Shown one piece after another: positions 1 through 64,000 of a DNA stretch of 64,000 bases (position 1 is the first letter of the stretch; every line of letters starts with the position of its first letter). Source of the stretch: Planctomycetota bacterium (GTDB lineage Bacteria > Planctomycetota > Planctomycetia > Gemmatales > Gemmataceae); the NCBI GenBank assembly GCA_003669555.1, contig QWOS01000025.1:1-64000 (forward strand). Reading direction: 5' to 3'. The notes beneath the pieces are model-generated. The model was not told the origin of the DNA. It worked only from the letters and a program-made list of their open reading frames with translations, and searched no databases. The position numbers and the translations under genes are program-made.

Positions 1-1076
1 CCCACCAGGCCGGGGCTTTCAGCGATCTGTTTTTTACGGGCGGCAATACGGGTGGGAATCAGGGCTTCGTCCACGGTGATCAAGCCATCGGAGCTTTCAT
101 CGATCTCGCGGAACTCCTGCACGGGCTTGCCGCCCTTCTTCCATTCATAAAGGCCAACCTGGGCATCTTTGTCGGTGTCGAGCTTTTCAAACCATTCGGG
201 CAGTTCCTTGGGGAGCTTGCCAACACGGTAAACGGCGGTCTTTTTTTCCGACTCGGGAACAGGGATGTTGAAAGCGCCCCCAAAACCACCAGAACCCATC
301 TGCTGCTTCATGAACTCGGTGAACTCGGGCAGGTTCACCTTGCCGTCTTTGTCAGTGTCGACAAAAGCCAGGGCATCTTTCAGCGGGCTGACCAGTTCAG
401 CATCATCGATAAAGCCGTTTTTGTTGGCATCGACTTCCGCAAAGCGGTTTTTTGCCATCTCTTCCACATTGAAACCACCACCCCAGCCACCACCACCACC
501 ACCGCCAAACTGCATTTGCATCTGGGGCTGGCCGTTGCTGTCAGGGCCACCTGCGGTGATAGTCATGCCAACCGGTGGGCCACCTGGGGCTCCGCCCATG
601 CGCATGCCACCCTGCGCCTGCATATCGGTGATGCGCTCTTTAAAGAAAGCAGAAAACTGCTCGCGGGTGACCTGCCCCGAAGTGATGCCATTTTTAGTAG
701 CCCAGGCAGCCAATCGGGCCGAAGCTTCAGGGTCTCGCCCTGAAGAATAAGCGCTGATGGTCATGGTGGGTTTGCCGCCGGCGGCACGGTCAAACATCAT
801 TCCAGCAATGGCATTGGGGTCAAAATTCATCCCGCCACCGCCCATCCCGCCACCACCTGGCCTCCCGAAGCCGCCACCACCCGGCTGGCCGCCGAAGCCG
901 CCACCACCCGGCTGGCCGCCGAAGCCGCCGCCCCCCGGCTGACCGCCAAAGCCGCCACCCCCTGGCCCACCAAAGCCCCCGCCTGGCTGACCGCCACCCG
1001 GAGGGAATTGGCCCAATACCTGTGCGGCACAAGCTATCAGGGATACGAGCGCGAGAGAACCAGTGATCTGACGCAT
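1..1076 (-). CDS. EF-hand calcium-binding secreted protein (partial, 3' end outside window)
   Basis: The protein starts at the ATG ending at 1076 and opens with a hydrophobic signal peptide ending near A-C-A-A-Q. A Gly-rich segment follows, built from about four repeats of a G-G-Q-P-G-G-G-G-F type unit (roughly 27 bp each, about 855-990). After a linker there are at least four EF-hand loops in the C-terminal half: D-A-N-K-N-G-F-I-D-D, D-T-D-K-D-G-K-V-N, D-T-D-K-D-A-Q-V-G and D-E-S-S-D-G-L-I-T. It is probably an exported Ca2+-binding protein. The reading frame is still open at position 1, so the C-terminus is missing. Gly-rich EF-hand proteins of this build are common in Planctomycetota, and a second one lies at 8292. 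The partner and the role are unknown. The upstream region on this strand faces the 3' end of the citrate-synthase-like gene. Confidence 0.85.
   Translation of the reverse strand, partial: MRQITGSLALVSLIACAAQVLGQFPPGGGQPGGGFGGPGGGGFGGQPGGGGFGGQPGGGGFGGQPGGGGFGRPGGGGMGGGGMNFDPNAIAGMMFDRAAGGKPTMTISAYSSGRDPEASARLAAWATKNGITSGQVTREQFSAFFKERITDMQAQGGMRMGGAPGGPPVGMTITAGGPDSNGQPQMQMQFGGGGGGGWGGGFNVEEMAKNRFAEVDANKNGFIDDAELVSPLKDALAFVDTDKDGKVNLPEFTEFMKQQMGSGGFGGAFNIPVPESEKKTAVYRVGKLPKELPEWFEKLDTDKDAQVGLYEWKKGGKPVQEFREIDESSDGLITVDEALIPTRIAARKKQIAESPGLV
845..990. repeat. 27-bp tandem repeats coding for Gly/Pro/Gln-rich linker
   Basis: About three near-identical 27-bp units, with diverged flanking copies, code for the G-G-Q-P-G-G-G-G-F linker of the EF-hand protein. 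The tract is very GC-rich and likely to vary in copy number. Confidence 0.7.
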
Positions 1077-1184
1077 GGTCACCCCCTGCAGAGAGAAGAC
1101 ACATGAAGAAATTATCACAATTAGCAATCAAAGCGGCTGTGTCTATCAATTGACACTATAACCCACAAAAAATGAAAACGCCAC

Positions 1185-2324
1185 TCAAATATCTTTTCTT
1201 TCTGCCAAAGGAGGGACCGGGCGCTGCGGTGACCCCTTGTAGGTGGCTCGCGGGCGAATCGCCTTGGGGTCGGCGTGCTGCTCCAGATGGTGGGCGCTCC
1301 AGCCCACGAGGCGGGCCATCACCAACACCGGGGGAAACAGTTCCACATCCAGTCCCAACGCATGAAACAGCCTGCCAACCGCCCATTCGATACTGGGATT
1401 CAGGCCATGCTCGGCCGCCATGTGTTCGCAAACACGGGTGGACAGTTCCGCCATGCGGGAGTGCCCGGCCAGCAGCAGGGCCTGGTGGGTGAGCGGTTCC
1501 AGCAGCGCCGCCCGGGGATCGCCCTGCGGGTAGAGGGGGTGGCCAAAGCCAGGAATCGGCCCGGTGGGGAGATCTGCCCGGGTGATGGTCGCCCCCGCCG
1601 ATTCTTTTTCCTCCAGGGAAACGAGGAGACGGACCACCTCCTCGTCAAAGCCGCCGTGCCTTTGCCCCTTCAGGGCGCAAATGGCAGCCACCACCGATGA
1701 ATGCAGGTCGCTGCCGGTGGAGGCCACCACGCGCGCGGTGTAGGTGCTGGGGTTGAACTCGTGCTCCGCGAAAACAATCAGAGCCATTTCCAGGGCCCGG
1801 GCCTCGTGCGGTTGCGGTTCCTTGCCGCGGAGCTGATGGAGGAACTGCGCCGCATGGCCCAGGCCTTCCCTGGGTTCGACAGGCTGCAAGCCGGCAAGCG
1901 CCCGCGCCCGCCAGGCGATAGCGGTGGGGATCTGGCCCAGCATTCGCTCCGCTTTGCGCAACTTGGCCTCGATGCTCTGGTCGGGTGCGTCCTGGTCGAA
2001 GTGGGCCAGCACGCTCACGGAGGTGCGCAACGATTCGATGGGTGGCGTCCAGGCGGGCAGGCTGGCCAGCAAGTCGCAAAGCCCTTCGGGCAGATGGCGG
2101 GAAGCGTTGAGGCGGTGCTCGAAGCGGTTTTTTTCGCGCAAGCCCGGCAGTTCGCCGCGCAACAGCAACTGGGCCACTTCCTCAAAGGTGCAATGCTCCG
2201 CCAGTTCACTGAGCGGGTAACCCCGGTAGGTGATCTCCTCGGCGATGCTGGCGATGGCAGTTGCGCCAACCGGGACCGAAGAGTCAGATGGCTGGATGTC
2301 TTTTACGAATAAATGCGCTGTCAT
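1185..2324 (-). CDS. Citrate synthase family protein, divergent active site
   Basis: This 379-aa protein has the citrate synthase fold signature: H-E-F-N-P-S-T near residue 188, L-K-G-Q-R-H-G-G with His223, G-F-G-H with His262 and D-P-R-A after it, and R-P-R-A-T-Y near the C-terminus. Citrate synthase condenses acetyl-CoA with oxaloacetate at the entry of the TCA cycle. Two usual active-site positions differ by my alignment: the Arg of G-F-G-H-R becomes Pro263, and the catalytic Asp of N-V-D-F becomes Glu313 (S-I-E-W). Length is normal. It could be a true but divergent citrate synthase, a 2-methylcitrate synthase or a citrate-synthase-like paralogue with another acyl-CoA substrate. It is divergent from the beta-propeller gene at 2547. 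The A-A-G-G-A sequence about 12 bases upstream supports the start at 2324. Confidence 0.85.
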   Translation of the reverse strand: MTAHLFVKDIQPSDSSVPVGATAIASIAEEITYRGYPLSELAEHCTFEEVAQLLLRGELPGLREKNRFEHRLNASRHLPEGLCDLLASLPAWTPPIESLRTSVSVLAHFDQDAPDQSIEAKLRKAERMLGQIPTAIAWRARALAGLQPVEPREGLGHAAQFLHQLRGKEPQPHEARALEMALIVFAEHEFNPSTYTARVVASTGSDLHSSVVAAICALKGQRHGGFDEEVVRLLVSLEEKESAGATITRADLPTGPIPGFGHPLYPQGDPRAALLEPLTHQALLLAGHSRMAELSTRVCEHMAAEHGLNPSIEWAVGRLFHALGLDVELFPPVLVMARLVGWSAHHLEQHADPKAIRPRATYKGSPQRPVPPLAERKDI

Positions 2325-2546
2325 TACTAGGAATCCTTGCCTCTTGTCTTGCCACCCTTGCTCGGGTTGCTGGCGCGTACCTGCGCCTCTGCCGCTATCC
2401 TATGGAAGTGCCGCTCACTGGTTCAATGCTGAAAAAGCCGGATCCATGGCGGTGCCGCCGCGGGGCATTTGGCAAAAGGACCGGCCTGGGTGGTCTGGTA
2501 TCTTCAAGACACGAACAGGTATGGCGGGAAGGAAACGGGGTGGGTC

Positions 2547-3917
2547 ATGAGAAGGCGGTTTTGGGTGGCGATAACAATGGGCTTTTTGCTAATGGCCGCG
2601 ATTGGCTTGATGGGCTTTTTTCTGACCCGGAACCGCGAATTCACCAATGAAGCCATGGTGCGCCAGGCCCTGGGGGCCGCGGCGGTGCAACAGCTCGGGG
2701 AGGAGTTGGCAGGCGAATGGCCACAGTGGCGCGGGCCGCGCCGCGATGGGCAGGTTGATGCGGAAACGGCAGCCAGGCTGGTCCTGGGTCAGCCTGGCCA
2801 ACGCTGGGAAATAACCCTCGGCGAAGGCTACGCCAGCCCGGTTATTGCCGCTGGCAAGGTGATCGCCCTGGCCCGCGCCCCGGGGGAGGAGTTCCTGGTG
2901 GCCCTCGATCCCCTGGCTGGCAGCGAATTATGGCGCCACTCCTGGCCATGCACCTACCAAAATGACTTTGGCAAGGGGCCCAGGGCTTCGCCAACCGTGG
3001 CCGGCGACAGGGTCTTTGCCTTGGGGGCGGATGGCAAACTGGTGGCTGTCAGGCTGGGAGATGGTCAGCCGGTCTGGCAGGTTGACCTGCTGCAGGGATG
3101 GGGTGAGGGGCCGCCGCGTTGGGGGTTTGCCGGCTCGCCGCTGGTGTATGCCGACCTGGTGGTGGTCCAGGCGGGTTCCCCGGCCGGAATTGTGGCCTTT
3201 GATCGCGCCACGGGTGTCGAGCGCTGGCGCTCGGGTGGCGACCCGGCCGGCTACAGCTCCGCCTTGCTGGTGCGTGCCGCTGGCGGTCTGCAACTGGTTT
3301 GCCTGTCCGGGGCAAGGCTCATGGGCCTGAAGCCGGATACCGGGGAGCTATTATGGGAACAGCCCTGGGCCACCCATTTTGAGGTCAATGCCGCCACCCC
3401 GCTGGTTTGGTCCGCCACGGAGGAGAAAGGGGATAAAAAGGAAAGTCTTTATGTTTTTATATCCTCCGGGTACGGGCATGGCGGTTGCCTGGTGGGGCTC
3501 AGTCAGCGGGACGGGCGCTGGGTGCCCGCAGTGGTTTACAGCAACACCCGCCTGCGCAGTCACTTTGGCAGCCCGGTCCGTCTCGGCGAAATGATCTGCG
3601 GCTTCGACGAACAGATGGTCACCGCGCTCGACTGGCGCACCGGCGAGGCCCGCTGGAAGAAGCGCGGTTACAAGAAGGGCTCTCTTCAGGCAGCGGGGGA
3701 CAACCTGTTGTTGCTCAGCGAGGAAGGCGAGCTTTCCCTGGCGAAGCCGGGTGAAAATGACCTGGTGGAATTGTGGCGCATGCCGGGTTTTGGCGAGGCG
3801 GGTCCGCGCAACAAGAAAGCCTGGACCGTGCCAGTGGCAGCGGCGGGCATAGTGCTGTTGCGGGATGAGGAACGGTTGATTTGCCTGGAGCTGGCCGGCG
3901 CGCCGAAGGCGAAATAA
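2547..3917 (+). CDS. PQQ-type beta-propeller (BamB-like) protein
   Basis: I chose the ATG at 2547 because the protein then opens M-R-R-R-F-W-V followed by one hydrophobic segment (about residues 6-23), a signal anchor or signal peptide, and a G-G-A-A-G-G stretch lies upstream. The 456-aa product contains W-P-Q-W-R-G-P-R-R-D-G near residue 60, the usual opening of planctomycete PQQ-like propeller proteins. Repeated blades follow, such as V-A-L-D-P-L-A-G-S-E-L-W and A-L-D-W-R-T-G-E-A-R-W. Such domains are seen in quinoprotein dehydrogenases and in BamB. No obvious dehydrogenase metal-binding motifs stand out, so a structural or binding role in the periplasm is as likely as catalysis. It converges on the BBP7 gene with a gap of about 95 bases. 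Confidence 0.85.
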   Translation: MRRRFWVAITMGFLLMAAIGLMGFFLTRNREFTNEAMVRQALGAAAVQQLGEELAGEWPQWRGPRRDGQVDAETAARLVLGQPGQRWEITLGEGYASPVIAAGKVIALARAPGEEFLVALDPLAGSELWRHSWPCTYQNDFGKGPRASPTVAGDRVFALGADGKLVAVRLGDGQPVWQVDLLQGWGEGPPRWGFAGSPLVYADLVVVQAGSPAGIVAFDRATGVERWRSGGDPAGYSSALLVRAAGGLQLVCLSGARLMGLKPDTGELLWEQPWATHFEVNAATPLVWSATEEKGDKKESLYVFISSGYGHGGCLVGLSQRDGRWVPAVVYSNTRLRSHFGSPVRLGEMICGFDEQMVTALDWRTGEARWKKRGYKKGSLQAAGDNLLLLSEEGELSLAKPGENDLVELWRMPGFGEAGPRNKKAWTVPVAAAGIVLLRDEERLICLELAGAPKAK

Positions 3918-4013
3918 ACCCGCAGCCCCGGGAGGGAAATCCGTGCCGGTCATGTCATGAGGGGCCGCAGGCTACCCAGCCCACGACCCCTCCAAAGCGC
4001 AAACCAGCGGGTA

Positions 4014-5288
4014 TCACCAGCGCCACTCGGCGCCGAAGTTGAGACCATGCGCCCAGAAGTCACCGATGGTGTTGGTGGGAAGCGGTGCCGCCGGGCCCAC
4101 CAGTTGGGTGGAATTCACATTGGTGTAGGCGGGGCTCTGACTGGGATTGATCAGTGGGCTGATCTGCTCGCCTGGCCGGGCAGCCTGGCTGAGATAAAGA
4201 GCGCTATATCCCATGAAAAGCCTGGTATGCGCGCACACCTCGTAGCCCACATTGAAGCCCACCTCGGGGATCACCGCGAAGTTGGCATCGCGGTAGTGGC
4301 CCTCGTTGGTGGGTTGGGCCAGGTAACCGCCCGGGTAGCCGTTCGAGATGCCCGGCGCCGAGGTGAACTGGTTGCTGAGGCCGCTGCCGCTGATCTTGAC
4401 ATCACTGGCGGTGCTGCCCAAAGCGACCTTGCCGTACCCCTGCACATTCCAGCGGTCGAATACCCCGGTGGCCCGCAGCCCCAGTTGTCCACCATAGAAG
4501 TTGTTCTGGGCATTGAAGCGGTCGGTGGTTTGCAAGTAGACCGGGCTGCCGTTGTCACGACTGTAGGTGCTCAGGGTGGTCACCTCGTTGAGGATCAGCC
4601 ACCGGAAACCTGTCAGCCCATCCAGTCTCCAGCGTCCGTTCTCGATGAGGCGCATCGGCAGATTGGCCTCGAAGTTTTGCAGGTCCTGGGTGGTGCTGAG
4701 CGTGCCGGTGCCACTGAATGACCCTGGCAGGGCAACACTGGTAGAATCAGCCACCCCTCCCAACAGGGCATTCTGATAAGGGATGGAGACCGGGGCGCTG
4801 CCTGCTGACCCGTCCTGGGAGGCGGTTCGGGTGCTCGAATGCTGGCCGATGAACAGGTAGGTCACCTCGGCTCCCAGCGTTTTGTCATCGCTCAGCCAGC
4901 CGCCCACCGTCAGGCGGGCACCGGACCCCGGGCTGAAGTCGATGGCGTTGCCAGCCAGCACCTGGGTGCCGGGAGCGCCAACCACCCCTGGCCGCCCACT
5001 TGGCCCCAGCACATCAGTGGGGCCAGTGGTGAGAATGGGGGGGGCGTTCATGCCCGAGGTCCACCACAGCAGGTATTCCACCCCGAAGTAGAAATGCGGA
5101 TCAGCGATGGGGCCTGGGTCCGGAAAAGGCCTGAGCCAGCGACCGCCCGAAGGCTCATCCACCAGAACGGTTGCCTCGGGGGCAGTCTCCTGCTGCGCTA
5201 GCGCAGTGCCTGGGGTTACCAGTCCGTATGCTGCCACTGCCGCCACCAGGGCGAGCAAACCCCTTGTCTCCGTCCAACTTCTGCGCAT
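4014..5288 (-). CDS. BBP7-family outer membrane beta-barrel protein
   Basis: The 424-aa protein has a clear signal peptide (T-P-G-T-A-L-A-Q-Q cleavage region near residue 30). The mature part begins with F-Y-F-G-V-E-Y-L-L-W-W, typical of the planctomycete BBP7 family. Alternating hydrophobic strands with Gly and aromatic residues continue to the C-terminus, which ends N-F-G-A-E-W-R-W. A terminal aromatic residue is expected of an outer-membrane barrel recognised by the Bam machinery. The start is supported by a strong C-A-G-G-A-G-G site about 10 bases upstream. The substrate is unknown; a porin-like or structural role is plausible. It reads in the same direction as the upstream sulfatase but is separated from it by about 280 bases, so co-transcription is uncertain. 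Confidence 0.85.
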   Translation of the reverse strand: MRRSWTETRGLLALVAAVAAYGLVTPGTALAQQETAPEATVLVDEPSGGRWLRPFPDPGPIADPHFYFGVEYLLWWTSGMNAPPILTTGPTDVLGPSGRPGVVGAPGTQVLAGNAIDFSPGSGARLTVGGWLSDDKTLGAEVTYLFIGQHSSTRTASQDGSAGSAPVSIPYQNALLGGVADSTSVALPGSFSGTGTLSTTQDLQNFEANLPMRLIENGRWRLDGLTGFRWLILNEVTTLSTYSRDNGSPVYLQTTDRFNAQNNFYGGQLGLRATGVFDRWNVQGYGKVALGSTASDVKISGSGLSNQFTSAPGISNGYPGGYLAQPTNEGHYRDANFAVIPEVGFNVGYEVCAHTRLFMGYSALYLSQAARPGEQISPLINPSQSPAYTNVNSTQLVGPAAPLPTNTIGDFWAHGLNFGAEWRW

Positions 5289-5566
5289 GGCTGGTGCCTC
5301 CTGCTCCTGACGCGATCCCAGAGGGCATGGGGCGCGCTGGATGCCTGTCGTTCTTACGGCTTCTACCTGATATTCCGAATCGACAGTGGGGGTGCATGGA
5401 AGGAAGTGAAGATTGGTTCCTTGACAAAAGCGGTGACTTGGAAATGCGGCCTGTGCGGTCTATGCCGGAATAGCTGAAAGGGATCGCCCTGAGGGGTAGG
5501 CGGATTCCGCCGGGCGTGCGGGTCGCTCGGGCAAAGGGGAGTTGAACGAATATGCGGGCCGGGGGT

Positions 5567-6895
5567 TCAGGGTTTCCACCAGGCATCCAGTTTTTTCTCA
5601 AGGCGCGCCGCATCCTCAGCCCGGGTTGCCAGCAGGTTTTTTTCCTCCAGAGGATCCGCGGCCAGGTCATACAGTTCTTTGCCCAGGCCACGCCCGGGTT
5701 TTTTTTCAGCTTGCACGGTGGCGGGGTTGGGGACCACCAATTTCAGCGGACCGTCCACCATAAAGCGGTAGGTCAGGCTGGCGGCGGGCCGTTCCAGGTC
5801 GGCGGCATCGTGCTGAAAGCACTCGCCAAAGACGGGGCCCCGGTTCTTCACCACCGGGTCTGCCAGCAGATTGATGCCAGCCATGGAAACCGGGGGCTGG
5901 ATCCCCGCCGCCAGGAGCAGGGTGGTGGTGAGATCCAGGCTGCTGACGGGTGTTTCCAGACGGGCAGGCCGGAGGGTGCCCGGTTGATGCAGCAAAATGG
6001 GGGTGCGTAGCCCGGTGTCGTACTGGGACTGTTTGCTGTCCGGCATGAATCGAGGCTTGTCGGGGTCCTGAATCCAGCCATTATCGCTCAGGTGGGCCAC
6101 CAGGGTGTTGTTGGTCATGCCACGCTTTTCCAGCTGGCTCTGGAGTTGGCCAACTGATTCGTCAAACCATTCACACATCGCCCAGTATTTCGCCAAGTGG
6201 ATCGACGGAGTTTTGTCGCGGTATTTGGCCAGCAGGCGCTCCGGGGGGTTGTGCGGCTGGTGCGGCAGCATCGGGGCATACCAGATGAAAAAAGGCTTGC
6301 CCCCGGCCTGGGCCTCGTCGAGGAAACGAATGATTGGCTCCAGGGTGGTACGGCCAATTTCCAGGCCCGCATCGCCATGACGGCCCCCTTTTTCGGCCAG
6401 ACCGTGGGTCATGGCGTGGGTGAAGCCGCTGGCTTTGGGGTCTCCCATCCACCATTTGCCCGTTTGCAGGGTGAGATAGCCGGCATCCTGCAACAGGGCC
6501 GGCAAGCGCGGCTGCTCCCGCAGGAAGCCCTGCATTCTCGCCACCTGACGCAGAAAAACCGGATCCTTGTAGCGCGCCCCCGGGGCAATGCCGGCCGGCA
6601 GGGGCGGTTCGTTGCTGGTGAGGCGGGTCTGGTGTGGGTAGCGGCCCGTCAATAGCGCCGAAAGCGAAGGGCTGCACAGGCTGCTGGTAACATAACCGTG
6701 AGGAAAATTTCGGCCTGAACGCGCCATCCGGTCCAGATTGGGCGTCTGGATATGTGGGTGGCCCATGAAGCCGAAGTCGGTCCAGGCCTGATCATCCCCG
6801 ACGATGAGCAGGATATTGGGCCGGGGAGTGCTGGCGGGCTGCCCTGAAAGCAGGCCGCTGAGGAGTGCCTGGCACAGCATCGGCAGTAAAGGCAT
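5567..6895 (-). CDS. Sulfatase family hydrolase (exported)
   Basis: The 442-aa protein has an N-terminal hydrophobic segment and then P-N-I-L-L-I-V-G-D-D (metal-binding Asp34/Asp35). The formylglycine position is in S-S-L-C-S-P-S-L-S-A-L-L-T-G-R-Y (Cys74), and a D-N-G-W metal site occurs near residue 270. Type I sulfatases hydrolyse sulfate esters after the Cys is oxidised to formylglycine. The usual C-x-P-x-R motif here has Leu instead of Arg. I believe variants of this type (C-S/C-P-S-L) occur in planctomycete sulfatase paralogues. The C-terminal end, E-L-Y-D-L-A-A-D-P-L-E-E-K-N-L, is classic for arylsulfatase-like enzymes. A role in degrading sulfated polysaccharides is inferred from the family. 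Confidence 0.9.
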   Translation of the reverse strand: MPLLPMLCQALLSGLLSGQPASTPRPNILLIVGDDQAWTDFGFMGHPHIQTPNLDRMARSGRNFPHGYVTSSLCSPSLSALLTGRYPHQTRLTSNEPPLPAGIAPGARYKDPVFLRQVARMQGFLREQPRLPALLQDAGYLTLQTGKWWMGDPKASGFTHAMTHGLAEKGGRHGDAGLEIGRTTLEPIIRFLDEAQAGGKPFFIWYAPMLPHQPHNPPERLLAKYRDKTPSIHLAKYWAMCEWFDESVGQLQSQLEKRGMTNNTLVAHLSDNGWIQDPDKPRFMPDSKQSQYDTGLRTPILLHQPGTLRPARLETPVSSLDLTTTLLLAAGIQPPVSMAGINLLADPVVKNRGPVFGECFQHDAADLERPAASLTYRFMVDGPLKLVVPNPATVQAEKKPGRGLGKELYDLAADPLEEKNLLATRAEDAARLEKKLDAWWKP

Positions 6896-6923
6896 GGCGG
6901 GGTATTCCGGGGGAAATCCTGAA

Positions 6924-6974
6924 TCTCATGAAAGTCTCATGAGAATAGCATAATCATCAGGGTGGGTCTCATAC
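6924..6974. promoter_or_regulatory. Phased T-C-T-C-A-T-G-A direct repeats in divergent promoter region
   Basis: The octamer TCTCATGA occurs at 6924-6931 and again at 6935-6942, 11 bases apart (one helical turn). A partial third copy, TCTCATAC, is at 6967. They sit between the divergent sulfatase and the UGA-containing thioredoxin/PDZ gene, so they could be a regulator site. No regulator is identified. Confidence 0.3.
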
Positions 6975-7029
6975 TGGTGTCAGGGCCTGGGGCAGGCGTG
7001 GCCATAATCGGAATGGCAGGGGAAATTCC

Positions 7030-8274
7030 ATGATCCGTTGCAGATTTGCTGGCATACTCCTCGGGACCGTGGCCCTGATTCTGTCGTTGCCAGGGCTGGG
7101 CCGGGCCCAACGCGGTGGCTTCAACCACGACGAAAAAGCCAGTCAGGAAAATGGCTGGCTATCGGGTTATCGGCAGGGGCTGGATCAGGCCCGCAAACTG
7201 CGCAAACCCATGATGCTGGTCTTCCGTTGCGTGCCCTGAACGGATTGCCACGAATTTGACGGGCAGGTTGTCCGTCTCGAAAAAATTCGCAAAGAGTCGG
7301 AAGGGTTTGTCAAGGTTCGCCTCACCCGCATTGAGGAGTCGAACCTGAACCTGTTCAAGTTCGATTACGACCTGACTTTCATGGTCTTTTTCCTGGATGC
7401 GGACGAACGGATCTATGCCCGTTATGGGGGCCGTGATTCCAAAGATGCCGATAACCGCCAGTCCCTTGAGGGCTTGCGGCATGTGATGGCCTCGGTGCTG
7501 CGGACCCATGCGGAGGAACCGGGCCGGATCATTCCCAAGCCGGCGGGCAAGGCTGTTTTTTCCAGTGAGTTGGGAGGTGGCGGCAGGGGGTGCATGCACT
7601 GTCACCAGGTCCAGGAGGCCATCAACCGCAATCTGGCCAATCGGCTGGAATGGGATCCTGAAACCCCGTGGCGTTATCCTTTGCCCGAAAATGTGGGCAT
7701 CCGCCTCCAGGTCGACCGGGGCAACCTGGTGGAGAAGGTGATTCCCGGCTCGGCGGCAGCCAGGGCTGGCATCGAGCCAGGTGACCTGCTGCGTCAGGCG
7801 GGAGCCAATCCGGTCCATTCGTTCGCCGACATGCAGCAAGCGCTGGAGGAGGCGCCACGCGAAGGAAGCTTGCGGGTGGTTTATCGCCGTGTCGGCAAAG
7901 ACAGCGAAGTCACTCTGGAGCTGCCACCACGGTGGAAGAAAACCGACATCAGCTGGCGAACCTCATTGCGGAACCTGGTGCCGACATTGCCCCTGTCAGG
8001 CAAAAACCTCACCACGGAAGACCGAAAGGCTCTCGGCCTCACGGAAAAGGCGCTGGCCTTCAGGCAGCGCGACAACATTGCCCAGTCAGCGTCTGGTGCT
8101 GGCTTCAAACCCGGGGACATCGTCCTCGGCGCGGAGGGCAGGGAAGTGGAACTCGATGCCTACGGGTTTCAGGATTGGGTTCGCAGGGAGTATTTGGTGG
8201 GTGATACCATCCGGGTGCGCATCCTCAGGGATGGCAAACAGATGGTGCTGCCACTGGTTTTGGGCCGGCGCTGA
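7030..8274 (+). CDS. Thioredoxin/PDZ selenoprotein candidate (in-frame UGA read as Sec)
   Basis: Read through one UGA (7237-7239), this is a 414-aa exported protein. It has a signal peptide (about 1-26), then a thioredoxin-like domain with C67-V-P-U70-T-D-C73 in the active-site position. A C-M-H-C-H heme c attachment motif is at 188-192, followed by two PDZ domains (about 218-300 and 335-414). The frame upstream and downstream of the UGA is the same, and the 141 bases after it translate as typical thioredoxin-fold sequence, so a simple stop is unlikely. A SECIS-like hairpin follows at 7258-7276. From memory, a Trx7/PDZ (seleno)protein family exists in planctomycetes. The likely role is periplasmic redox chemistry. 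The start at 7030 has A-G-G-G-G-A upstream. It probably forms an operon with the EF-hand gene 17 bases downstream. If UGA were a true stop, only a 69-aa fragment would be made. Confidence 0.85.
7258..7276 (+). promoter_or_regulatory. SECIS-like stem-loop for selenocysteine insertion
   Basis: GACGGGC (7258-7264) pairs with GTCCGTC (7270-7276), seven pairs with one G-U, around the loop AGGTT. The first loop base is 26 bases after the UGA, so 25 bases intervene. Bacterial SECIS elements bound by SelB are described as a short stem with a small loop having G near its start, about 16-37 bases from the UGA. This hairpin fits each point. It lies inside the coding sequence, as expected in bacteria. 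Confidence 0.8.
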
Positions 8275-8291
8275 CCGGCGGGAGGTTTGCG

Positions 8292-9653
8292 ATGCAAGCG
8301 ATTGTCAAAAGGATGTGGTTGGCTGGTTTACTGGGCCTGGTACCCATCACCGCCGCCCAGGCGCAACCACCTGCCCAGGGGCGAGGAGCCACGGAGCCCA
8401 GTCTGGCGGAAAGGCTGAAAGGCCTGGATGCCAATAAGGATGGCAAAATCACCCGGGAAGAACTGGAAAAAGGCCAGGGTGGCGAGTTGATGCAGCGCCT
8501 GTTCAACCGGACGGATGCCAACAAGGACGGTGAGATCACCCAGGAAGAAATCCAGCGCCTGGTCACCCAGATGGAGGCCGTGCAAGGCCGCCCAGGTCGC
8601 GGTGAAGGTCGTGGCGAAGGTCGTGGTCCCGGCGGCGAGGGCCGTGGCGAAGGTCGCGGTCCCGGCGGCGAGGGCCGTGGCGAAGGTCGTGGTCCCGGCG
8701 GCGAGGGTCGCGGCGAAGGGCGTGGACCCGGCGGTGAGGGTCGTGGTCCTGGCGGTGAAGATCGCCCCCCCGGTGGTTTTGGGGGTGGTTTGATGCCGCA
8801 AGGTTTACTGGAACGGCTGAACCTCGGTGCCGACCAGCGCGAGAAAGTAACGGCCCTGCAGAAGGAGCATGGCGCCAAACAGGATGAACTGCGCCAAAAG
8901 ACCATGACCAGGATCATGGAGGTCCTGAACGACGAGCAGCGTGAGCAATTCCAGCGTCTGCGCCAGGAAATGCAGGGTGGGCGCGAGGGACCCGGCCACC
9001 GTCCCGGTGCCAATGGCCCAGGGGAGCGTCGGGGTGAGGGTGACAGGGGGCTCAGGCCGGAATATTCCCCGCCACCGGGTGGGGGAAGGCCCGGTGATCC
9101 GGACGGCCCTGGTGGCCCCGGAGGTCCTGGTGGCCCCGGTGGGCGGCCCGGGTTTGGTCGCCGGCCGTCTAGCGCTGGTCCCGATCCGCTTCCCCCCGAG
9201 TTTGGCGGACAGCCAGGCGGACCTGGTGGTCCGGGTGGCCCGCGTGGCAACATGTTTCCGGGTGGTCCCGGCGGGCCAGGGGGTGGATTTGGCGGTGGTG
9301 GTTTCATGATGATGATGCCGCAGCCTGGAATTTTGCTTCCACCCCCCGTGGTGGAGCAACTGAAGCTGACCCCTGAGCAGCGGGAAAAACTCGACAAGCT
9401 CCAGAAGGAAACCACCACGAATCTGGAAAAAATCCTTACCGAGGAGCAAAGGAAGCGGTTGAAAGAGATGGGCGAAGGGATGCGTGGCGGCTTTGGTGGC
9501 CCCGGCTTCCCGGGTGGTGCCGGTTTTCCGGGCGGTAGGGGTGGCCCCGGCAGCGCCCCCGGCGGTCCAGGTGGGCCCGGCGGCCCGGGTGGCCCCGGTG
9601 GTGTGCCCAATGATGAGGGCGGGGGGCGTCCTGCTCGTCCCGGCAGCGAGTGA
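8292..9653 (+). CDS. EF-hand protein with Gly/Pro-rich and LTXXQ-like helical segments
   Basis: This 453-aa exported protein has a signal peptide ending near A-A-Q-A-Q and two canonical EF-hand loops (D-A-N-K-D-G-K-I-T and D-A-N-K-D-G-E-I-T, about residues 45-90). A repeat tract of R-G-P-G-G-E-G-R-G-E-G units follows. Two Gln/Lys/Glu-rich helical stretches (L-G-A-D-Q-R-E-K and L-T-P-E-Q-R-E-K) separated by Gly-Pro-rich linkers complete it. The helices resemble the LTXXQ motif of Spy/CpxP-like proteins, which suggests a binding or chaperone-like role, but this is only a similarity. The start follows G-G-G-A-G-G by a good spacing, 17 bases after the thioredoxin/PDZ gene. A strong terminator ends the unit at 9676. 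Confidence 0.85.
   Translation: MQAIVKRMWLAGLLGLVPITAAQAQPPAQGRGATEPSLAERLKGLDANKDGKITREELEKGQGGELMQRLFNRTDANKDGEITQEEIQRLVTQMEAVQGRPGRGEGRGEGRGPGGEGRGEGRGPGGEGRGEGRGPGGEGRGEGRGPGGEGRGPGGEDRPPGGFGGGLMPQGLLERLNLGADQREKVTALQKEHGAKQDELRQKTMTRIMEVLNDEQREQFQRLRQEMQGGREGPGHRPGANGPGERRGEGDRGLRPEYSPPPGGGRPGDPDGPGGPGGPGGPGGRPGFGRRPSSAGPDPLPPEFGGQPGGPGGPGGPRGNMFPGGPGGPGGGFGGGGFMMMMPQPGILLPPPVVEQLKLTPEQREKLDKLQKETTTNLEKILTEEQRKRLKEMGEGMRGGFGGPGFPGGAGFPGGRGGPGSAPGGPGGPGGPGGPGGVPNDEGGGRPARPGSE
8595..8765. repeat. 33-bp minisatellite in EF-hand gene
   Basis: About four copies of a 33-bp unit code for the 11-residue repeat R-G-P-G-G-E-G-R-G-E-G. Copies differ by a few synonymous changes. Replication slippage could change the linker length without breaking the frame. 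Confidence 0.75.
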
Positions 9654-9675
9654 GCCGAATGGGTGAATGAGGTCG

Positions 9676-9710
9676 AAGCGGGCCGGGAGAACTTCCCGGC
9701 CCGCTTTTAT
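9676..9710 (+). terminator. Rho-independent terminator of the Trx/PDZ-EF-hand unit
   Basis: A perfect 13-bp stem (9676-9688 with 9694-9706) encloses the loop GAACT and is followed by T-T-T-T-A-T-T-T, just after the EF-hand stop codon. Confidence 0.9.
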
Positions 9711-9835
9711 TTGCGCCGATGGGTTCCCCTCCGTGCGGGTAACCAGGCCAAAAACCACAGGAAAAGCCAGGAGTTTCAGCAGCGGCTGGCCGAAGTGTAC
9801 CCGTTGCCAGGGGGCTTCAGGAGGAAGGATCTGCG

Positions 9836-9871
9836 AAAAAAAGGAAGCCGGCCATTGCGGGCCGGCTTCCT
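9836..9871 (-). terminator. Rho-independent terminator of the DEAD-box helicase gene
   Basis: GGAAGCCGGCC (9843-9853) pairs with 9860-9870 around a six-base loop. On the minus strand it is followed by seven T residues (9842-9836). It lies about 55 bases past the helicase stop. Confidence 0.9.
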
Positions 9872-9924
9872 GGAAATTTTAGTCCGAATCAGAGCGGGAA
9901 TACCCGGTGACTCAGGAGAGACCA

Positions 9925-11514
9925 TCAATCGGTCCGTGGCCGACCCTTGCCCGGGGCCCGCTTGCTCTTCGGCCCGGCGCCACCCTTGCCTGGAAGGCGG
10001 CTGGGGCGGAATTCGCGGGACAGCCGACGGTCAACCAGGCCGAAGCCGGTTGATGGACGGGGAGGCCTGGGCGCGCGGGGCGCATCTTCGCCTCCCACAT
10101 CGGCGCTGGCATCGCCACGGCCTGCCGCGGCCCCAGGGGCCGGGTAGCTGGAGGCGTAACGCGGCGGGCTATCCATGCCGGGGCCATCAGATCGGCCACC
10201 GGCGGGGGCGGAGCGGGGGTAGGCAACGCCTGGTCCGTCAAAGCGCCGGCCACCGCCCATGGGGCGGCGGGAAGGGCCGCCGCGCCGGCCATTGTCGTTG
10301 CGATCTTCCCTTTCCTCGAATTCGCGATCCGCTTCATCCAGCTTGGCCTGGGCGGCACTTTGCGCCGGCAGGTCCCGCATGATGGCTGGATCGAGAGTCC
10401 GGACTGCCAGCTTTTTGCCGATCACCCGCTCCACAGCGAACAGCAACCGTCGCTCGTCAGGTTGGCACAGCGAGATGGCTGTGCCACCCGCACCGGCCCG
10501 CCCGGTGCGGCCAATACGATGGACATAGGTCTCGGCCTCGAGGGGGATATCGAAGTTGACCACATGGGTGATGCCGGTGACATCGATACCGCGGGCGGCG
10601 ATATCTGTGGCCACGAGGACGGCAATACGGCCATTCTTGAAATCGGTCAGGATGCGCTGACGGATGTTCTGGCGCTTGTTGCCGTGGATGGCATCCGAAG
10701 GGAAGCCCGAGCGGGCCAGCACCTTGGCAACCCGGTCGGCGCCGTGCTTGGTCCGCGTGAAAACGATGCCACGCTCGATATTCACACCCTTGAGGTAGGC
10801 TGCGAGGGCGGCACTCTTGTGCTCACGATGCACCATCATCACCGATTGCTCGATGATTTCCAGCGGGGTCCTTTCGGGCTTCACCTCGATCCGCGCCGGA
10901 TCTTTCAGGATGGAGCGGGCCAGGTCGACGATGGCCGAGGGCATGGTGGCGGAAAACAGCATGTTCTGCCGCTTGGGAGACATGGGCTGCATGATGCGGC
11001 GCAGGTCGGGGGCAAAACCCATGTCGAACATGCGGTCGGCTTCGTCAAGCACCATGATCTCAACCTGAGACAGGTCCACATGGCCCTGTTGCATGAGATC
11101 CACCAGGCGCCCCGGGGTGGCGACCAGCACATCGACTCCATTGCGCAGGGCGCGGACCTGGGTGTCCTGGCTGACACCACCGACAACGGCGATCACCCGC
11201 AGGGGGGTTTTCTTGCCGTAGGTCATGAAGCTGTCGCGGATCTGGATAGCCAGTTCGCGGGTTGGGGCGATGGCCAGGGCGCGGATCCGCTTGCGGGTCC
11301 CCTGGGAGGGCTGGGTGTTGCAGAACAGCCTGTGGAGAGTAGGCAGGGCGAAGGCAGCGGTCTTGCCGGTGCCCGTCTGGGCAATTCCCAGCACATCGCG
11401 ACCGGCGATGGCGGGGGGTATGGCCCCGGCCTGGATCGGTGTGGGTACGGTATAACCTTCCGCCTCAATGGCGAGAAGAACAGGCTCCATGAGCCCCAAT
11501 TCACTAAATAACAT
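9925..11514 (-). CDS. DEAD-box RNA helicase (RhlE-like)
   Basis: The 529-aa protein carries all core motifs: Q motif G-Y-T-V-P-T-P-I-Q, Walker A A-Q-T-G-T-G-K-T, P-T-R-E-L-A, V-A-T-P-G-R-L, D-E-A-D, S-A-T, T-D-I-A-A-R-G-I-D and H-R-I-G-R-T-G-R-A-G. It is an ATP-dependent RNA unwinding enzyme, probably acting in ribosome assembly, mRNA decay or cold adaptation like RhlE. The last 150 residues are Arg/Gly/Pro-rich and low in complexity, probably an RNA-binding tail. The gene is single, with a long 5' region (11515-11700) on its strand and its own terminator. Which RhlE/DeaD/SrmB subgroup it belongs to is not certain. Confidence 0.95.
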   Translation of the reverse strand: MLFSELGLMEPVLLAIEAEGYTVPTPIQAGAIPPAIAGRDVLGIAQTGTGKTAAFALPTLHRLFCNTQPSQGTRKRIRALAIAPTRELAIQIRDSFMTYGKKTPLRVIAVVGGVSQDTQVRALRNGVDVLVATPGRLVDLMQQGHVDLSQVEIMVLDEADRMFDMGFAPDLRRIMQPMSPKRQNMLFSATMPSAIVDLARSILKDPARIEVKPERTPLEIIEQSVMMVHREHKSAALAAYLKGVNIERGIVFTRTKHGADRVAKVLARSGFPSDAIHGNKRQNIRQRILTDFKNGRIAVLVATDIAARGIDVTGITHVVNFDIPLEAETYVHRIGRTGRAGAGGTAISLCQPDERRLLFAVERVIGKKLAVRTLDPAIMRDLPAQSAAQAKLDEADREFEEREDRNDNGRRGGPSRRPMGGGRRFDGPGVAYPRSAPAGGRSDGPGMDSPPRYASSYPAPGAAAGRGDASADVGGEDAPRAPRPPRPSTGFGLVDRRLSREFRPSRLPGKGGAGPKSKRAPGKGRPRTD

Positions 11515-11870
11515 TCAAACAGTCCCTCATGGGAAAAGAGCAACCCAGGCCCGTCACCGGTGAGGATGGCGGGACAAGAGAAGGTTCCAGGACCGAATGA
11601 GTGAACGCGCGTCGCGCCCGAAAAAGCCATTGGCCTGGCGGAATCCAGTTAGCCAAGGGCAATTGGATTTGAAATTGAATACTAGCAAGAAGGGGACAAA
11701 TCACCAAGACCAAAGGTGTCTGCGCTGTTCTGCCCATCCGATAAACCAGGGCGGGGCGATGGGTTATGCTACCTGAAACCTCTATGCCGTGGCCAACGGA
11801 TTGTCACGGAAACCGGGGTTGGACCCCGACCCCGGGCGCTACGACGCTGCCCACCCGGGAGCCCGGAGGT
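11515..11870. other. Gene-free stretch upstream of helicase gene
   Basis: This interval between the helicase start and the sigma factor terminator holds no convincing coding sequence on either strand. The helicase promoter must lie here, but I could not pick it out. No cold-shock box was recognised. Confidence 0.5.
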
Positions 11871-11912
11871 AAAAAGCACGCGCCCCGTCAACCCTTGGGT
11901 TTCCGGGGCGCG
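11871..11912 (-). terminator. Rho-independent terminator of the sigma factor gene
   Basis: CGCGCCCCG (11879-11887) pairs with CGGGGCGCG (11904-11912), with an inner A-A-C-C-C/G-G-G-T-T stem. On the minus strand it is followed by T-T-T-T-T (11875-11871). It lies about 28 bases past the stop codon. Confidence 0.85.
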
Positions 11913-11939
11913 GCATCCGGGAAGGATGTCGGGGTGGGA

Positions 11940-13643
11940 TCAGGGGATATCCAGGGCCTGATCGGTGGCCAGCACACGCAGCTTGCGCATGCTGCGGGCG
12001 TGCAACTGGCGCACCCGCTCTTTGGTGATGCCAAAACGATTGCCAATCTCCTCGAGGGTCATGCCACGCTCGCGGGTGGAATCGATGCCTGCCCGCATGC
12101 GGATGATCTCCCGCTCCCGAGGGTCCAGGTGGGCCAGCAAGGTGTTGACGCTCTCGGTCATCAGCTCCTGGCGAGCCATGATCGAGCGCTCGTCGGTGCG
12201 GCCGTTTTCACTGAGCAGCAGCAAGTCCTCCTGGCCGGTGACAAACCGGTCGCGACGGGTGAGCTCGTCGGGCACGGTGCGCGAGAAATTCTTGATGATC
12301 GCCCAGCTCGCATAGGTTGAGAACTTGAACCCGCGGCCGAAGTCGAACTTCTCCACCGCCCGGATCAGCGACATGTTGCCATCGCTGATCCGCTCGAACA
12401 GGTTCTCACCCATGGAGAGGCCACGCTTGGCAATGTTCACCACCAGCCGCATGTTGGCGTTGATGAGCAGCTCCTTCACCTCGTTGGCTTGCGCCAGGAG
12501 TTGATGGATCTTGTCCACCGTCGTGGTGCGCACTCTGGAGGCGTCGAGTTCGCGGGTGCCATCGTCGGCGATGCTGCAGAATGTGTCGCGCAGCAGCAGG
12601 GCCTTGTGCTTGAGGAAGTTCATCTTGCGGAAAAGATGCTGCTCCTGCTCCTTGTTGAGAAGCGGCACCCGATACAGCGGGGCCAGCTCGGCTGGCACAT
12701 CCTTGGGCACCTTCATGCTTTCCCGGCGGTCTTCATACTCGGCGGCACCTGGCATGGGCGCGAGTATGGCCTCCTCCAGCGATTTGTCGTCGAAGGATGC
12801 GTGCCCGATGAGATCAAGTGGTTGATCCACCAGCCTTTGGGCCGCCACTTCGTGGATGACCCTGTACATGGTGTTCCGGGTGCGGTGATAGCGCCTGGCT
12901 AGAGTTTCCACGGGTTGCCCCCTCCTGTACTGGGTGAATATCTCCAACTTGCTACGCTCGTCGAGTGGTCCGGTTCGCTTGGGATAAAAAGCCAGCTCCG
13001 GATTTTCCCGATCGTGTTGCTTCAGGAGCGCCCGCATGGTTTCCACCGCGCGCCCAAAGCGTCGCGCCAGAACCTTGCTGGCCGCCAGCAGCGGTATCCC
13101 ACGGGCCACCAGACGGCCGGCTCCGCGAAGAATGGACTGCTTCTCGTCTTCCTCCATGCGCTCGAAGCGCGCGCCACGCTCCACGCGGGCCGCATTGCGG
13201 GCCACGAAGCGTTCCACTTCGGTGATGTTGAACAACAGCCGGCTTTTGCCATCAACCACGGCGCGCGTGCCTTCAAGACCCAAAGTTTGCCACCGCCGCA
13301 GCGTGCGCTGCGAGACGGCAAGGCGAAGGGCCAGCTCTTCCTGGGTGAGCACCTCGACGGGCTCCACCTCGGGGAGGGAAGGCAGGCTGTTGCGCAGTAG
13401 CCTGAGCAAAAGATCCAGGTCGGCGGCAACCAGTTTGCCGGCCAGCATCAGCCGGCCGCGATCGCTTGGACGAAAGCCGGTAAGACGCCACACCAGATAC
13501 TGATAGGGGTAGACCTTGCCGGGCAGGATCTCCCCCAGAAGCTTCTCGGCGTTCAACGCCTGCTCGGCCTGCCTGGAGCCGGGCGAGAAACGGGTGAGCT
13601 GATCGGCCAGCTCGCGCAGGGGTTCGAGATGGAAGCCTTTCAT
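11940..13643 (-). CDS. Sigma-70 family RNA polymerase sigma factor with multi-HTH N-terminus
   Basis: I start at the ATG ending at 13643 (567 aa), which has G-A-G-G-A upstream; a longer frame to 13760 reads as non-coding. Sigma region 1.2 is at about 328-358. Region 2 is at about 388-455 (N-M-R-L-V-V-N-I-A-K, F-D-F-G-R-G-F-K-F-S-T-Y-A-S-W-A-I-I). Region 4 is at about 505-560 (L-D-P-R-E-R-E-I-I, E-I-G-N-R-F-G-I-T-K-E-R-V-R-Q). Region 3 seems short. The segment T-Y-A-S-W-A-I-I-K-N differs from the T-Y-A-T-W-W-I-R-Q of primary sigma factors, so it is an alternative sigma. The first 300 residues carry a MerR/excisionase-like helix-turn-helix (about 98-150) and two further HTH-like segments (about 179-209 and 238-271). 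No anti-sigma gene is next to it. Confidence 0.9.
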   Translation of the reverse strand: MKGFHLEPLRELADQLTRFSPGSRQAEQALNAEKLLGEILPGKVYPYQYLVWRLTGFRPSDRGRLMLAGKLVAADLDLLLRLLRNSLPSLPEVEPVEVLTQEELALRLAVSQRTLRRWQTLGLEGTRAVVDGKSRLLFNITEVERFVARNAARVERGARFERMEEDEKQSILRGAGRLVARGIPLLAASKVLARRFGRAVETMRALLKQHDRENPELAFYPKRTGPLDERSKLEIFTQYRRGQPVETLARRYHRTRNTMYRVIHEVAAQRLVDQPLDLIGHASFDDKSLEEAILAPMPGAAEYEDRRESMKVPKDVPAELAPLYRVPLLNKEQEQHLFRKMNFLKHKALLLRDTFCSIADDGTRELDASRVRTTTVDKIHQLLAQANEVKELLINANMRLVVNIAKRGLSMGENLFERISDGNMSLIRAVEKFDFGRGFKFSTYASWAIIKNFSRTVPDELTRRDRFVTGQEDLLLLSENGRTDERSIMARQELMTESVNTLLAHLDPREREIIRMRAGIDSTRERGMTLEEIGNRFGITKERVRQLHARSMRKLRVLATDQALDIP

Positions 13644-14274
13644 GGCAGCAGATCCTCGCCTTGGTTTTCCATTTCGCCCATTGCCTCGTTCCGCCCCGGC
13701 AGTCTCACCCTGATATAACCCCGTGTGTTCTTCTGGCGTTGGACGCCTCCGAACCCACAAAGTTTCTCAAGTCAATCCCTCCAGCAGCTATACGCGCGAT
13801 ACCGGTTGTGCTTTTCCGGAAAAATCCTTGCAGAACCCTAGCTCATGAATTCTGCTCGCGCTTTACCTGGCCGGTCAACCCCGCCCATCGGGCCACAATG
13901 CCCGCGACTTCTCCTTGCAAGCCGCACGCCATTCCTTGCAAGGCAGAGCAAAAATAGTCGGCCAATGGCCCTGGAAAGGCCCGCAAGTCGAGTATTGTAA
14001 AGGAGTTGCTGTTTTTTTATTTTTCTGCACGCCTGGCCCGGCCATTGCCAGGCCCCGGCCGGGGCATTCCGCGACTGCAGGTAAAATCGGCAAAATTCGC
14101 AATTTCGCCGGATATTTTTTGTGGCAAAAGTGCCTGAGTGTGGCAAAATTACCGGTAAGCTTGAGCCAGGGTGTTCTTTACCAGGGGGACCTGCTTGACA
14201 GGTTCCCCGGTTGGTACTCGAAAGCTTCCCCAAAACCCGCCAACTGGCGGAATCGTTTCCCCCTGGAGGTGTTC
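13644..14274. other. Divergent intergenic region, no gene seen
   Basis: About 630 bases separate the sigma factor gene from the secreted hypothetical at 14275. A frame open from 13915 runs into the downstream gene, but its first 120 residues look non-coding and lack a signal peptide. Promoters for both genes should lie here; a TATATC box at about 13710 on the minus strand is only suggestive. Confidence 0.5.
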
Positions 14275-15588
14275 ATGCTTGCCCTCCCTTTCCTCATGGC
14301 CTGGGGCCTGTCTGCGTCTTGCCTCAGCCAGGCACTGCCAGGCGAATTCCTTCTGGAGGAGCGTTTTCAGCCCGGGCAATCCTGGCGGGTGCGCTCGCGT
14401 TCCGAAATCAGTGGCACGCTCCATCTGCCAGCCGAAGGAGGCAAAACCCGCTCCATTCTGCTTACCGGGGAAGGGGCTCTGGATTACGAAGAGGTCATTC
14501 TGGCCCTCACTGCCGCAGACAAGGGGCCCGTGGCGGTGGAGCGCTCCCTGCGTCAGTACCGCCGGGCTGATCTGAAAAGGCGCATGGGTGACCAGGATCA
14601 GGCCAGCGGGCTGCGGCCAGCGGTAAAACGGGTGGTGCTGGTGCGTCAGGGCAGCCAGGAGGTCCCTTTCAGCCCCGATGGACCGCTGACAGTGGGCGAG
14701 ATCGAGCTGGTGCGCACCGATCTCTTCACGCCGGCCCTGAGCGGCCTGCTGGCTGGCAAGGTGGTCACTCCCGGGGCTACCTGGGAAGCCGGGCCGATGG
14801 CTGTCCGGGAACTGACTGACATGGTTCGGGTCGATGAAGGCAAGCTGACCTGCACCCTGGCCGAATTCCAGGAGATCCAGGGTAAACAGGTGGCCCGGCT
14901 GCGTTTTAGTGGCAGTATTTCCGGGGCCAATGAAGATGGCCCCTGCCAGCAGGAGATAGATGGCCAAGCCTATTTCGACCTGGCTTCCCGGCATATTGTC
15001 TATATTTCTCTCAATGGCAAGCACACCCTGCCTGGCCGGCAAGGGCAAGCGGCCAGCACCCTGCAGGGCCGGTATGTGCTCACCCGCGAGAGGATGGATG
15101 GCCTGGGTGGCCTGGGATCGCTTGGCTTGCAGGATCCGCGGTTTGAACCCGGCGAGGACACCACCCTGCTTCTGGATGAATCTTCCAGCCTGCATCTGGA
15201 GTACCCCAGACGGTGGAAAATCGTCAATCGGGGAGCCCGGCAAATCACCCTCGATGGCGCCGATGGCTCAGGACTGCTGATCACCCTGGAACCACCGGGC
15301 CGGGTGCCATCAGCTGGGCAATATCTGGCTGAGAGCCGGGCCTGGCTTGAGAAAGGGGGCCATAAGCTGTTGGGAGGTGATCCTCCCATGGCCATGACCG
15401 CCGAAATCACCCGCTTCAGCCTGGAGGCGGAAAAAGACGGGAAAAAGGTCCACCTGGAGTACTGGGTTCGCAACTCCCCCCAGGGTGGCATTTTACTGGC
15501 AGGCCGGTTTCCCGCAGCTTTCCAGAACGCCCGGCCCGACCTGGAACGCCTGATTCGCCGTAGCCGGTTGGTGGGAATTCCCAAATAA
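14275..15588 (+). CDS. Secreted hypothetical protein
   Basis: I chose the ATG at 14275 because C-T-G-G-A-G-G lies just upstream and the protein then starts with a good signal peptide (M-L-A-L-P-F-L-M-A-W-G-L-S-A-S). The 437-aa product is rich in beta-type sequence, with no Cys-based motifs beyond the leader and no recognised enzyme motif. The middle part (L-V-R-T-D-L-F-T-P-A-L-S-G-L-L-A-G-K-V-V) and the C-terminal part (a possible fold with H-L-E-Y-P-R-R-W-K-I-V near residue 300) suggest two domains. I do not recognise the family. It stands alone, divergent from the sigma factor. Confidence 0.75.
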   Translation: MLALPFLMAWGLSASCLSQALPGEFLLEERFQPGQSWRVRSRSEISGTLHLPAEGGKTRSILLTGEGALDYEEVILALTAADKGPVAVERSLRQYRRADLKRRMGDQDQASGLRPAVKRVVLVRQGSQEVPFSPDGPLTVGEIELVRTDLFTPALSGLLAGKVVTPGATWEAGPMAVRELTDMVRVDEGKLTCTLAEFQEIQGKQVARLRFSGSISGANEDGPCQQEIDGQAYFDLASRHIVYISLNGKHTLPGRQGQAASTLQGRYVLTRERMDGLGGLGSLGLQDPRFEPGEDTTLLLDESSSLHLEYPRRWKIVNRGARQITLDGADGSGLLITLEPPGRVPSAGQYLAESRAWLEKGGHKLLGGDPPMAMTAEITRFSLEAEKDGKKVHLEYWVRNSPQGGILLAGRFPAAFQNARPDLERLIRRSRLVGIPK

Positions 15589-15882
15589 GCCTGCTGGATG
15601 CCGCATTTTTCCCAAACGGTGCAGTGTGGTGGGTCCGGAGTGTGGAATGGCCTGAATCATTCCCAAAAGAAGGAGATTGGATTAAAAAAAGATTAAAGTG
15701 CTACGACTGATGGGAATTCAACAAAAAAAAGTTGCGATCCTTTCCGATTCATTTATCTTGTGCGGGAGGCGGGTGATGGATTAATCCAAACCCGGTCCAA
15801 TGTCTGGTTCTGGTTTTTGCCAGTCCGTTCACATTGGTGGGCTTTATTTGAATAGCAGCCCAAGGCTGCCCGGAGAAGATTG

Positions 15883-16230
15883 ATGCGCAAGTTGATGGTT
15901 GGCATGATGGGTCTGGCGGCTGTTTGCGGCGCCGGCTTTGTTTACGCCCAGGACGACAAGCCCAAGTACACCACCAAGCAAGTCATGAAGGGTGCCATGG
16001 CGGGTGGTTTGACCAAGAAGGTTGCTGGTGGTGACGCCAGCAAGGAAGAGAAAGAGAAGCTGGTGGCGATGTTCACCGCGCTCAGCCAGAACAAGCCCAA
16101 CAAGGGTGATGAGAAGGAATGGAAGGAGCGCACCGGCAAGATGATCGAAGAGGCCAAGAAGGCCGTCGATGGTGCCTCCGATTTCAAGGTCGCCCTCAAC
16201 TGCAAGGGTTGCCATAGCAAGCACAAATGA
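15883..16230 (+). CDS. Small periplasmic c-type cytochrome
   Basis: The ATG at 15883 follows G-G-A-G-A by six bases; a TTG three bases earlier is less likely. The 115-aa protein has a signal peptide ending V-Y-A-Q near residue 23, a Lys/Glu-rich helical body and a single heme motif C-K-G-C-H very near the C-terminus. The layout (four-helix-like body with C-terminal C-x-x-C-H) resembles class II cytochromes (cytochrome c' or c-556) but is short. It probably binds one heme and carries electrons in the periplasm. The partner is unknown. A terminator follows at 16256. Confidence 0.85.
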   Translation: MRKLMVGMMGLAAVCGAGFVYAQDDKPKYTTKQVMKGAMAGGLTKKVAGGDASKEEKEKLVAMFTALSQNKPNKGDEKEWKERTGKMIEEAKKAVDGASDFKVALNCKGCHSKHK

Positions 16231-16255
16231 TGTGACTTGTGATAAATCAACAAAC

Positions 16256-16287
16256 AAAGGCCTGGGTCATTCGACCTGGGCCTTTTC
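16256..16287 (+). terminator. Rho-independent terminator after the cytochrome gene
   Basis: AAAGGCCTGGGTC pairs with GACCTGGGCCTTT around ATTC (13 pairs, two G-U), followed by a short T run. It may also stop the converging ceramidase transcript. Confidence 0.8.
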
Positions 16288-16327
16288 TGTTGCTGGGTAT
16301 GGATAAAAACGGGTGGCCAGGGGCGAC

Positions 16328-17857
16328 TCACCGCACCTCGGGTGGCACGCTCCCATAAGTCCAGGGCTGGCCCTGAAAGGGTGGGGCAAGGGCCGCCTCG
16401 AGCAGCGGGCCGGGTTTCAGGCTCCGGGCCAGGTCGATGCCCATGCGGGTGATACGCTCGCCAGAGCCCACTTTCAGGTTGCTGTAGCTGCTCAGGCGCG
16501 TCTCGTAGCCGCCGCCGCGTTCGCTGAAGGCTTCGGCGTTGGGTACATAGCCCACGCAGCCATTGGCTAGCGACACCGGGCAGGTGAACGGGAAACCCGA
16601 TGCCTTTTTCTGTTCCAGACCGAAAGCGCAGAAAAATTCAGCGGGATTGGAAATGAAGACCACCGGCCCCACCTGAATCACCTGCGCCTCCACCTCGGCG
16701 GTGGGGAATTTTTGCAATTGCGAATCGAGCAGCACGGTTTCCTTGGCAAAGGCCCATTCTGTGGGGTCGGCTTTTTTCTGGTCGCCGCGCACAACGGCCA
16801 GCGCCTTCTGCAACCGTTCTGGCGAAGGGGCCCGCTTGTCCATCACCTCCACCAGGCTGACTGCGGCCAGGGGGGCGGGCTTGCCGGCGCGGTCCAGCGT
16901 GAGTAACACCTTCAGGGCCTCGGCACCAATGCGGCCACCGACGAATTCGGCCCAGGGCTCGGGCTTGCGGTTCACCCTGGGATTGCGGTTGTCCACCTGG
17001 GTGACATCCCCCGAGTTGCCGTTCAGGAACACCACCGGGCAATCCTTGCCAAAGTAGCCCTGGATGACTTTTTCGATGTAGTAAACATAGTTGGCGGATA
17101 TGCCGCCCGGGCTGGTGGTGGCGTGGCAGCAGAAGTTCACCACACAGCCGAGCAGCTTGCCATCGGCTCCCCAGGCACCAACCACGATGACATCGGGGTC
17201 GACCGGGCCGGCGGGTTCGGCGATTTCCGGGTTGTTCTGGCCGGGGTGGGTCATGGTCATGCCGCCGCGCATGCGGAAGCGGCGGTTGAAGGCCACCATT
17301 TCTTCGCGCCCACGCCCTACCGCACCGGTGGCGGGGGCCAGGCGGCCATGCGCCTGGCAAATCGCCTCGACAATGCCTGTTTCCATTTGTTCGAGGTATT
17401 TCAGGTCGGCCATGCTGGAGTCGTCGTAGGCCAGTTTGCGGATCAGGGCGTCACCGTGGTCGTAGTCGCCGGGCATCACCATACCCACCGGCCCCGAGGA
17501 GTGGCTGTGCGATGCGCCGATCAGCACCGAGCCGCCGGGGATGCCACAGCGTTTCTGGACCCGGTCACGCACGCGGGTCACGCTGCGGCGGTCGATCCCG
17601 AGGGCGTCGAGCCCCACAAGAGCGACCACGGTTTTTCCATTATCAAACACCGCGGCCCGAGCCTTGCAGGCATCGTGGAAACTTTGGTGGAAGACCTTGC
17701 CGTACCCGCCAGGTTGCTCCATGCCCAGCTTCGGTGTGATGTCGCGTTCGGCGAAACCTGCCCGGAAGACCATCGGGGCCTGGGCCGTCACCCGGCTTTC
17801 CAATAGCCAGCCGGCGCAGGCGGCCAGGACAAAAAACCGGGTCAGATTCAGTCGCAT
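16328..17857 (-). CDS. Neutral/alkaline ceramidase-family hydrolase
   Basis: The 509-aa protein has a signal peptide (cut near V-T-A-Q-A) and then R-A-G-F-A-E-R-D-I-T-P. Zinc-site motifs S-H-S-H-S (His117/His119) and F-C-C-H-A-T (His245) are present, as is N-G-N-S-G-D (Ser282), where neutral ceramidases have their nucleophile. Neutral ceramidase cleaves the amide bond of N-acyl-sphingosine. Many planctomycete homologues have unknown amide substrates, so the substrate is not assigned. A strong G-G-A-G-A precedes the ATG. The gene is divergent from the PVC heme-binding gene, with 135 bases between them. Confidence 0.88.
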   Translation of the reverse strand: MRLNLTRFFVLAACAGWLLESRVTAQAPMVFRAGFAERDITPKLGMEQPGGYGKVFHQSFHDACKARAAVFDNGKTVVALVGLDALGIDRRSVTRVRDRVQKRCGIPGGSVLIGASHSHSSGPVGMVMPGDYDHGDALIRKLAYDDSSMADLKYLEQMETGIVEAICQAHGRLAPATGAVGRGREEMVAFNRRFRMRGGMTMTHPGQNNPEIAEPAGPVDPDVIVVGAWGADGKLLGCVVNFCCHATTSPGGISANYVYYIEKVIQGYFGKDCPVVFLNGNSGDVTQVDNRNPRVNRKPEPWAEFVGGRIGAEALKVLLTLDRAGKPAPLAAVSLVEVMDKRAPSPERLQKALAVVRGDQKKADPTEWAFAKETVLLDSQLQKFPTAEVEAQVIQVGPVVFISNPAEFFCAFGLEQKKASGFPFTCPVSLANGCVGYVPNAEAFSERGGGYETRLSSYSNLKVGSGERITRMGIDLARSLKPGPLLEAALAPPFQGQPWTYGSVPPEVR

Positions 17858-17992
17858 GGTAAGTCTCCGGGGTGTGTGGAATTTGGCAGGGTGAGCTGGG
17901 AACAGAGTAACAGAATTTGGTAACGGAATACGACAGGCTGCAAGCTGGTTGCGGCTGTGTCATGATGGAGGGCGTCGCGATGGAGGACGAAC

Positions 17993-20857
17993 ATGATCTG
18001 CCCGCTGATCCTTTGCCTGAATGTGTGTGGCCAGCAAGCTCCCACCCCCGAAGTGGTACGGGCCAGCATGGTGCTTCAACCCGGGTTGCGAATAGAGCTG
18101 GTGGCCAGCGACCCGTTCATCAAAAGCCCGGTTGCGGCGGCTTTTGATGAACGGGGCAGGCTATGGGTAGTGGAGATGCCTGATTATCCCACCGGCCCAG
18201 CGCCAGGGGCCAAACCCGGCGGGGCCATCTGCATTCTCGAAGACACCAACCGCGATGGCCTCTTCGATCGCTCCAGCCTGTTCGCCGAGGGGTTGCTTTT
18301 CGCCAATGGCCTGCTGCCCTGGCGCAACGGGGTGATCGTTACCTGCGCTCCCCAGGTGCTGCTGCTGGAAGATACCGATAACGACGGCAAAGCCGACAGG
18401 CGCACCGTGCTGCTCGAGGGTTTGGCTGAGGCCAATCCGCAACTGCGGCCCAGTTTTCCGGTCCTGACACCTGGTGGCTGGGTGCAGGTATCCAGCGGCT
18501 TGCGGGCGGGCCAGGTGCGGCGTCCGGGTGATCCGGCGGGGATGAATATCAACCTGGCCGGCATGGATTTTCGTTTCCGGCCCGATGGCTCGCAGCTGGA
18601 GGCCACCACCGGCCCGGGGCAGTTTGGCAACACGCTCGATTCCTGGGGGAACCGGTTTGTTTGCGACAACCGCCATCATCTGCGTCATGCAGTGCTGGAG
18701 GCGGGCTTCATGAAAACCAACCCCTGGCTGGCGCCGGGGGAACTCCTGGCTGATGTGGCAGCAGAAGAGGCGGGGCCGCTCTCCTCGGGAGGCAAGGTAT
18801 ACCCCATCAGCCGTAACTGGACCACCTCGAACCTCCATGCCGGGCGCTTCACGGCGGCCTGCGGTGTGCTGGCTTTCCAGGGGGCGGGCCTGGGCCGTCA
18901 GGGATCGGTTTTCACCTGCGACCCCACCGGCAATCTGATCCATGAAGAGCGGCTTACTCCCCAGGGGTTGACCTTCACAGCCCGTTCACCCCAGGTTGGC
19001 AGCGAATTCCTGGCCGCGCGTGAAGAGTGGTTCCGGCCGGTGAGTCTGGTGGAATCCCCGGATGGCTCGCTTTTGATCATCGACATGGCCCGGGCGGTGA
19101 TCGAGCATCCCGAGTTCATGCCCCCCGAGTTGCGAAACCGGCCCGACCTGGTGTGGGGCCGGGAGAAAGGGCGCATCTGGCGGCTGCGGGCCACTGCTGC
19201 TCCCGCTGACAACCTTCGCCCCTTCCTGGCCGATGCCGATGCCGCCCGGCTGGTGCGAACCCTGGCCGATCCTTCGGCATACTGGCGCGGCACAGCCCAC
19301 CGGCTGTTGCTTCAGAAAGGGCCTGAAAGTACCACCACCGCCCTGCGCGACGGCCTGGGCGACAGTTCACCACTGGCCCGCTTCCTGTGCGCCTGGTTGC
19401 TGGCTGCCTGCAACCGTCTGGAGGCGAACTCTCTCGGTAATTTGCTGCGCGACCAGAATCCCCATGTGGTGGAGGCGGGTTTGCAGATCGCTACCTCGCT
19501 GGCGGGGCGCGAGGAATTGCTTTTGTCCCTGGTGGCTCGTGGCGATACTCGCCTGAGCGGGCAGGTGGCTCAGGCGTCGCGTCTGCTGGAACCAGCCAGG
19601 CGAGTGCCAATTCTGGCGGCGGTGGCCCGCCAGGGGCGTGGCGATTCCTGGATTCGCCTGGCCGTCCTTGCCAGCGCGACAGGTTGCCAGAATGACCTGC
19701 TGCGCTCCGTGGCGGATGCCGATCCGGCCATGGTGGCGGAACTGGCCCGGCAATGCGGCCGGGAAGGCGGGATTCCCAGCCTGCAGGCTTTGCTCGTTTG
19801 GGCTCTTGGCCAGGGGCCGGATCAGGCTCGCCGGGTGGCCCATGGGGTGCTGGTGGGGCTGAGTCAAAAGGGTGGCGGAACTGGCGCAAAGTTGCTGGCC
19901 GGCCTGCCGGTGGATCAGGCCAGGCGGCTTCAGGAGCTTGGTGCGGGGCAACTGTGGGTCGCCTCGGCCCCGGCCCAGCCGGTTGCCATTCGTCAGGAGG
20001 CTTTTCTGGTGGCAGCCAGTCTGGCGGCTGATGGTGAAGCAGTTCTACGGCTGTCAGGGAAATTGCTGCGTGACGATGCGGAACCGGCGCTGCGATCCGC
20101 CGCCGCCCGGCATCTGGCCGGGGTGTTGCCGGAGCAACGCCTGGGCGAGTTGACGGAGGGCTGGAAGACCCAACTGCCCGGAGTGCGCGGGGAAGTCCTC
20201 GATTTGGCCGCTGTCCGCCCGGCCTTGATGGCGCTGGTGCTGTCTGGGGTGGAAGCAGGCACCATCCCCGCCACCGATATCGACGCCCGCCGGGCAGCCC
20301 GCTGGATGGCCATACCGGATCCGGTTTTGGCCAGCCGGGCGAAAAAAACGCTGGCCGCCTGTGTACCCGCCCCTCGGGATACGGTTTTGGCCCGTTACCA
20401 GGGTTTGGCGATGACGGGTGGTGACGCATTGCGGGGCCGGGAGGTTTTTGCCAAAAACTGCGCATCGTGTCATAAAGTGGAGAACCAGGGGAAGGATGTA
20501 GGGCCCGATATCTCCGACACCCGCACGAAAACGGCCGAGGCGCTGCTTGGCGACATCCTCGACCCCAACCGGGCGATCGATGGCGCCTATGTGGCCCAGG
20601 TGGTGACAACGCTGGATGGTCGGGTGCGAACCGGGGTGGTGAAGGGTGCCACCGGTGGAGCGATCACCCTGGTGCGGGCGGATGGGCAGTTGGAAAACCT
20701 GGCCCGGGGAGATATCGAGGAAATGGTTTCCACCGGAAAATCCTTGATGCCCGAGGGGCTGGAAAAAACCGTCAGCCCTCAGCAGATGGCCGACCTGATC
20801 CGCTATCTGAAAGACTGGAGGTACCTGGATGGAAAAACTCCCCGGGCAGGTAAGTGA
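17993..20857 (+). CDS. PVC-type heme-binding CxxCH protein (dehydrogenase-like propeller + HEAT-like + cytochrome c)
   Basis: The 954-aa protein begins with a short hydrophobic leader. Next comes a propeller with P-V-A-A-A-F-D-E-R-G-R-L-W-V-V-E-M and several D-x-D-x-D-G calcium-like loops (residues about 30-400). A helical, HEAT-like repeat region covers about 410-790. A cytochrome c domain follows with C823-A-S-C-H, then the planctomycete heme-binding C-terminal part (D-I-L-D-P-N-R-A-I-D, D-L-I-R-Y-L-K-D-W). Such proteins are abundant in the PVC group and thought to be periplasmic oxidoreductases, probably for sugars or related polymers. The substrate cannot be read from the sequence. It stands alone, divergent from the ceramidase. 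Confidence 0.9.
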   Translation: MICPLILCLNVCGQQAPTPEVVRASMVLQPGLRIELVASDPFIKSPVAAAFDERGRLWVVEMPDYPTGPAPGAKPGGAICILEDTNRDGLFDRSSLFAEGLLFANGLLPWRNGVIVTCAPQVLLLEDTDNDGKADRRTVLLEGLAEANPQLRPSFPVLTPGGWVQVSSGLRAGQVRRPGDPAGMNINLAGMDFRFRPDGSQLEATTGPGQFGNTLDSWGNRFVCDNRHHLRHAVLEAGFMKTNPWLAPGELLADVAAEEAGPLSSGGKVYPISRNWTTSNLHAGRFTAACGVLAFQGAGLGRQGSVFTCDPTGNLIHEERLTPQGLTFTARSPQVGSEFLAAREEWFRPVSLVESPDGSLLIIDMARAVIEHPEFMPPELRNRPDLVWGREKGRIWRLRATAAPADNLRPFLADADAARLVRTLADPSAYWRGTAHRLLLQKGPESTTTALRDGLGDSSPLARFLCAWLLAACNRLEANSLGNLLRDQNPHVVEAGLQIATSLAGREELLLSLVARGDTRLSGQVAQASRLLEPARRVPILAAVARQGRGDSWIRLAVLASATGCQNDLLRSVADADPAMVAELARQCGREGGIPSLQALLVWALGQGPDQARRVAHGVLVGLSQKGGGTGAKLLAGLPVDQARRLQELGAGQLWVASAPAQPVAIRQEAFLVAASLAADGEAVLRLSGKLLRDDAEPALRSAAARHLAGVLPEQRLGELTEGWKTQLPGVRGEVLDLAAVRPALMALVLSGVEAGTIPATDIDARRAARWMAIPDPVLASRAKKTLAACVPAPRDTVLARYQGLAMTGGDALRGREVFAKNCASCHKVENQGKDVGPDISDTRTKTAEALLGDILDPNRAIDGAYVAQVVTTLDGRVRTGVVKGATGGAITLVRADGQLENLARGDIEEMVSTGKSLMPEGLEKTVSPQQMADLIRYLKDWRYLDGKTPRAGK

Positions 20858-21125
20858 AAGCCAGCCGGGGCCCTTTCAGGTCGTGGATCCTGCCCCGATA
20901 AGGGTGAACGCCCAATGCCGATCAGCCACGCCATCGAAGGTCGGCCGGTTGCGCCCAAAGCCGAAAGCCAGACTTTCGTACCGGCGAGACGGTGAAACCA
21001 GTGCCAGATTTTCCGAAATTCCTCTTGCCTGCCGGGTCTATATAGAGACACAATCTGTTATGACTGGCTTTTATTTACACGCTTGATCAATGGTTGTCTG
21101 GTTCGATGAAATCAGGGTTAGCGCC

Positions 21126-21302
21126 TCATTTTTGTGCTGGGATACCGCGGTTCTTCTCGACTTGAGCTCCAGAAAAGTCTTCAGGATAGTGCAAATACCC
21201 GGAAATGTCGCGCAGGGTGACGCGTTTGCCATGCAACCCTGCCAGACTGTCCTCGTTGCCAGCAAGGTAGATGCTGATATTTTCGGGCGGGTCTGGGCCC
21301 AT
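21126..21302 (-). CDS. Possible 58-aa small protein or gene remnant
   Basis: This open frame of 58 codons starts with ATG and has a fairly protein-like composition (E-N-I-S-I-Y-L-A-G-N-E-D, then V-T-L-R-D-I-S-G-Y). It has no signal peptide, no strong ribosome-binding site and no family I know. It could be a small gene, a fragment of an older one or chance. Confidence 0.25.
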   Translation of the reverse strand: MGPDPPENISIYLAGNEDSLAGLHGKRVTLRDISGYLHYPEDFSGAQVEKNRGIPAQK

Positions 21303-21318
21303 GCGATTTCCAGCGGTG

Positions 21319-21335
21319 GCAGGACGGCGTCCTGC
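21319..21335. promoter_or_regulatory. 17-base palindrome upstream of DUF1552 cassette
   Basis: GCAGGACG and CGTCCTGC flank a single central G, a perfect 8-1-8 palindrome ending 32 bases before the DUF1552 start. The very short centre makes an RNA hairpin unlikely; a dimeric repressor or activator site is possible. Confidence 0.35.
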
Positions 21336-21367
21336 GGATGCCCGGTAGTATTAAAGGGAGTACGGCC

Positions 21368-22672
21368 ATGCTGACTCGCAGAGAGATGATCGCCGGAGTG
21401 GCGGCCAGCGCGGGCTTGAGCCTGCCTTGCGGCAACGCTTTTTCAGCAAATAAACCGTCTGGCAGTCCAAAACGCATCGTTTTCTTTTTACAGAACCATG
21501 GTTTTGACCCCTTGACCTGTATCCCCAAGGGCCTCAATGAAAGCTGCGCTCTCGACGGTGTGACCCTCGAAAAGCCTATGCAGGCGCTGGAGCCTTACAA
21601 AAGCCGGATGCATATCATCACCGGTTTGCATGGCAGGCATACAAGCCCCGGACATAGTGCCTTTTTCGGGGCCCTTGGTGCCTACCGTGGTGGAACCGGT
21701 GTCCCTCCGTCTGCCGCAACAATTGATTATGCCCTCAGCCAGTCGCTGCCGCAGACCATCATGCCGCCCCTGTGTATCGGCATGGAATCGATTGACAGCA
21801 TGAAAGCCCGCCCAACCCTCGCCACGCTGACTGCTTCAGGGCCAAATCAGCCGGTCTTTATGCACTGCGACCCCAACATGCTGTACCAGATGATTTTTGG
21901 CAGTATTGCGGAGGGTGATATCAAAAAACACTACCAGGCGCGTTCGGATGTCATGCTGGAAGTGGAGCGTGTGGCGAAACTCAAAGGTAAAGGATTGCCT
22001 CAGGGCGACAGTGAACGCTACGGAATGTATGTGAACGGATTGGGTGAAGTGAATGGATTGCGTAAAAAACTATCCGGAATTTCTGGACAGCTCAAAAAAT
22101 ACGCCCCGAAACTCGATGAGCGCTATACCAGGCCCAAATTTGAAACGGAATGGCATGATGTCCTGCTGGAGATTGGTATCGCAGCCCTGCAGGCAAACCT
22201 GACCAATGTTCTAACCATTGCCTCCGGATGCGGTGAGTATTTCGGGTCCTGGAAAGGACTGGGTATCTCTGATACCGGTCATGGGCTTGGGCATATCGAC
22301 CAGCCGGGCAATGGTATTTGGACAAAGATCCGGCAGTACAACTGCGAGATGCTGGTCAAGCTGATGAAAGCCCTGGAGGCCATTCCGGAAGGTTCGGGCT
22401 CCATGATGGACAACACCCTGATTGTGTATTCCAGCAATAATGGAAAAGAGCAGCACACCGACGGTTCCAACTGGCCTTTTGTCCTTCTCGGAAACGCCGG
22501 TGGGCGCTTTAAGACGGGTCAATACACCCACATAAAAGAACGCCCGATCAATGACCTTTACACCACGTTTCTTCAGGGTGTTGGGGCCCCGGTTGATCGC
22601 TTCAATATGGATAAAAACCTGGCCGCCATCCATCACAGTAAACTGGGCCCCATCGAAGAGCTGCTGGCCTGA
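21368..22672 (+). CDS. DUF1552 family protein (cassette 1)
   Basis: The ATG at 21368 has G-G-G-A-G upstream and gives M-L-T-R-R-E-M-I-A-G-V-A-A-S-A-G-L-S-L-P, a twin-arginine-like export signal. The 434-aa product matches the DUF1552 family: opening P-K-R-I-V-F-F-L-Q-N-H-G, H-I-I-T-G-L-H-G-R-H, N-T-L-I-V-Y-S-S-N-N-G and a final part like the DUF1501/sulfatase-like fold. The biochemical function is unknown. DUF1552 genes are regularly paired with DUF1592-type CxxCH proteins, as here: the partner starts one base after this stop codon, implying translational coupling. Confidence 0.88.
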   Translation: MLTRREMIAGVAASAGLSLPCGNAFSANKPSGSPKRIVFFLQNHGFDPLTCIPKGLNESCALDGVTLEKPMQALEPYKSRMHIITGLHGRHTSPGHSAFFGALGAYRGGTGVPPSAATIDYALSQSLPQTIMPPLCIGMESIDSMKARPTLATLTASGPNQPVFMHCDPNMLYQMIFGSIAEGDIKKHYQARSDVMLEVERVAKLKGKGLPQGDSERYGMYVNGLGEVNGLRKKLSGISGQLKKYAPKLDERYTRPKFETEWHDVLLEIGIAALQANLTNVLTIASGCGEYFGSWKGLGISDTGHGLGHIDQPGNGIWTKIRQYNCEMLVKLMKALEAIPEGSGSMMDNTLIVYSSNNGKEQHTDGSNWPFVLLGNAGGRFKTGQYTHIKERPINDLYTTFLQGVGAPVDRFNMDKNLAAIHHSKLGPIEELLA

Positions 22673-22673
22673 G

Positions 22674-25148
22674 ATGTTTACCAACCGGTTTTTTTATATC
22701 GTGGCGTTGGTGCATTTCCTGTTCTTTCCGCTTGCCCGTCCGGGGCAGGCTGAGTCGGTAAACGCTGGCGAATTGGGCTTCGATAAAAAGGTCAGGCCTT
22801 TCTTCGAAACCTATTGCTTTTCCTGTCATGACAAGGAGACTAAAAAAGGAGATATTTCTCTGGAGAGTCTCGGAAATGTCACGGCGGAGAATGCCAGTTT
22901 GTGGAAACGCGTCTGGGAACAGGTGGCTTTGAAGGAAATGCCCCCCAGGAAGAAGACGAACCAGCCGGAATTGCTGGAGCGCCTGGAAATTTCCACCTGG
23001 ATTACCGATGGGCTGACCCGGGCCCTGAAAAACCAGGGTGGCTACAACGATCACCTGCGCCCGATCAAGGGCAATCATTTGGATCACGATCTTCTTTTTG
23101 GGGCCGGGCACAAGAACCTCGAGCCCGCATCCACACCGGCGCGCATCTGGCGCATTCATCCCCAGGAACACCTGGTCCGTCTGAATGATCTCATTTGTCT
23201 CAAACGCAAATATGACCCGAAACGCCCGGGGCTGTGGACGCACGGCGATCATATTCCGACAAACCTGGAAGGGCAGGTCAAAGCCTATTTCGGCCTGGAT
23301 GGCTATATTGGCAGTTTTGATGATGCCTACGACTTTGGCGTCAGCGGTTTTCAGTCCAGCCTGACGATGATCAGGGACCATGGTTTGCGCAACTACCCCT
23401 TCCTCTACTCAGTCAACAGCTCCGAGTCCACGCAGATTGCTGGCACTGCGGAAACGATCCTGCGTTTCATGGCCCACGGCCCCGCCGTGGAGCCTTACCA
23501 ATTGGCGGAAAATATCAAGGATATCCCCGGAAAATACAGAAACCTGAATTTGATTTTCTATAGCCGGGAAATCAGGCGACCTTTGACACCCGTGTTAGAG
23601 CTGATGCGAAAACCAGGGGTCAGCGACGAACGGCTTGAAGAAGTCATCCGCTTCCTGTTTGAATCGCTGACGCTGCGCCCGCCCACCCGGGACGAAACCG
23701 CCATGTACCTGAATATGGTCAATAAGTCCATCAGGGAGCTCGGGAAAGAAGAGGGAGCTTTTGTGGGGCTGGCACCGATCTTCCTGGATCGGGATGCGCT
23801 ATTTCGCCCGGAGCTGTGTCAGGACGGGAAACCCGACAGGCATGGACGCGTGATGCTGCAAGGGCAGGAGCTGGTGCTCGCCATCAACGCGGCCTTCTCG
23901 TATATCCGCCCCGATGCCGATCATCTGTGGGTGGCATTGGCTGAAGGACATCTGAAGACACGCGAGGATGTCAAGCGGGAGGTCACTCGCATTCTGAATG
24001 ACGACAGCATCAGGAAGCCCCGCATCCTCCAATTCTTCCGGGAGTATTTTGACTACGATCGCGCCGCCAGCATCTGTAAAGACAGGAAGGCTCTTGAACG
24101 GGACGGTGGGCATTTTGATACGATCTATGCGGCCATGAACAGCATGATCGCCAATACAGATGGCCTGGTGGAATTGATTTTGCAGGAAGACAAAAATGTT
24201 TTAAAAGAATTGCTCACCACCAACCGTGTGATCTATCAGCCCTACACATCCGGGGCGAATTTCCGGGATGGCATACTTTTTCTCACCGATATTGCTTATT
24301 TCATGGTGAGGGGGAAACCATGGGCCCCCATCAGGAACCATGACGAAATCCGGATCCCGCCGACAAAAGACAACCAACAGGCGATTGACAGGGAAAAACG
24401 GGAAATCGATCAGCAGAATATGCTTCATCATATCTTCCCGAATCCAGCGAAGCCGATCCATGTGCGGCAGTCACAATTCGACAAAGGCCGTTTCCCGCCC
24501 GCCATGAATGCATTAAAGGCAATCACCACCGTCGACACGAACCAGCGCCTCGGCATTCTCACCCACCCTGCCTGGCTGGTCGCTCACTCGGATGCCATGG
24601 ACAATCATGTTATTTTACGCGGACGCTGGATCCGGGAACGCCTTCTGGGTAGTGCCGTGCCAGACATCCCGATCACTGTGGATGCCAGATTGCCGGATGA
24701 ACCCCAGTCGACCCTGCGTCACCGGATGCGCGTCACGCGGGCCAATGAATGCTGGCGCTGTCATCAGAAAATGGATCCGCTCGGTCTGCCATTTGAAAAA
24801 TATAATCAGCTTGGACTTGTTCGTGATACCGACCAGGACAAACCGGTTGATACCAGTGGTGAGATCACTCTCAGCGGCGACCCCGCTCTGGATGGACCCG
24901 TGAAAAATCCCATGGAGATGATCCATAAACTCGCTGCCAGTGAACGCGTCAAGCAGGTTTTTGTGCGTCATGCTTTTCGCTACTGGATGGGACGCAATGA
25001 AAACATCCATGATGCGCCGATTCTTCAGGACGCTTACCGCGCCTACAAAGAAAGTGACGGCAGCATGAAAGCCATGTTGACCTCGCTGCTCACCTCCGAC
25101 GCTTTCCTGTATCGCAAGGTGCCCGATGGCTTGAATGCAAAACGGTAA
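22674..25148 (+). CDS. DUF1592/DUF1588/DUF1585-type cytochrome c protein (cassette 1)
   Basis: The start at 22674, one base after the DUF1552 stop, gives a signal peptide ending G-Q-A-E-S. The 824-aa product has a first C-F-S-C-H heme motif near residue 48 with planctomycete cytochrome context (K-K-G-D-I-S-L-E-S-L). A long central part follows (residues about 130-650). A second heme motif, C693-W-R-C-H, is followed by Q-K-M-D-P-L-G-L-P-F-E-K, the DUF1588 signature, and a DUF1585-like end (H-A-F-R-Y-W-M-G-R). It is probably a periplasmic c-type cytochrome working with the DUF1552 partner. The reaction is unknown. Confidence 0.88.
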   Translation: MFTNRFFYIVALVHFLFFPLARPGQAESVNAGELGFDKKVRPFFETYCFSCHDKETKKGDISLESLGNVTAENASLWKRVWEQVALKEMPPRKKTNQPELLERLEISTWITDGLTRALKNQGGYNDHLRPIKGNHLDHDLLFGAGHKNLEPASTPARIWRIHPQEHLVRLNDLICLKRKYDPKRPGLWTHGDHIPTNLEGQVKAYFGLDGYIGSFDDAYDFGVSGFQSSLTMIRDHGLRNYPFLYSVNSSESTQIAGTAETILRFMAHGPAVEPYQLAENIKDIPGKYRNLNLIFYSREIRRPLTPVLELMRKPGVSDERLEEVIRFLFESLTLRPPTRDETAMYLNMVNKSIRELGKEEGAFVGLAPIFLDRDALFRPELCQDGKPDRHGRVMLQGQELVLAINAAFSYIRPDADHLWVALAEGHLKTREDVKREVTRILNDDSIRKPRILQFFREYFDYDRAASICKDRKALERDGGHFDTIYAAMNSMIANTDGLVELILQEDKNVLKELLTTNRVIYQPYTSGANFRDGILFLTDIAYFMVRGKPWAPIRNHDEIRIPPTKDNQQAIDREKREIDQQNMLHHIFPNPAKPIHVRQSQFDKGRFPPAMNALKAITTVDTNQRLGILTHPAWLVAHSDAMDNHVILRGRWIRERLLGSAVPDIPITVDARLPDEPQSTLRHRMRVTRANECWRCHQKMDPLGLPFEKYNQLGLVRDTDQDKPVDTSGEITLSGDPALDGPVKNPMEMIHKLAASERVKQVFVRHAFRYWMGRNENIHDAPILQDAYRAYKESDGSMKAMLTSLLTSDAFLYRKVPDGLNAKR

Positions 25149-25361
25149 TCATCAGGGCACGACCGGTTTACCCCCGTATTTTAACGGGCTGGTTGCGAGG
25201 GGTGCGGGTGTTCGGTGAATTCACCGGTCCAGACGCCACCCGCAACATGCTTTTCGCCAAAAATGACAATTTAGACCATGGCAATCCGCCAGGCATTCTC
25301 TTTCTGGTTATCCCTGCAGGTATGGTCCATACCGTCAGGGCCGCAATTGCTCTGCAAAAAA
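25149..25361. other. Convergent intergenic stretch
   Basis: About 210 bases between the DUF1592 stop and the FG-GAP gene terminator. No gene or structured element was recognised. Confidence 0.4.
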
Positions 25362-25392
25362 AATCCCCCGCATCTGCATGATGCGGAGGATT
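25353..25392 (-). terminator. Rho-independent terminator of the FG-GAP gene
   Basis: On the minus strand a 13-bp stem (25392-25380 with 25374-25362, one G-U) encloses a five-base loop and is followed by eight T residues. The + strand version has a C-A mismatch instead, which confirms the orientation. Confidence 0.85.
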
Positions 25393-25418
25393 GATAGAAA
25401 AGGTCACTGGCAGACTGG

Positions 25419-28400
25419 TTACTTTCCCGCCACCCACACGCCTACCCCGCCCTGGAAGGCGAAGAAGTCGTCAAGGACGCTGAGGTCTGTGGCGTTGAAG
25501 GCCTTGACCTGGGCGGACTGGGTTTGGGTGCCGGCGATAATGTCGGCCTTGCCATCTAGGTTAATGTCGGCGCTGGCCACGCTGACCCCGCCGTTGAAAT
25601 CGACCGCGAAGGCGTCGAACGATTGCTTCTGGGTGCCATCGGCACCGCTGAAGACCTTCACATGGGGGTCGCCGCCGGGGCCTGCCCCGGTCAGGATGTC
25701 GGCCTTGCCGTCGCCGTCCACATCGCCGGCGCCGACATTCACGCCACCCAGGAACTGGGGCAGGTAAGCGTAGAAGGAGTAGAGGGCCTGGGCGGTGGCG
25801 CTGTCGAACACCACCACATGGGGGGAGACGCCCACGCCGCTGCCGGTGATGATGTCAGCCTTGCCGTCACCGGTGACATCGCCAGCGGCCACATTGATGC
25901 CGCCAAGGTACTCCGGTGCGTAGGCGTAGAAGCTCTGCTGGGTGGCGCCGGTTGTGCCATTGAACACGCAGACATTGGGGGCGCTGTCCGGTCCGGTGCC
26001 GGTGACGACCTCGGCCTTGCCATTGCCGTCCACATCGCCCGCGGCGACACGCACACCGCCGAGGAACTGCTCGGCGTAGGCGTAAAACGAGCTGATCACG
26101 GCGAGGGTGTTGCCATCGAGCACCAGCACATGGGGGGCCACACCGGCGCCGGTGCCGGTGACGAGGTCGGCCACGCCGTCACCGTTCACATCGCCCTGGG
26201 CCACGGTGATCGCGCCCTGGTAGCCTGTGCCGTAGGGGGCGAAGGTCAGGCGGGGTGTGCCGTTGGCGTTGAAGATACTCACTAGGCCGCCTTGGCCGCT
26301 GCCGGCGGCGATGAACGGGCCAGCCAGGGGAGGCGTGGGGTTGGTGCCGATTTTTATGCCGTATTGGGCATAGCCGACATTGCCCACGCTATCCGTTGCG
26401 CTCACGGTGAAGGAACTGGGGCCGGTGGTGGTGGGTGTGCCGCTGATCAGCCCGTTGAAGCTGAGAGTCGGGCCAGCAGGCAAGGTGCCGGCGCTGAGGG
26501 CAAAGTTCACCGCGCCTGTGCCGCCCGTGGCGGTCAGCAACTGGCTGTAAGCCACTCCAGCCTTGCCACCAGGCAGGGTGGCAGGACTGATGACCACCAC
26601 CCCAGGTTGGGCGTTGTTCACCGGCAGGGTGCCCATGCTGGTGCCCTTGGGCCCGCCAGGCTGACTGATGTTAAAGGTCAATTGGAACGGACCGGGTTGG
26701 GTTGGCGTGCCGGTGATCAACCCAGAAGGGCTCATCGTCAAACCGGCGGGAAGCGGCACGCTTTGGGCATTCAACGCGAAGCTGAAGGGCTTGCTTGGGT
26801 CGCCACCGGTCACCAGCAATTGCTGGGTGTAAGGCTGGCCAACCGTGGCTGGAACCAGGGAGGCAATATTGATAACCGGCGTGACGAAGGTTTTGTTGAA
26901 AGAGATAGCCGTAATGCCCACGGCAGATGAGCCAACTGACTTACCAGAGTCTATGTTCAGGGCAGTGGGGGTGATGTCAATCTGGCCATCGTTGTTGAAG
27001 TCGCCTGTATTCAAATAAGCCATGGCGCGCTTATAATTAGGATCATAACCATCCGCTTCGTTGCTATAGCCGATGTACTGCTTGATGGTGCCAAAATTGC
27101 CTTTGCCGTCCCCTTCCACGATTCCAAAAAGGATTGACTGGGATGACCCGTTTGCCACACCCAGATCCAGATTGCCATCCCCGTTGAAATCAGCGAGGGC
27201 AATGGTCCCGTTCCAGGCGGGTCCACCGGTGGCGAAACCGGGGACGGGTGTCAGGGAGAAATCGGTTGTACCACCGGCGGGGGTGGTGTTGAGGAAAATG
27301 CTGATTGGAGCACTGGATGCCTGCCAATCGTGGATATTCGGGCTGATATCCACCAACAAGGCCAGGCTCACAATGTTGGGACTGGTGGCCAGATCGGTTT
27401 TGCCATCGTTGTTGAAATCGCCTGAAGTCAGATTGAGACCATAGGCGGAGCCAGCGGTCTGGAAAAAGAGGGCGCTGGGCTGGGTGAATTTGCCATCCCC
27501 GGGATTGGGAAATACGGTGATGCCATCGGCTTCAGGGATAGACAGATCCAAAGAGCCATCGCCGTTGAGGTCGGCCAGCAAGGTATTGACGACGGGTGTA
27601 TTGTCAAAGGGATCAGACTTTCTATTGGCGGCAAAAAGCTCTATGCCCCAGGCAGTGCTGGGTTGGCGCAGATTGATGGTGGTGTAGGCGGTGGAAGCAA
27701 AATCACCCACCCAATGGCCGGCGACAGGGTCGCTGATACCCAGGAAGACCTGGAAGCCGATCATGGGGAGGACATTGCCTCCGTCCGGAAGAACCATCGG
27801 CGTGGTCGAATAATTTTGGGCAACCAGATCAGGGATCTGATCCCCATTGACATCCCCCAAAGTCATTTGACCATAGCGGGCCGCCCAGGCATCCAAAGCC
27901 CCTCCATCCACCTTGATGAACGATTGCTGAACCGGATCCCATAACTCGCGAACGGTACGGGCACCGGCACCTGTTTCGCTGGCATCGCGGAGGGAGAGAA
28001 TGTCCTGAAACCCATCCTCATTAAGATCCACCACGGCAAATGATGCGCCGCCAAATTGGACTGCGACGCCATGATTAAGCAGGCCCGTGGTGGAATAGGT
28101 CAGGCCATTCGGCCCACCAAAGGCGACTTTGCCAAAGCCTCCGCGCCTAAATGGAATAAGTGGGTCTGTTTTAGTTCCATAACCAATCTGTTCAGTGATG
28201 ATGCCAGTTTGCAACAGGTCGGCGTAGCCATCCTGGTTGAAATCAACAGGTTGGTTGTGGATGTCCTTCGTGCCAATGAACGCCGCGTTGAAAGTCGAGT
28301 TCAAGGCAGTTTCAATGGGTGGAGGGGTGGGCTGAATACCCCAGGTGGGCACGCTCGTTGGTGCGCCACTCTCCATCAGCACTGCCGGCACGCAGCGCTC

Positions 28401-28490
28401 TTCCAGGCGGGCCAGATTCAGGGTCACTTGATGGCGGAGGGGCTTGGGGGAGGAAAGTTTGGTGAAACGGTTGAAAAGGCGACCCAACAT
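25419..28490 (-). CDS. FG-GAP/VCBS repeat surface protein with putative Ig domains
   Basis: The 1023-aa protein starts with a basic leader and L-A-R-L-E-E-R-C-V-P-A, an N-terminal motif seen in many large planctomycete exported proteins. Residues about 60-540 contain FG-GAP-like units (D-F-N-Q-D-G-Y-A-D, D-V-N-G-D-Q-I-P-D, D-F-N-N-D-G-K-T-D). Two He_PIG-type Ig segments follow (about 545-735; G-L-P/L-P-A-G-L-T-M-S-P-S-G-L-I-T-G-T-P). Five C-terminal units repeat about every 50 residues (F-Y-A-Y-A-P-E-Y-L-G-G-I-N-V-A-A-G-D-V). Such calcium-binding integrin-like propellers mediate surface binding or adhesion. The gene stands alone with its own promoter candidate and terminator. Confidence 0.88.
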   Translation of the reverse strand: MLGRLFNRFTKLSSPKPLRHQVTLNLARLEERCVPAVLMESGAPTSVPTWGIQPTPPPIETALNSTFNAAFIGTKDIHNQPVDFNQDGYADLLQTGIITEQIGYGTKTDPLIPFRRGGFGKVAFGGPNGLTYSTTGLLNHGVAVQFGGASFAVVDLNEDGFQDILSLRDASETGAGARTVRELWDPVQQSFIKVDGGALDAWAARYGQMTLGDVNGDQIPDLVAQNYSTTPMVLPDGGNVLPMIGFQVFLGISDPVAGHWVGDFASTAYTTINLRQPSTAWGIELFAANRKSDPFDNTPVVNTLLADLNGDGSLDLSIPEADGITVFPNPGDGKFTQPSALFFQTAGSAYGLNLTSGDFNNDGKTDLATSPNIVSLALLVDISPNIHDWQASSAPISIFLNTTPAGGTTDFSLTPVPGFATGGPAWNGTIALADFNGDGNLDLGVANGSSQSILFGIVEGDGKGNFGTIKQYIGYSNEADGYDPNYKRAMAYLNTGDFNNDGQIDITPTALNIDSGKSVGSSAVGITAISFNKTFVTPVINIASLVPATVGQPYTQQLLVTGGDPSKPFSFALNAQSVPLPAGLTMSPSGLITGTPTQPGPFQLTFNISQPGGPKGTSMGTLPVNNAQPGVVVISPATLPGGKAGVAYSQLLTATGGTGAVNFALSAGTLPAGPTLSFNGLISGTPTTTGPSSFTVSATDSVGNVGYAQYGIKIGTNPTPPLAGPFIAAGSGQGGLVSIFNANGTPRLTFAPYGTGYQGAITVAQGDVNGDGVADLVTGTGAGVAPHVLVLDGNTLAVISSFYAYAEQFLGGVRVAAGDVDGNGKAEVVTGTGPDSAPNVCVFNGTTGATQQSFYAYAPEYLGGINVAAGDVTGDGKADIITGSGVGVSPHVVVFDSATAQALYSFYAYLPQFLGGVNVGAGDVDGDGKADILTGAGPGGDPHVKVFSGADGTQKQSFDAFAVDFNGGVSVASADINLDGKADIIAGTQTQSAQVKAFNATDLSVLDDFFAFQGGVGVWVAGK

Positions 28491-29234
28491 GATGCAAGGC
28501 TCCTGGTACGAGAATCAAAAACAGCTGCGCTTGAGACCAGTTTTTTCCATAGATTTTTCCATAGATGTCGGCATGTTCCGCAGGCAGTTTAGGTGCCAAA
28601 CGAAACCGAGCGATTCGATTCTGGAAACAGAAGGGTGCGCAGAAACAGCCCAATCCCTCTATATTAATAATTTTTTAGGGGGTGGCAAGGGAAATTGCAA
28701 GGAATGAGGGGACTTTTCGGGGGAGGTGCCGGAGTTGCGGTTTTTGGAGGGCAGGCCTGTTTTTTTGGGAAAAGGCAGTTTCTTTTTATTTGGAACCAAA
28801 TGTCGGAATGGAAATGCCCTATTTTTCCCAGTGATTACCAACTACGGGTTTTAGCGGCGGTGCGGGTTTTGAGTCGGCAACGCGCCAAAACGCTGTCAGC
28901 ACAGGCCTGCGCAAGTCCGAGGGGTGCAGCGTCGGTTCCGGAAAAAAGCGAAGGTATTGGCAAACCAAAAAGTCCGGGAAACAATAATTCAGCGAGCCCA
29001 TTGGCAACTGACCAGGTGAGTGCTGGACAAGCTGTGGGGGGACCTGCCACATGTTCGACCTGAACCGGGAAACTGCTCCAGGGTGAATTCCCATTTCACG
29101 CACAGGCAGCTACCTGCTTGACCAGATGATGACTGGAATAGTGCCTGCGAATGTTTTTTGACCCTGGGTGCCTGCTGTCAGTCCCCGGAGATTTGGCGGC
29201 CCTTCATAACTTTGAAGCTGATTTGCTTTCGGGT
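28491..29234. other. Long intergenic region between FG-GAP and DUF1552 genes
   Basis: About 740 bases with no convincing gene; the open frames here have poor composition. It is more AT-rich than its surroundings near 28540-28820. A perfect 12-base tandem duplication (TTTTTCCATAGA, 28542-28565) lies 50 bases before the FG-GAP start codon on the other strand. Confidence 0.5.
28661..28688 (-). promoter_or_regulatory. Candidate sigma-70 promoter of FG-GAP gene
   Basis: On the minus strand TTGCCA (28688-28683) and TAATAT (28666-28661) are 16 bases apart, about 170 bases before the FG-GAP start codon. Matches are 5/6 and 4/6 to consensus. Confidence 0.3.
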
Positions 29235-30632
29235 TTATAGGTCTAATGACCCGGTGTACCCACCAAACGAATCGGTCTCGACGCCAAGCCTCTGCAGGAT
29301 GGTGACGAAAAATTTTGCCAGTGGCAGCTCTTCCACTTCAACCTTGCCTTGCCATTCAGAATCAGTGTCGATTCCTGCACCAGCCTGATTGTCTTCATTT
29401 CCTTTACCAAACTTGAGATACCGGCCGTTGTTGAAGCCAAAGTTCTTCCCACCAGCAGAAATGATCGGATAGTTGCGTGAGAGGTGAAAACTGCTGGAGG
29501 CGGACCCGTGCATTGCCAGCGTGTTGTCCAGCATGTTGCCTTTGCCGGTCGGCTCTGGAGTATCCTTCAAGCGCTGCGCGAAACGACCGAATTCCTCGGC
29601 CTGATAGCGATTGTAGGTGCCAAGATTCTTCCAGCCTTCGGGCTTTTTGACTTCATGAGTCAGGTGATGGGCAGCACCAAGGCCAACGGCTCGGGATAGC
29701 AGATCGTGTGGCCCTTCGCCATTTTCCCGCCCCAGCTGAAATGTCGCAACGCGGGTCGAATCGCTCAGAAAGGCGAGATAGATCAGCTCATACATCGTCT
29801 GAAAATAAAGTCTGGCCTCTTTAGGCTCCGCCTCCAGATGCAGGTTGTGGGTGTCAACCTTGGCAATCGGCTTGTCGATCCACATTTGGGCCTTCGCAAG
29901 CTTCAGCTCGGTATCTCGCACCGCATCAAGATACTGCTTGAGTGTCTCTTGATCCCGCTTGGATAGTTGGCGTCCCAGTGCCCGGGTGTTATCAATCAGA
30001 AAATCCAGGGCACTTTTGCTTCTCGCGAGTCTTGCAGCCGCATCTTTGCCGCTCGTCACAAACAGCATGTCGAAAATCTGCTTGGGCTTGTTCATTGCGG
30101 GGATCGGCCGTCCTTCACGATTGAAGGACTGGGTCTGGGCGCCACGAGGGCCACCAACCCCACCATTGGTTGACATGACCAGAGAAGAGTGTCGGGTAAA
30201 GGATTCCGCATGCTCCGCATAGGCCTGATCAAGGGAAATCGAATTCTGATAAGGGCCATGGCCGCCTATGGGCGCGCCCGTCAGATACTGATCGGCATTG
30301 GAATGGCCGTGAACCCTTCTTGCTGCGGGATGTGACAACCCTGAATAAATCGTGATGTCGCTGCGCAATGGCTCGAGAACATCGAGCACTTTTGTCAATT
30401 GGAAATCCTTTTCGCCGCCCCGGGGAAACCAGCTCCAATCCTTCCATGCCGGGTCGTTCCTGAGCGGCAGACCAACACCATCAGGGTGGTAGATACTGAC
30501 AAACCGTTTCGGCGTTTCGTCCGGACCTGGTTTGCCCAGGGCAAAGGTTTCAAACCAGGGCAAAGCCAAAGCCACCCCGGTGCCCCGAAGAAATGTCCTG
30601 CGGCCCAGCAGCAAGGATTTGTCATTCATCAT
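29235..30632 (-). CDS. DUF1552 family protein (cassette 2)
   Basis: Start taken at the ATG ending at 30632; a GTG at 30644, directly after the upstream stop codon, is possible. The 465-aa product has an R-R-T-F-L-R-G-T-G-V-A-L-A-L-P-W twin-arginine-type leader and the usual DUF1552 sections (F-V-S-I-Y-H-P-D-G-V, I-T-I-Y-S-G-L-S-H-P, V-H-G-H-S-N-A-D-Q-Y-L-T-G, L-D-N-T-L-A-M-H-G-S). It lies immediately downstream of the DUF1592 gene, so the order is the reverse of cassette 1. Biochemical function is unknown. Confidence 0.88.
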   Translation of the reverse strand: MMNDKSLLLGRRTFLRGTGVALALPWFETFALGKPGPDETPKRFVSIYHPDGVGLPLRNDPAWKDWSWFPRGGEKDFQLTKVLDVLEPLRSDITIYSGLSHPAARRVHGHSNADQYLTGAPIGGHGPYQNSISLDQAYAEHAESFTRHSSLVMSTNGGVGGPRGAQTQSFNREGRPIPAMNKPKQIFDMLFVTSGKDAAARLARSKSALDFLIDNTRALGRQLSKRDQETLKQYLDAVRDTELKLAKAQMWIDKPIAKVDTHNLHLEAEPKEARLYFQTMYELIYLAFLSDSTRVATFQLGRENGEGPHDLLSRAVGLGAAHHLTHEVKKPEGWKNLGTYNRYQAEEFGRFAQRLKDTPEPTGKGNMLDNTLAMHGSASSSFHLSRNYPIISAGGKNFGFNNGRYLKFGKGNEDNQAGAGIDTDSEWQGKVEVEELPLAKFFVTILQRLGVETDSFGGYTGSLDL

Positions 30633-30644
30633 TTTTTCCGGCAC

Positions 30645-33254
30645 TTACCTGGAGTTAAAAAGGTTGCTACTAATGATCAGGGGAATCAGGTCGCCTAACC
30701 TATCATCATGCTGCCTGAGTTGCGCAGTCAAGCCATCAATGTCAGCACGGTCACCGAACGAAAGTGGCCTGCCAAGAGCATAAGCTGTCAGTTTATGCAC
30801 CATCGCCCGGGCAAATTGATCCTGTCGGTCCGCCAGCAGATATCGCTTAAGCCCATCCACCCCGGCCAGCGTCTGCCGATTGAACAGTTCCGATGTCGCA
30901 TCGACAGGCTTGTTCTTGATGCTGGTCCGGAAAACTCCCAGGGCATCGTAGTTCTCAAACGCGATTCCCCACGGGTCAATCTTGGCGTGACACGCAATGC
31001 AGGCCGCCTTGTTCCGGTGATCGGCGATCCGCTCCTTCAAGGTCATTTTTAGAATTTCCGGGTTCGTCAGGTCGACTTCTGGCACATTCGGCGGCGGTGG
31101 AGGGGGTGGATCGTGGAGAATGCGTTTCAGCATCCAGACCCCCCGTTTCAGGGGATGGGAATCCTTGCCATCAGAGTTCATCGCGAGGATCGCAGCCCCG
31201 GTTAAAATGCCACCACGATTCGTTTGCGGATTGATTGACACTTTGCGGAAATGCGGGCCGTAAACCTTCGGAATCACATAGTGTGCCGCCAGCTTTTCGT
31301 TGACCACGGCGTAATCCGAATGAATGAAGTCCATGATGCTGTGGTTTTGCCGGAGGACTTCATCAAAGAAGGCGATTGGCTCTTCCTCTAGCGCATCTTT
31401 CAAGGGGGCAGGGATATGAGTCACACTGTTCAGGCCATCCAGGCCCAGCCATTGCTCAACGAAATGCTGCGAAAACCGTCTCGAACGGGGGTCGGCCAGC
31501 ATGCGTTGAACCTGAGCCGCCAGAACTTCAGGCTTTCTTAAATTTCCTTGCTCCGCAAGTTTCAGCAGTTCGTCATCAGGAATGCTGCACCATAGAAACA
31601 CGGCGAGACGGCTGGCCAGTTCCAGCTCACTGATATTTTTCGCGGATTGAGTCTTGCCGGTCGTCACTCGTTGTGTCAGGTAGAGGAACTCGGGCGTGGC
31701 CAGCGCGGTTGCCAGTACCTCCAGCATGGTATCTTCAAAAGTCGCGAATCCAGGCCGGTATTTCGCAAACAGCCCCATGAACTGGCCGACCTCCTGCGAG
31801 GTGACAGGGCGCCGCCAGACCTGTCTGAGGAATCGATTCAGCACCTCGCGGCCATAGATGTCCTCGCTACCCTTGTTGCGACTCGCAAAAAAAATGCTGG
31901 TGTGGGTTTTCGGTGGCCATTGCTCGTAATACGGAGCGCTGATCTCGATGTAGTCAATCAGAACATTGAGACGGTCTTCCCCGTTGGATGCATTGGAAAC
32001 ATTTTGAATGTGCAGGAACTCATCTCTTCTCGGATATGTTGTGGCGAGTTTACGAAACGGGTTGCGCTGGAGATCATTCAGGGGAATATCGAAGTTGATA
32101 AATTGGGGGTTGTCCCCGGATGCCGTAACCGGGATGTCGCGCTGACTGATTACCTGCGAGAAATTGGCATCGTTGCTGGTGTGGGCACTCAGCATCAGAC
32201 GCAGGCTGGCGTACTCATCCGGTTTTATCGTCGAGCGTCCCGCGCGAATACGAACGCGCATGATGCCTTCATCGGGAAGAAAGCGATCCAGATCCAGTTT
32301 CAACTCGCTGGATGATGGAAGAACCAGCATAACAGGCGAAAGAGCAGGCGTTTGCCCAGCAACAGCCCCTGCCGTTGGCATCGATTTCCCAGAATTGAAG
32401 CTGACACCCTTGCCGGTTTCCCGATTTATAAGGTGCGGGGCATTCCGGTGATTTTTATAGCGTTCATCGCCCTTGACGAATATTTTGGCATCTTTGCTGG
32501 AAGCCGCCTTGTCCATCTCCTGCTGCATCGGGATGAGATAGGTGACAGCTTCCGGACGACGGTTGCCACTCACAGTCGCCCGCCTAAGCGCTTTCAGGGC
32601 GATTTCACGATAGATCTCGAACTGCATGGAAGAAATCTGCAACAATTCCGAGCTGTTCTTGAAGCCATCTTCCGTGGTGGTTTCTGGTGGCAGCTTGTTC
32701 GCAAGGGCATAAGGCAGGCCAAGCAGATCCTGCAGGGCGTAGTCATACTCGTACTTCGTCAACCGGCGAAAAGAAGAATGGTCCTTGCTGTTGCGGCGCA
32801 CCAGGGAAGCCTTGTTCAGCTCCTCGCTGAGCCAATCAACCATGTTGCCTCGATCAGTGATGGCAAGTGCATAACCCGACTGGTTCTCGGGCGGCATTTC
32901 CGAGTTGCTGACCGCATTGTAAACCTCGCGCCATCGCTCAACATCAGGGCCAGCGAGCAAGTCGGGATTGAGTTGATCAATGCGAAGTCTGCCCTCGGAC
33001 TTTTTTGGCCCATGACAATTGATGCAACTTTTGTTCAGGATCGGCATCACCGACTTTTGAAAGTAAGCCACATTGGCCTTCGGAATCGCATCGGCAACAG
33101 TTGCGACCAGCTTGGTGTCTTTCAGGAATCTGGATTTTATGCGTCCCTGTTCTCTGGCCGCTTCCAGGGTGATCGGAGTACCTTGCCCATCATCCGCCAA
33201 TAGTGTGCATGTACTTCCAAACACAAGTAAAAGGGTGATCTTCAGAGTGTTCAT
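30645..33254 (-). CDS. DUF1592/DUF1588/DUF1585-type cytochrome c protein (cassette 2)
   Basis: I chose the ATG ending at 33254, which gives a signal peptide (M-N-T-L-K-I-T-L-L-L-V-F-G) and leaves a leader of about 60 bases after a candidate promoter at 33324-33352. An upstream ATG at 33317 would nearly coincide with that transcription start. The 869-aa product has C-I-N-C-H near residue 65, S-E-M-P-P-E-N after it, and a second heme motif C-I-A-C-H-A-K-I-D-P-W-G-I-A-F-E-N (DUF1588). The DUF1585-like end closes it. It is the first gene of a two-gene operon with the DUF1552 gene. Its reaction is unknown, and its sequence differs widely from the cassette 1 protein. Confidence 0.88.
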   Translation of the reverse strand: MNTLKITLLLVFGSTCTLLADDGQGTPITLEAAREQGRIKSRFLKDTKLVATVADAIPKANVAYFQKSVMPILNKSCINCHGPKKSEGRLRIDQLNPDLLAGPDVERWREVYNAVSNSEMPPENQSGYALAITDRGNMVDWLSEELNKASLVRRNSKDHSSFRRLTKYEYDYALQDLLGLPYALANKLPPETTTEDGFKNSSELLQISSMQFEIYREIALKALRRATVSGNRRPEAVTYLIPMQQEMDKAASSKDAKIFVKGDERYKNHRNAPHLINRETGKGVSFNSGKSMPTAGAVAGQTPALSPVMLVLPSSSELKLDLDRFLPDEGIMRVRIRAGRSTIKPDEYASLRLMLSAHTSNDANFSQVISQRDIPVTASGDNPQFINFDIPLNDLQRNPFRKLATTYPRRDEFLHIQNVSNASNGEDRLNVLIDYIEISAPYYEQWPPKTHTSIFFASRNKGSEDIYGREVLNRFLRQVWRRPVTSQEVGQFMGLFAKYRPGFATFEDTMLEVLATALATPEFLYLTQRVTTGKTQSAKNISELELASRLAVFLWCSIPDDELLKLAEQGNLRKPEVLAAQVQRMLADPRSRRFSQHFVEQWLGLDGLNSVTHIPAPLKDALEEEPIAFFDEVLRQNHSIMDFIHSDYAVVNEKLAAHYVIPKVYGPHFRKVSINPQTNRGGILTGAAILAMNSDGKDSHPLKRGVWMLKRILHDPPPPPPPNVPEVDLTNPEILKMTLKERIADHRNKAACIACHAKIDPWGIAFENYDALGVFRTSIKNKPVDATSELFNRQTLAGVDGLKRYLLADRQDQFARAMVHKLTAYALGRPLSFGDRADIDGLTAQLRQHDDRLGDLIPLIISSNLFNSR

Positions 33255-33849
33255 TGGCAGGCTTTTGCTCTTGGGCGGCGCGCAAAAATTAACGGTCGGT
33301 CGGTTGCCTTGTTTCATCTGTTAATAATACAATCGCAAACTTTGCCATGCAAGATGATAGCATTGGACAGGTCGGCGTCAAGTACCAAAAAATTTCGCCA
33401 GTAGTATCTGAAAAAATCCTGAGGGATTGGGCCGCGGTGAATGTGAAATCGCTTTTTCTTGGTGGCATACCGGCAGTGAGTGTGGCTACAGAAATAGCGA
33501 TCAGCACCATCAGGCACCAGTTCGCATTCCGATGGCCGCCAGCGCAAGCCTGGGGCAGGTCGGAAAGGAGTTTGCGAGACGGTCCCCGGGATCTGTGCGC
33601 TATTGGATCGGTTGGTGGAACCGGAGATGCGTGGGGATCCGGGTCAAAGGCGAATTCACGGAGGCAGTCATGGGAGACCAATAGGGTGGAGTTTGTGACC
33701 CGCAAGTTGCTATTGACGGTTCACCCTGGCCCCAAACTGGAAGCGGGGATTGGTGTGGGTTTTTCAGTGATTCCTGTTTACAATGAACCGCATCGGGTTA
33801 GTAGAAAAGTGCGTGATATTCAAGATTTTGTGGGTGGCAAAATAATGGA
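33255..33849. other. Divergent intergenic region
   Basis: About 595 bases between the DUF1592 gene and the kinase gene. A frame at 33347-33853 has poor composition and I do not consider it a gene. The DUF1592 promoter candidate lies at 33324-33352. Confidence 0.5.
33324..33352 (-). promoter_or_regulatory. Candidate sigma-70 promoter of DUF1592-DUF1552 operon
   Basis: On the minus strand TTGCAT (33352-33347) and TATTAT (33329-33324) are 17 bases apart. The -10 box matches 5/6. Transcription would begin near 33318. Confidence 0.45.
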
Positions 33850-36800
33850 GTGATTTTCTCCGTGCTCAAATGCGTTCAGGCCCGGGATTTTCTCCTTCAT
33901 CCAGATGGCGCGGATATCCCGCACCTGATGGATCATCTTGTTATTTGCCCTACCTGCCAGCGGTTTTTCTCGGCAAACGAACCCGCCTTTGAGAGACTGT
34001 TGGCACAAGATCCCCTGGGTGCTCTCAGTGACCTGGCGGTGGAAGCCTTTCGGCGGTTGGAGCGAGGGGGGGGAAGCGGGTCAGGAGGTCTGGATGCGCC
34101 TCCGTGGCCGGTGGTGAAGATTCCCGGATACGCTTTGGGCGAACAAATCGGCCAAACGCGCAGCAGCCGGGTCTTTGTCGCCACCCAGGTGAGCCTGGAT
34201 CGCCCGGTGGCCCTGAAGGTGGTCCGGATTCAGGACGGCTGGCAAAACCATCAGTTCGTTGCCCGGGAAGCGGCGGTTCTTGCGGCCCTGAAGCATCCAA
34301 ATATCCTCACGATCCACGAAACCGGGATCTGGCAGCAAGGGATTTGGTTGGCCCTGGAGTATTGCCCCGAAGGCAGTCTGGCAGGCATGCTCGATCTGGC
34401 CGGCCCCTGGGAACCGATGAAAGCCACGATGCTGATCCGCAAGATTGCCATGGCGGCACATTGCGCCCACGAGCTTGGCATTGTCCATCGCGATATCAAG
34501 CCCGCCAATATTCTCATCGGGTCTAACGACGAGCCCAAACTGGCCGATTTTGGCTATGCTGAAAATTCGTCTCCCGATCTGGGTTTTGAAACACCACTGG
34601 ATGTGGTGGGTACTCCTGCCTATATGTCTCCCGAGCAGGCGCAGTCGCGGCCGCTGGATCGCCGTTCCGATGTCCATGCGCTGGGTGCGGTGCTCTATCA
34701 CCTGCTGACAGGCAGAGCCCCGTTCCGCGCATGCAACAACTTTGAAGCGATGATGCTGGCGGCGCACACCATGCCTGCGCATCCCTGCCTGGTTTATCCA
34801 GCCCTGTCCAGAGACCTGGGCGAGATTTGCATGAAATGCCTGGCCAAAGACCCCTATGGCCGTTATGGCACCGCTAAGGAACTGGCGCTGGACCTTGAGC
34901 GTTTTATGAATGGGAAAGAGGTCCGTGCCTATCCCTTGAGCAGCCAGGAGCAAGCCTGGCGCTGGGTGCGCCGGAATAAAATGGTTGCCGGGGCGATTGT
35001 GGCGGCATTGACCTTGCTGGTGGTATCGGTGTTTGGTTTTGCCATACTCAGCCTGTGGGCCATGCATGAAAGACACTTGGCCCAGGAAAACGAAAATCGC
35101 GCGCTGGAGCAGCAGTCTGCCGCCGGGTCGATGGCCTATCTCAACAAGGTCCAGCGGGCTCATTTCGAATGGGAATACGGTTCGCCCCGTGTGGCCGTGG
35201 ATCTGCTGGAGTCGTGCGCCTTCCAGTATCGGGGCTGGGAGCATGATTTTGTCACCACCCGAACCCGGCAAAACCAGGTGACCCTCCAAGGGCATGCCAA
35301 GGATGTGAATGGTGTCGCCATTGCCCCCGATGGCAAATCGTTCGTGTCGGCCAGTGATGACGGCACGGCCAGGCTCTGGGACCTTACCACTGGCGAGGAA
35401 AAGGGAACGCTGCTGGATACCGGGGGCATCCCCTTGAGGGGCGCGGTATATTCCGCTGATGGAAGCGTCCTGGCGGTGGCGGGGAAGAACCGCCTGGTGC
35501 ATCTTCGGGCCATCAATAAACAGCAGGAAGTGGTCTCCACCGTGCAAACGGCTTTTGTGGCGTCGGTGAACTCCTCAGGGTTCGGTGAGACGATCGCCCT
35601 GACCCCGGATGGGGCAACCCTGTTGTGCGAAGTGGAACACCAGGGAATTGGGGCCTGGGATACCCACACCGGTTTGGCGCTGCGGCAGTTCCCGGACTGG
35701 CCACAGGGAGTGGTGCGATCCGTCGCTGTCAACCCGGCGGGGACCTGGGTCGCTGCAGGGGGTGGGGATGGCCATGTCGTGGTGTGGGAGGTGGCCACGG
35801 GGCGCAAGATCTGGACCATTCGGATCAATGAGGCGGCTGTGCGCTGCCTCTGTTTTTCAGCAGATGGCCTCACTCTTTTTGCCGGTTCTGATAGCAACTT
35901 CATCCAGGCACTCGGTGCCGGGGATGGCAAACTGCTCCGGGAGTTCAGGGGGCATCAGGATTCAGTAGCAAGTGTGGCGGTCAGCGCGGACGGGAAATTG
36001 CTCGCAAGCGGCAGTGATGACAACCTTATCAAGATCTGGGAATGTGCCAGTGGTGCCTTGCTTGAGACCCTCATCGGCCACAGCGATACCGTGCGGTGCG
36101 TCCGGTTCGCGTCCAGCGGTCACCGGCTGGTCAGTTGCGGTTGGGATGACACCATCAAGGTCTGGAATCCCCGGGCTAGCCAGCAAGCCCGTCTTCCGCA
36201 CCCCGGTTCGGTGATCCGTTGCCTCAATTTTAGCCCCGACGGAAAGCTGCTGGCCACTGGGGCCCACGACCGGCTTGTCAGGGTTTGGGATAGCCACTCA
36301 GGCCGGCTCCTGCATGCGCTGGCGGGCCACAACGACCGGGTACAGGCCCTTGCCTTCCATCCGGGTGGGGAATTACTGGCGACATGCAGTTCCCGGCCAG
36401 ACACCACCTTGCGCATCTGGGATCCCGTGGCTGGCACGCAAAAAAGCATTTTCGAGAGTGAAGGGCCGACCGTCTCGAAAATATGCTATTCCCCGGATGG
36501 CAAGTATATTTATGGAGCCTGTGATGGTGGCAGAATCCTGGTTATTGACGCCAGATCCGGGGCAATCGTGCGTAGTTTTCAGGCCCATGAAGAGGCATCT
36601 ATCGGGCTTGCGATCAGTCCCGACGGCCGCTGGCTTGCCAGTGGCGGTGACGACCGCCTGATCCACCTGTGGGATACTACCGACTGGAGTCTGGCCCAGT
36701 CGCTGCGCGGCCACGAGAGCCCGGTTCTGTGCCTCGCGTTCAATTCCGATGGCAGTTGTCTGGCCAGTGGCGGGGAAGACGCGCGCCTGGTTGTCTGGGA

Positions 36801-37365
36801 TTGGCGGCATGCCCGGAAGGTGACAACCATCCGCGGGCATACGGGCGGCATCACCAGCGTGCAGTTCAGCCCCGACAGTCGCTGCCTGCTGAGTAGCAGC
36901 TTTGACAAGACGGTCCGTATCTGGAATCCTTTGAATGGTGACGAATTCATCACACTTCCCAGTCACCTGACCGCTTCCCGCTGTGCCTCCTTCAGCCCGG
37001 ATGGCAAGCGCGTTGCCAGTGGCAGCGATGAGGGGGCGATCCACATCCACGAGGCTTCCAGCCAGATGGAAAGCTTTCGCATCCGGGGGGGGCAGAGCCC
37101 CTTCACCCAGGCGGGATTTCTTAGCTCGGCGGATTTGATCGTGACAGCCAACGAGGTAGAGGAACTGTCTTTCTGGGATCCGGGCACTGGCAGGGAAGTG
37201 GCGGCCCCTGCCCTGATGGAGGATGCCATGCCAGATAGTGAGGATGGAAAATGGATTGTGGAGAGGCGTGGGCAGGATGTGGTGCTGGTGGACAAGAAGC
37301 TGCGTAATACCCGTAAGGCTGAAGACCGCAACAGACTCAGGGAATGGGCTGCCCGCAAGGATTGA
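33850..37365 (+). CDS. Membrane Ser/Thr protein kinase fused to WD40 propeller
   Basis: The 1171-aa protein starts at GTG 33850; GTG 33862 has a better-placed G-G-A-G, so the exact start is open. An N-terminal segment holds C-P-T-C. The kinase domain (about 93-360) has Lys123 (V-A-L-K), Glu140, H213-R-D-I-K-P-A-N, D233-F-G and S-P-E. The Gly loop is degenerate (G-Q-T-R-S-S-R-V). A transmembrane helix at about 377-403 is followed by roughly a dozen WD40 repeats (about 470-1130; endings such as I-K-I-W, V-R-V-W, I-H-L-W), probably two propellers. Kinase-WD40 fusions are frequent in Planctomycetota and thought to sense or scaffold. No sigma factor gene is next to it, unlike many homologues. Confidence 0.92.
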   Translation: MIFSVLKCVQARDFLLHPDGADIPHLMDHLVICPTCQRFFSANEPAFERLLAQDPLGALSDLAVEAFRRLERGGGSGSGGLDAPPWPVVKIPGYALGEQIGQTRSSRVFVATQVSLDRPVALKVVRIQDGWQNHQFVAREAAVLAALKHPNILTIHETGIWQQGIWLALEYCPEGSLAGMLDLAGPWEPMKATMLIRKIAMAAHCAHELGIVHRDIKPANILIGSNDEPKLADFGYAENSSPDLGFETPLDVVGTPAYMSPEQAQSRPLDRRSDVHALGAVLYHLLTGRAPFRACNNFEAMMLAAHTMPAHPCLVYPALSRDLGEICMKCLAKDPYGRYGTAKELALDLERFMNGKEVRAYPLSSQEQAWRWVRRNKMVAGAIVAALTLLVVSVFGFAILSLWAMHERHLAQENENRALEQQSAAGSMAYLNKVQRAHFEWEYGSPRVAVDLLESCAFQYRGWEHDFVTTRTRQNQVTLQGHAKDVNGVAIAPDGKSFVSASDDGTARLWDLTTGEEKGTLLDTGGIPLRGAVYSADGSVLAVAGKNRLVHLRAINKQQEVVSTVQTAFVASVNSSGFGETIALTPDGATLLCEVEHQGIGAWDTHTGLALRQFPDWPQGVVRSVAVNPAGTWVAAGGGDGHVVVWEVATGRKIWTIRINEAAVRCLCFSADGLTLFAGSDSNFIQALGAGDGKLLREFRGHQDSVASVAVSADGKLLASGSDDNLIKIWECASGALLETLIGHSDTVRCVRFASSGHRLVSCGWDDTIKVWNPRASQQARLPHPGSVIRCLNFSPDGKLLATGAHDRLVRVWDSHSGRLLHALAGHNDRVQALAFHPGGELLATCSSRPDTTLRIWDPVAGTQKSIFESEGPTVSKICYSPDGKYIYGACDGGRILVIDARSGAIVRSFQAHEEASIGLAISPDGRWLASGGDDRLIHLWDTTDWSLAQSLRGHESPVLCLAFNSDGSCLASGGEDARLVVWDWRHARKVTTIRGHTGGITSVQFSPDSRCLLSSSFDKTVRIWNPLNGDEFITLPSHLTASRCASFSPDGKRVASGSDEGAIHIHEASSQMESFRIRGGQSPFTQAGFLSSADLIVTANEVEELSFWDPGTGREVAAPALMEDAMPDSEDGKWIVERRGQDVVLVDKKLRNTRKAEDRNRLREWAARKD

Positions 37366-37474
37366 GCGCGCCGCCTGGTCTGCGGGGACAAGCCGCCGGG
37401 ATTGAAATGAGAAACTGAAACAATGTGACCAGGCACTGGTGCTCAGACACAACCCGGCTACCGAGTGATGCGCC

Positions 37475-38497
37475 TCAGAGCTTCAGCACCGCGGTGCCCC
37501 AGGTGAGGCCAGCACCAAAGCCGCTGATCACTACCGTTTGCCCACGCTTCACCCGCCCCTGGGCCAAGGCCTCGTCGAGGGCGATGGGGATGGAGCCGGC
37601 GGAGGTGTTGCCATACTTTTCGAGATTGCTGAAAACCTTGCTGCGTGGCACTTTCAGCACATCCACCGCCGCATTGATGATGCGGATATTGGCCTGATGC
37701 GGGATGTACAGGTCCACTTCGTCGGTGCTCAGGCCCGTGTGGCGCAGCACATCCTGGATACTGTCGCACAAAATGGTCACGGCCCAGCGGAAGACGGCGC
37801 GACCGTCCATGTGCAGGAAGTGCAGGCCTTGCTCGATGGTGGCCGCGGTGGGTGGCATGCGGCTGCCGCAGGCAGGGCGGTTGAGCAGGTCGCCGCCGCC
37901 ACCGTCTGAACCGAGGCTCACCGATAGCAAACCCTGGTCTGGATTGCCCCTGGTGAGGATCACAGCGCCGGCACCGTCGCCAAAAAGAGGATATGTCTTG
38001 ATATCTTTTGGGTTGATGACGCGGGAATTGGTGTCGCCACCCACGACCATGACCCGCTCGGCGGCACCTGCCAGCATATAGCTGGCCCCGGTGGTGAGGG
38101 CGTACATGAAGCCTGCACAGGCTGCTTGCACCTCAATGGCTGGGCAGCGCAGGCCCAGGCGATCCTGTAACAGGCAGGCACTGGAGGGAAAACTCATGTC
38201 CGGGGTGAAGGTACCCAGCACCAGCAGGTCGATGGATTCTTTGGCATAGTCGCTTTTGTCGAGACAGCGCTGGGCGGCGATCTGGCAGAGGTCGGTGGTG
38301 GCCTGGTGCGGGAGCGCATGCCGACGCTCCAGAATGCCAGTGCGCTTGACGATCCATTCGGAATCGCAGCCCAGCTCCTTGTGCAACTGCTCGTTGGTGA
38401 TCACCAGGTCAGGCACATAACTGCCTGTGGCTTCAATCTGAATGCCTGCAAGGCGAAAACACTTGGGCCGTTGGTGGGAGGTGCGCTCGTCGCTCAT
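37475..38497 (-). CDS. fabH: Beta-ketoacyl-ACP synthase III
   Basis: The 340-aa protein has the FabH catalytic triad: Cys127 in Q-A-A-C-A-G-F, His267 in I-P-H-Q-A-N and Asn297 in Y-G-N-T-S-A-G-S-I-P. It condenses acetyl-CoA with malonyl-ACP to start fatty acid synthesis. Length is slightly above the usual 320 aa because of an N-terminal extension of about 17 residues. It stands alone here, away from plsX, fabD or acpP, with the kinase gene converging on its 3' end. Confidence 0.93.
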   Translation of the reverse strand: MSDERTSHQRPKCFRLAGIQIEATGSYVPDLVITNEQLHKELGCDSEWIVKRTGILERRHALPHQATTDLCQIAAQRCLDKSDYAKESIDLLVLGTFTPDMSFPSSACLLQDRLGLRCPAIEVQAACAGFMYALTTGASYMLAGAAERVMVVGGDTNSRVINPKDIKTYPLFGDGAGAVILTRGNPDQGLLSVSLGSDGGGGDLLNRPACGSRMPPTAATIEQGLHFLHMDGRAVFRWAVTILCDSIQDVLRHTGLSTDEVDLYIPHQANIRIINAAVDVLKVPRSKVFSNLEKYGNTSAGSIPIALDEALAQGRVKRGQTVVISGFGAGLTWGTAVLKL

Positions 38498-38666
38498 GGT
38501 CGCTTGGCACTTGCCCCCGATGGATCCGCTTGGATGCGTTGATGAATCGCACTGGGGAAAAACCCGAATGGCGAGAGCCGTTTTGACTAAAGCTCTTCCA
38601 GAAGTTTAGCAAATAATCTGGTATTGGCCAGTTGACGGGGCTGAATCCGGCCAGCCCCGATCCGGT

Positions 38667-40088
38667 TCAGGGAGCAGAGGCCCGGAGGGCCTGCTGCAGA
38701 CCCGCCAGGGCCAGGTGCTGGGTGAAAAGGCGCAGGTTTCCATCCTGCTCCGTTTCCCGGAAGCCACCCTCCAGCAAAGGGCGGTACCACTCGGCGAAAT
38801 GCTGTGCCGTGGCCTCGGTGTACTGTTGCTGGGCCAGATACTGGGTTGACCTGTCAACCGCCTCCATCAGGGCCTGATTACGAGGGCTGTCGCCCTGCTC
38901 GCGGGCCAGAATGGCCCCTTCAGCCAAGGTGATCAGGATGGCGGCACAGGTGCTGGTGTTGGGTGGCTGGTTCGACTGGCCAGGAGTGGTCGGGCCTGTT
39001 GCGGGTGGTTGGAAACCGCCCAGAAAACGGGGATGCGCCGGGTCCAGCCGGACTTGTTGCCAACGCATCAGCTCCTCACACAGCGTGTACAGTCGGTTTG
39101 TCGCCTCGCGGTCACCGGTGGTCCGGCTCAGCTCCGCCAGTGCAAGGCCCTGCCAGGGTTGTTCGGCAACAGTCACTGTCCCCTGGGTCACACCAACGCA
39201 TTGCCTGGCCAATTCGGGTTTCCATGCGGAGGGGCGGACCTTGTGGCTCCGCAGTAGCGTGTAGGCCATGAGGTAGCGGGGGCTGGAAGCACAGTCTGCC
39301 TGATTCAGGTTGGCGTGGTGGGATGATTGCAGCGTCTTCTCGTCAAAGGCATGCTTGCGAATATAATTGACCATCTGCTCCGCTTGATCAACCATGTCAG
39401 AAGGAGGGTTCGGCTGTTCAACGATAGCCAGAGCCATCATGGCTGTCCCTTGCAGACGCGGCACCAGGACCTGGGGCACCGAAGTGTAACGGCACTGCGG
39501 GTCGGCGGGGTCGACCATGGAATCCTCCAGAGCGCACAGGAGAGCCTGCAGGGCCCGTGCCTCGTATTTTGCGTCTCCCAGAGCTTGCGCGGCACGGCCA
39601 AGGGCCCAGGCTGCACTCAGCTGACGCAACAGCCCTTCATCGATGACTTCTTCGCGGACAGCTGGCGATACCCCGGGTGAGAATGTGCCTTTTACTCCGT
39701 TCATGCGCGCCAGCCAATCGGCGCCGCGCCGCAGGGTGAAAAGCATTTGCCGGGTGAGCGGCGGCAGGTTGGCGTGGTCTTTTTCCAGACGGGAGGCCCA
39801 ACCCGATCCGGGCAGCTGGGTGGGGGCGACGCCTGGCGCCGAGGACTTCACAATGGGGGCTGGAATGGAGAGCCCAGCCTGCTCCAAACCACCCGGAGTC
39901 GTAAACTGCGCCTGCGCCGGGGCGATCACCCGTGACGGCAAGGGCGGTATCGACTGGGTCGGCAAAGGCGGAAGTGTGTTTGGAGGAGGGAGTGTTTGGG
40001 CCCGGGAGTCGAACCGCAACCGGGCTATCGGGGCCACAAGGGCCACAAAGCCAGCGAGAAACAGGCCGGATATCAAGGTGGACCGCAT
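38667..40088 (-). CDS. Signal-anchored alpha-helical hypothetical protein
   Basis: The ATG ending at 40088 gives M-R-S-T-L-I-S-G-L-F-L-A-G-F-V-A-L-V, a signal anchor, preceded by A-G-G-G-A-A-G. The 473-aa product continues with a Pro-rich linker (about 30-110) and then helical repeats (about 115-470). Features such as L-F-T-L-R-R-G-A-D-W-L-A-R-M-N and A-L-G-R-A-A-Q-A-L-G-D suggest an alpha/alpha toroid like terpene-cyclase or glycosidase relatives. No catalytic motif is evident, so no function is assigned. It is followed by fabH on the same strand with a gap of about 170 bases, and L21 lies upstream. Confidence 0.75.
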   Translation of the reverse strand: MRSTLISGLFLAGFVALVAPIARLRFDSRAQTLPPPNTLPPLPTQSIPPLPSRVIAPAQAQFTTPGGLEQAGLSIPAPIVKSSAPGVAPTQLPGSGWASRLEKDHANLPPLTRQMLFTLRRGADWLARMNGVKGTFSPGVSPAVREEVIDEGLLRQLSAAWALGRAAQALGDAKYEARALQALLCALEDSMVDPADPQCRYTSVPQVLVPRLQGTAMMALAIVEQPNPPSDMVDQAEQMVNYIRKHAFDEKTLQSSHHANLNQADCASSPRYLMAYTLLRSHKVRPSAWKPELARQCVGVTQGTVTVAEQPWQGLALAELSRTTGDREATNRLYTLCEELMRWQQVRLDPAHPRFLGGFQPPATGPTTPGQSNQPPNTSTCAAILITLAEGAILAREQGDSPRNQALMEAVDRSTQYLAQQQYTEATAQHFAEWYRPLLEGGFRETEQDGNLRLFTQHLALAGLQQALRASAP

Positions 40089-40170
40089 GAGCTTCCCTGC
40101 CCGAAGTGAGATGGGACCGGGCGGAAGACCCTCCATGGTCTACCGCACGCAATCCGCATATACGCAAGCT

Positions 40171-40212
40171 AACCGGCGGAACCCAGCCAAAACAAGCTGG
40201 ATTCCGCCGGTT
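40171..40212 (-). terminator. Inverted repeat downstream of L21 gene, likely terminator
   Basis: AACCGGCGGAA (40171-40181) pairs with 40202-40212, with an inner CCAGC/GCTGG stem. It lies 30 bases after the L21 stop on the minus strand. The T tract is weak, so termination is likely but not certain. Confidence 0.5.
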
Positions 40213-40242
40213 TAGTTCCAACGCATAAAAGCAGGCTGCGTG

Positions 40243-40560
40243 TCAGGCTACAGGGACAACGATCTCGTCGATGCGTACCTTGCTGAAATACTGCCGATGG
40301 CCCTTGCGGCGAATGTAGTTCTTGCGGCGGCGATATTTCATGATGCGGGTCTTCTCGCTGGTGATTTCCAGCAAGGTGGCCAGCACCTTGGCACCGGCAA
40401 CAACCGGCTGGCCAATCGTAACCTTCCCGTCATTGCTCAGCAGCAGGACGCGGTCGAGTTCGAGCTTGCTTTCAGGCTCGAGATGGCGCAGGTCGAGCTC
40501 GACCACATCGCCAGCTTTGACCACAAATTGCTTGTTACCATCAACGACCACAGCGTACAT
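40243..40560 (-). CDS. rplU: 50S ribosomal protein L21
   Basis: The 105-aa product is a complete L21: M-Y-A-V-V-V-D-G-N-K-Q-F start, D-R-V-L-L-L, T-I-G-Q-P-V-V and the basic stretch K-Y-R-R-R-K-N-Y-I-R-R-K-G-H-R-Q. L21 binds 23S rRNA in the large subunit. In many bacteria rplU is followed by rpmA (L27) and obg; here the next gene downstream is an unrelated anchored protein. Confidence 0.95.
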   Translation of the reverse strand: MYAVVVDGNKQFVVKAGDVVELDLRHLEPESKLELDRVLLLSNDGKVTIGQPVVAGAKVLATLLEITSEKTRIMKYRRRKNYIRRKGHRQYFSKVRIDEIVVPVA

Positions 40561-40888
40561 GTCCGCCCCCGACTTGAAAAAAGCATGGCGTGAATCCTGG
40601 GACCACCCAGGGAATAGCTCAACGAAACCCCAAGACTACCATGAATCGGCCATCCTGACCAGTGCGGTTCAGTCGCAGCCGAAGGATTCTGGGATTGGCC
40701 GGGAATTTCGCTTGGATGGAACCGCCTGCCGGGTTAGCCTATCTTTAGTAACCTGCCTGACGAGATGGGTCTGTTCAATCTGACCTGATTGAACCCGGAG
40801 TACCCTGGCTTTGGTTTGCAGAGTTGCCACCTGCCCTCGCGCCCGCCTCAACCTGGATGTCTTCCCCGGTCCCTTTGGAACTTCTGAC
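40561..40888. other. Divergent region between rplU and the PPC gene
   Basis: About 330 bases with no gene seen. It must hold the rplU promoter and probably that of the PPC-domain gene, but no clear boxes were picked out. Confidence 0.4.
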
Positions 40889-42943
40889 ATGCAACCAACA
40901 CCTGCTGACTCCCTGCCACTTTTCAAGTTGGGTGGCCGCCTGGTTTCCCGAGGGTTGGTGGGCCGTTTGTTGGCTTTTGCCACAGGCTGCAGCATTTTTC
41001 ATGGCCAGGCCGGGGCGCAGAATCCCCTGCAACCTGCTGTCAATCCCCTGGCTCCCTTGTCCTATCCCCGTGGCCAGGGCTTTGACCTGAATCTGGCTGG
41101 CACGCAATTGGCACAGCCCAGCGGACTGATGCTGAGTTTCCCCGCCCAGGTGTCTTTCCCGCCCGAAAATAAAAATGGCACCGAACCAGCCAGGTTGCTG
41201 GCCCGGGTGCAGCCCCGCCCGGATACGCCCGCTGGCTTGCATGTGGCCCGGTTGGCCACCCGCCTGGGGGTTGGGCCGGACCGTCTCCTTTGGCTGGATG
41301 ACCTGCCTGGCCTGCAGGCTTTGCCAGCCGCCCGCAACAAGGCCACCCCGCAAGTGATCACCCTGCCGTCACTGGTCCAGGGCCGGGTGGATGCCGAGCA
41401 GGCCGACTGGTTCCGGTTCAGGGCTGAAGCCAGGCAAACCCTGGTATTCGAAGTGATTGGCAGACGCCTGGGCAGTGCGGTTGATCCGCAAATCACCCTT
41501 TTTGACGCGGTTGGCCGCGAATTGAAGAAAGGGCATGCCAACGATGCCCCGGGTCTGCAGTCAGACCCTCGTTTGGTGTTCACTTTCCCTGTGGCTGGCG
41601 AGTTTGTGGTTCAGGTGCGCGATACGGCCTGGCAGGGCGGGGCCGACTTCCATTACCTGCTGCGGGTGGCTGATTGTCCAGCTGCAACATGCGCTGTGCC
41701 TTTGGCCATCAGGCGAGGCAGTAAAGCCCTCGTGGGATTCGCGGGGCCTCGTGTGGATGGACTGGCCCCACTGGAAGTGCAGGCCCCGTCCGATCCGTTT
41801 TTGTCAGCGATACGCGTAACTCCCCGGGGGCTGACCGGTCAGCCAGGGACGCCGGTGGAAGTGCAGCTTTCCGACCTGAATGAGCTGGTGGAACAGGAAC
41901 CCAACGACACAGCCGACAAGGCCCAGAAGTTGCCTGGTGCCTGCGGCATGACCGGGCGGATCGAAAAGCGAGGCGATATCGATCGTTATTCTTTCAAGGC
42001 CAGCAAAGATCAGCGCTGGATCATTGAGGCAAAAACCATCGAGCTGGGCAGCCCGGCAGAGGTTTTGCTCACGGTTTTTGATGCCAAGGGCGCCAAACTG
42101 GCCGAAACCAACCCGACAGCGGCGGCCCGACTGGACTGGAAAGCCCCAGCCGATGGCGATTTTCAAGTGCAGGTCGAACATCTCCACCTCTGGGGAGGCC
42201 CAGACGAGGTGTACCGGGTGACTCTGGAGCCATTTGCCGCCGGATTCACGCTGGCATTGCAGGCGGATCGTTTTGAGGTCCGCCGTGATGGCTCGGTGGA
42301 GATACCCGTGCTGGTTACCCGCCAGGACTATGCCGGTCCAATCGAGATCAGCGCCCAGGGCCCTTTGGGTATCACAGGCACGCTCAGTATTGCCGCCGGG
42401 CAGCCCGCCAAGCCTGCCGAGCCGGCAGGTTCCCTCAGGCTGACCTGTCCGGGAAACCTGCCGCTGGGGATTCACCCGCTGGTTGTTCTGGGCACTGCCG
42501 ATGTGGCTGGGGTCAGACTGGCACGGGCGGCCAGCGTCCTGGGGCCGATTCGGGCAGGAATGGCCAATCTGAGCCGCTTGCCAACGGCGTGGGAAAGCCA
42601 GGCGGCTTTGGCGGTGATTGAGAAGGCACCTTTCCAGATCACTGCCAGGCTGGAACCGGTCACCCCGGTTGCCCCCGGCAAGGAGACTGTTCTGGTGGTG
42701 ACGGTGCAGCGTCAAAGCGATTTTCAGGGGGAGGTAGTTCTCAGCGTTGCAGGACTGCCAGCCAATGTCACCACCGCTGCTGTTCCCATTACCAAGGACA
42801 AAACGGAAGCGCGCTTCCCGGTAAAGGCAGCTGCGAATGCAGCGGAAGGAAAAGCCAGCCTGGTGGTCACTGGCAAAGGCAAGATTGCTGACAAAGAGCT
42901 GGGCTTCAATGCGGGTGCGGTGGAGTTGACCATCAAAAAATAG
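40889..42943 (+). CDS. Exported PPC-domain protein
   Basis: I start at ATG 40889, which leads to a signal peptide ending G-Q-A-G-A-Q-N; the frame upstream to 40811 is poor. The 684-aa product contains a PPC-like domain with G-R-V-D-A-E-Q-A-D-W-F-R-F-R-A and E-F-V-V-Q-V-R-D. A second follows from the classic E-Q-E-P-N-D-T-A-D-K-A with G-D-I-D-R-Y-S-F-K-A and D-F-Q-V-Q-V-E. The last 200 residues look like tandem beta-sandwich domains. PPC domains occur in secreted peptidases and other surface proteins; no catalytic domain is seen. Planctomycetes have many such proteins of unknown role. Confidence 0.85.
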   Translation: MQPTPADSLPLFKLGGRLVSRGLVGRLLAFATGCSIFHGQAGAQNPLQPAVNPLAPLSYPRGQGFDLNLAGTQLAQPSGLMLSFPAQVSFPPENKNGTEPARLLARVQPRPDTPAGLHVARLATRLGVGPDRLLWLDDLPGLQALPAARNKATPQVITLPSLVQGRVDAEQADWFRFRAEARQTLVFEVIGRRLGSAVDPQITLFDAVGRELKKGHANDAPGLQSDPRLVFTFPVAGEFVVQVRDTAWQGGADFHYLLRVADCPAATCAVPLAIRRGSKALVGFAGPRVDGLAPLEVQAPSDPFLSAIRVTPRGLTGQPGTPVEVQLSDLNELVEQEPNDTADKAQKLPGACGMTGRIEKRGDIDRYSFKASKDQRWIIEAKTIELGSPAEVLLTVFDAKGAKLAETNPTAAARLDWKAPADGDFQVQVEHLHLWGGPDEVYRVTLEPFAAGFTLALQADRFEVRRDGSVEIPVLVTRQDYAGPIEISAQGPLGITGTLSIAAGQPAKPAEPAGSLRLTCPGNLPLGIHPLVVLGTADVAGVRLARAASVLGPIRAGMANLSRLPTAWESQAALAVIEKAPFQITARLEPVTPVAPGKETVLVVTVQRQSDFQGEVVLSVAGLPANVTTAAVPITKDKTEARFPVKAAANAAEGKASLVVTGKGKIADKELGFNAGAVELTIKK

Positions 42944-43048
42944 TCAGAGGCAGGCAGTTACTGGCTGGGTGTAGGAATCCATGCAATCATGAAACAGTGC
43001 CAAGGGTATGGTATTTATCACCCCGAATGATGTGGGAGTTGTGCCGCC

Positions 43049-43207
43049 ATGAGAATTCCGGGACTGCTGGTTTGCGTGTATGTGGCGGGACTTCTGGCCG
43101 GCTGTGGTCCCGGCAAAGTGGAGATTCCCGACGCGAAGGTCGACTCCCCTGATTTTCCGTCAGGTGGCCCTGCCAAAGGTAATAAGGGCGCCAAGGGAAA
43201 CAAGTGA
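43049..43207 (+). CDS. Small lipoprotein (52 aa)
   Basis: ATG at 43049 opens a 52-aa protein with a hydrophobic leader (V-C-V-Y-V-A-G-L-L-A-G-C-G) containing a lipobox L-A-G-C. The mature part is short and disordered, ending in Gly/Lys repeats (K-G-N-K-G-A-K-G-N-K). It is probably lipid-anchored. Function is unknown; a second lipoprotein of similar design follows at 43446. Confidence 0.7.
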   Translation: MRIPGLLVCVYVAGLLAGCGPGKVEIPDAKVDSPDFPSGGPAKGNKGAKGNK

Positions 43208-43445
43208 GCCTGATTTCCCCGCTGTATGCTTGATGTCCCCCGGAAATATGCCAGAGCCCAGCCTGGTAACGGATCAAGTTTTCAACTGTTGGGTTGGTGT
43301 CGGTTGGCCAGGGCAACCCCCGGCAAAAGAGGCATACGGGCTCGTTTTTTCATGAGTCTGGCCAATTGCAGGGGAAGGTTCTAAAATGTCAAAGACCGGG
43401 GATGGTGTTGTGCCTTTCGCCCGGCAAAAACCAGGAGTTTGACTC

Positions 43446-43598
43446 ATGCGTAATGTTGGTATTTTGGCTCTCGCCACCGTGTTCGCCTTCGCCATCACTT
43501 TCACCGGTTGCGGCGAAGAGAAGAAGGCCGCCCCCGCTGCCAAGCCCGCTGAAGGCAAGGGCGGCGCTGCCCCCGCCCCCACTGCTCCCGCCAAGTGA
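43446..43598 (+). CDS. Small Ala/Pro/Lys-rich lipoprotein (50 aa)
   Basis: ATG at 43446 follows A-G-G-A-G by a normal spacing. The 50-aa protein has a leader ending F-T-G-C-G (lipobox) and a mature tail rich in Ala, Pro, Lys and Gly with no fold. A strong terminator follows, so it is a real transcription unit. Function is unknown. Confidence 0.8.
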   Translation: MRNVGILALATVFAFAITFTGCGEEKKAAPAAKPAEGKGGAAPAPTAPAK

Positions 43599-43633
43599 GT
43601 CGGCTGGAATTTGCTGGGCAACTGCCCAGCAGG

Positions 43634-43666
43634 AAAGCCCTGGGCTAATCCCCGGGGCTTTTTTTG
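43634..43666 (+). terminator. Rho-independent terminator of small lipoprotein gene
   Basis: AAAGCCCTGGG pairs with CCCGGGGCTTT around a short loop and is followed by seven T residues. Confidence 0.9.
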
Positions 43667-43708
43667 TTGACCCGGCAGATGAAAAACCCGTGTATTGGGG
43701 ATAAATCC

Positions 43709-44122
43709 ATGGGTGGTAGCAAAGGCAACAAGACTCAACCCTCCTCAATCAGTGTGATGGATCGCATTGCCAGTCTGCCCGTGGAAAAGCAAGCGGATTG
43801 CCACACTCTGGTGGCGATGATGACCCGGGCCACAGGCATGGCGCCCGTGCTGTGGGGGGCTAGCCTTATCGGATTTGGAGAGGTCCAATACCGCTACCCC
43901 TCAGGCCACAGCGGGAATATTTTTCTGGTCGGATTTTCACCCAGAAAAAGTGCGATTTCGCTGTACCTGACTTGCGATCTCCGGGAGATGGCCGACCAAC
44001 TGGCCAGGCTGGGAAAGCATGCCTGTGGAAAAGGGTGCCTATATGTGAAAAAGCTGGCCGATGTGGATCTGTCTGTGCTGGGTGAGATGATCGGCCAGGT
44101 TGTTGCCAGAAAAGGCAGTTGA
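43709..44122 (+). CDS. DUF1801 domain protein
   Basis: Taken from ATG 43709 (137 aa). It matches the DUF1801 family: D-C-H-T-L-V-A-M-M-T-R-A-T-G, P-V-L-W-G-A-S-L-I-G-F-G, Y-R-Y-P-S-G-H-S-G and L-G-K-H-A-C-G-K-G-C-L-Y-V-K-K-L. These small cytoplasmic proteins have an unresolved role. It lies between a terminator and the L3 gene, in the same direction. Confidence 0.82.
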   Translation: MGGSKGNKTQPSSISVMDRIASLPVEKQADCHTLVAMMTRATGMAPVLWGASLIGFGEVQYRYPSGHSGNIFLVGFSPRKSAISLYLTCDLREMADQLARLGKHACGKGCLYVKKLADVDLSVLGEMIGQVVARKGS

Positions 44123-44415
44123 GGGCAGGTTGCCGTTAGCATGCCAATCAGCTTCCGCACCTCCGGGTTGAATCCACCGCCGTGGATTGCCAGGCCCGAC
44201 TGGATGGGCCCCGGCTCACCTGTCAGCCCAAAAATGCCGAAACAAGAAAGTGGCCAGGCCGTAATCGGTCTGATCCACCTTGCCTTGGGACCATCGGGTC
44301 CGCTATTTTGAGGGTTTCCCGCTCCGAGGAGGCTTGTCCTTCCGGCCATGATGCCAGCCTGTCGGCTTGTGCAGTGGCCCGTGAGCCAGGGGATGACGAA
44401 AGGGGCGCTAGCGCC

Positions 44416-45144
44416 ATGGCACTTGGTATTCTTGCCCTCAAAGTGGGCATGACGCAGGTTTTCGACGAGAAGGGTGTTGCTCACCCCGTCACAATCCTCC
44501 AGGCGGGCCCTTGCCCGGTCCTGCAGATCCGCACGGTTGAAAAAGACGGCTACAACGCTGTGCAACTGGGCTTCCTCGACAAATCCCGCAAGCGGGCCAC
44601 CCGGGCCGAACGCGGTCATGTTTCCGCCGAACTCAGTTCCAAGCGTCGCGAGCGCATCAGCCAGGGCGCCACGGGCGACACCATGTCCCCCAAGGCCGAC
44701 TGCGAGCCCCAGAAGTTCGTCCGCGAATTCCGCCTCGAAGAGGCCGCCGCCGTGGCCGTGGGGGCCAAGCTCACCGTGGCTGATGTTTTCAAGGACATCA
44801 AACGGGTCGATGTGATCGGCACCACCAAGGGCCGCGGGTTTTCCGGTGGTATGAAGCGCTGGAACTTCCATGGCCTTCCCGCCAGTCACGGTGCCAAAAA
44901 GGTGCATCGCTCCATTGGTAGCACCAGTTCGCTGGCCAGCAACCGCGGTTTCGGGCGCCCCAAAAAGGGCAAGAAGATGCCCGGCCAGTACGGTGACGAG
45001 CGCGTCACGGTCCGCAATCTCGATGTTATTCGCATCGACGCGGATAATCATGTCATCCTCGTCAGGGGTGGCGTTCCGGGTTTCAATGGTGCTCTGGTGA
45101 TGATTCGCCCCACCAACAAGATCAAGCGCAAGGCGCAAAATTGA
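44416..45144 (+). CDS. rplC: 50S ribosomal protein L3
   Basis: Start at ATG 44416, giving M-A-L-G-I-L-A-L-K-V-G-M-T-Q-V-F, the conserved L3 N-terminus; the longer frame is spurious. The 242-aa product includes G-R-G-F-S-G-G-M-K-R-W-N-F-H-G and M-P-G-Q-Y-G-D-E-R-V. L3 binds 23S rRNA early in 50S assembly. In most bacteria rplC sits in the S10 operon beside rpsJ and rplD. Here neither neighbour is present: tRNA-Phe follows 79 bases later. Confidence 0.96.
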   Translation: MALGILALKVGMTQVFDEKGVAHPVTILQAGPCPVLQIRTVEKDGYNAVQLGFLDKSRKRATRAERGHVSAELSSKRRERISQGATGDTMSPKADCEPQKFVREFRLEEAAAVAVGAKLTVADVFKDIKRVDVIGTTKGRGFSGGMKRWNFHGLPASHGAKKVHRSIGSTSSLASNRGFGRPKKGKKMPGQYGDERVTVRNLDVIRIDADNHVILVRGGVPGFNGALVMIRPTNKIKRKAQN

Positions 45145-45163
45145 TGGTGAACCAGGTGCTGCG

Positions 45164-45193
45164 TTGACGATTGATGCAGCACTCGGTTAACAT
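45164..45193 (+). promoter_or_regulatory. Candidate promoter of tRNA-Phe
   Basis: TTGACG (45164-45169) and TAACAT (45188-45193) are 18 bases apart and end about 30 bases before the tRNA. Matches are 5/6 and 4/6. Confidence 0.4.
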
Positions 45194-45223
45194 CATCCAT
45201 GTCAGGTTCGCCTGACTGGGAAC

Positions 45224-45296
45224 GGTAAGATAGCTCAGTCGGTAGAGCACAGCCCTGAAAAGGCTGGGGTCGTGGGTTCAAGTCCCACTCTTACCA
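45224..45296 (+). tRNA. tRNA-Phe (GAA)
   Basis: All arms fold: the acceptor GGTAAGA pairs with TCTTACC, D-stem GCTC/GAGC, anticodon stem CAGCC/GGCTG with loop CTGAAAA (anticodon GAA), and T-stem GTGGG/CCCAC with TTCAAGT. Length is 73 with discriminator A. The 3' CCA is not encoded. Confidence 0.97.
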
Positions 45297-45300
45297 CTCC

Positions 45301-45343
45301 AAAAAGCCAAGCCAGACCCTTCAGGTCTGGCTTGGCTTTTTTT
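45301..45343 (+). terminator. Rho-independent terminator after tRNA-Phe
   Basis: An 18-bp stem (AAAAAGCCAAGCCAGACC with its complement) around CTTCA is followed by a T run of seven, five bases after the tRNA. Confidence 0.95.
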
Positions 45344-45590
45344 GGGCCTCCTTGTAAAGGCAAACAAAAACACCCGCCGTGTACCCCGGAAAAACGCGCT
45401 CTCCGGCTCAGACTGCACCTGCACAACCAGCACAGTCGCATTTAACCACCGCATGGGCATGAAATGTGCGACAAATTAGTTTTTTATAATCCCCTGATTC
45501 CTTATTTTTCGAGGCCGGGACCGTTATCCTGACCGGATCGAAGTTACCAGCGTTCAATCCATCTTGAGTCATCGTGCTGGGGGATTCACC

Positions 45591-46979
45591 TTGAACCAGG
45601 GCAACCGGCGTCTTTTCCTGGGGTCTTCCCTGGTTGCCCTGGGTTCAGGCAGTTTTCTGCTTGGTCAGGACAAAGAGGCAAAAAAAACAATTGCCAGGAA
45701 CCGGGACCCTATCAACGAGTCCAGGAACCGCCGTCTGGGGGCCGATCTACCCACCTTTCAGCCAGGAACCCTTTTTCTCACCTGGCATACCGATCCCACC
45801 ACCACCATGGTGGTCCAGTGGATTGGAACCCGTGGCGAGACCTCGGACACCACGGTTTTTTTTACCGATGACCGGCGGGTCACTGCCTTCCGTGACCCTT
45901 TCACCCCGGAAAAGAGCGATCCCAAGGCCGCCCCCATACCCTGGCGGAACACCGCACCCAGGGCCAGGCCCTATCCGATGACCGATTTCCAGGTCTTCCG
46001 CGCCGAACTCACGGGGCTGGCTCCCGGCACCGAGCACATTTTCAAAATTGGCAAGTCATCTCCCCTCTACCGGTTCCGCACCATGCCGGCCCAGGCGACG
46101 GACACCTTTTCCTTCATCTCGGGAGGCGACTGCGGCGTTAGCCAGGCTTGCATTGACAATAACCGTATCGCCGCCCGCCACGATCCGATGTTCGCCGTGG
46201 TTGGTGGCGATCTTGGCTATGACAACGGGCGATCTGTTGAAACGAGTATCGCTTTTATTCGCAATTACTCCGCCACCATGATCGACACCGAGGGCCGGTT
46301 GATACCGATCATCCCCTGCCTTGGCAATCATGAGGTCAACGGCGGCTATGGGACCCGCGACAAAGCCACCTTTTTCTATCCCCTTTTTGATGGCCTTTTT
46401 CCCGACACCGGTTACAACACCCTCGACTTTGGCGACTACCTGAGCCTGGTGTTGCTCGACACGGGCCATACCTCCAGGGTGGAGGGCGACCAGGCCGATT
46501 GGCTCGACAAGACCCTGGCCGCCCGCAAGGATCATCCCCACACCATTGTGGTCAACCATGTGCCCGCCTACCCCTCTTACCGGGACCCGATTCCCGTGCT
46601 GGGCAAGGATGGCAAGACAGTCAACGGCACCGGCGAAAACCAGCGCAAGCATTGGGTGCCTCTGTTCGAAAAGCACCGCGTGCCAGTGGTGCTCGAGCAT
46701 CACGACCATACCTTCAAGCGCACCAAGGCGCTGATTGGTGGCCTGCAGAACGACAACGGCGTGCTTTACCTGGGTGATGGCTCGTGGGGTCGCCTGCGCA
46801 TCCCGCGCAAGGATGACCAGCTCAGTGTGATGGTGAAAACCAGCGAGGACTACCATATCTCGCTGCATCAACTGCAAGGGCGGGAGCGTTTCCACCTGGC
46901 CCTGGGCACCACCGGCAAGGTGATGGACGCCGTCCGTTCGGGGCAACGCAAATGCGGCATGGTGACCGCAGGCGGCTGA
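45591..46979 (+). CDS. Exported purple-acid-phosphatase-like metallophosphoesterase
   Basis: I chose TTG 45591, seven bases after G-G-G-G-G, which yields M-N-Q-G-N-R-R-L-F-L-G-S-S-L-V, a twin-arginine leader. A further TTG at 45564 is also open. The 462-aa product has an N-terminal fibronectin-like domain (about 55-165) and a calcineurin-type core with G-G-D-C-G, G-G-D-L-G-Y-D, G-N-H-E, N-H-V-P and H-H-D-H-T, the metal ligands of the family. It hydrolyses phosphate esters, probably outside the cytoplasm after Tat export with its metals bound. The final H-x-H has an E-H-H-D-H form. Confidence 0.9.
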   Translation: MNQGNRRLFLGSSLVALGSGSFLLGQDKEAKKTIARNRDPINESRNRRLGADLPTFQPGTLFLTWHTDPTTTMVVQWIGTRGETSDTTVFFTDDRRVTAFRDPFTPEKSDPKAAPIPWRNTAPRARPYPMTDFQVFRAELTGLAPGTEHIFKIGKSSPLYRFRTMPAQATDTFSFISGGDCGVSQACIDNNRIAARHDPMFAVVGGDLGYDNGRSVETSIAFIRNYSATMIDTEGRLIPIIPCLGNHEVNGGYGTRDKATFFYPLFDGLFPDTGYNTLDFGDYLSLVLLDTGHTSRVEGDQADWLDKTLAARKDHPHTIVVNHVPAYPSYRDPIPVLGKDGKTVNGTGENQRKHWVPLFEKHRVPVVLEHHDHTFKRTKALIGGLQNDNGVLYLGDGSWGRLRIPRKDDQLSVMVKTSEDYHISLHQLQGRERFHLALGTTGKVMDAVRSGQRKCGMVTAGG

Positions 46980-47302
46980 TTCCCCCCCCGGTCCCGGCCC
47001 TCTGACCCACCCCAAAAATCAGCCAGCACCCTGACCTTCCCACACCCCCAGCCCGGGAAGTACCAGACATCGCCGGTATCAAGACCCGCCATCCACGGGT
47101 TTGCATCGGGTTGTTCGTACTGAGGCCCCCCCCATGCCCCCTTTTCTCTCAGGCCAGCATAGGCTTGACCACTTTGCCGGCGACATCGGTCGATCACTAC
47201 CGGCAAACCCGGTTCAACGGCTCCTGGAGCAGTCATCAGTGTTTTTGCCAGATGCTTCAAATCATTTGTTTTCCAGATATCAGAGGACTTGGCTAGCTTT
47301 TT
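46980..47302. other. Intergenic region with one copy of a 53-bp repeat
   Basis: No gene is seen in these 320 bases. Positions 47139-47191 duplicate the 3' end of the DUF1501 gene (see the repeat entries). Confidence 0.6.
47139..47191. repeat. 53-bp direct repeat, copy A
   Basis: Identical to 49471-49523 at 52 of 53 positions. Here it stands alone, without the rest of the DUF1501 gene. It lies about 110 bases past the end of the AbiEii-like gene on that gene's strand. Confidence 0.9.
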
Positions 47303-48364
47303 TTAGTCTGACACACGCATTCCCGACGATTGGATGTTGATTGCGTTCTCGATTTCGCGCAGCACTTCCAGGAGGCGTTCGAACCTTGGTGGTTCGCCGA
47401 AGATCATTTCCTGCATTTTTCGGTAGTCCTGTTCCATTTCTGGCTGTCGGGCGTCTGGAGGGACGGTTCGCAATGTCCCAGGTCTGGCGTCTGCATAACG
47501 CGCCCAGGCCGCCGGGAAGAATACTTCCTTGTGGCGGGCCACTTTCAGCAATAGGTCGGTGTCCCTGATCGCAGCTTGCCCCAATTCGTGTTCGTACAGT
47601 CGCACCACATCGTAGTAGTGCCGCGATTGCCGATCCCGGAATTTCTTGTCCGCCGGAGCATGAAACCATGTAGGTAGCACCGTGGCCTTCTCCCAGAATA
47701 TCTGCTCGGCGGCCAGGGCGTAGACCATGCATCCAGGTTCCTTGAAAACAGCAGGAAAATCCGCCGCTGCGTCGGATATAACCATCCCCGCGACTGCCGG
47801 CCAGTGATCCGACCGCGCTCCGATTTCCAGGCGCACGGCTGGCCGGATATAGGCTGGTTCATCGGCGGGGCGGGACTGGTTATCTGCTGGGTAGCGAAAT
47901 AGCAGTGTCTGCCCGTTCGGGTCATCCTCGGCAAGTTCCACACCCCATGTCGTCGCGGGCGGTTCTCCCAATGCATCAGCGAAAACTTCCACAAGCTGGG
48001 GCTGGAGTTTTTCACGAATGACCCGCTGGCAAGTTTCAGTCCATGCTTCGAAGCCGTGTTTCCGTTTCTTTCCCGTGAGGGCGTTCAGCGGATCACTCTC
48101 ACCGCTGAAGCCCAACTCGGCACGGTTGAACGAAAGGTCCACATCCTCCGACAACCGATCGATGACCCCGAATACTTTGGATAGCGAGGTGCCGCCCTTG
48201 AACAATAATCCCGCAGGCGGGTTGGGCAGGGTGAAGAGCCGCTTGAGCGTCCAGCAGACCCAGAAGTCCTTCTCGATGATTGCTGCGGTCAGGCCGCGCC
48301 GCCGGGCACTCGCGGAGAACAGGTCGGTTCGGTCGATGACCGATAGTCTGGCGACATCATCCAT
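47303..48364 (-). CDS. AbiEii/AbiGii-type nucleotidyltransferase toxin
   Basis: The 353-aa protein has the nucleotidyltransferase core of the AbiEii family: F-K-G-G-T-S-L-S-K (55-63) and S-E-D-V-D-L-S-F (72-79) with the catalytic Asp residues. The C-terminal part (I-F-W-E-K, R-D-R-Q-S-R-H-Y-Y-D-V-V-R-L) also matches. AbiEii is the toxin of type IV toxin-antitoxin systems and modifies RNA by nucleotidyl transfer, which can abort phage infection. Its start overlaps the end of the antitoxin-like gene by 8 bases, so the two are translationally coupled. It is flanked by a direct repeat of the DUF1501 3' end. Confidence 0.9.
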   Translation of the reverse strand: MDDVARLSVIDRTDLFSASARRRGLTAAIIEKDFWVCWTLKRLFTLPNPPAGLLFKGGTSLSKVFGVIDRLSEDVDLSFNRAELGFSGESDPLNALTGKKRKHGFEAWTETCQRVIREKLQPQLVEVFADALGEPPATTWGVELAEDDPNGQTLLFRYPADNQSRPADEPAYIRPAVRLEIGARSDHWPAVAGMVISDAAADFPAVFKEPGCMVYALAAEQIFWEKATVLPTWFHAPADKKFRDRQSRHYYDVVRLYEHELGQAAIRDTDLLLKVARHKEVFFPAAWARYADARPGTLRTVPPDARQPEMEQDYRKMQEMIFGEPPRFERLLEVLREIENAINIQSSGMRVSD

Positions 48365-48983
48365 GACTCACCTCGTCCACTTCTTGTTGGGCAATTTGGC
48401 GGACGACAGCCGCCATCCAGTCCGTCGTGTACTGTGCGTCCCGGAGGAGTTTCTGCCGCTGCTCCAAAGACAGCGCCTGACGAAGGCGGGCGACCACCTG
48501 ATCATCCACAGCCGCCTGCCCCAAATGCCGCAGGGCCTGGAACACCATCGCACCCGTCCGGCTCCCGACGGGCAACTCTTTCGGGGGCGCGTGGCGAATC
48601 TGGAACAGCGTACTGCCGACACGCACCTGCCGAGTCCGCCCGTCCGTCAGGTACACCGGCTTGGCAGGCACCTGAGTGGATAGCCCCAGCCGGTTGGCCG
48701 CTACCGCCCCGGATGGCACCACTCGACTGCCGGTCTGCCGTCCCAATGCCTCGGCGATTTCGTCCAGATCCGGGCCGAGTGGGATGCCTAGCCGCTCGTT
48801 CATTCGGGGATAATGGTACAGACCTCGCCCGAGTCGCTGAATCTCGCCACCCTTGACCAGACGGGAGAGCGACTGATCGGCGGCGTCGCGGCTGCCCAGG
48901 TCGAGAAAGTCCTTCGGCGTGAATACTTTGCCCCGGCCTTGCCCGCGAATCCGGGCAAGAATGTCGTCTTGTATGGTGCTCAT
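48357..48983 (-). CDS. AbiEi-type / DUF6088 antitoxin and transcriptional regulator
   Basis: Taken from the ATG ending at 48983 (208 aa); an A-A-G-G site precedes it. A longer frame to 49124 would run through the operator and is rejected. The N-terminal winged helix (about 1-60: T-P-K-D-F-L-D-L-G-S-R, S-R-L-V-K-G-G-E-I-Q-R-L-G-R-G-L-Y-H-Y) matches DUF6088/AbiEi-like antitoxins. The remaining alpha/beta part resembles the AbiEi C-terminal domain. AbiEi neutralises AbiEii without a stable complex and represses its own operon. The promoter-operator of that type is seen just upstream. Confidence 0.85.
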   Translation of the reverse strand: MSTIQDDILARIRGQGRGKVFTPKDFLDLGSRDAADQSLSRLVKGGEIQRLGRGLYHYPRMNERLGIPLGPDLDEIAEALGRQTGSRVVPSGAVAANRLGLSTQVPAKPVYLTDGRTRQVRVGSTLFQIRHAPPKELPVGSRTGAMVFQALRHLGQAAVDDQVVARLRQALSLEQRQKLLRDAQYTTDWMAAVVRQIAQQEVDEVSHG

Positions 48984-48993
48984 CGGCCCAGCC

Positions 48994-49035
48994 TTTCTGT
49001 CAGAAAAATGTACTCGTATTTCTGACAGTTGGCAA
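48994..49035 (-). promoter_or_regulatory. AbiE promoter with overlapping inverted-repeat operator
   Basis: On the minus strand TTGCCA (49035-49030) and TACATT (49012-49007) are separated by exactly 17 bases, about 25 bases before the antitoxin start codon. CTGTCAGAAA (48997-49006) and its perfect reverse complement TTTCTGACAG (49019-49028) lie 12 bases apart, one inside the spacer and one just past the -10. In addition 48994-49006 is a perfect 6-1-6 palindrome. Binding here would block transcription, fitting autoregulation by the antitoxin. Confidence 0.7.
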
Positions 49036-49470
49036 GGCTCGAAGATGGGTTGATTTCTGAATAGACCTCCCGCATGCGGCGTTTTTTGTTGAGTGAATCT
49101 ATTCGGAAAACTCCAGGGCTGCAAAAGGTTATGACTGGTGGCCGCTATCCGGGTTCATGGACGGGAAGCCTTCGCGGGCCAGCCCCTCACCCCGGCCCGA
49201 AAAGTTCAAAACGCAGCATCTACCTGGGCGCATGGCCTGAAATCACCTTCAACCTTCCAGGGAAGTCCGGGAAGCAATCCGCGCCGCTGTGGTTAGTGCT
49301 GCGTCACGCTATATTGTTGGTCTAACTTCCTGTCTCTCACTATGGATCTCATACTTTGCAACTATCGTGTTTCCTGATTTCTTTGGATAACAAATCACTG
49401 GCAACCCTTCCGAATCCCCAACGGTGCGTAAAGACATGGCCCCAGGGTGACTACCTGCGTCCAATAGACG
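49029..49470. other. Intergenic part of the AbiE cassette
   Basis: No confident gene. A near-perfect 12-base inverted repeat lies at 49054-49065 and 49098-49109. The stretch 49310-49440 is more AT-rich than its surroundings, which fits foreign origin. Confidence 0.5.
49054..49109. repeat. 12-base inverted repeat upstream of AbiE promoter
   Basis: TTTCTGAATAGA and TCTATTCGGAAA match as reverse complements at 11 of 12 positions, with 32 bases between. They share TTTCTG with the operator and may be a second regulator site or an old element end. Confidence 0.5.
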
Positions 49471-49523
49471 CCCTTTTCTCTCAGGCCAGCATAGGCTTGA
49501 CCACTTTGCCGGCCACATCGGTC
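49471..49523. repeat. 53-bp direct repeat, copy B (3' end of DUF1501 gene)
   Basis: This copy spans the last 43 coding bases of the DUF1501 gene and 10 bases beyond its stop, and matches 47139-47191 at 52 of 53 positions. Confidence 0.9.
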
Positions 49524-50896
49524 AGGCGGTAGTCGCGGCCGGTTTGGCGGAAGGTGAGACGCTCGTGGTCAAGGCCCATCAGATGCAAAATGGTGGCATG
49601 GAAGTCATGCACATGCACCTCGTTTCGGCCCACACGGATGCCGTGCTCATCTGACTCGCCATAAGTCATGCCCGGCTTGACGCCGGCGCCAGCCAGCCAG
49701 GACGAGAAAACCCAGTGGTGATGCTCACGCCCCCTGGCACCGGCGGCGGCATTGAACGGGGTGCGGCCGAATTCGGTCGTCCAGACCACCAGGGTGTCGG
49801 CCAGCATGCCACGCCGCTTCAGGTCTTTCAGCAGCCCGGCGATCGGCTGGTCGACATTTTTGGCGAGGGGGACATGGGTCATCATGTCGCCATGGGCGTC
49901 CCAGTTGTTCGATGAACCCACATCAATCAACTCCACAAAGCGCACGCCACGCTCGGCGAGCCGGCGGGCCACGAGGCATTGCCAGGCAAAGCCCTGGGTG
50001 CTGCCACGCTCGAGCCCGTACAGTTTCAGGGTAGCATCGGTTTCCTGCGACAGGTCAAACACCTCCGGCATCTCTGCCTGCATGCCAAAGGCCGTCTCGA
50101 AGGATTTGATGCGGGCCGCAAGGAGTGGATCTGCGGAGCGTGGGGCCAGATGGCGCTGGTTCATGCCCGACAGCACACCCAGTTCCATCTCCTGCAAACG
50201 GCTGGTGGGCACCCGGCGCTGGATGTTGGCCACCGGGTTGGCGCCGGGCACCACCAGCGTTCCCTGATGGGAACCGGGCAGGAAATCACTGCCCCAAACC
50301 TGGCCACCCGCATAGGGCGATTGCGGAGCGATGACCACAAAGGAAGGAAGGTTCCGATTCAGTGTGCCCAGGCCATAGCTGAGCCAGGAGCCGATGCTGG
50401 GCCGGGCGAAGGTGAAGGAACCGGTGTGAATGCCCAGCGTCGCCTCGTAGTGGTTGGTGTGATCCGATCGCATGGAGCGGATCACGCACAGGTCGTCGAC
50501 GCATTCGGCCATATGGGGGAAAAGCGCGCTGACCTCGGTGCCGCATTGGCCATGCGGCTTGAAATCCCACTGGGGCCGGTTGAGGAACATCTTGTAGTCC
50601 CCCTTGCGGCCCTGGAACTCGTCGATAGGGACGGTTTTGCCGCTGTCGGCAAACAGTTTGGGTTTGGGATCCCACGAATCGACATGCGAGACCCCGCCAC
50701 TCATGTGCAGGAAGATGACCCGCTTGGCTTTGGCGGGAAAGTGTGAGGGTTTCGGGGCCAGAGGGTCACCCGAAGCGGTTGGGCCCGCCTCCTGGGCAAG
50801 CAACTGCGAGACAATGCCCGGCAGCAGCGCGGAGCCGCCCACCAGTGAGCGCATCACCCCACGACGGTCCGGATCAAACAGGGACTGGCGTTTCAT
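49481..50896 (-). CDS. DUF1501 family protein
   Basis: The 471-aa protein has D-R-R-G-V-M-R-S-L-V-G-G-S-A-L-L-P, a twin-arginine-like leader. The DUF1501 core follows: R-V-I-F-L-H-M-S-G-G-V-S-H-V-D-S-W-D-P-K-P, Y-E-A-T-L-G-I-H-T-G, F-V-E-L-I-D-V-G-S-S-N-N-W-D-A-H-G and T-E-F-G-R-T-P-F-N. The fold is related to alkaline phosphatase/sulfatase, but the reaction is unknown. DUF1501 genes are typically the second gene after a DUF1549/DUF1553 cytochrome gene, as here, with 9 bases between. Its last 43 bases are part of the direct repeat that flanks the AbiE cassette. Confidence 0.9.
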   Translation of the reverse strand: MKRQSLFDPDRRGVMRSLVGGSALLPGIVSQLLAQEAGPTASGDPLAPKPSHFPAKAKRVIFLHMSGGVSHVDSWDPKPKLFADSGKTVPIDEFQGRKGDYKMFLNRPQWDFKPHGQCGTEVSALFPHMAECVDDLCVIRSMRSDHTNHYEATLGIHTGSFTFARPSIGSWLSYGLGTLNRNLPSFVVIAPQSPYAGGQVWGSDFLPGSHQGTLVVPGANPVANIQRRVPTSRLQEMELGVLSGMNQRHLAPRSADPLLAARIKSFETAFGMQAEMPEVFDLSQETDATLKLYGLERGSTQGFAWQCLVARRLAERGVRFVELIDVGSSNNWDAHGDMMTHVPLAKNVDQPIAGLLKDLKRRGMLADTLVVWTTEFGRTPFNAAAGARGREHHHWVFSSWLAGAGVKPGMTYGESDEHGIRVGRNEVHVHDFHATILHLMGLDHERLTFRQTGRDYRLTDVAGKVVKPMLA

Positions 50897-50905
50897 CGCT
50901 GACTC

Positions 50906-53900
50906 TCAATCCACATGGAGGAACTCATTGCTGCCAAACAGCGAACGGAGATAAGCGGCCAGAGCCAGCTTCCCGGGATTGTCCCGCCGGCTGAAAACCA
51001 GCTCCGTGCGGTAGGCGGCAAGAAAACCCGCGGCCTCGGCCTGCTCGGCCACGGTAGGCAAGCGCCCCAGCGCGCCCAGCCAGGCCTGCTCGACCTGCCT
51101 GGCTTCCACCGGGCTGGAAGTCTGCAAGCGGCCAGCCCATTTTTCAGCCTTGGTATGGACGAACGGGTCATTGAGGAAAAACAACGCCTGGGTCGGCACC
51201 GTGGTTCCCAGGCGTTCAGGGGTGGAGGCGTTGGGGTCCGCACCATCGAACAGGGCCAGGAACGGGTGCCGTTTCAGGCGCTGCGTCATGAGGTAGACAC
51301 TGCGTTTGTCGTGCTCGTACACGGCGGTGAATGGCCCGTGCTGCGAAAATCCCCAGCTCACCGGACTTGGGAACGGATGCTCCCGGCCCGGGATCGAGTC
51401 GAGTTCGCCGCTCACCGCCAGGATGGCATCGCGGATCTCCTCGGCCTCCAGGCGTCGCCTTGAAAAGCCCGCGTACCAGTCACCGGAATTGCCAACAGAG
51501 GCTTGCTGGTAGGTGGCGCTGAGCATGATCAGGCGGTGCATCGCTTTCACCGACCAGCCGCTCTGGATGAACTGGCTGGCGAGGTGATCGAGCAAGGCGG
51601 GGTCAGTTGGTGGCAGACCGCGGAGGCCGAAATCGTTGGGAGTTTTCACCAGCCCCCGGCCAAAGTGATACTGCCAGATCCGGTTGGCCATCACCCGCGC
51701 GGTCAGGGGGTTATCGGTCCGGGTGATCCAGCGGGCAAGTTCCAGGCGGCCACTGCCGGGTGCTCCGGTGGGTAGGGGGCCACCCCCCAGAACTTGCACG
51801 AAACCCCGGGGCACCTCGGCGCCAGGCTGGTCTGGTTCACCACGCAACTGGAGGCGGGCATTGTGGGGTGTCCCTTCCACCATGCCATAGGCCATGGCGA
51901 ACGGGCCTTCCGCCAGCAGGGTGTTCATCTCCTGGGTTGCGCCCTCGGCATTGGACTGGAGGGCGGCGATTTTTCGGCGCAGGCCGGCCGCCTGGGTGCG
52001 TCTGGTCAATGACGGCACCCCGGCCACCGCCGGTCCATCCAGTGGTGGCAAAGGCTTGGCCCCCACAAAGAAATTGTCAGCATCGAGGGCAGGGCGCACC
52101 CCGCCGATGTGCCCGTAGCTGTCGATGAACAGGTAATCGATGGCACCATCCCAACCACTGGCCACCTGGCCCGAAAAAGGGGTTTTGCCACCACGGTTAA
52201 CCAGCAACCCGGTGTAGGTCCGTGCCTTCAGGTCCAGAGCCAGTTGCACCTGATACCACTCACCCGGTACCAGGGTGCTGACCACTTCGCGGGCATCGCT
52301 GGCGCGCCGGAAGAAGGTGCTGCCATTGAAAAACAACTCGATGGCGGCGGAACCTCCAGCCCCATGCCCGATGTAATAACGCCAGGACCCGTTACCGCCC
52401 AGGGCCTGGTCCCCACAGCGGAAGTCGAAGCCGACATGCAGGCGGCCCGCCTTGTCGGGGCTCACCGGAGGTAGTGTCAGGCCGAAACCATCGTACTCGG
52501 CCCGGTTGGGAAGGTGGATTCCCAATTCACCCTCCGGGTAGATATTCCGGAAGGGGCTTTGCGATGCGACCTTCAGGGTCACTGCGCTATTGGGGCCGGG
52601 ATTCCATGGGCTGGCGGGTGGAGTTTCCCGGGCTTGCAGTTCGAGGTCGCCATCGATTCCTGTCAGCGCCTGCAACTCGGCGGCAAGGGCGGCGGGATTG
52701 CTATCCTTGCCCTCCATGGGCTTGCTGGCCGGGATGGGTGGTTCCGTCGAGACTGGCGCGATGGGCGTGGCACGCACCGCCAGATTGTCGAATTCAATCG
52801 TTGGGGTGGTTGACCCGGGCTGGTCCAGTGAGCCCAGTTCCAGATGGTTGATGGTATCAGGGGCACCGGGTGAAAAAGGTTTTCCAGAAAAACCGCTGGT
52901 CTTTCCCGGCATACCAAACCGCCCCGAAACGGTGCGGCTCTTGCGGTCGAGGATCAGTTGGAGATTATGCCATTGATCTGGCTTCAGGCTGTCCAGTTTT
53001 TCAATCACCTGGCCGATGCGGATCGACAGGCTGTTGGCGGCGAACAGCAGCTCCACAGCGGGCCCGGCGTTGCCCATTGCGCCCAAGGCGAAGCGGTGCA
53101 TCCCCTGCGCGCCCGGGGCGGCTGCGGCGACCCGAAAATCGAGATTCACATAAAGCGGGCCCGATTGGGCGCCGGCGGTGTTTCCTGGCAGGGCCTGCAT
53201 CACCCGGTAATGCCCGGCCCCGGCCGACACACTCATGCCGAACCGCCCCTGGGGATGGATATTCCGGAAGGGGCTCTGCGCCGAGCCTGTCACCGCAATC
53301 TTCCCTTCATACACCCAGGGCGACACCAGAACTCCATTGCTGCCACCGGCGGCGGCGGCCTGCAACTCGAAGTCGCCATCGATATCGTTCAGGGAGCGTA
53401 GCACCGTGGTGGGCATCGGCTGCTTGTTCGCCGCAAGCTGGCCTGCCAAAGTGCTTATCTGAGTCTCGAAGGCCAGCCATTTGGGCCCGGATTCAGCGGG
53501 AGGCACCAACGGTACCATCGATCGCACCCGATTCTTCTGCTCAGAGCCCGGAAAGGCGTACCTGCTGCTGTCGAAGATGCCATACAGGGCATAATAATCG
53601 CGCATCGACACCGGATCGAACTTGTGGTCGTGACAACGCGCGCAGCCAAGGCTGAGGCCCAGGACCGTCTGGCCCAGGGTGTCGATGGAGTCCTGGATGG
53701 TGAGGTGGTGGTAGTTTTCGGAATCAAACCCGAAGCGGCGTGACAAAGCCAGGTAGCCGGTGGCTGTCACCCGCTCGGCAAACAGCTCCGGCGGGCCCTC
53801 GTGGGCCAGAATATCCCCCGCGATCTGCTCGCGCACAAACGCATCGTACGGCTTGTCGGTGTTGAAGGCATGGATGACATAATTGCGATACCGCCACGCG

Positions 53901-54664
53901 GTTGGCACGGGGTAATCGGCTGTCTCGCCTGCCGTGTCGGCATAACGGGCGACATCGAGCCAATGCCTGCCCCAGCGCTCACCATAAGCGGGCGAACGCA
54001 GCAGGCGATCGACCACGCTCGCAAACGCCCCCGGTGAGCTGTCACGCAGGAATGCTTCCGCCTCGGCGGGGGTGGGTGGCAAGCCTGTCAGGTCGAGGGT
54101 GGCCCGCCGCAGCAGTGTGCCCTTGTCGCCCAACGGGGCTGGATGAACTCCTGCCAGCTCCTGCTTCGCGCGGATGAACGCATCGACACTGGTCTTCACC
54201 CAGCTTTTGTCTTGAACCACAGGCGGGGTAACAGTCCGCACCGGCTCAAAGGCCCAGTGCCTGGAGGTGGCGAACTTCGCCGATCTGGCAGGCCATGCCG
54301 CTCCACCCTGGATCCAGGCAGAAAAATCCGCGATCTGGTCCGGGCGCAGTGCCTTGCCTTTTTCCGGAGGCATCGCCGCGACGCCCTCACGGTGTTCGAT
54401 CACCTGGACCAGCAGGCTTTGCCTGGGGTTGCCGCTGACAATGGCCGGCCCCGATTCTCCCCCTTTGAGCAAGGCTTCGCGCGAATCCAGGCGCAATGCC
54501 CCGGAGGTTTTGGCACCGCCATGGCAGCGGAAGCAGGTACCCACAAGCACCGGGCGGATGCGCCCCTCAAAGAAATCGTCACGCTCATCGGCCCGGACGG
54601 TCCAGCCGCAAGCGATCAACAGGCATAAGGACCAGAACAGGGGCGGGGCACATGGGTGTCTCAT
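50906..54664 (-). CDS. DUF1549/DUF1553 (PSD1) cytochrome c protein with duplicated LamG-like domain
   Basis: Start at the ATG ending 54664, giving a signal peptide cut near T-V-R-A-D. The 1252-aa product has a cytochrome c-type C-F-R-C-H-G with G-A-L-R-L-D-S-R-E-A-L-L-K-G-G. The DUF1549 domain follows (L-D-L-T-G-L-P-P-T, W-G-R-H-W-L-D-V-A-R-Y-A-D-T, second heme motif C-A-R-C-H). An inserted region of about 470 residues holds two copies of a LamG-like unit, each opening D-I/I-D-G-D-F/L-E-L-Q and holding S-P-F-R-N-I. The DUF1553 end closes it (P-L-T-A-R-V-M-A-N-R-I-W-Q-Y-H-F-G). It is first in an operon with DUF1501. The LamG insertion makes it longer than the usual 900-1000 aa. Confidence 0.9.
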   Translation of the reverse strand: MRHPCAPPLFWSLCLLIACGWTVRADERDDFFEGRIRPVLVGTCFRCHGGAKTSGALRLDSREALLKGGESGPAIVSGNPRQSLLVQVIEHREGVAAMPPEKGKALRPDQIADFSAWIQGGAAWPARSAKFATSRHWAFEPVRTVTPPVVQDKSWVKTSVDAFIRAKQELAGVHPAPLGDKGTLLRRATLDLTGLPPTPAEAEAFLRDSSPGAFASVVDRLLRSPAYGERWGRHWLDVARYADTAGETADYPVPTAWRYRNYVIHAFNTDKPYDAFVREQIAGDILAHEGPPELFAERVTATGYLALSRRFGFDSENYHHLTIQDSIDTLGQTVLGLSLGCARCHDHKFDPVSMRDYYALYGIFDSSRYAFPGSEQKNRVRSMVPLVPPAESGPKWLAFETQISTLAGQLAANKQPMPTTVLRSLNDIDGDFELQAAAAGGSNGVLVSPWVYEGKIAVTGSAQSPFRNIHPQGRFGMSVSAGAGHYRVMQALPGNTAGAQSGPLYVNLDFRVAAAAPGAQGMHRFALGAMGNAGPAVELLFAANSLSIRIGQVIEKLDSLKPDQWHNLQLILDRKSRTVSGRFGMPGKTSGFSGKPFSPGAPDTINHLELGSLDQPGSTTPTIEFDNLAVRATPIAPVSTEPPIPASKPMEGKDSNPAALAAELQALTGIDGDLELQARETPPASPWNPGPNSAVTLKVASQSPFRNIYPEGELGIHLPNRAEYDGFGLTLPPVSPDKAGRLHVGFDFRCGDQALGGNGSWRYYIGHGAGGSAAIELFFNGSTFFRRASDAREVVSTLVPGEWYQVQLALDLKARTYTGLLVNRGGKTPFSGQVASGWDGAIDYLFIDSYGHIGGVRPALDADNFFVGAKPLPPLDGPAVAGVPSLTRRTQAAGLRRKIAALQSNAEGATQEMNTLLAEGPFAMAYGMVEGTPHNARLQLRGEPDQPGAEVPRGFVQVLGGGPLPTGAPGSGRLELARWITRTDNPLTARVMANRIWQYHFGRGLVKTPNDFGLRGLPPTDPALLDHLASQFIQSGWSVKAMHRLIMLSATYQQASVGNSGDWYAGFSRRRLEAEEIRDAILAVSGELDSIPGREHPFPSPVSWGFSQHGPFTAVYEHDKRSVYLMTQRLKRHPFLALFDGADPNASTPERLGTTVPTQALFFLNDPFVHTKAEKWAGRLQTSSPVEARQVEQAWLGALGRLPTVAEQAEAAGFLAAYRTELVFSRRDNPGKLALAAYLRSLFGSNEFLHVD

Positions 54665-55071
54665 CGACAAGGCTTCCATTTCTACCGCTGGCACTCGTTG
54701 GGCCAGCCTGTTGATGGACAGGCGAGCAACAGAAGCTACAAAACCGTGGATACCTGGCAGGCTAAGTCTTTATATCATTATGGCATGGGGCTGATGGACG
54801 GTCAATTGCCCTTGGGCCGGTGCCAAGCTGGTTTTCCACGGGAAAGTGACAAGCCAGGACGGGTAGCTGGCTGCCCTGACTTCCATCCTGCGGCTGACCA
54901 TGTCATTTTGGTGGTTTACAAGCTGGTGCAAGCTGGTGACGGCCAGAATGTCTGAAAGCGCTATTTGATACGGAACCCTGCCCCCGCGAGGCCTCAAGGG
55001 GGCTCATTCCCTGCCTGCTTTGCCAACCGTCTGCGCGGGAAAACCGCTGCAAGAGATCCGGGAGAACCACC
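54665..55071. other. Divergent intergenic region
   Basis: About 400 bases between the PSD1 and SASA genes with no gene seen. A short tandem repeat (CAAGCTGGTG twice) lies at about 54918-54940. Promoters for both genes are expected here. Confidence 0.45.
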
Positions 55072-58000
55072 ATGACAATGTTTGCGCTGATGATCGCCAC
55101 CCTGCTACCGCCTCTGGTCGCTGCCGCTCCTTACCCCGGTTGGCGGCACACCGGGTCCCTGGTGATTCTCACCACACCCGACGGGGCCAACCTGCCCGCC
55201 TCGGCCCGGTTGGAGGCATTTCCCCTGCTGGTGCGCCTCGACCGGGACTGGTTTGATTTCAGTCAGGCAAGTGCCGGGGGCAGCGATATCCGCTTTTCGT
55301 CCGATTCTGGCAAGCCGCTGGACTACCAGTTGGAGCACTATGACGCAAAAAAGGGCACCGCCAGTTTCTGGGTGAGAGTGCCGGTCATCCGTGGCAACGC
55401 CAGGCAGGAGGTCCGCTTGCACTGGGGGAATCCCCAGGCGACCAGTGCGTCCGACGGCAAGAAAGTCTTTGCCGCCGACAATGGCTTTGCCAGTGTGCTG
55501 CATCTGGATGAGCCGATGCGTGACGAACTGGGTTCCCTGGTTCCCAAAAACCTCGGCACCACTCTGGCTCCCGGAATTGTCGGCGCTGGGCGCCACTTTG
55601 AGCGGGGACAGGGTATCGATTGCGGCGACCACATCACCAACTTCCCTTTCAGCGACGATCCCTTCACCTCGGAAGCCTGGTTCCGGGCCGGCATTGCCGG
55701 CACCACGGTTTTTTACTGGGGTCGGTACGCCACCCGGTTCAATGGCAAAACAGGGGACGGCAACGAAGTCTCCATCAACATCGGTGCCCCTGCCAGTCTC
55801 AACTGGGCTTCGGATGGCCCCGGCGGTGTCGTCTCGGCAACGTCTCCCCGCCTGGGAGAGTGGACCCATGTCGCCGCCACTTACGAAAAGGGTGCCAGCA
55901 AAATTTATGTGAACGGCAAACTCACCGGGACCCGGCAGCACCGCGGGGCCATGTCGATTGTCAGGGACATTGGCGCCTGTCTTGGGGGCATGCGCAACAG
56001 CGATTACCGTTATGTGGGGGAGATCGACGAAGTGCGCGTCTCCCGCGTGGCCAGGTCCGCCGACTGGATCAGCTTGCACCACGAGAACTGCAAGCCACTA
56101 CAGACGGTGATCGGCCCGGTGATCCGCACGGGCGAGGATTTTGGTGTCAGTCCCTCTGCGATACAGATCCGGGAAGGGGCGGCTGCCACCCTGACCGCCC
56201 GGGCTGGCGGCGCCGTCAAGTTGTACTGGACGGTGGAGAAAGAGGGCGTGGAAACCGTGGCGGCGGTGGACCGTTTTTCCTTCACCCTGCCGGCCACCCG
56301 GGTCATAGGCGACACCCGCCTGAAAGTGCGTTTCAAAGCGGTCTTTCCAGAGGGTGTCCAGACCAGAGAGATACCCGTGACCATCCAGGAAGATATCCCG
56401 GAACCAGTGGTCACCTTGCAGGCCCCAGCCCAGTGGGATGGGCGCGAGACCATGGAGGTGCTTCCTGTGATCAGCAATATCGCTGCCTTGCGCGCCCGGG
56501 ACGCGGCCGGAACGCGCATCACCTGGTCGGTGCTGGGGGGTGCGGTCATTCATGAAAGCAAGCCTGACCGGCTGGTTCTGAAACGCTCCCAATACACTGG
56601 GCCCATCACGGTCAGGGCCTCGGTGGGGAATGGTGGGGCCGAAACCGTTGCCACTACCCGGATCCAGGTCACCGAGCCTGCCAAAGATCCCTGGGTGCGG
56701 CGAATTCCTGGCCGTGAGGAACGCCCGGTGAGCAACCAGTTCTATGCCCGCGATGACAAGAACCAGGGGACCCTGCACTACAATGGCGTCATGACCGAAG
56801 CGGCCGACTCGGTAACGCTCAGGCTGCTGGCGGATGGCAAACTGGTTCAATCTGACACGCGAAAGCCAGAGGCTGACAAGTCGTATGCCTTCAGTTTTCC
56901 CCTCAAGCCAGGCCTCATCCGGTATTCCGTAGAGTTTGCGATCACCCGGAATGGCGCCACGGTTGTGGCTGACACCGTGGGCAACCTTGTCTGTGGCGAT
57001 GCCTATATCATCCAGGGGCAATCCAATGCGGAGGCCACCGGTCCCAATAACGGACCGACAGTTGATGCGGAGACTCCTTTCAGTGACTGGATCCGCAGCT
57101 ATGGTAACCAGTATTCCGGGGAAATCCGTCAGGGGTGGGGCAATGCGGTTCGCACCCGGATCTGGGGGAGACCCGATTATGGCCAATGCCAGATTGGGGC
57201 CTGGGGCATGGTTATGGCTACTAATCTAGTAGCGAAGTACCGTATTCCGGTTTGCATCCTGAATGGGGCGGTTGGTGGTACAAGGATCGATCAGCACCAG
57301 CGCAACGAAGCGAATCCCAACGACCCTGATTCCATTTATGGCCGGTTGCTCACCCGCATCCAGGCAGCCAGGTTGACCCATGGCATTCGCGGCGTGCTGT
57401 GGCACCAGGGCGAGAACAACCAGGGATCTTCCTCACCCACGGGTGACTACGACTGGAAATCGTATCAGCAAGACTTTATCGACCTCTCAGCCGCCTGGAA
57501 GCGCGACTACCCCAACATCCGCCACTATTACATGCATCAGATCTGGCCGAGCGGTTGCAACATGGGCGGCACCCCGGCGGGCGATATGTTGCTCGAGGTG
57601 CAGCGCACCCTGCCGCTTCTCTATTCCAACATGCGGATCATGTCCACGCTGGGCATCGTCAGTGAGTCAAGTGGTCGGGGTTTATGCCATTTTGACCTGG
57701 ATGGCTATGCCCAGATCGCCCGATTGACCGGTCCGCTGGTGGAACAGGACAGTCATGGCTTCGCGCCAGATCGGGTGCTTGGCGCACCCAACCTCAAAAA
57801 TGCGCGATACAACGGACCGGATAATAGCGAAATCGTTCTCGAATTCGATCAGCCCATGGCCTGGAAGGAAGCGGCCAGGACCTGGTTCCGCCTCGATGGC
57901 GTAGTGGCCCCCATCAGCGCCGGCAAGGTGTCTGGCAACAGCCTCATCCTGCAACTGGCGGCACCTGCCAGGGCAAAAACCATCTCCTACCTTTCCGGGA

Positions 58001-58095
58001 AGGACTGGGATGGCAAGCCGGACAGGCTGCTGTATGGAGCCAATGGCATCGCGGCGCTGGCACTGGCCGAAGTGCCTTTGGCGTCTGGCAAATGA
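55072..58095 (+). CDS. Exported DUF2341-LamG-SASA esterase-like protein
   Basis: The 1007-aa protein has a signal peptide (cut near V-A-A-A-P). A DUF2341 domain follows (about 25-130; F-P-L-L-V-R-L-D-R-D-W-F-D-F, D-I-R-F-S-S-D-S-G-K-P-L-D-Y). The LamG domain spans about 140-340 (S-E-A-W-F-R, W-T-H-V-A-A-T-Y, G-E-I-D-E-V-R-V-S). Ig-like segments are next, then a SASA/SGNH hydrolase core with the nucleophile block Q-G-Q-S-N-A-E near residue 647 and W-H-Q-G-E-N-N near 776. SASA enzymes remove acetyl groups from sialic acids or plant polysaccharides; the substrate here is unknown. A C-terminal beta domain closes it. C-C-G-G-G-A-G-A precedes the ATG. Confidence 0.9.
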   Translation: MTMFALMIATLLPPLVAAAPYPGWRHTGSLVILTTPDGANLPASARLEAFPLLVRLDRDWFDFSQASAGGSDIRFSSDSGKPLDYQLEHYDAKKGTASFWVRVPVIRGNARQEVRLHWGNPQATSASDGKKVFAADNGFASVLHLDEPMRDELGSLVPKNLGTTLAPGIVGAGRHFERGQGIDCGDHITNFPFSDDPFTSEAWFRAGIAGTTVFYWGRYATRFNGKTGDGNEVSINIGAPASLNWASDGPGGVVSATSPRLGEWTHVAATYEKGASKIYVNGKLTGTRQHRGAMSIVRDIGACLGGMRNSDYRYVGEIDEVRVSRVARSADWISLHHENCKPLQTVIGPVIRTGEDFGVSPSAIQIREGAAATLTARAGGAVKLYWTVEKEGVETVAAVDRFSFTLPATRVIGDTRLKVRFKAVFPEGVQTREIPVTIQEDIPEPVVTLQAPAQWDGRETMEVLPVISNIAALRARDAAGTRITWSVLGGAVIHESKPDRLVLKRSQYTGPITVRASVGNGGAETVATTRIQVTEPAKDPWVRRIPGREERPVSNQFYARDDKNQGTLHYNGVMTEAADSVTLRLLADGKLVQSDTRKPEADKSYAFSFPLKPGLIRYSVEFAITRNGATVVADTVGNLVCGDAYIIQGQSNAEATGPNNGPTVDAETPFSDWIRSYGNQYSGEIRQGWGNAVRTRIWGRPDYGQCQIGAWGMVMATNLVAKYRIPVCILNGAVGGTRIDQHQRNEANPNDPDSIYGRLLTRIQAARLTHGIRGVLWHQGENNQGSSSPTGDYDWKSYQQDFIDLSAAWKRDYPNIRHYYMHQIWPSGCNMGGTPAGDMLLEVQRTLPLLYSNMRIMSTLGIVSESSGRGLCHFDLDGYAQIARLTGPLVEQDSHGFAPDRVLGAPNLKNARYNGPDNSEIVLEFDQPMAWKEAARTWFRLDGVVAPISAGKVSGNSLILQLAAPARAKTISYLSGKDWDGKPDRLLYGANGIAALALAEVPLASGK

Positions 58096-58263
58096 CCCGC
58101 ATGGCAGCAGCCAGCCCAATGCTCATGTGAGGCACAATAGTCTGCCCACCGCTGTTTTCTTGCGGGAACCAGGCAACTTTCCACCCCATAAATGCCCATG
58201 TCATTCAGCATGTGTACCTGTATCATGATCATGGTTCAACATGTCATTTCGGGAGACTTTCAG

Positions 58264-58767
58264 ATGAGCAACAGGTGGGTGGCTTTGTGTTCTGCGTTCG
58301 CGCTGGTGCTTGCGGCGGTTTGTCCCGCCTATGGCCTGCCCCCAGCGTCTCCCAAAAGGGACGGACCCGAGCAAGCCGCAGTGCGGAAGGTGCTCGACCG
58401 GTACATGATCGCCCTGAATACCGTGCTGGCGGGTGATGCCGATCCCATGAAGGATGTATGGTCACACGCTGACGATATCACCTATATGGGGCCAACCGGC
58501 ACAGTACTGAACGGCTGGAAAGAAATCGAAAAAAGCTGGGAATTTCAGGCTGGCCGAAAGTTGGGTGGAAAGTGTCAGGGCAGCGATATCAGTATTTTTG
58601 CTGGCAAGGATCTGGCAGTTGTGGTCTACCTGGAAAAAGGCAATTTGAACCTGAAAGGCCAGCCGGTGGATTTTTCCATTCGCGGTACCACCACTTTCCG
58701 TCTGGAAGAGGGTAACTGGAAAGTGATCGGCCACCACACGGATATCATTCCAGCCCTGGCGAAATAA
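58264..58767 (+). CDS. Exported SnoaL-like (NTF2-fold) protein
   Basis: The ATG at 58264 follows G-G-G-A-G and gives a signal peptide cut near P-A-Y-G-L. The 167-aa product has the SnoaL_3/ketosteroid-isomerase-like pattern: L-D-R-Y-M-I-A-L-N, W-S-H-A-D-D-I-T-Y-M-G-P-T-G, G-W-K-E-I-E-K-S-W, and the final R-L-E-E-G-N-W-K-V-I-G-H-H-T-D. NTF2-fold proteins of this type often bind small hydrophobic ligands; no reaction is assigned. It converges on the dienelactone hydrolase-SnoaL gene through a shared terminator. Confidence 0.85.
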   Translation: MSNRWVALCSAFALVLAAVCPAYGLPPASPKRDGPEQAAVRKVLDRYMIALNTVLAGDADPMKDVWSHADDITYMGPTGTVLNGWKEIEKSWEFQAGRKLGGKCQGSDISIFAGKDLAVVVYLEKGNLNLKGQPVDFSIRGTTTFRLEEGNWKVIGHHTDIIPALAK

Positions 58768-58821
58768 CCAGTCTGGTGGGGTGTTTTTGGTTTGGCAGCC
58801 CATTGCGGCTCAACAACTACG

Positions 58822-58854
58822 AAAAAACCAGGGCCGGATGAGCCCTGGTTTTTT
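58822..58854. terminator. Bidirectional terminator between two SnoaL-containing genes
   Basis: AAAAAACCAGGGC (58822-58834) pairs with 58842-58854 around a seven-base loop. There is a T run at the end on both strands, so it can stop both converging transcripts. Confidence 0.9.
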
Positions 58855-58873
58855 CGTTTTCAGGCGACTGGCC

Positions 58874-60085
58874 TCAACTCTTGTCCATCAGCGTGTTCGA
58901 GGGCAGGTTTTCATCGAGCAATTTGCGGGCAGTTGCCACGCCTGCCACCGGAAGGCCCGCCGGGTTCAGCAGGCCAATCTGCACCAGCACACTGGCCTGG
59001 TCCCAATAGATATGCTCGTGGCAAAGCTTGTCGCCACGGAACTTGACCACCGCCACCAGGGGGATCTCCACCCGTTTGCCGGTGGCAGGAATGCCCGGGA
59101 GCATCCAGGGCACCTCGCAGGTGTGCGTGAAGCAGAACAGCATTTCGTCGACCACCTGGGTGGCGCCCACCGTGCGGGAGATGGGAATGAGCCTGGTGTC
59201 GGGGGGATTGCTGTTGACGAAGAAGTTTTGATAGAAGTGGGCAAGGTGCTTTTGGCCCACGCCACCGGTCATGGTGGGGATGTGGTTGACATAGGGCTCC
59301 GCCACCATGGTCGCCATGGTGGCAGCGACATCGCGGGTGGCGAATTCAAGTTCGCAATGCTTGTCCCACAGGGTAGCAAGATCATAATGCGGCCCCATCA
59401 CGCTTTTGAGCGCGGTCAGGGTGCGGTCCTGCGCCAGCAGCACGGAGGGTTTGTGGAAATTGTGTCCACCGATACGGGCGAACGCGTGGTCGGCTCCCGG
59501 GTAGACAAAGATACTGACCAGCGCATTCCCTGAAAAACCTGCCTGAATCTGCTGCCGGGCGGGCGGCGGAACCATGCCGTCCTCTTGGGCGATATGGAGG
59601 ACCAGGGGGCACCGTATGGTCTCAGACAGGTAATTCTCGATGCCGACACCGTAATAGGCGATGGCGGCATCGGCATCGGTGCGGCAGGCGGAAAGAAAAG
59701 CCAGCTTGCCTCCCATGCAAAAGCCGACCACCCCCACCTTGCCCGTGACAGCCGGATGGTGACGCAGCGTGGTGATGGTTGCCTGGATGTCCGCGAGGGT
59801 TGTGGCCTCATCGAGTCTGGCCATCAGCCCCAGGCCCTTTTGGCGCTCTTCGGGCGAGTAACCTGTCTGCAAGCCGCGTTCTTGTCGCCAGAAAACATCA
59901 GGCGCAAGCACCACATACCCTTCCTCGGCATAGCGGTCGGCGATGGTGCGGATGTTCTGGTTGACCCCGAAGATTTCCTGGAGCAACACCAGGCCAGGCC
60001 CTTTCCCAGAGGCCGGTAGGGCGAGATAACCCTGGAATACGCCACTACCATCAGTGGCACGAATGTCAAAACTTGAACCTGGCAT
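58874..60085 (-). CDS. Dienelactone hydrolase-SnoaL fusion protein
   Basis: I start at the ATG ending at 60085 (403 aa); the longer frame adds 15 residues. The N-terminal part is a dienelactone-hydrolase-type alpha/beta hydrolase with the triad Cys123 (G-F-C-M-G-G), Asp169 (Q-E-D-G) and His200 (G-A-D-H-A-F). Residues about 245-395 are a SnoaL/ester-cyclase-like NTF2-fold domain (L-W-D-K-H-C-E-L-E-F-A-T-R-D, M-T-G-G-V-G, D-E-M-L-F-C-F-T-H). Dienelactone hydrolases open lactone rings in aromatic degradation, but many relatives have other ester substrates. No signal peptide is seen, so it is probably cytoplasmic. Confidence 0.9.
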   Translation of the reverse strand: MPGSSFDIRATDGSGVFQGYLALPASGKGPGLVLLQEIFGVNQNIRTIADRYAEEGYVVLAPDVFWRQERGLQTGYSPEERQKGLGLMARLDEATTLADIQATITTLRHHPAVTGKVGVVGFCMGGKLAFLSACRTDADAAIAYYGVGIENYLSETIRCPLVLHIAQEDGMVPPPARQQIQAGFSGNALVSIFVYPGADHAFARIGGHNFHKPSVLLAQDRTLTALKSVMGPHYDLATLWDKHCELEFATRDVAATMATMVAEPYVNHIPTMTGGVGQKHLAHFYQNFFVNSNPPDTRLIPISRTVGATQVVDEMLFCFTHTCEVPWMLPGIPATGKRVEIPLVAVVKFRGDKLCHEHIYWDQASVLVQIGLLNPAGLPVAGVATARKLLDENLPSNTLMDKS

Positions 60086-60241
60086 GTGCCTATTCCCCGG
60101 CAAGAACCTGATGGATCGAAGATAAGCCATACTTTATGGAAAGAGCCCGCTGGCGTTTCCATGCCATGGCCTGAACGGCAGGGGGGCCGGTTTTCGGATA
60201 AAACAGCAGGTTGCCCCATGCAAGGGCCGGAGAATCAGCTC

Positions 60242-61105
60242 ATGACCGACCGCCTTGTAACGATTGTGCTTTCGGTGGTGACCACCTGGGCCCTGATGCA
60301 TGTCACCTGGGAACCGCCGAAGGTGCTGGAGGTGGACCGCCTGATTGTCCGTAAAGAGTTGATAGTCTCCGACACGGGCGAACCCTGGGAGAAAGGGTTT
60401 GAACAGCACCAAATCCCCCGGGGTATCTATGCGCGGTCACTGGGGGACGGACCCGGTGGCCTGTGGGTGCGTAGCCGCCTGATCAAAGGGGAAATTGATG
60501 ACCCCTTTGATGATCGTTTCCATGCTCTGGAACGGGATGGTAGCCGGCGGGGTTCCCCCGGCCATATCTCGTGGAATGTCTGGCTGGATGGCGCATGGCG
60601 GCAAATGGCGATTATCCAGGGGGAGGGGCTGGAGCTTTCAGAAGTCCCTCATGCCCAGTGGAATGGCCTGACCCACCCCGGGCGGATCCGTTTTCAAACC
60701 TTCCGGCCCGGGCATGGGGAACCGCTCACCGATGCTGTCATTGGCCAGGGGATGATGTCAATCGGCGGCGGTGGTTTTGGTGGTGGCGGATTGCCCTATC
60801 CGGGTGATGTCCTTCAGCTTTGGGGTGGCCAAATACGGCAAATGGGTATTGCGGTGCCAGGGGCGCCAGCAGTCAGGAAGGACGATGGGAGCGGGGTTCG
60901 CCGCTATGCGATTATCGCCGTGGGGGTCCAGGGTAAACGAACTGAGCCCTCTGGAACCACCCAGGCCAGGGGTTTGGCGCAACTCGCCTGGGGCAGCGTG
61001 CCTGGTGCGGATGCCTACATCATCGTCCGGGATGGCCGGGAAATCACCGGTCCGCTGCGGATTGAGGGGGCGGAGAAAATCTGGACCGACCCGGGAAGCC
61101 CCTGA
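60242..61105 (+). CDS. Membrane-anchored hypothetical protein with FN3-like end
   Basis: Taken from ATG 60242, preceded by G-G-A-G; the frame upstream looks non-coding. The 287-aa product has one N-terminal transmembrane segment (L-V-T-I-V-L-S-V-V-T-T-W-A-L). A central part of unknown type follows, then a Gly-rich loop, and the end resembles a fibronectin type III strand pattern (A-Q-L-A-W-G-S-V-P-G-A-D-A-Y-I-I-V-R-D-G). I do not recognise the family. It lies divergent from the dienelactone hydrolase gene, with 156 bases between the start codons. Confidence 0.7.
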   Translation: MTDRLVTIVLSVVTTWALMHVTWEPPKVLEVDRLIVRKELIVSDTGEPWEKGFEQHQIPRGIYARSLGDGPGGLWVRSRLIKGEIDDPFDDRFHALERDGSRRGSPGHISWNVWLDGAWRQMAIIQGEGLELSEVPHAQWNGLTHPGRIRFQTFRPGHGEPLTDAVIGQGMMSIGGGGFGGGGLPYPGDVLQLWGGQIRQMGIAVPGAPAVRKDDGSGVRRYAIIAVGVQGKRTEPSGTTQARGLAQLAWGSVPGADAYIIVRDGREITGPLRIEGAEKIWTDPGSP

Positions 61106-61320
61106 TATTTCCACTCGGATTCGCCTGGCGGGGCAGGTTGCTGCCGCCTGAAGCTGGAAAAAAGCAACCATGGGCTGTACACCGGCAGACTTTCGGAATT
61201 TGCCCTGGATACTCCCATGGCCCTATCATCAGATTTTAATGTCTGGTCCATGGAAGGATGTTAGACTCGTGGGGTGGATAAAAGGTTCTTCCTCTTCATA
61301 CCCTTCCCGGGAACCAAGCC

Positions 61321-62883
61321 ATGGCCCTCCGTAATCGCCGTGAACTGCTGAGCGATACCTCCAAAGGCATGCTTTTGGCTGGATTGGGCCTTTCCATATC
61401 GCAGGATCTGGGTTTGGCTCCCCTGTGGGCAGCCGAGGAACCTGCCCGGCTTACCTTCGGGGCAAGGGAACCCCTGGTTGAATTCCTGGCCCAGACTCCC
61501 CCCGAAAAAATCATCCAGGCCTGCATCGCCAAAATCCGCACCGGGACATCGGTTCGCGACCTGGTGGCAGCCGCGGCGCTCACCAACGCCCGTGCCTTCG
61601 GCGGTGAGGATTATGTCGGCTTTCACACCCTGATGGCTTTGGCCCCGGCATGGTCCATGACCAACGAGGAGGGGAATTCACCCCAGGCGGCCCTGCCGGT
61701 CCTCAAGGTGCTGTACCGCAACGCCAACCGGCTCAAAGAGAGGGGCACCGGTCCTGATACCCTGAGTCCGCTTCCCGCTGTGGCCATCTCTGCCAAGCGG
61801 GGTGAAAAATCGGCCCTCCGGGATGCGGTTCGGGCCAAAAACCTCAACCAGTCCGAGCAGGCTTTCGCCCCTTACGCCTCCCAGGCACCCGGTTACGGCA
61901 TCGATGCCCTGATGGAGATGGTCGATGACGGGGCGGATGTCCACCGCATTGTCCTGGTGGCCAAATCCCTGGAACTCTCGGGATTTGTCGGCACCGCCAA
62001 CGCCCACACCTTGCTGCGCCAGTCAGTGCATTATTGTGTGAAAAATGAACCCGCCACCAGCAATAACAAACAGTTTGACGAATTGCGCCGGGTGATTCCA
62101 GCCTTGCTGGAAAGGCATCAACTGCTATCCGCCCTGAGAGGCACCCGGCGAATGGACGATGCCTGGATCTCCTCCTTCTGCCGTTCCACCCTGGCTGCCA
62201 CTCCCGCCGCCGCCGCCGAAGCTGTGGCTCTGGCCCTGGCCGAGGGAATCAATCCGGAAGATATCGGCGAAGCCCTGGCTCTGGGCTCGAACCACCTGGT
62301 CCTCAGGGATCAGGGGCGTCAGGGTGGCGAAATTCAGCCAAACAAGCCAGCGGGCAGCGTCCATGGCGATTCTACGGGCGTGCACTCGGGGGATACCACC
62401 CATGCCTGGCGGGCAATTGCCCGGGCTGGCAATGTGCGTACCCTGCACAGCAGCCTCATCCTGGCTGGCTACCAACTGGCCCGTGACCGCTCCTACCGTG
62501 GTGCCGAGATCCTCACCCGCGAACCCGTGTATGCGGGGGCAGCGGCTGAAGCCGCCAGGGGTGTGACGCGGGAACGGATCGCGGATGAATTGAAGGTGGC
62601 TATCAGCGCCAGTCTTCAGGCTCGCGCCGCAGCGCTGGTGGTCCGCATGGGGGAGTTGGGTATGGATCCGGCGATTGCCAAGGGTGTGTTGCGGAAATTC
62701 GCCACCACCGAGGATGGCGCCCTCCATGCCGAAAAATATTACCGCACCACTTGCGACGACTTTCAAAACACCCGTCAGTCCTTGCGCTGGACCCACCTGG
62801 CCGGCTTGGCCAGGGTCACCGCCAGCGCCTTTGGGTTCAAGGCGGCGGGGGTGGATGAGGCCGCCTCGATTTTGGGCGGCTGA
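61321..62883 (+). CDS. Tat-exported alpha-helical hypothetical protein
   Basis: The 520-aa product starts M-A-L-R-N-R-R-E-L-L-S-D-T-S-K-G-M-L-L-A-G-L-G-L, a twin-arginine-like leader ending near L-W-A-A-E. It is mostly helical, with conserved-looking blocks (T-S-V-R-D-L-V-A-A-A-A-L-T-N-A-R, Y-V-G-F-H-T-L-M-A-L, S-V-H-G-D-S-T-G-V-H). I know no named domain for it. It lies 58 bases upstream of the DUF1549-type gene, so the two may form an operon. Confidence 0.78.
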   Translation: MALRNRRELLSDTSKGMLLAGLGLSISQDLGLAPLWAAEEPARLTFGAREPLVEFLAQTPPEKIIQACIAKIRTGTSVRDLVAAAALTNARAFGGEDYVGFHTLMALAPAWSMTNEEGNSPQAALPVLKVLYRNANRLKERGTGPDTLSPLPAVAISAKRGEKSALRDAVRAKNLNQSEQAFAPYASQAPGYGIDALMEMVDDGADVHRIVLVAKSLELSGFVGTANAHTLLRQSVHYCVKNEPATSNNKQFDELRRVIPALLERHQLLSALRGTRRMDDAWISSFCRSTLAATPAAAAEAVALALAEGINPEDIGEALALGSNHLVLRDQGRQGGEIQPNKPAGSVHGDSTGVHSGDTTHAWRAIARAGNVRTLHSSLILAGYQLARDRSYRGAEILTREPVYAGAAAEAARGVTRERIADELKVAISASLQARAAALVVRMGELGMDPAIAKGVLRKFATTEDGALHAEKYYRTTCDDFQNTRQSLRWTHLAGLARVTASAFGFKAAGVDEAASILGG

Positions 62884-62941
62884 TTGCCAGGCGGGCAATC
62901 GCCCTGTTTTATGAGGGCCGCTGTCTCAGGCGGAGAGTTTC

Positions 62942-64000
62942 ATGCTTCGGGCCTGCATTTTCTTTCATGCCGTCGCCATGCTGGCCTTGTGGGTGCCAGA
63001 CCTGGCGGCGGCTGACCTTTTTGAGGAACGCATCCGCCCGGTGCTGGTGGGGCAATGTCTGCAGTGCCACGGTCCTGAAAAACAAAAGGGAGGGCTGCGG
63101 GTGGATTCCCGGAAAGCGCTTTTGCAAGGGGGCGATTCCGGTCCCGCTGTGGTGCCAGGGCAACCGGATCAGAGTCTGCTCCTCAAGGCGGTGCGCCATA
63201 CGGAAAAAGATCTGCGAATGCCTCCGCCCAAGGCTGGGCCGAAGTTGGCAGATCCTGTCATCGCGGACCTTGCCACCTGGGTGAAAGCTGGTGCTGTATG
63301 GCCCCAGGGAGATACCCCGGCTGTTGCGGCGGGCAAAGAGAAATTTGACCTTGAGGCGCGGAAGAAGCGCCTGCCCTGGATCTGGCAAACGCCACAACAG
63401 CAGGTCGTCCCTGATGCAGCCGGGCCGGGAACTGCCAGTGCCGAAGATCGGTTCATTGCCGCCAAACTGCGAGAAAAAGGCCTGAAACCCGGACCTGCCA
63501 CGGATGATCACACCTGGTTGCGCCGGGTGCATTTTGCGATCACAGGCCTCCCCCCGCGGCGTGAACAGCTTCAGGCTTTTCTGGCGGATTCCTCTCCAGA
63601 CCGGCGGGCCATCGTGGTGGACAGGTTGCTGGCTTCACCCCATTATGGGGAACGCTGGGCCCGCCACTGGATGGATCTGGTGCGCTATGCGGAGTCGCGC
63701 GGGCATGAGAGCGATTACTCCATTGCCAATGCCTGGCGGTATCGTGATTACCTTGTCCGGGCCTTCAATAGCGACCTGCCCTATCATCGTTTCGTCGCGG
63801 AACACATCGCTGGCGACCTCCTTCAGCCCCGACTCGACAAGACCAGCGGCGCGAATGAATCGGTGCTGGCCACCGGCTGGGCGTTTCTTGGGGAAGAAGT
63901 GCACAGCCCGGTCGATATCCGTCAGGACGAATGCGACCGCATTGACAACAAGCTGGATGTTCTTTCCAAAACCTTTCTGGGGCTCACCGTCGCCTGTGCC
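62942..64000 (+). CDS. DUF1549-type (PSD1) cytochrome c protein (partial, 3' end outside window)
   Basis: ATG 62942 follows G-G-A-G-A and leads to a signal peptide cut near D-L-A-A-A-D. The frame runs out of the window after 353 residues. It shows C-L-Q-C-H-G with G-G-L-R-V-D-S-R-K-A-L-L-Q-G-G, a Pro-rich linker, and the DUF1549 block (F-A-I-T-G-L-P-P-R, Y-G-E-R-W-A-R-H-W-M-D-L-V-R-Y-A-E-S). The part inside the window resembles the 50906 protein in domain order. The usual partner would be a DUF1501 gene beyond the window. Confidence 0.9.
   Translation, partial: MLRACIFFHAVAMLALWVPDLAAADLFEERIRPVLVGQCLQCHGPEKQKGGLRVDSRKALLQGGDSGPAVVPGQPDQSLLLKAVRHTEKDLRMPPPKAGPKLADPVIADLATWVKAGAVWPQGDTPAVAAGKEKFDLEARKKRLPWIWQTPQQQVVPDAAGPGTASAEDRFIAAKLREKGLKPGPATDDHTWLRRVHFAITGLPPRREQLQAFLADSSPDRRAIVVDRLLASPHYGERWARHWMDLVRYAESRGHESDYSIANAWRYRDYLVRAFNSDLPYHRFVAEHIAGDLLQPRLDKTSGANESVLATGWAFLGEEVHSPVDIRQDECDRIDNKLDVLSKTFLGLTVACA

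Follow-up and report, generated by a model that had tools for sequence, protein, structure and literature searches.

The closest described system to the gene analysed here is the NCBIfam family NF041199, Trx7/PDZ domain-containing (seleno)protein, which a 2026 review of selenoproteomes already lists, without known function, with the motif CxxU and one selenocysteine (Sec) residue (PMC13188914). Motifs with two Sec residues (UxxU) are listed in Prx-like thiol:disulfide oxidoreductases and metal-binding proteins (PMC13188914, PMC2398784). The gene lies in the window (the whole stretch of DNA that was analysed, 64,000 nt) of a freshwater planctomycete, and is a further member of this catalogued, uncharacterised selenoprotein family. 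Its product matches NF041199 with 426.5 bits (curated cut-off, 300 bits) over model positions 2–388 of 390, and all 48 aligned homologues match the same model; the Trx7/PDZ family named in the preliminary description thus exists. In domain content, full-length match, and the CxxU motif (PMC13188914), nothing sets the gene apart from the family, to which it adds a well-supported selenoprotein. What is mainly added to the family description is the occurrence of double-Sec members with apparently one SECIS element, and an invariant CxHCH motif.

The structure predicted by AlphaFold2 using 48 homologues (mean pLDDT, 90.6; pTM, 0.86) combines a thioredoxin fold with a C-terminal part that resembles DegP, DegQ, and RseP in its tandem PDZ domains, with a similar layout but without the protease domain of these proteins. 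The thioredoxin fold is shared with 2l57, AGR2/AGR3, and 3fk8, and U70 and C73 align with the usual CxxC of solved thioredoxin-fold proteins, namely that of 2l57 and 3fk8. In contrast to the protein studied here, the aligned thioredoxin-fold chains (2l57, AGR2/AGR3, and 3fk8) have no additional Cys or Sec at the position corresponding to residue 67, and match without the PDZ part. A search of a plasmid collection gave weak matches, to the PDZ part only. The features of the locus are compiled in Table 1.

Table 1. Coordinates of the gene, its predicted elements, and the downstream neighbour (positions in the window)
Feature	Positions	Strand	Details and basis
Trx7/PDZ selenoprotein gene	7030..8274	+	414 residues with Sec70; frame, NF041199 426.5 bits, same-genus orthologues
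Probable Sec signal peptide, residues 1-26 (...LSLPGLGRA/Q)	7030..7107	+	By eye from translation
Thioredoxin_7 domain, residues 43-124, across the UGA	7156..7401	+	Pfam PF13899, E 6.6e-11
In-frame UGA, Sec70; C67 7228-7230, C73 7246-7248	7237..7239	+	Frame, homologue alignment, CxxC register to solved thioredoxin-fold proteins
Bacterial SECIS-type hairpin (predicted) GACGGGCAGGUUGUCCGUC	7258..7276	+	8 bp stem, GGU loop, start 18 nt after UGA
CxHCH motif (CMHCH, residues 188-192)	7591..7605	+	Between Trx and PDZ parts; homologue scan
First PDZ domain, residues 223-298	7696..7923	+	Pfam PF13180 (PDZ_2), E 5.9e-15
Second PDZ-like domain, residues ~340-410	8047..8259	+	Pfam PDZ_2 in two stretches; tandem-PDZ structure match
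EF-hand protein gene	8292..9653	+	17 bp downstream; genus-conserved, hardly beyond

The gene frame consists of 414 sense codons, with the UGA counted in, and the final TGA stop (8272–8274, codon 415), and its only internal TGA is codon 70, located in the sequence R66-C67-V-P-U70-T-D-C73. The single internal UGA noted in the preliminary description is therefore correct, and only its count of 415 codons needs adjusting, to 414 plus the stop. Orthologues in three genomes of the same genus (71–72% identity) each contain that same single UGA. Given these orthologues and the phylum-wide occurrence of UGA or Cys at this position, the conservation of the codon-70 UGA is, as judged from the alignments, far beyond chance. 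A mechanical scan of the whole window for a UGA followed by a hairpin yielded 15 candidates, among which only that at 7237 lies in a recognised protein and has a Cys codon to either side of the UGA. The gene annotation is corrected accordingly, where a standard gene caller would split the gene.

Residues at positions 67, 70, and 73 were counted over 97 distinct homologues. At position 70, UGA occurs in 88 and Cys in nine, with no other residue; relatives, suggested earlier as a check on this codon, thus either extend beyond the UGA or have Cys there. Exchange of UGA with Cys alone at redox positions is a classic sign of selenocysteine, and the distribution at codon 70 supports this reading. 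Position 67 is C or U in all 97 homologues, the 67–70 pairs being C-U (64), U-U (24), and C-C (nine), and 93 homologues have Cys at position 73. The U-x-x-C motif emphasised in the preliminary description does coincide with the usual CxxC register, but it is part of a fuller form, C67-x-x-U70-x-x-C73. As read from the alignment, the active site of the family is the triad [C/U]xxUxxC, in which the additional partner at position 67 is more strictly kept than C73, in agreement with the motif given in the literature as 'CxxU' (PMC13188914). Cys73 is replaced in L030, L134, L148, and L149 (by S, A, D, and H, respectively), with C/U67 and U70 retained, and these four homologues suggest that the 67–70 pair may be the essential one.

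A hairpin shortly 3′ of the UGA carries the SECIS feature of a conserved G in the loop, and is predicted to bind SelB. The 30-nt segment holding it has a folding z-score of −2.84. Across 49 UGA-containing homologues, pairing is kept in 90.6% of the pair cells and 14 double changes occur; none of 500 shuffles reached these values, and controls slid along the alignment were far lower. The helix covaries (columns 26–36 with G-C, A-U, and C-G), and RNAalifold alone called just three inner pairs. Nucleotide-level constraint on the codons of the gene is highest over the hairpin (codons 77–82; z, 4.2–16.3) in comparison with the remaining codons (mean, 0.9; maximum, 4.9): the UGA forms have the near-fixed codons GAC GGG CAG GTT GTC CGT, and the Cys forms are without the hairpin sequence (for example, GAT GCC GAA GTG GCC AGC). 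The pairing and constraint strongly support assignment of this segment as a putative bacterial SECIS-type element inside the coding sequence.

The least improbable of the alternative explanations is that codon 70 was originally Cys (TGC) and became TGA through misreading or mutation, so that the gene is broken, as could be argued from the CVPC Cys forms in the same class (L017 and L025) and from the source assembly (3.43 Mb in 135 contigs, 59.7% complete), in which no selA, selB, or tRNA-Sec was found above the cut-off. Six selB matches in this genome were all below the cut-off (best, 163 bits versus 242), as were seven tRNA-Sec matches, five of which were checked with ARAGORN and proved to be Leu, Ser, and Trp tRNAs. 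The same genome does encode SelD (344.9 bits, above the cut-off). All three same-genus genomes contain selA and selB, and one of them (G294) has a clear tRNA-SeC(tca); in these genomes selAB is flanked by a priA-like gene on one side and by a SIS-domain/carA-like pair on the other (names read from the translations). Close matches to the priA-like and carA-like flanking proteins are also absent from the source assembly, and at 59.7% completeness the absence of selA, selB, and tRNA-Sec, which speaks against the selenocysteine reading, is therefore probably uninformative, the selAB-bearing segment most likely having not been assembled. The proposed check for selB and tRNA-Sec is thus negative in the assembly itself, where selD is present, but positive in the genus-mates for selA and selB and in one of them for tRNA-Sec. 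A sequencing error or pseudogene is in practice refuted by the conserved UGA, which recurs in three independent same-genus assemblies, answering the concern about a misread TGC or TGG at 7237, as well as across the family; moreover, the frame stays open and conserved as far as the final stop, and the hairpin codons typical of UGA forms are intact. We consider this explanation highly improbable.

It is extremely improbable that the locus consists of two genes, one for a short leader peptide of 69 residues and a second, further downstream, starting at 7381. The plain-code ORF expected from that position is indeed present (297 aa), but the Thioredoxin_7 and NF041199 alignments run unbroken over the UGA, and the Cys homologues (e.g., L017 and L025), which are single uninterrupted genes, contradict such a division. 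Reading of UGA as another amino acid by reassignment or general suppression (e.g., Trp) has nothing specific in its favour, the readthrough frame alone fitting either reading, and its probability is negligible in view of the UGA that also terminates the gene, the exchange with Cys only, the SECIS hairpin tracking UGA, and the presence of SelD.

Altogether, the gene almost certainly encodes an NF041199 Trx7/PDZ selenoprotein, in which UGA70 is read as Sec by means of SelB, tRNA-Sec, and the in-gene hairpin, and which is likely an exported thioredoxin-fold redox protein with PDZ domains. The selenocysteine assignment of the preliminary description is strongly supported by the UGA/Cys exchange, the SECIS hairpin, the family match, SelD, and the Sec machinery of the genus. 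This conclusion rests on sequence evidence (the UGA, the hairpin with its codon constraint, family membership, and the genus Sec machinery), and we infer export, redox chemistry, and substrates. In the proposed mechanism, SelB and tRNA-Sec would decode the codon-70 UGA as Sec, directed by the hairpin within the coding sequence. The signal-peptide-like N-terminus makes export plausible, and the protein is probably secreted, most likely to the periplasm. C67, Sec70, and C73 would form the redox centre of the thioredoxin fold, probably cycling through a C67–Sec70 selenenylsulfide with C73 as a third thiol, and the two PDZ domains may recognise partners or substrates by their C-terminal tails. The most likely role would be that of a periplasmic selenol-dependent thiol–disulfide oxidoreductase held near its partners by the PDZ domains.

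In contrast to the one Sec listed for NF041199 (PMC13188914), about a quarter of the homologues have two in-frame UGAs three codons apart, giving UxxU at positions 67 and 70 (L015, L016, L018, L020, L022–L024, L026–L030, L033, L035, L036, L038, L040, L041, and others). Apparently, one SECIS hairpin serves both UGAs. The Prx-like and metal-binding UxxU proteins similarly have two Sec residues in a redox or metal protein, but belong to different families (PF00578 and NF041115).

The CxHCH motif was found in 59 of 59 homologues scanned and in 96 of 97 in the larger set; H160 is present in 81 of the 97. CxxCH is the attachment motif of c-type haem, and CxHCH is possibly a site of c-type haem attachment or of metal binding. 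The motif is like that of c-type cytochromes, but the protein has no recognised cytochrome domain in Pfam (only a weak Cytochrome_CBB3 match, E 0.19, below the cut-off), and the homologue alignment contains no invariant Met as a distal ligand. Neither the family name nor the NF041199 table in PMC13188914 mentions CxHCH, and its invariance offers a concrete biochemical test. It is conceivable, if rather unlikely, that the family represents a periplasmic selenium and haem redox carrier, in which electrons would be exchanged between the [C/U]xxUxxC centre and haem c at CxHCH and the tandem PDZ domains would tether partners, some members having a U67–U70 diselenide derived from two UGAs and one SECIS.

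Matches were present in 101 of 294 genomes sampled across the phylum, and the stops within these matches were nearly all TGA. A scan of genome contigs used a query alignment of nine close homologues. The family also has members in a small number of MAGs that bear Armatimonadota or Verrucomicrobiota labels (as given). In a maximum-likelihood tree of 94 rows, the window gene falls in a well-supported clade of single-Sec Planctomycetia forms, many labelled Gemmataceae. The tree implies about ten changes between UxxU and the other forms, and Cys forms are nested among Sec forms in three places. Among the other genomes, selB was found in 22 of the 24 that have UGA forms versus two of the 12 that have only Cys forms (Fisher p = 1.5e-5, an indicative value since the genomes are related). 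The homologues thus switch repeatedly among CxxU, UxxU, and CxxC, the nested Cys forms occurring mostly where the Sec machinery is absent, and this switching makes the family well suited, as a natural series, to studying what is gained by a second selenium. The selD gene of the source genome (L044:1342-2502, C61) is itself a selenoprotein gene and likewise has an in-frame UGA at its active site (LIDYASCAGUAGKL), with a hairpin whose CAGGUU loop is similar to that of the window gene. Outside the genus, the EF-hand neighbour is retained in just one close relative (L049), and a divergent sulfatase gene upstream (5567–6895, minus strand) is retained within the genus.
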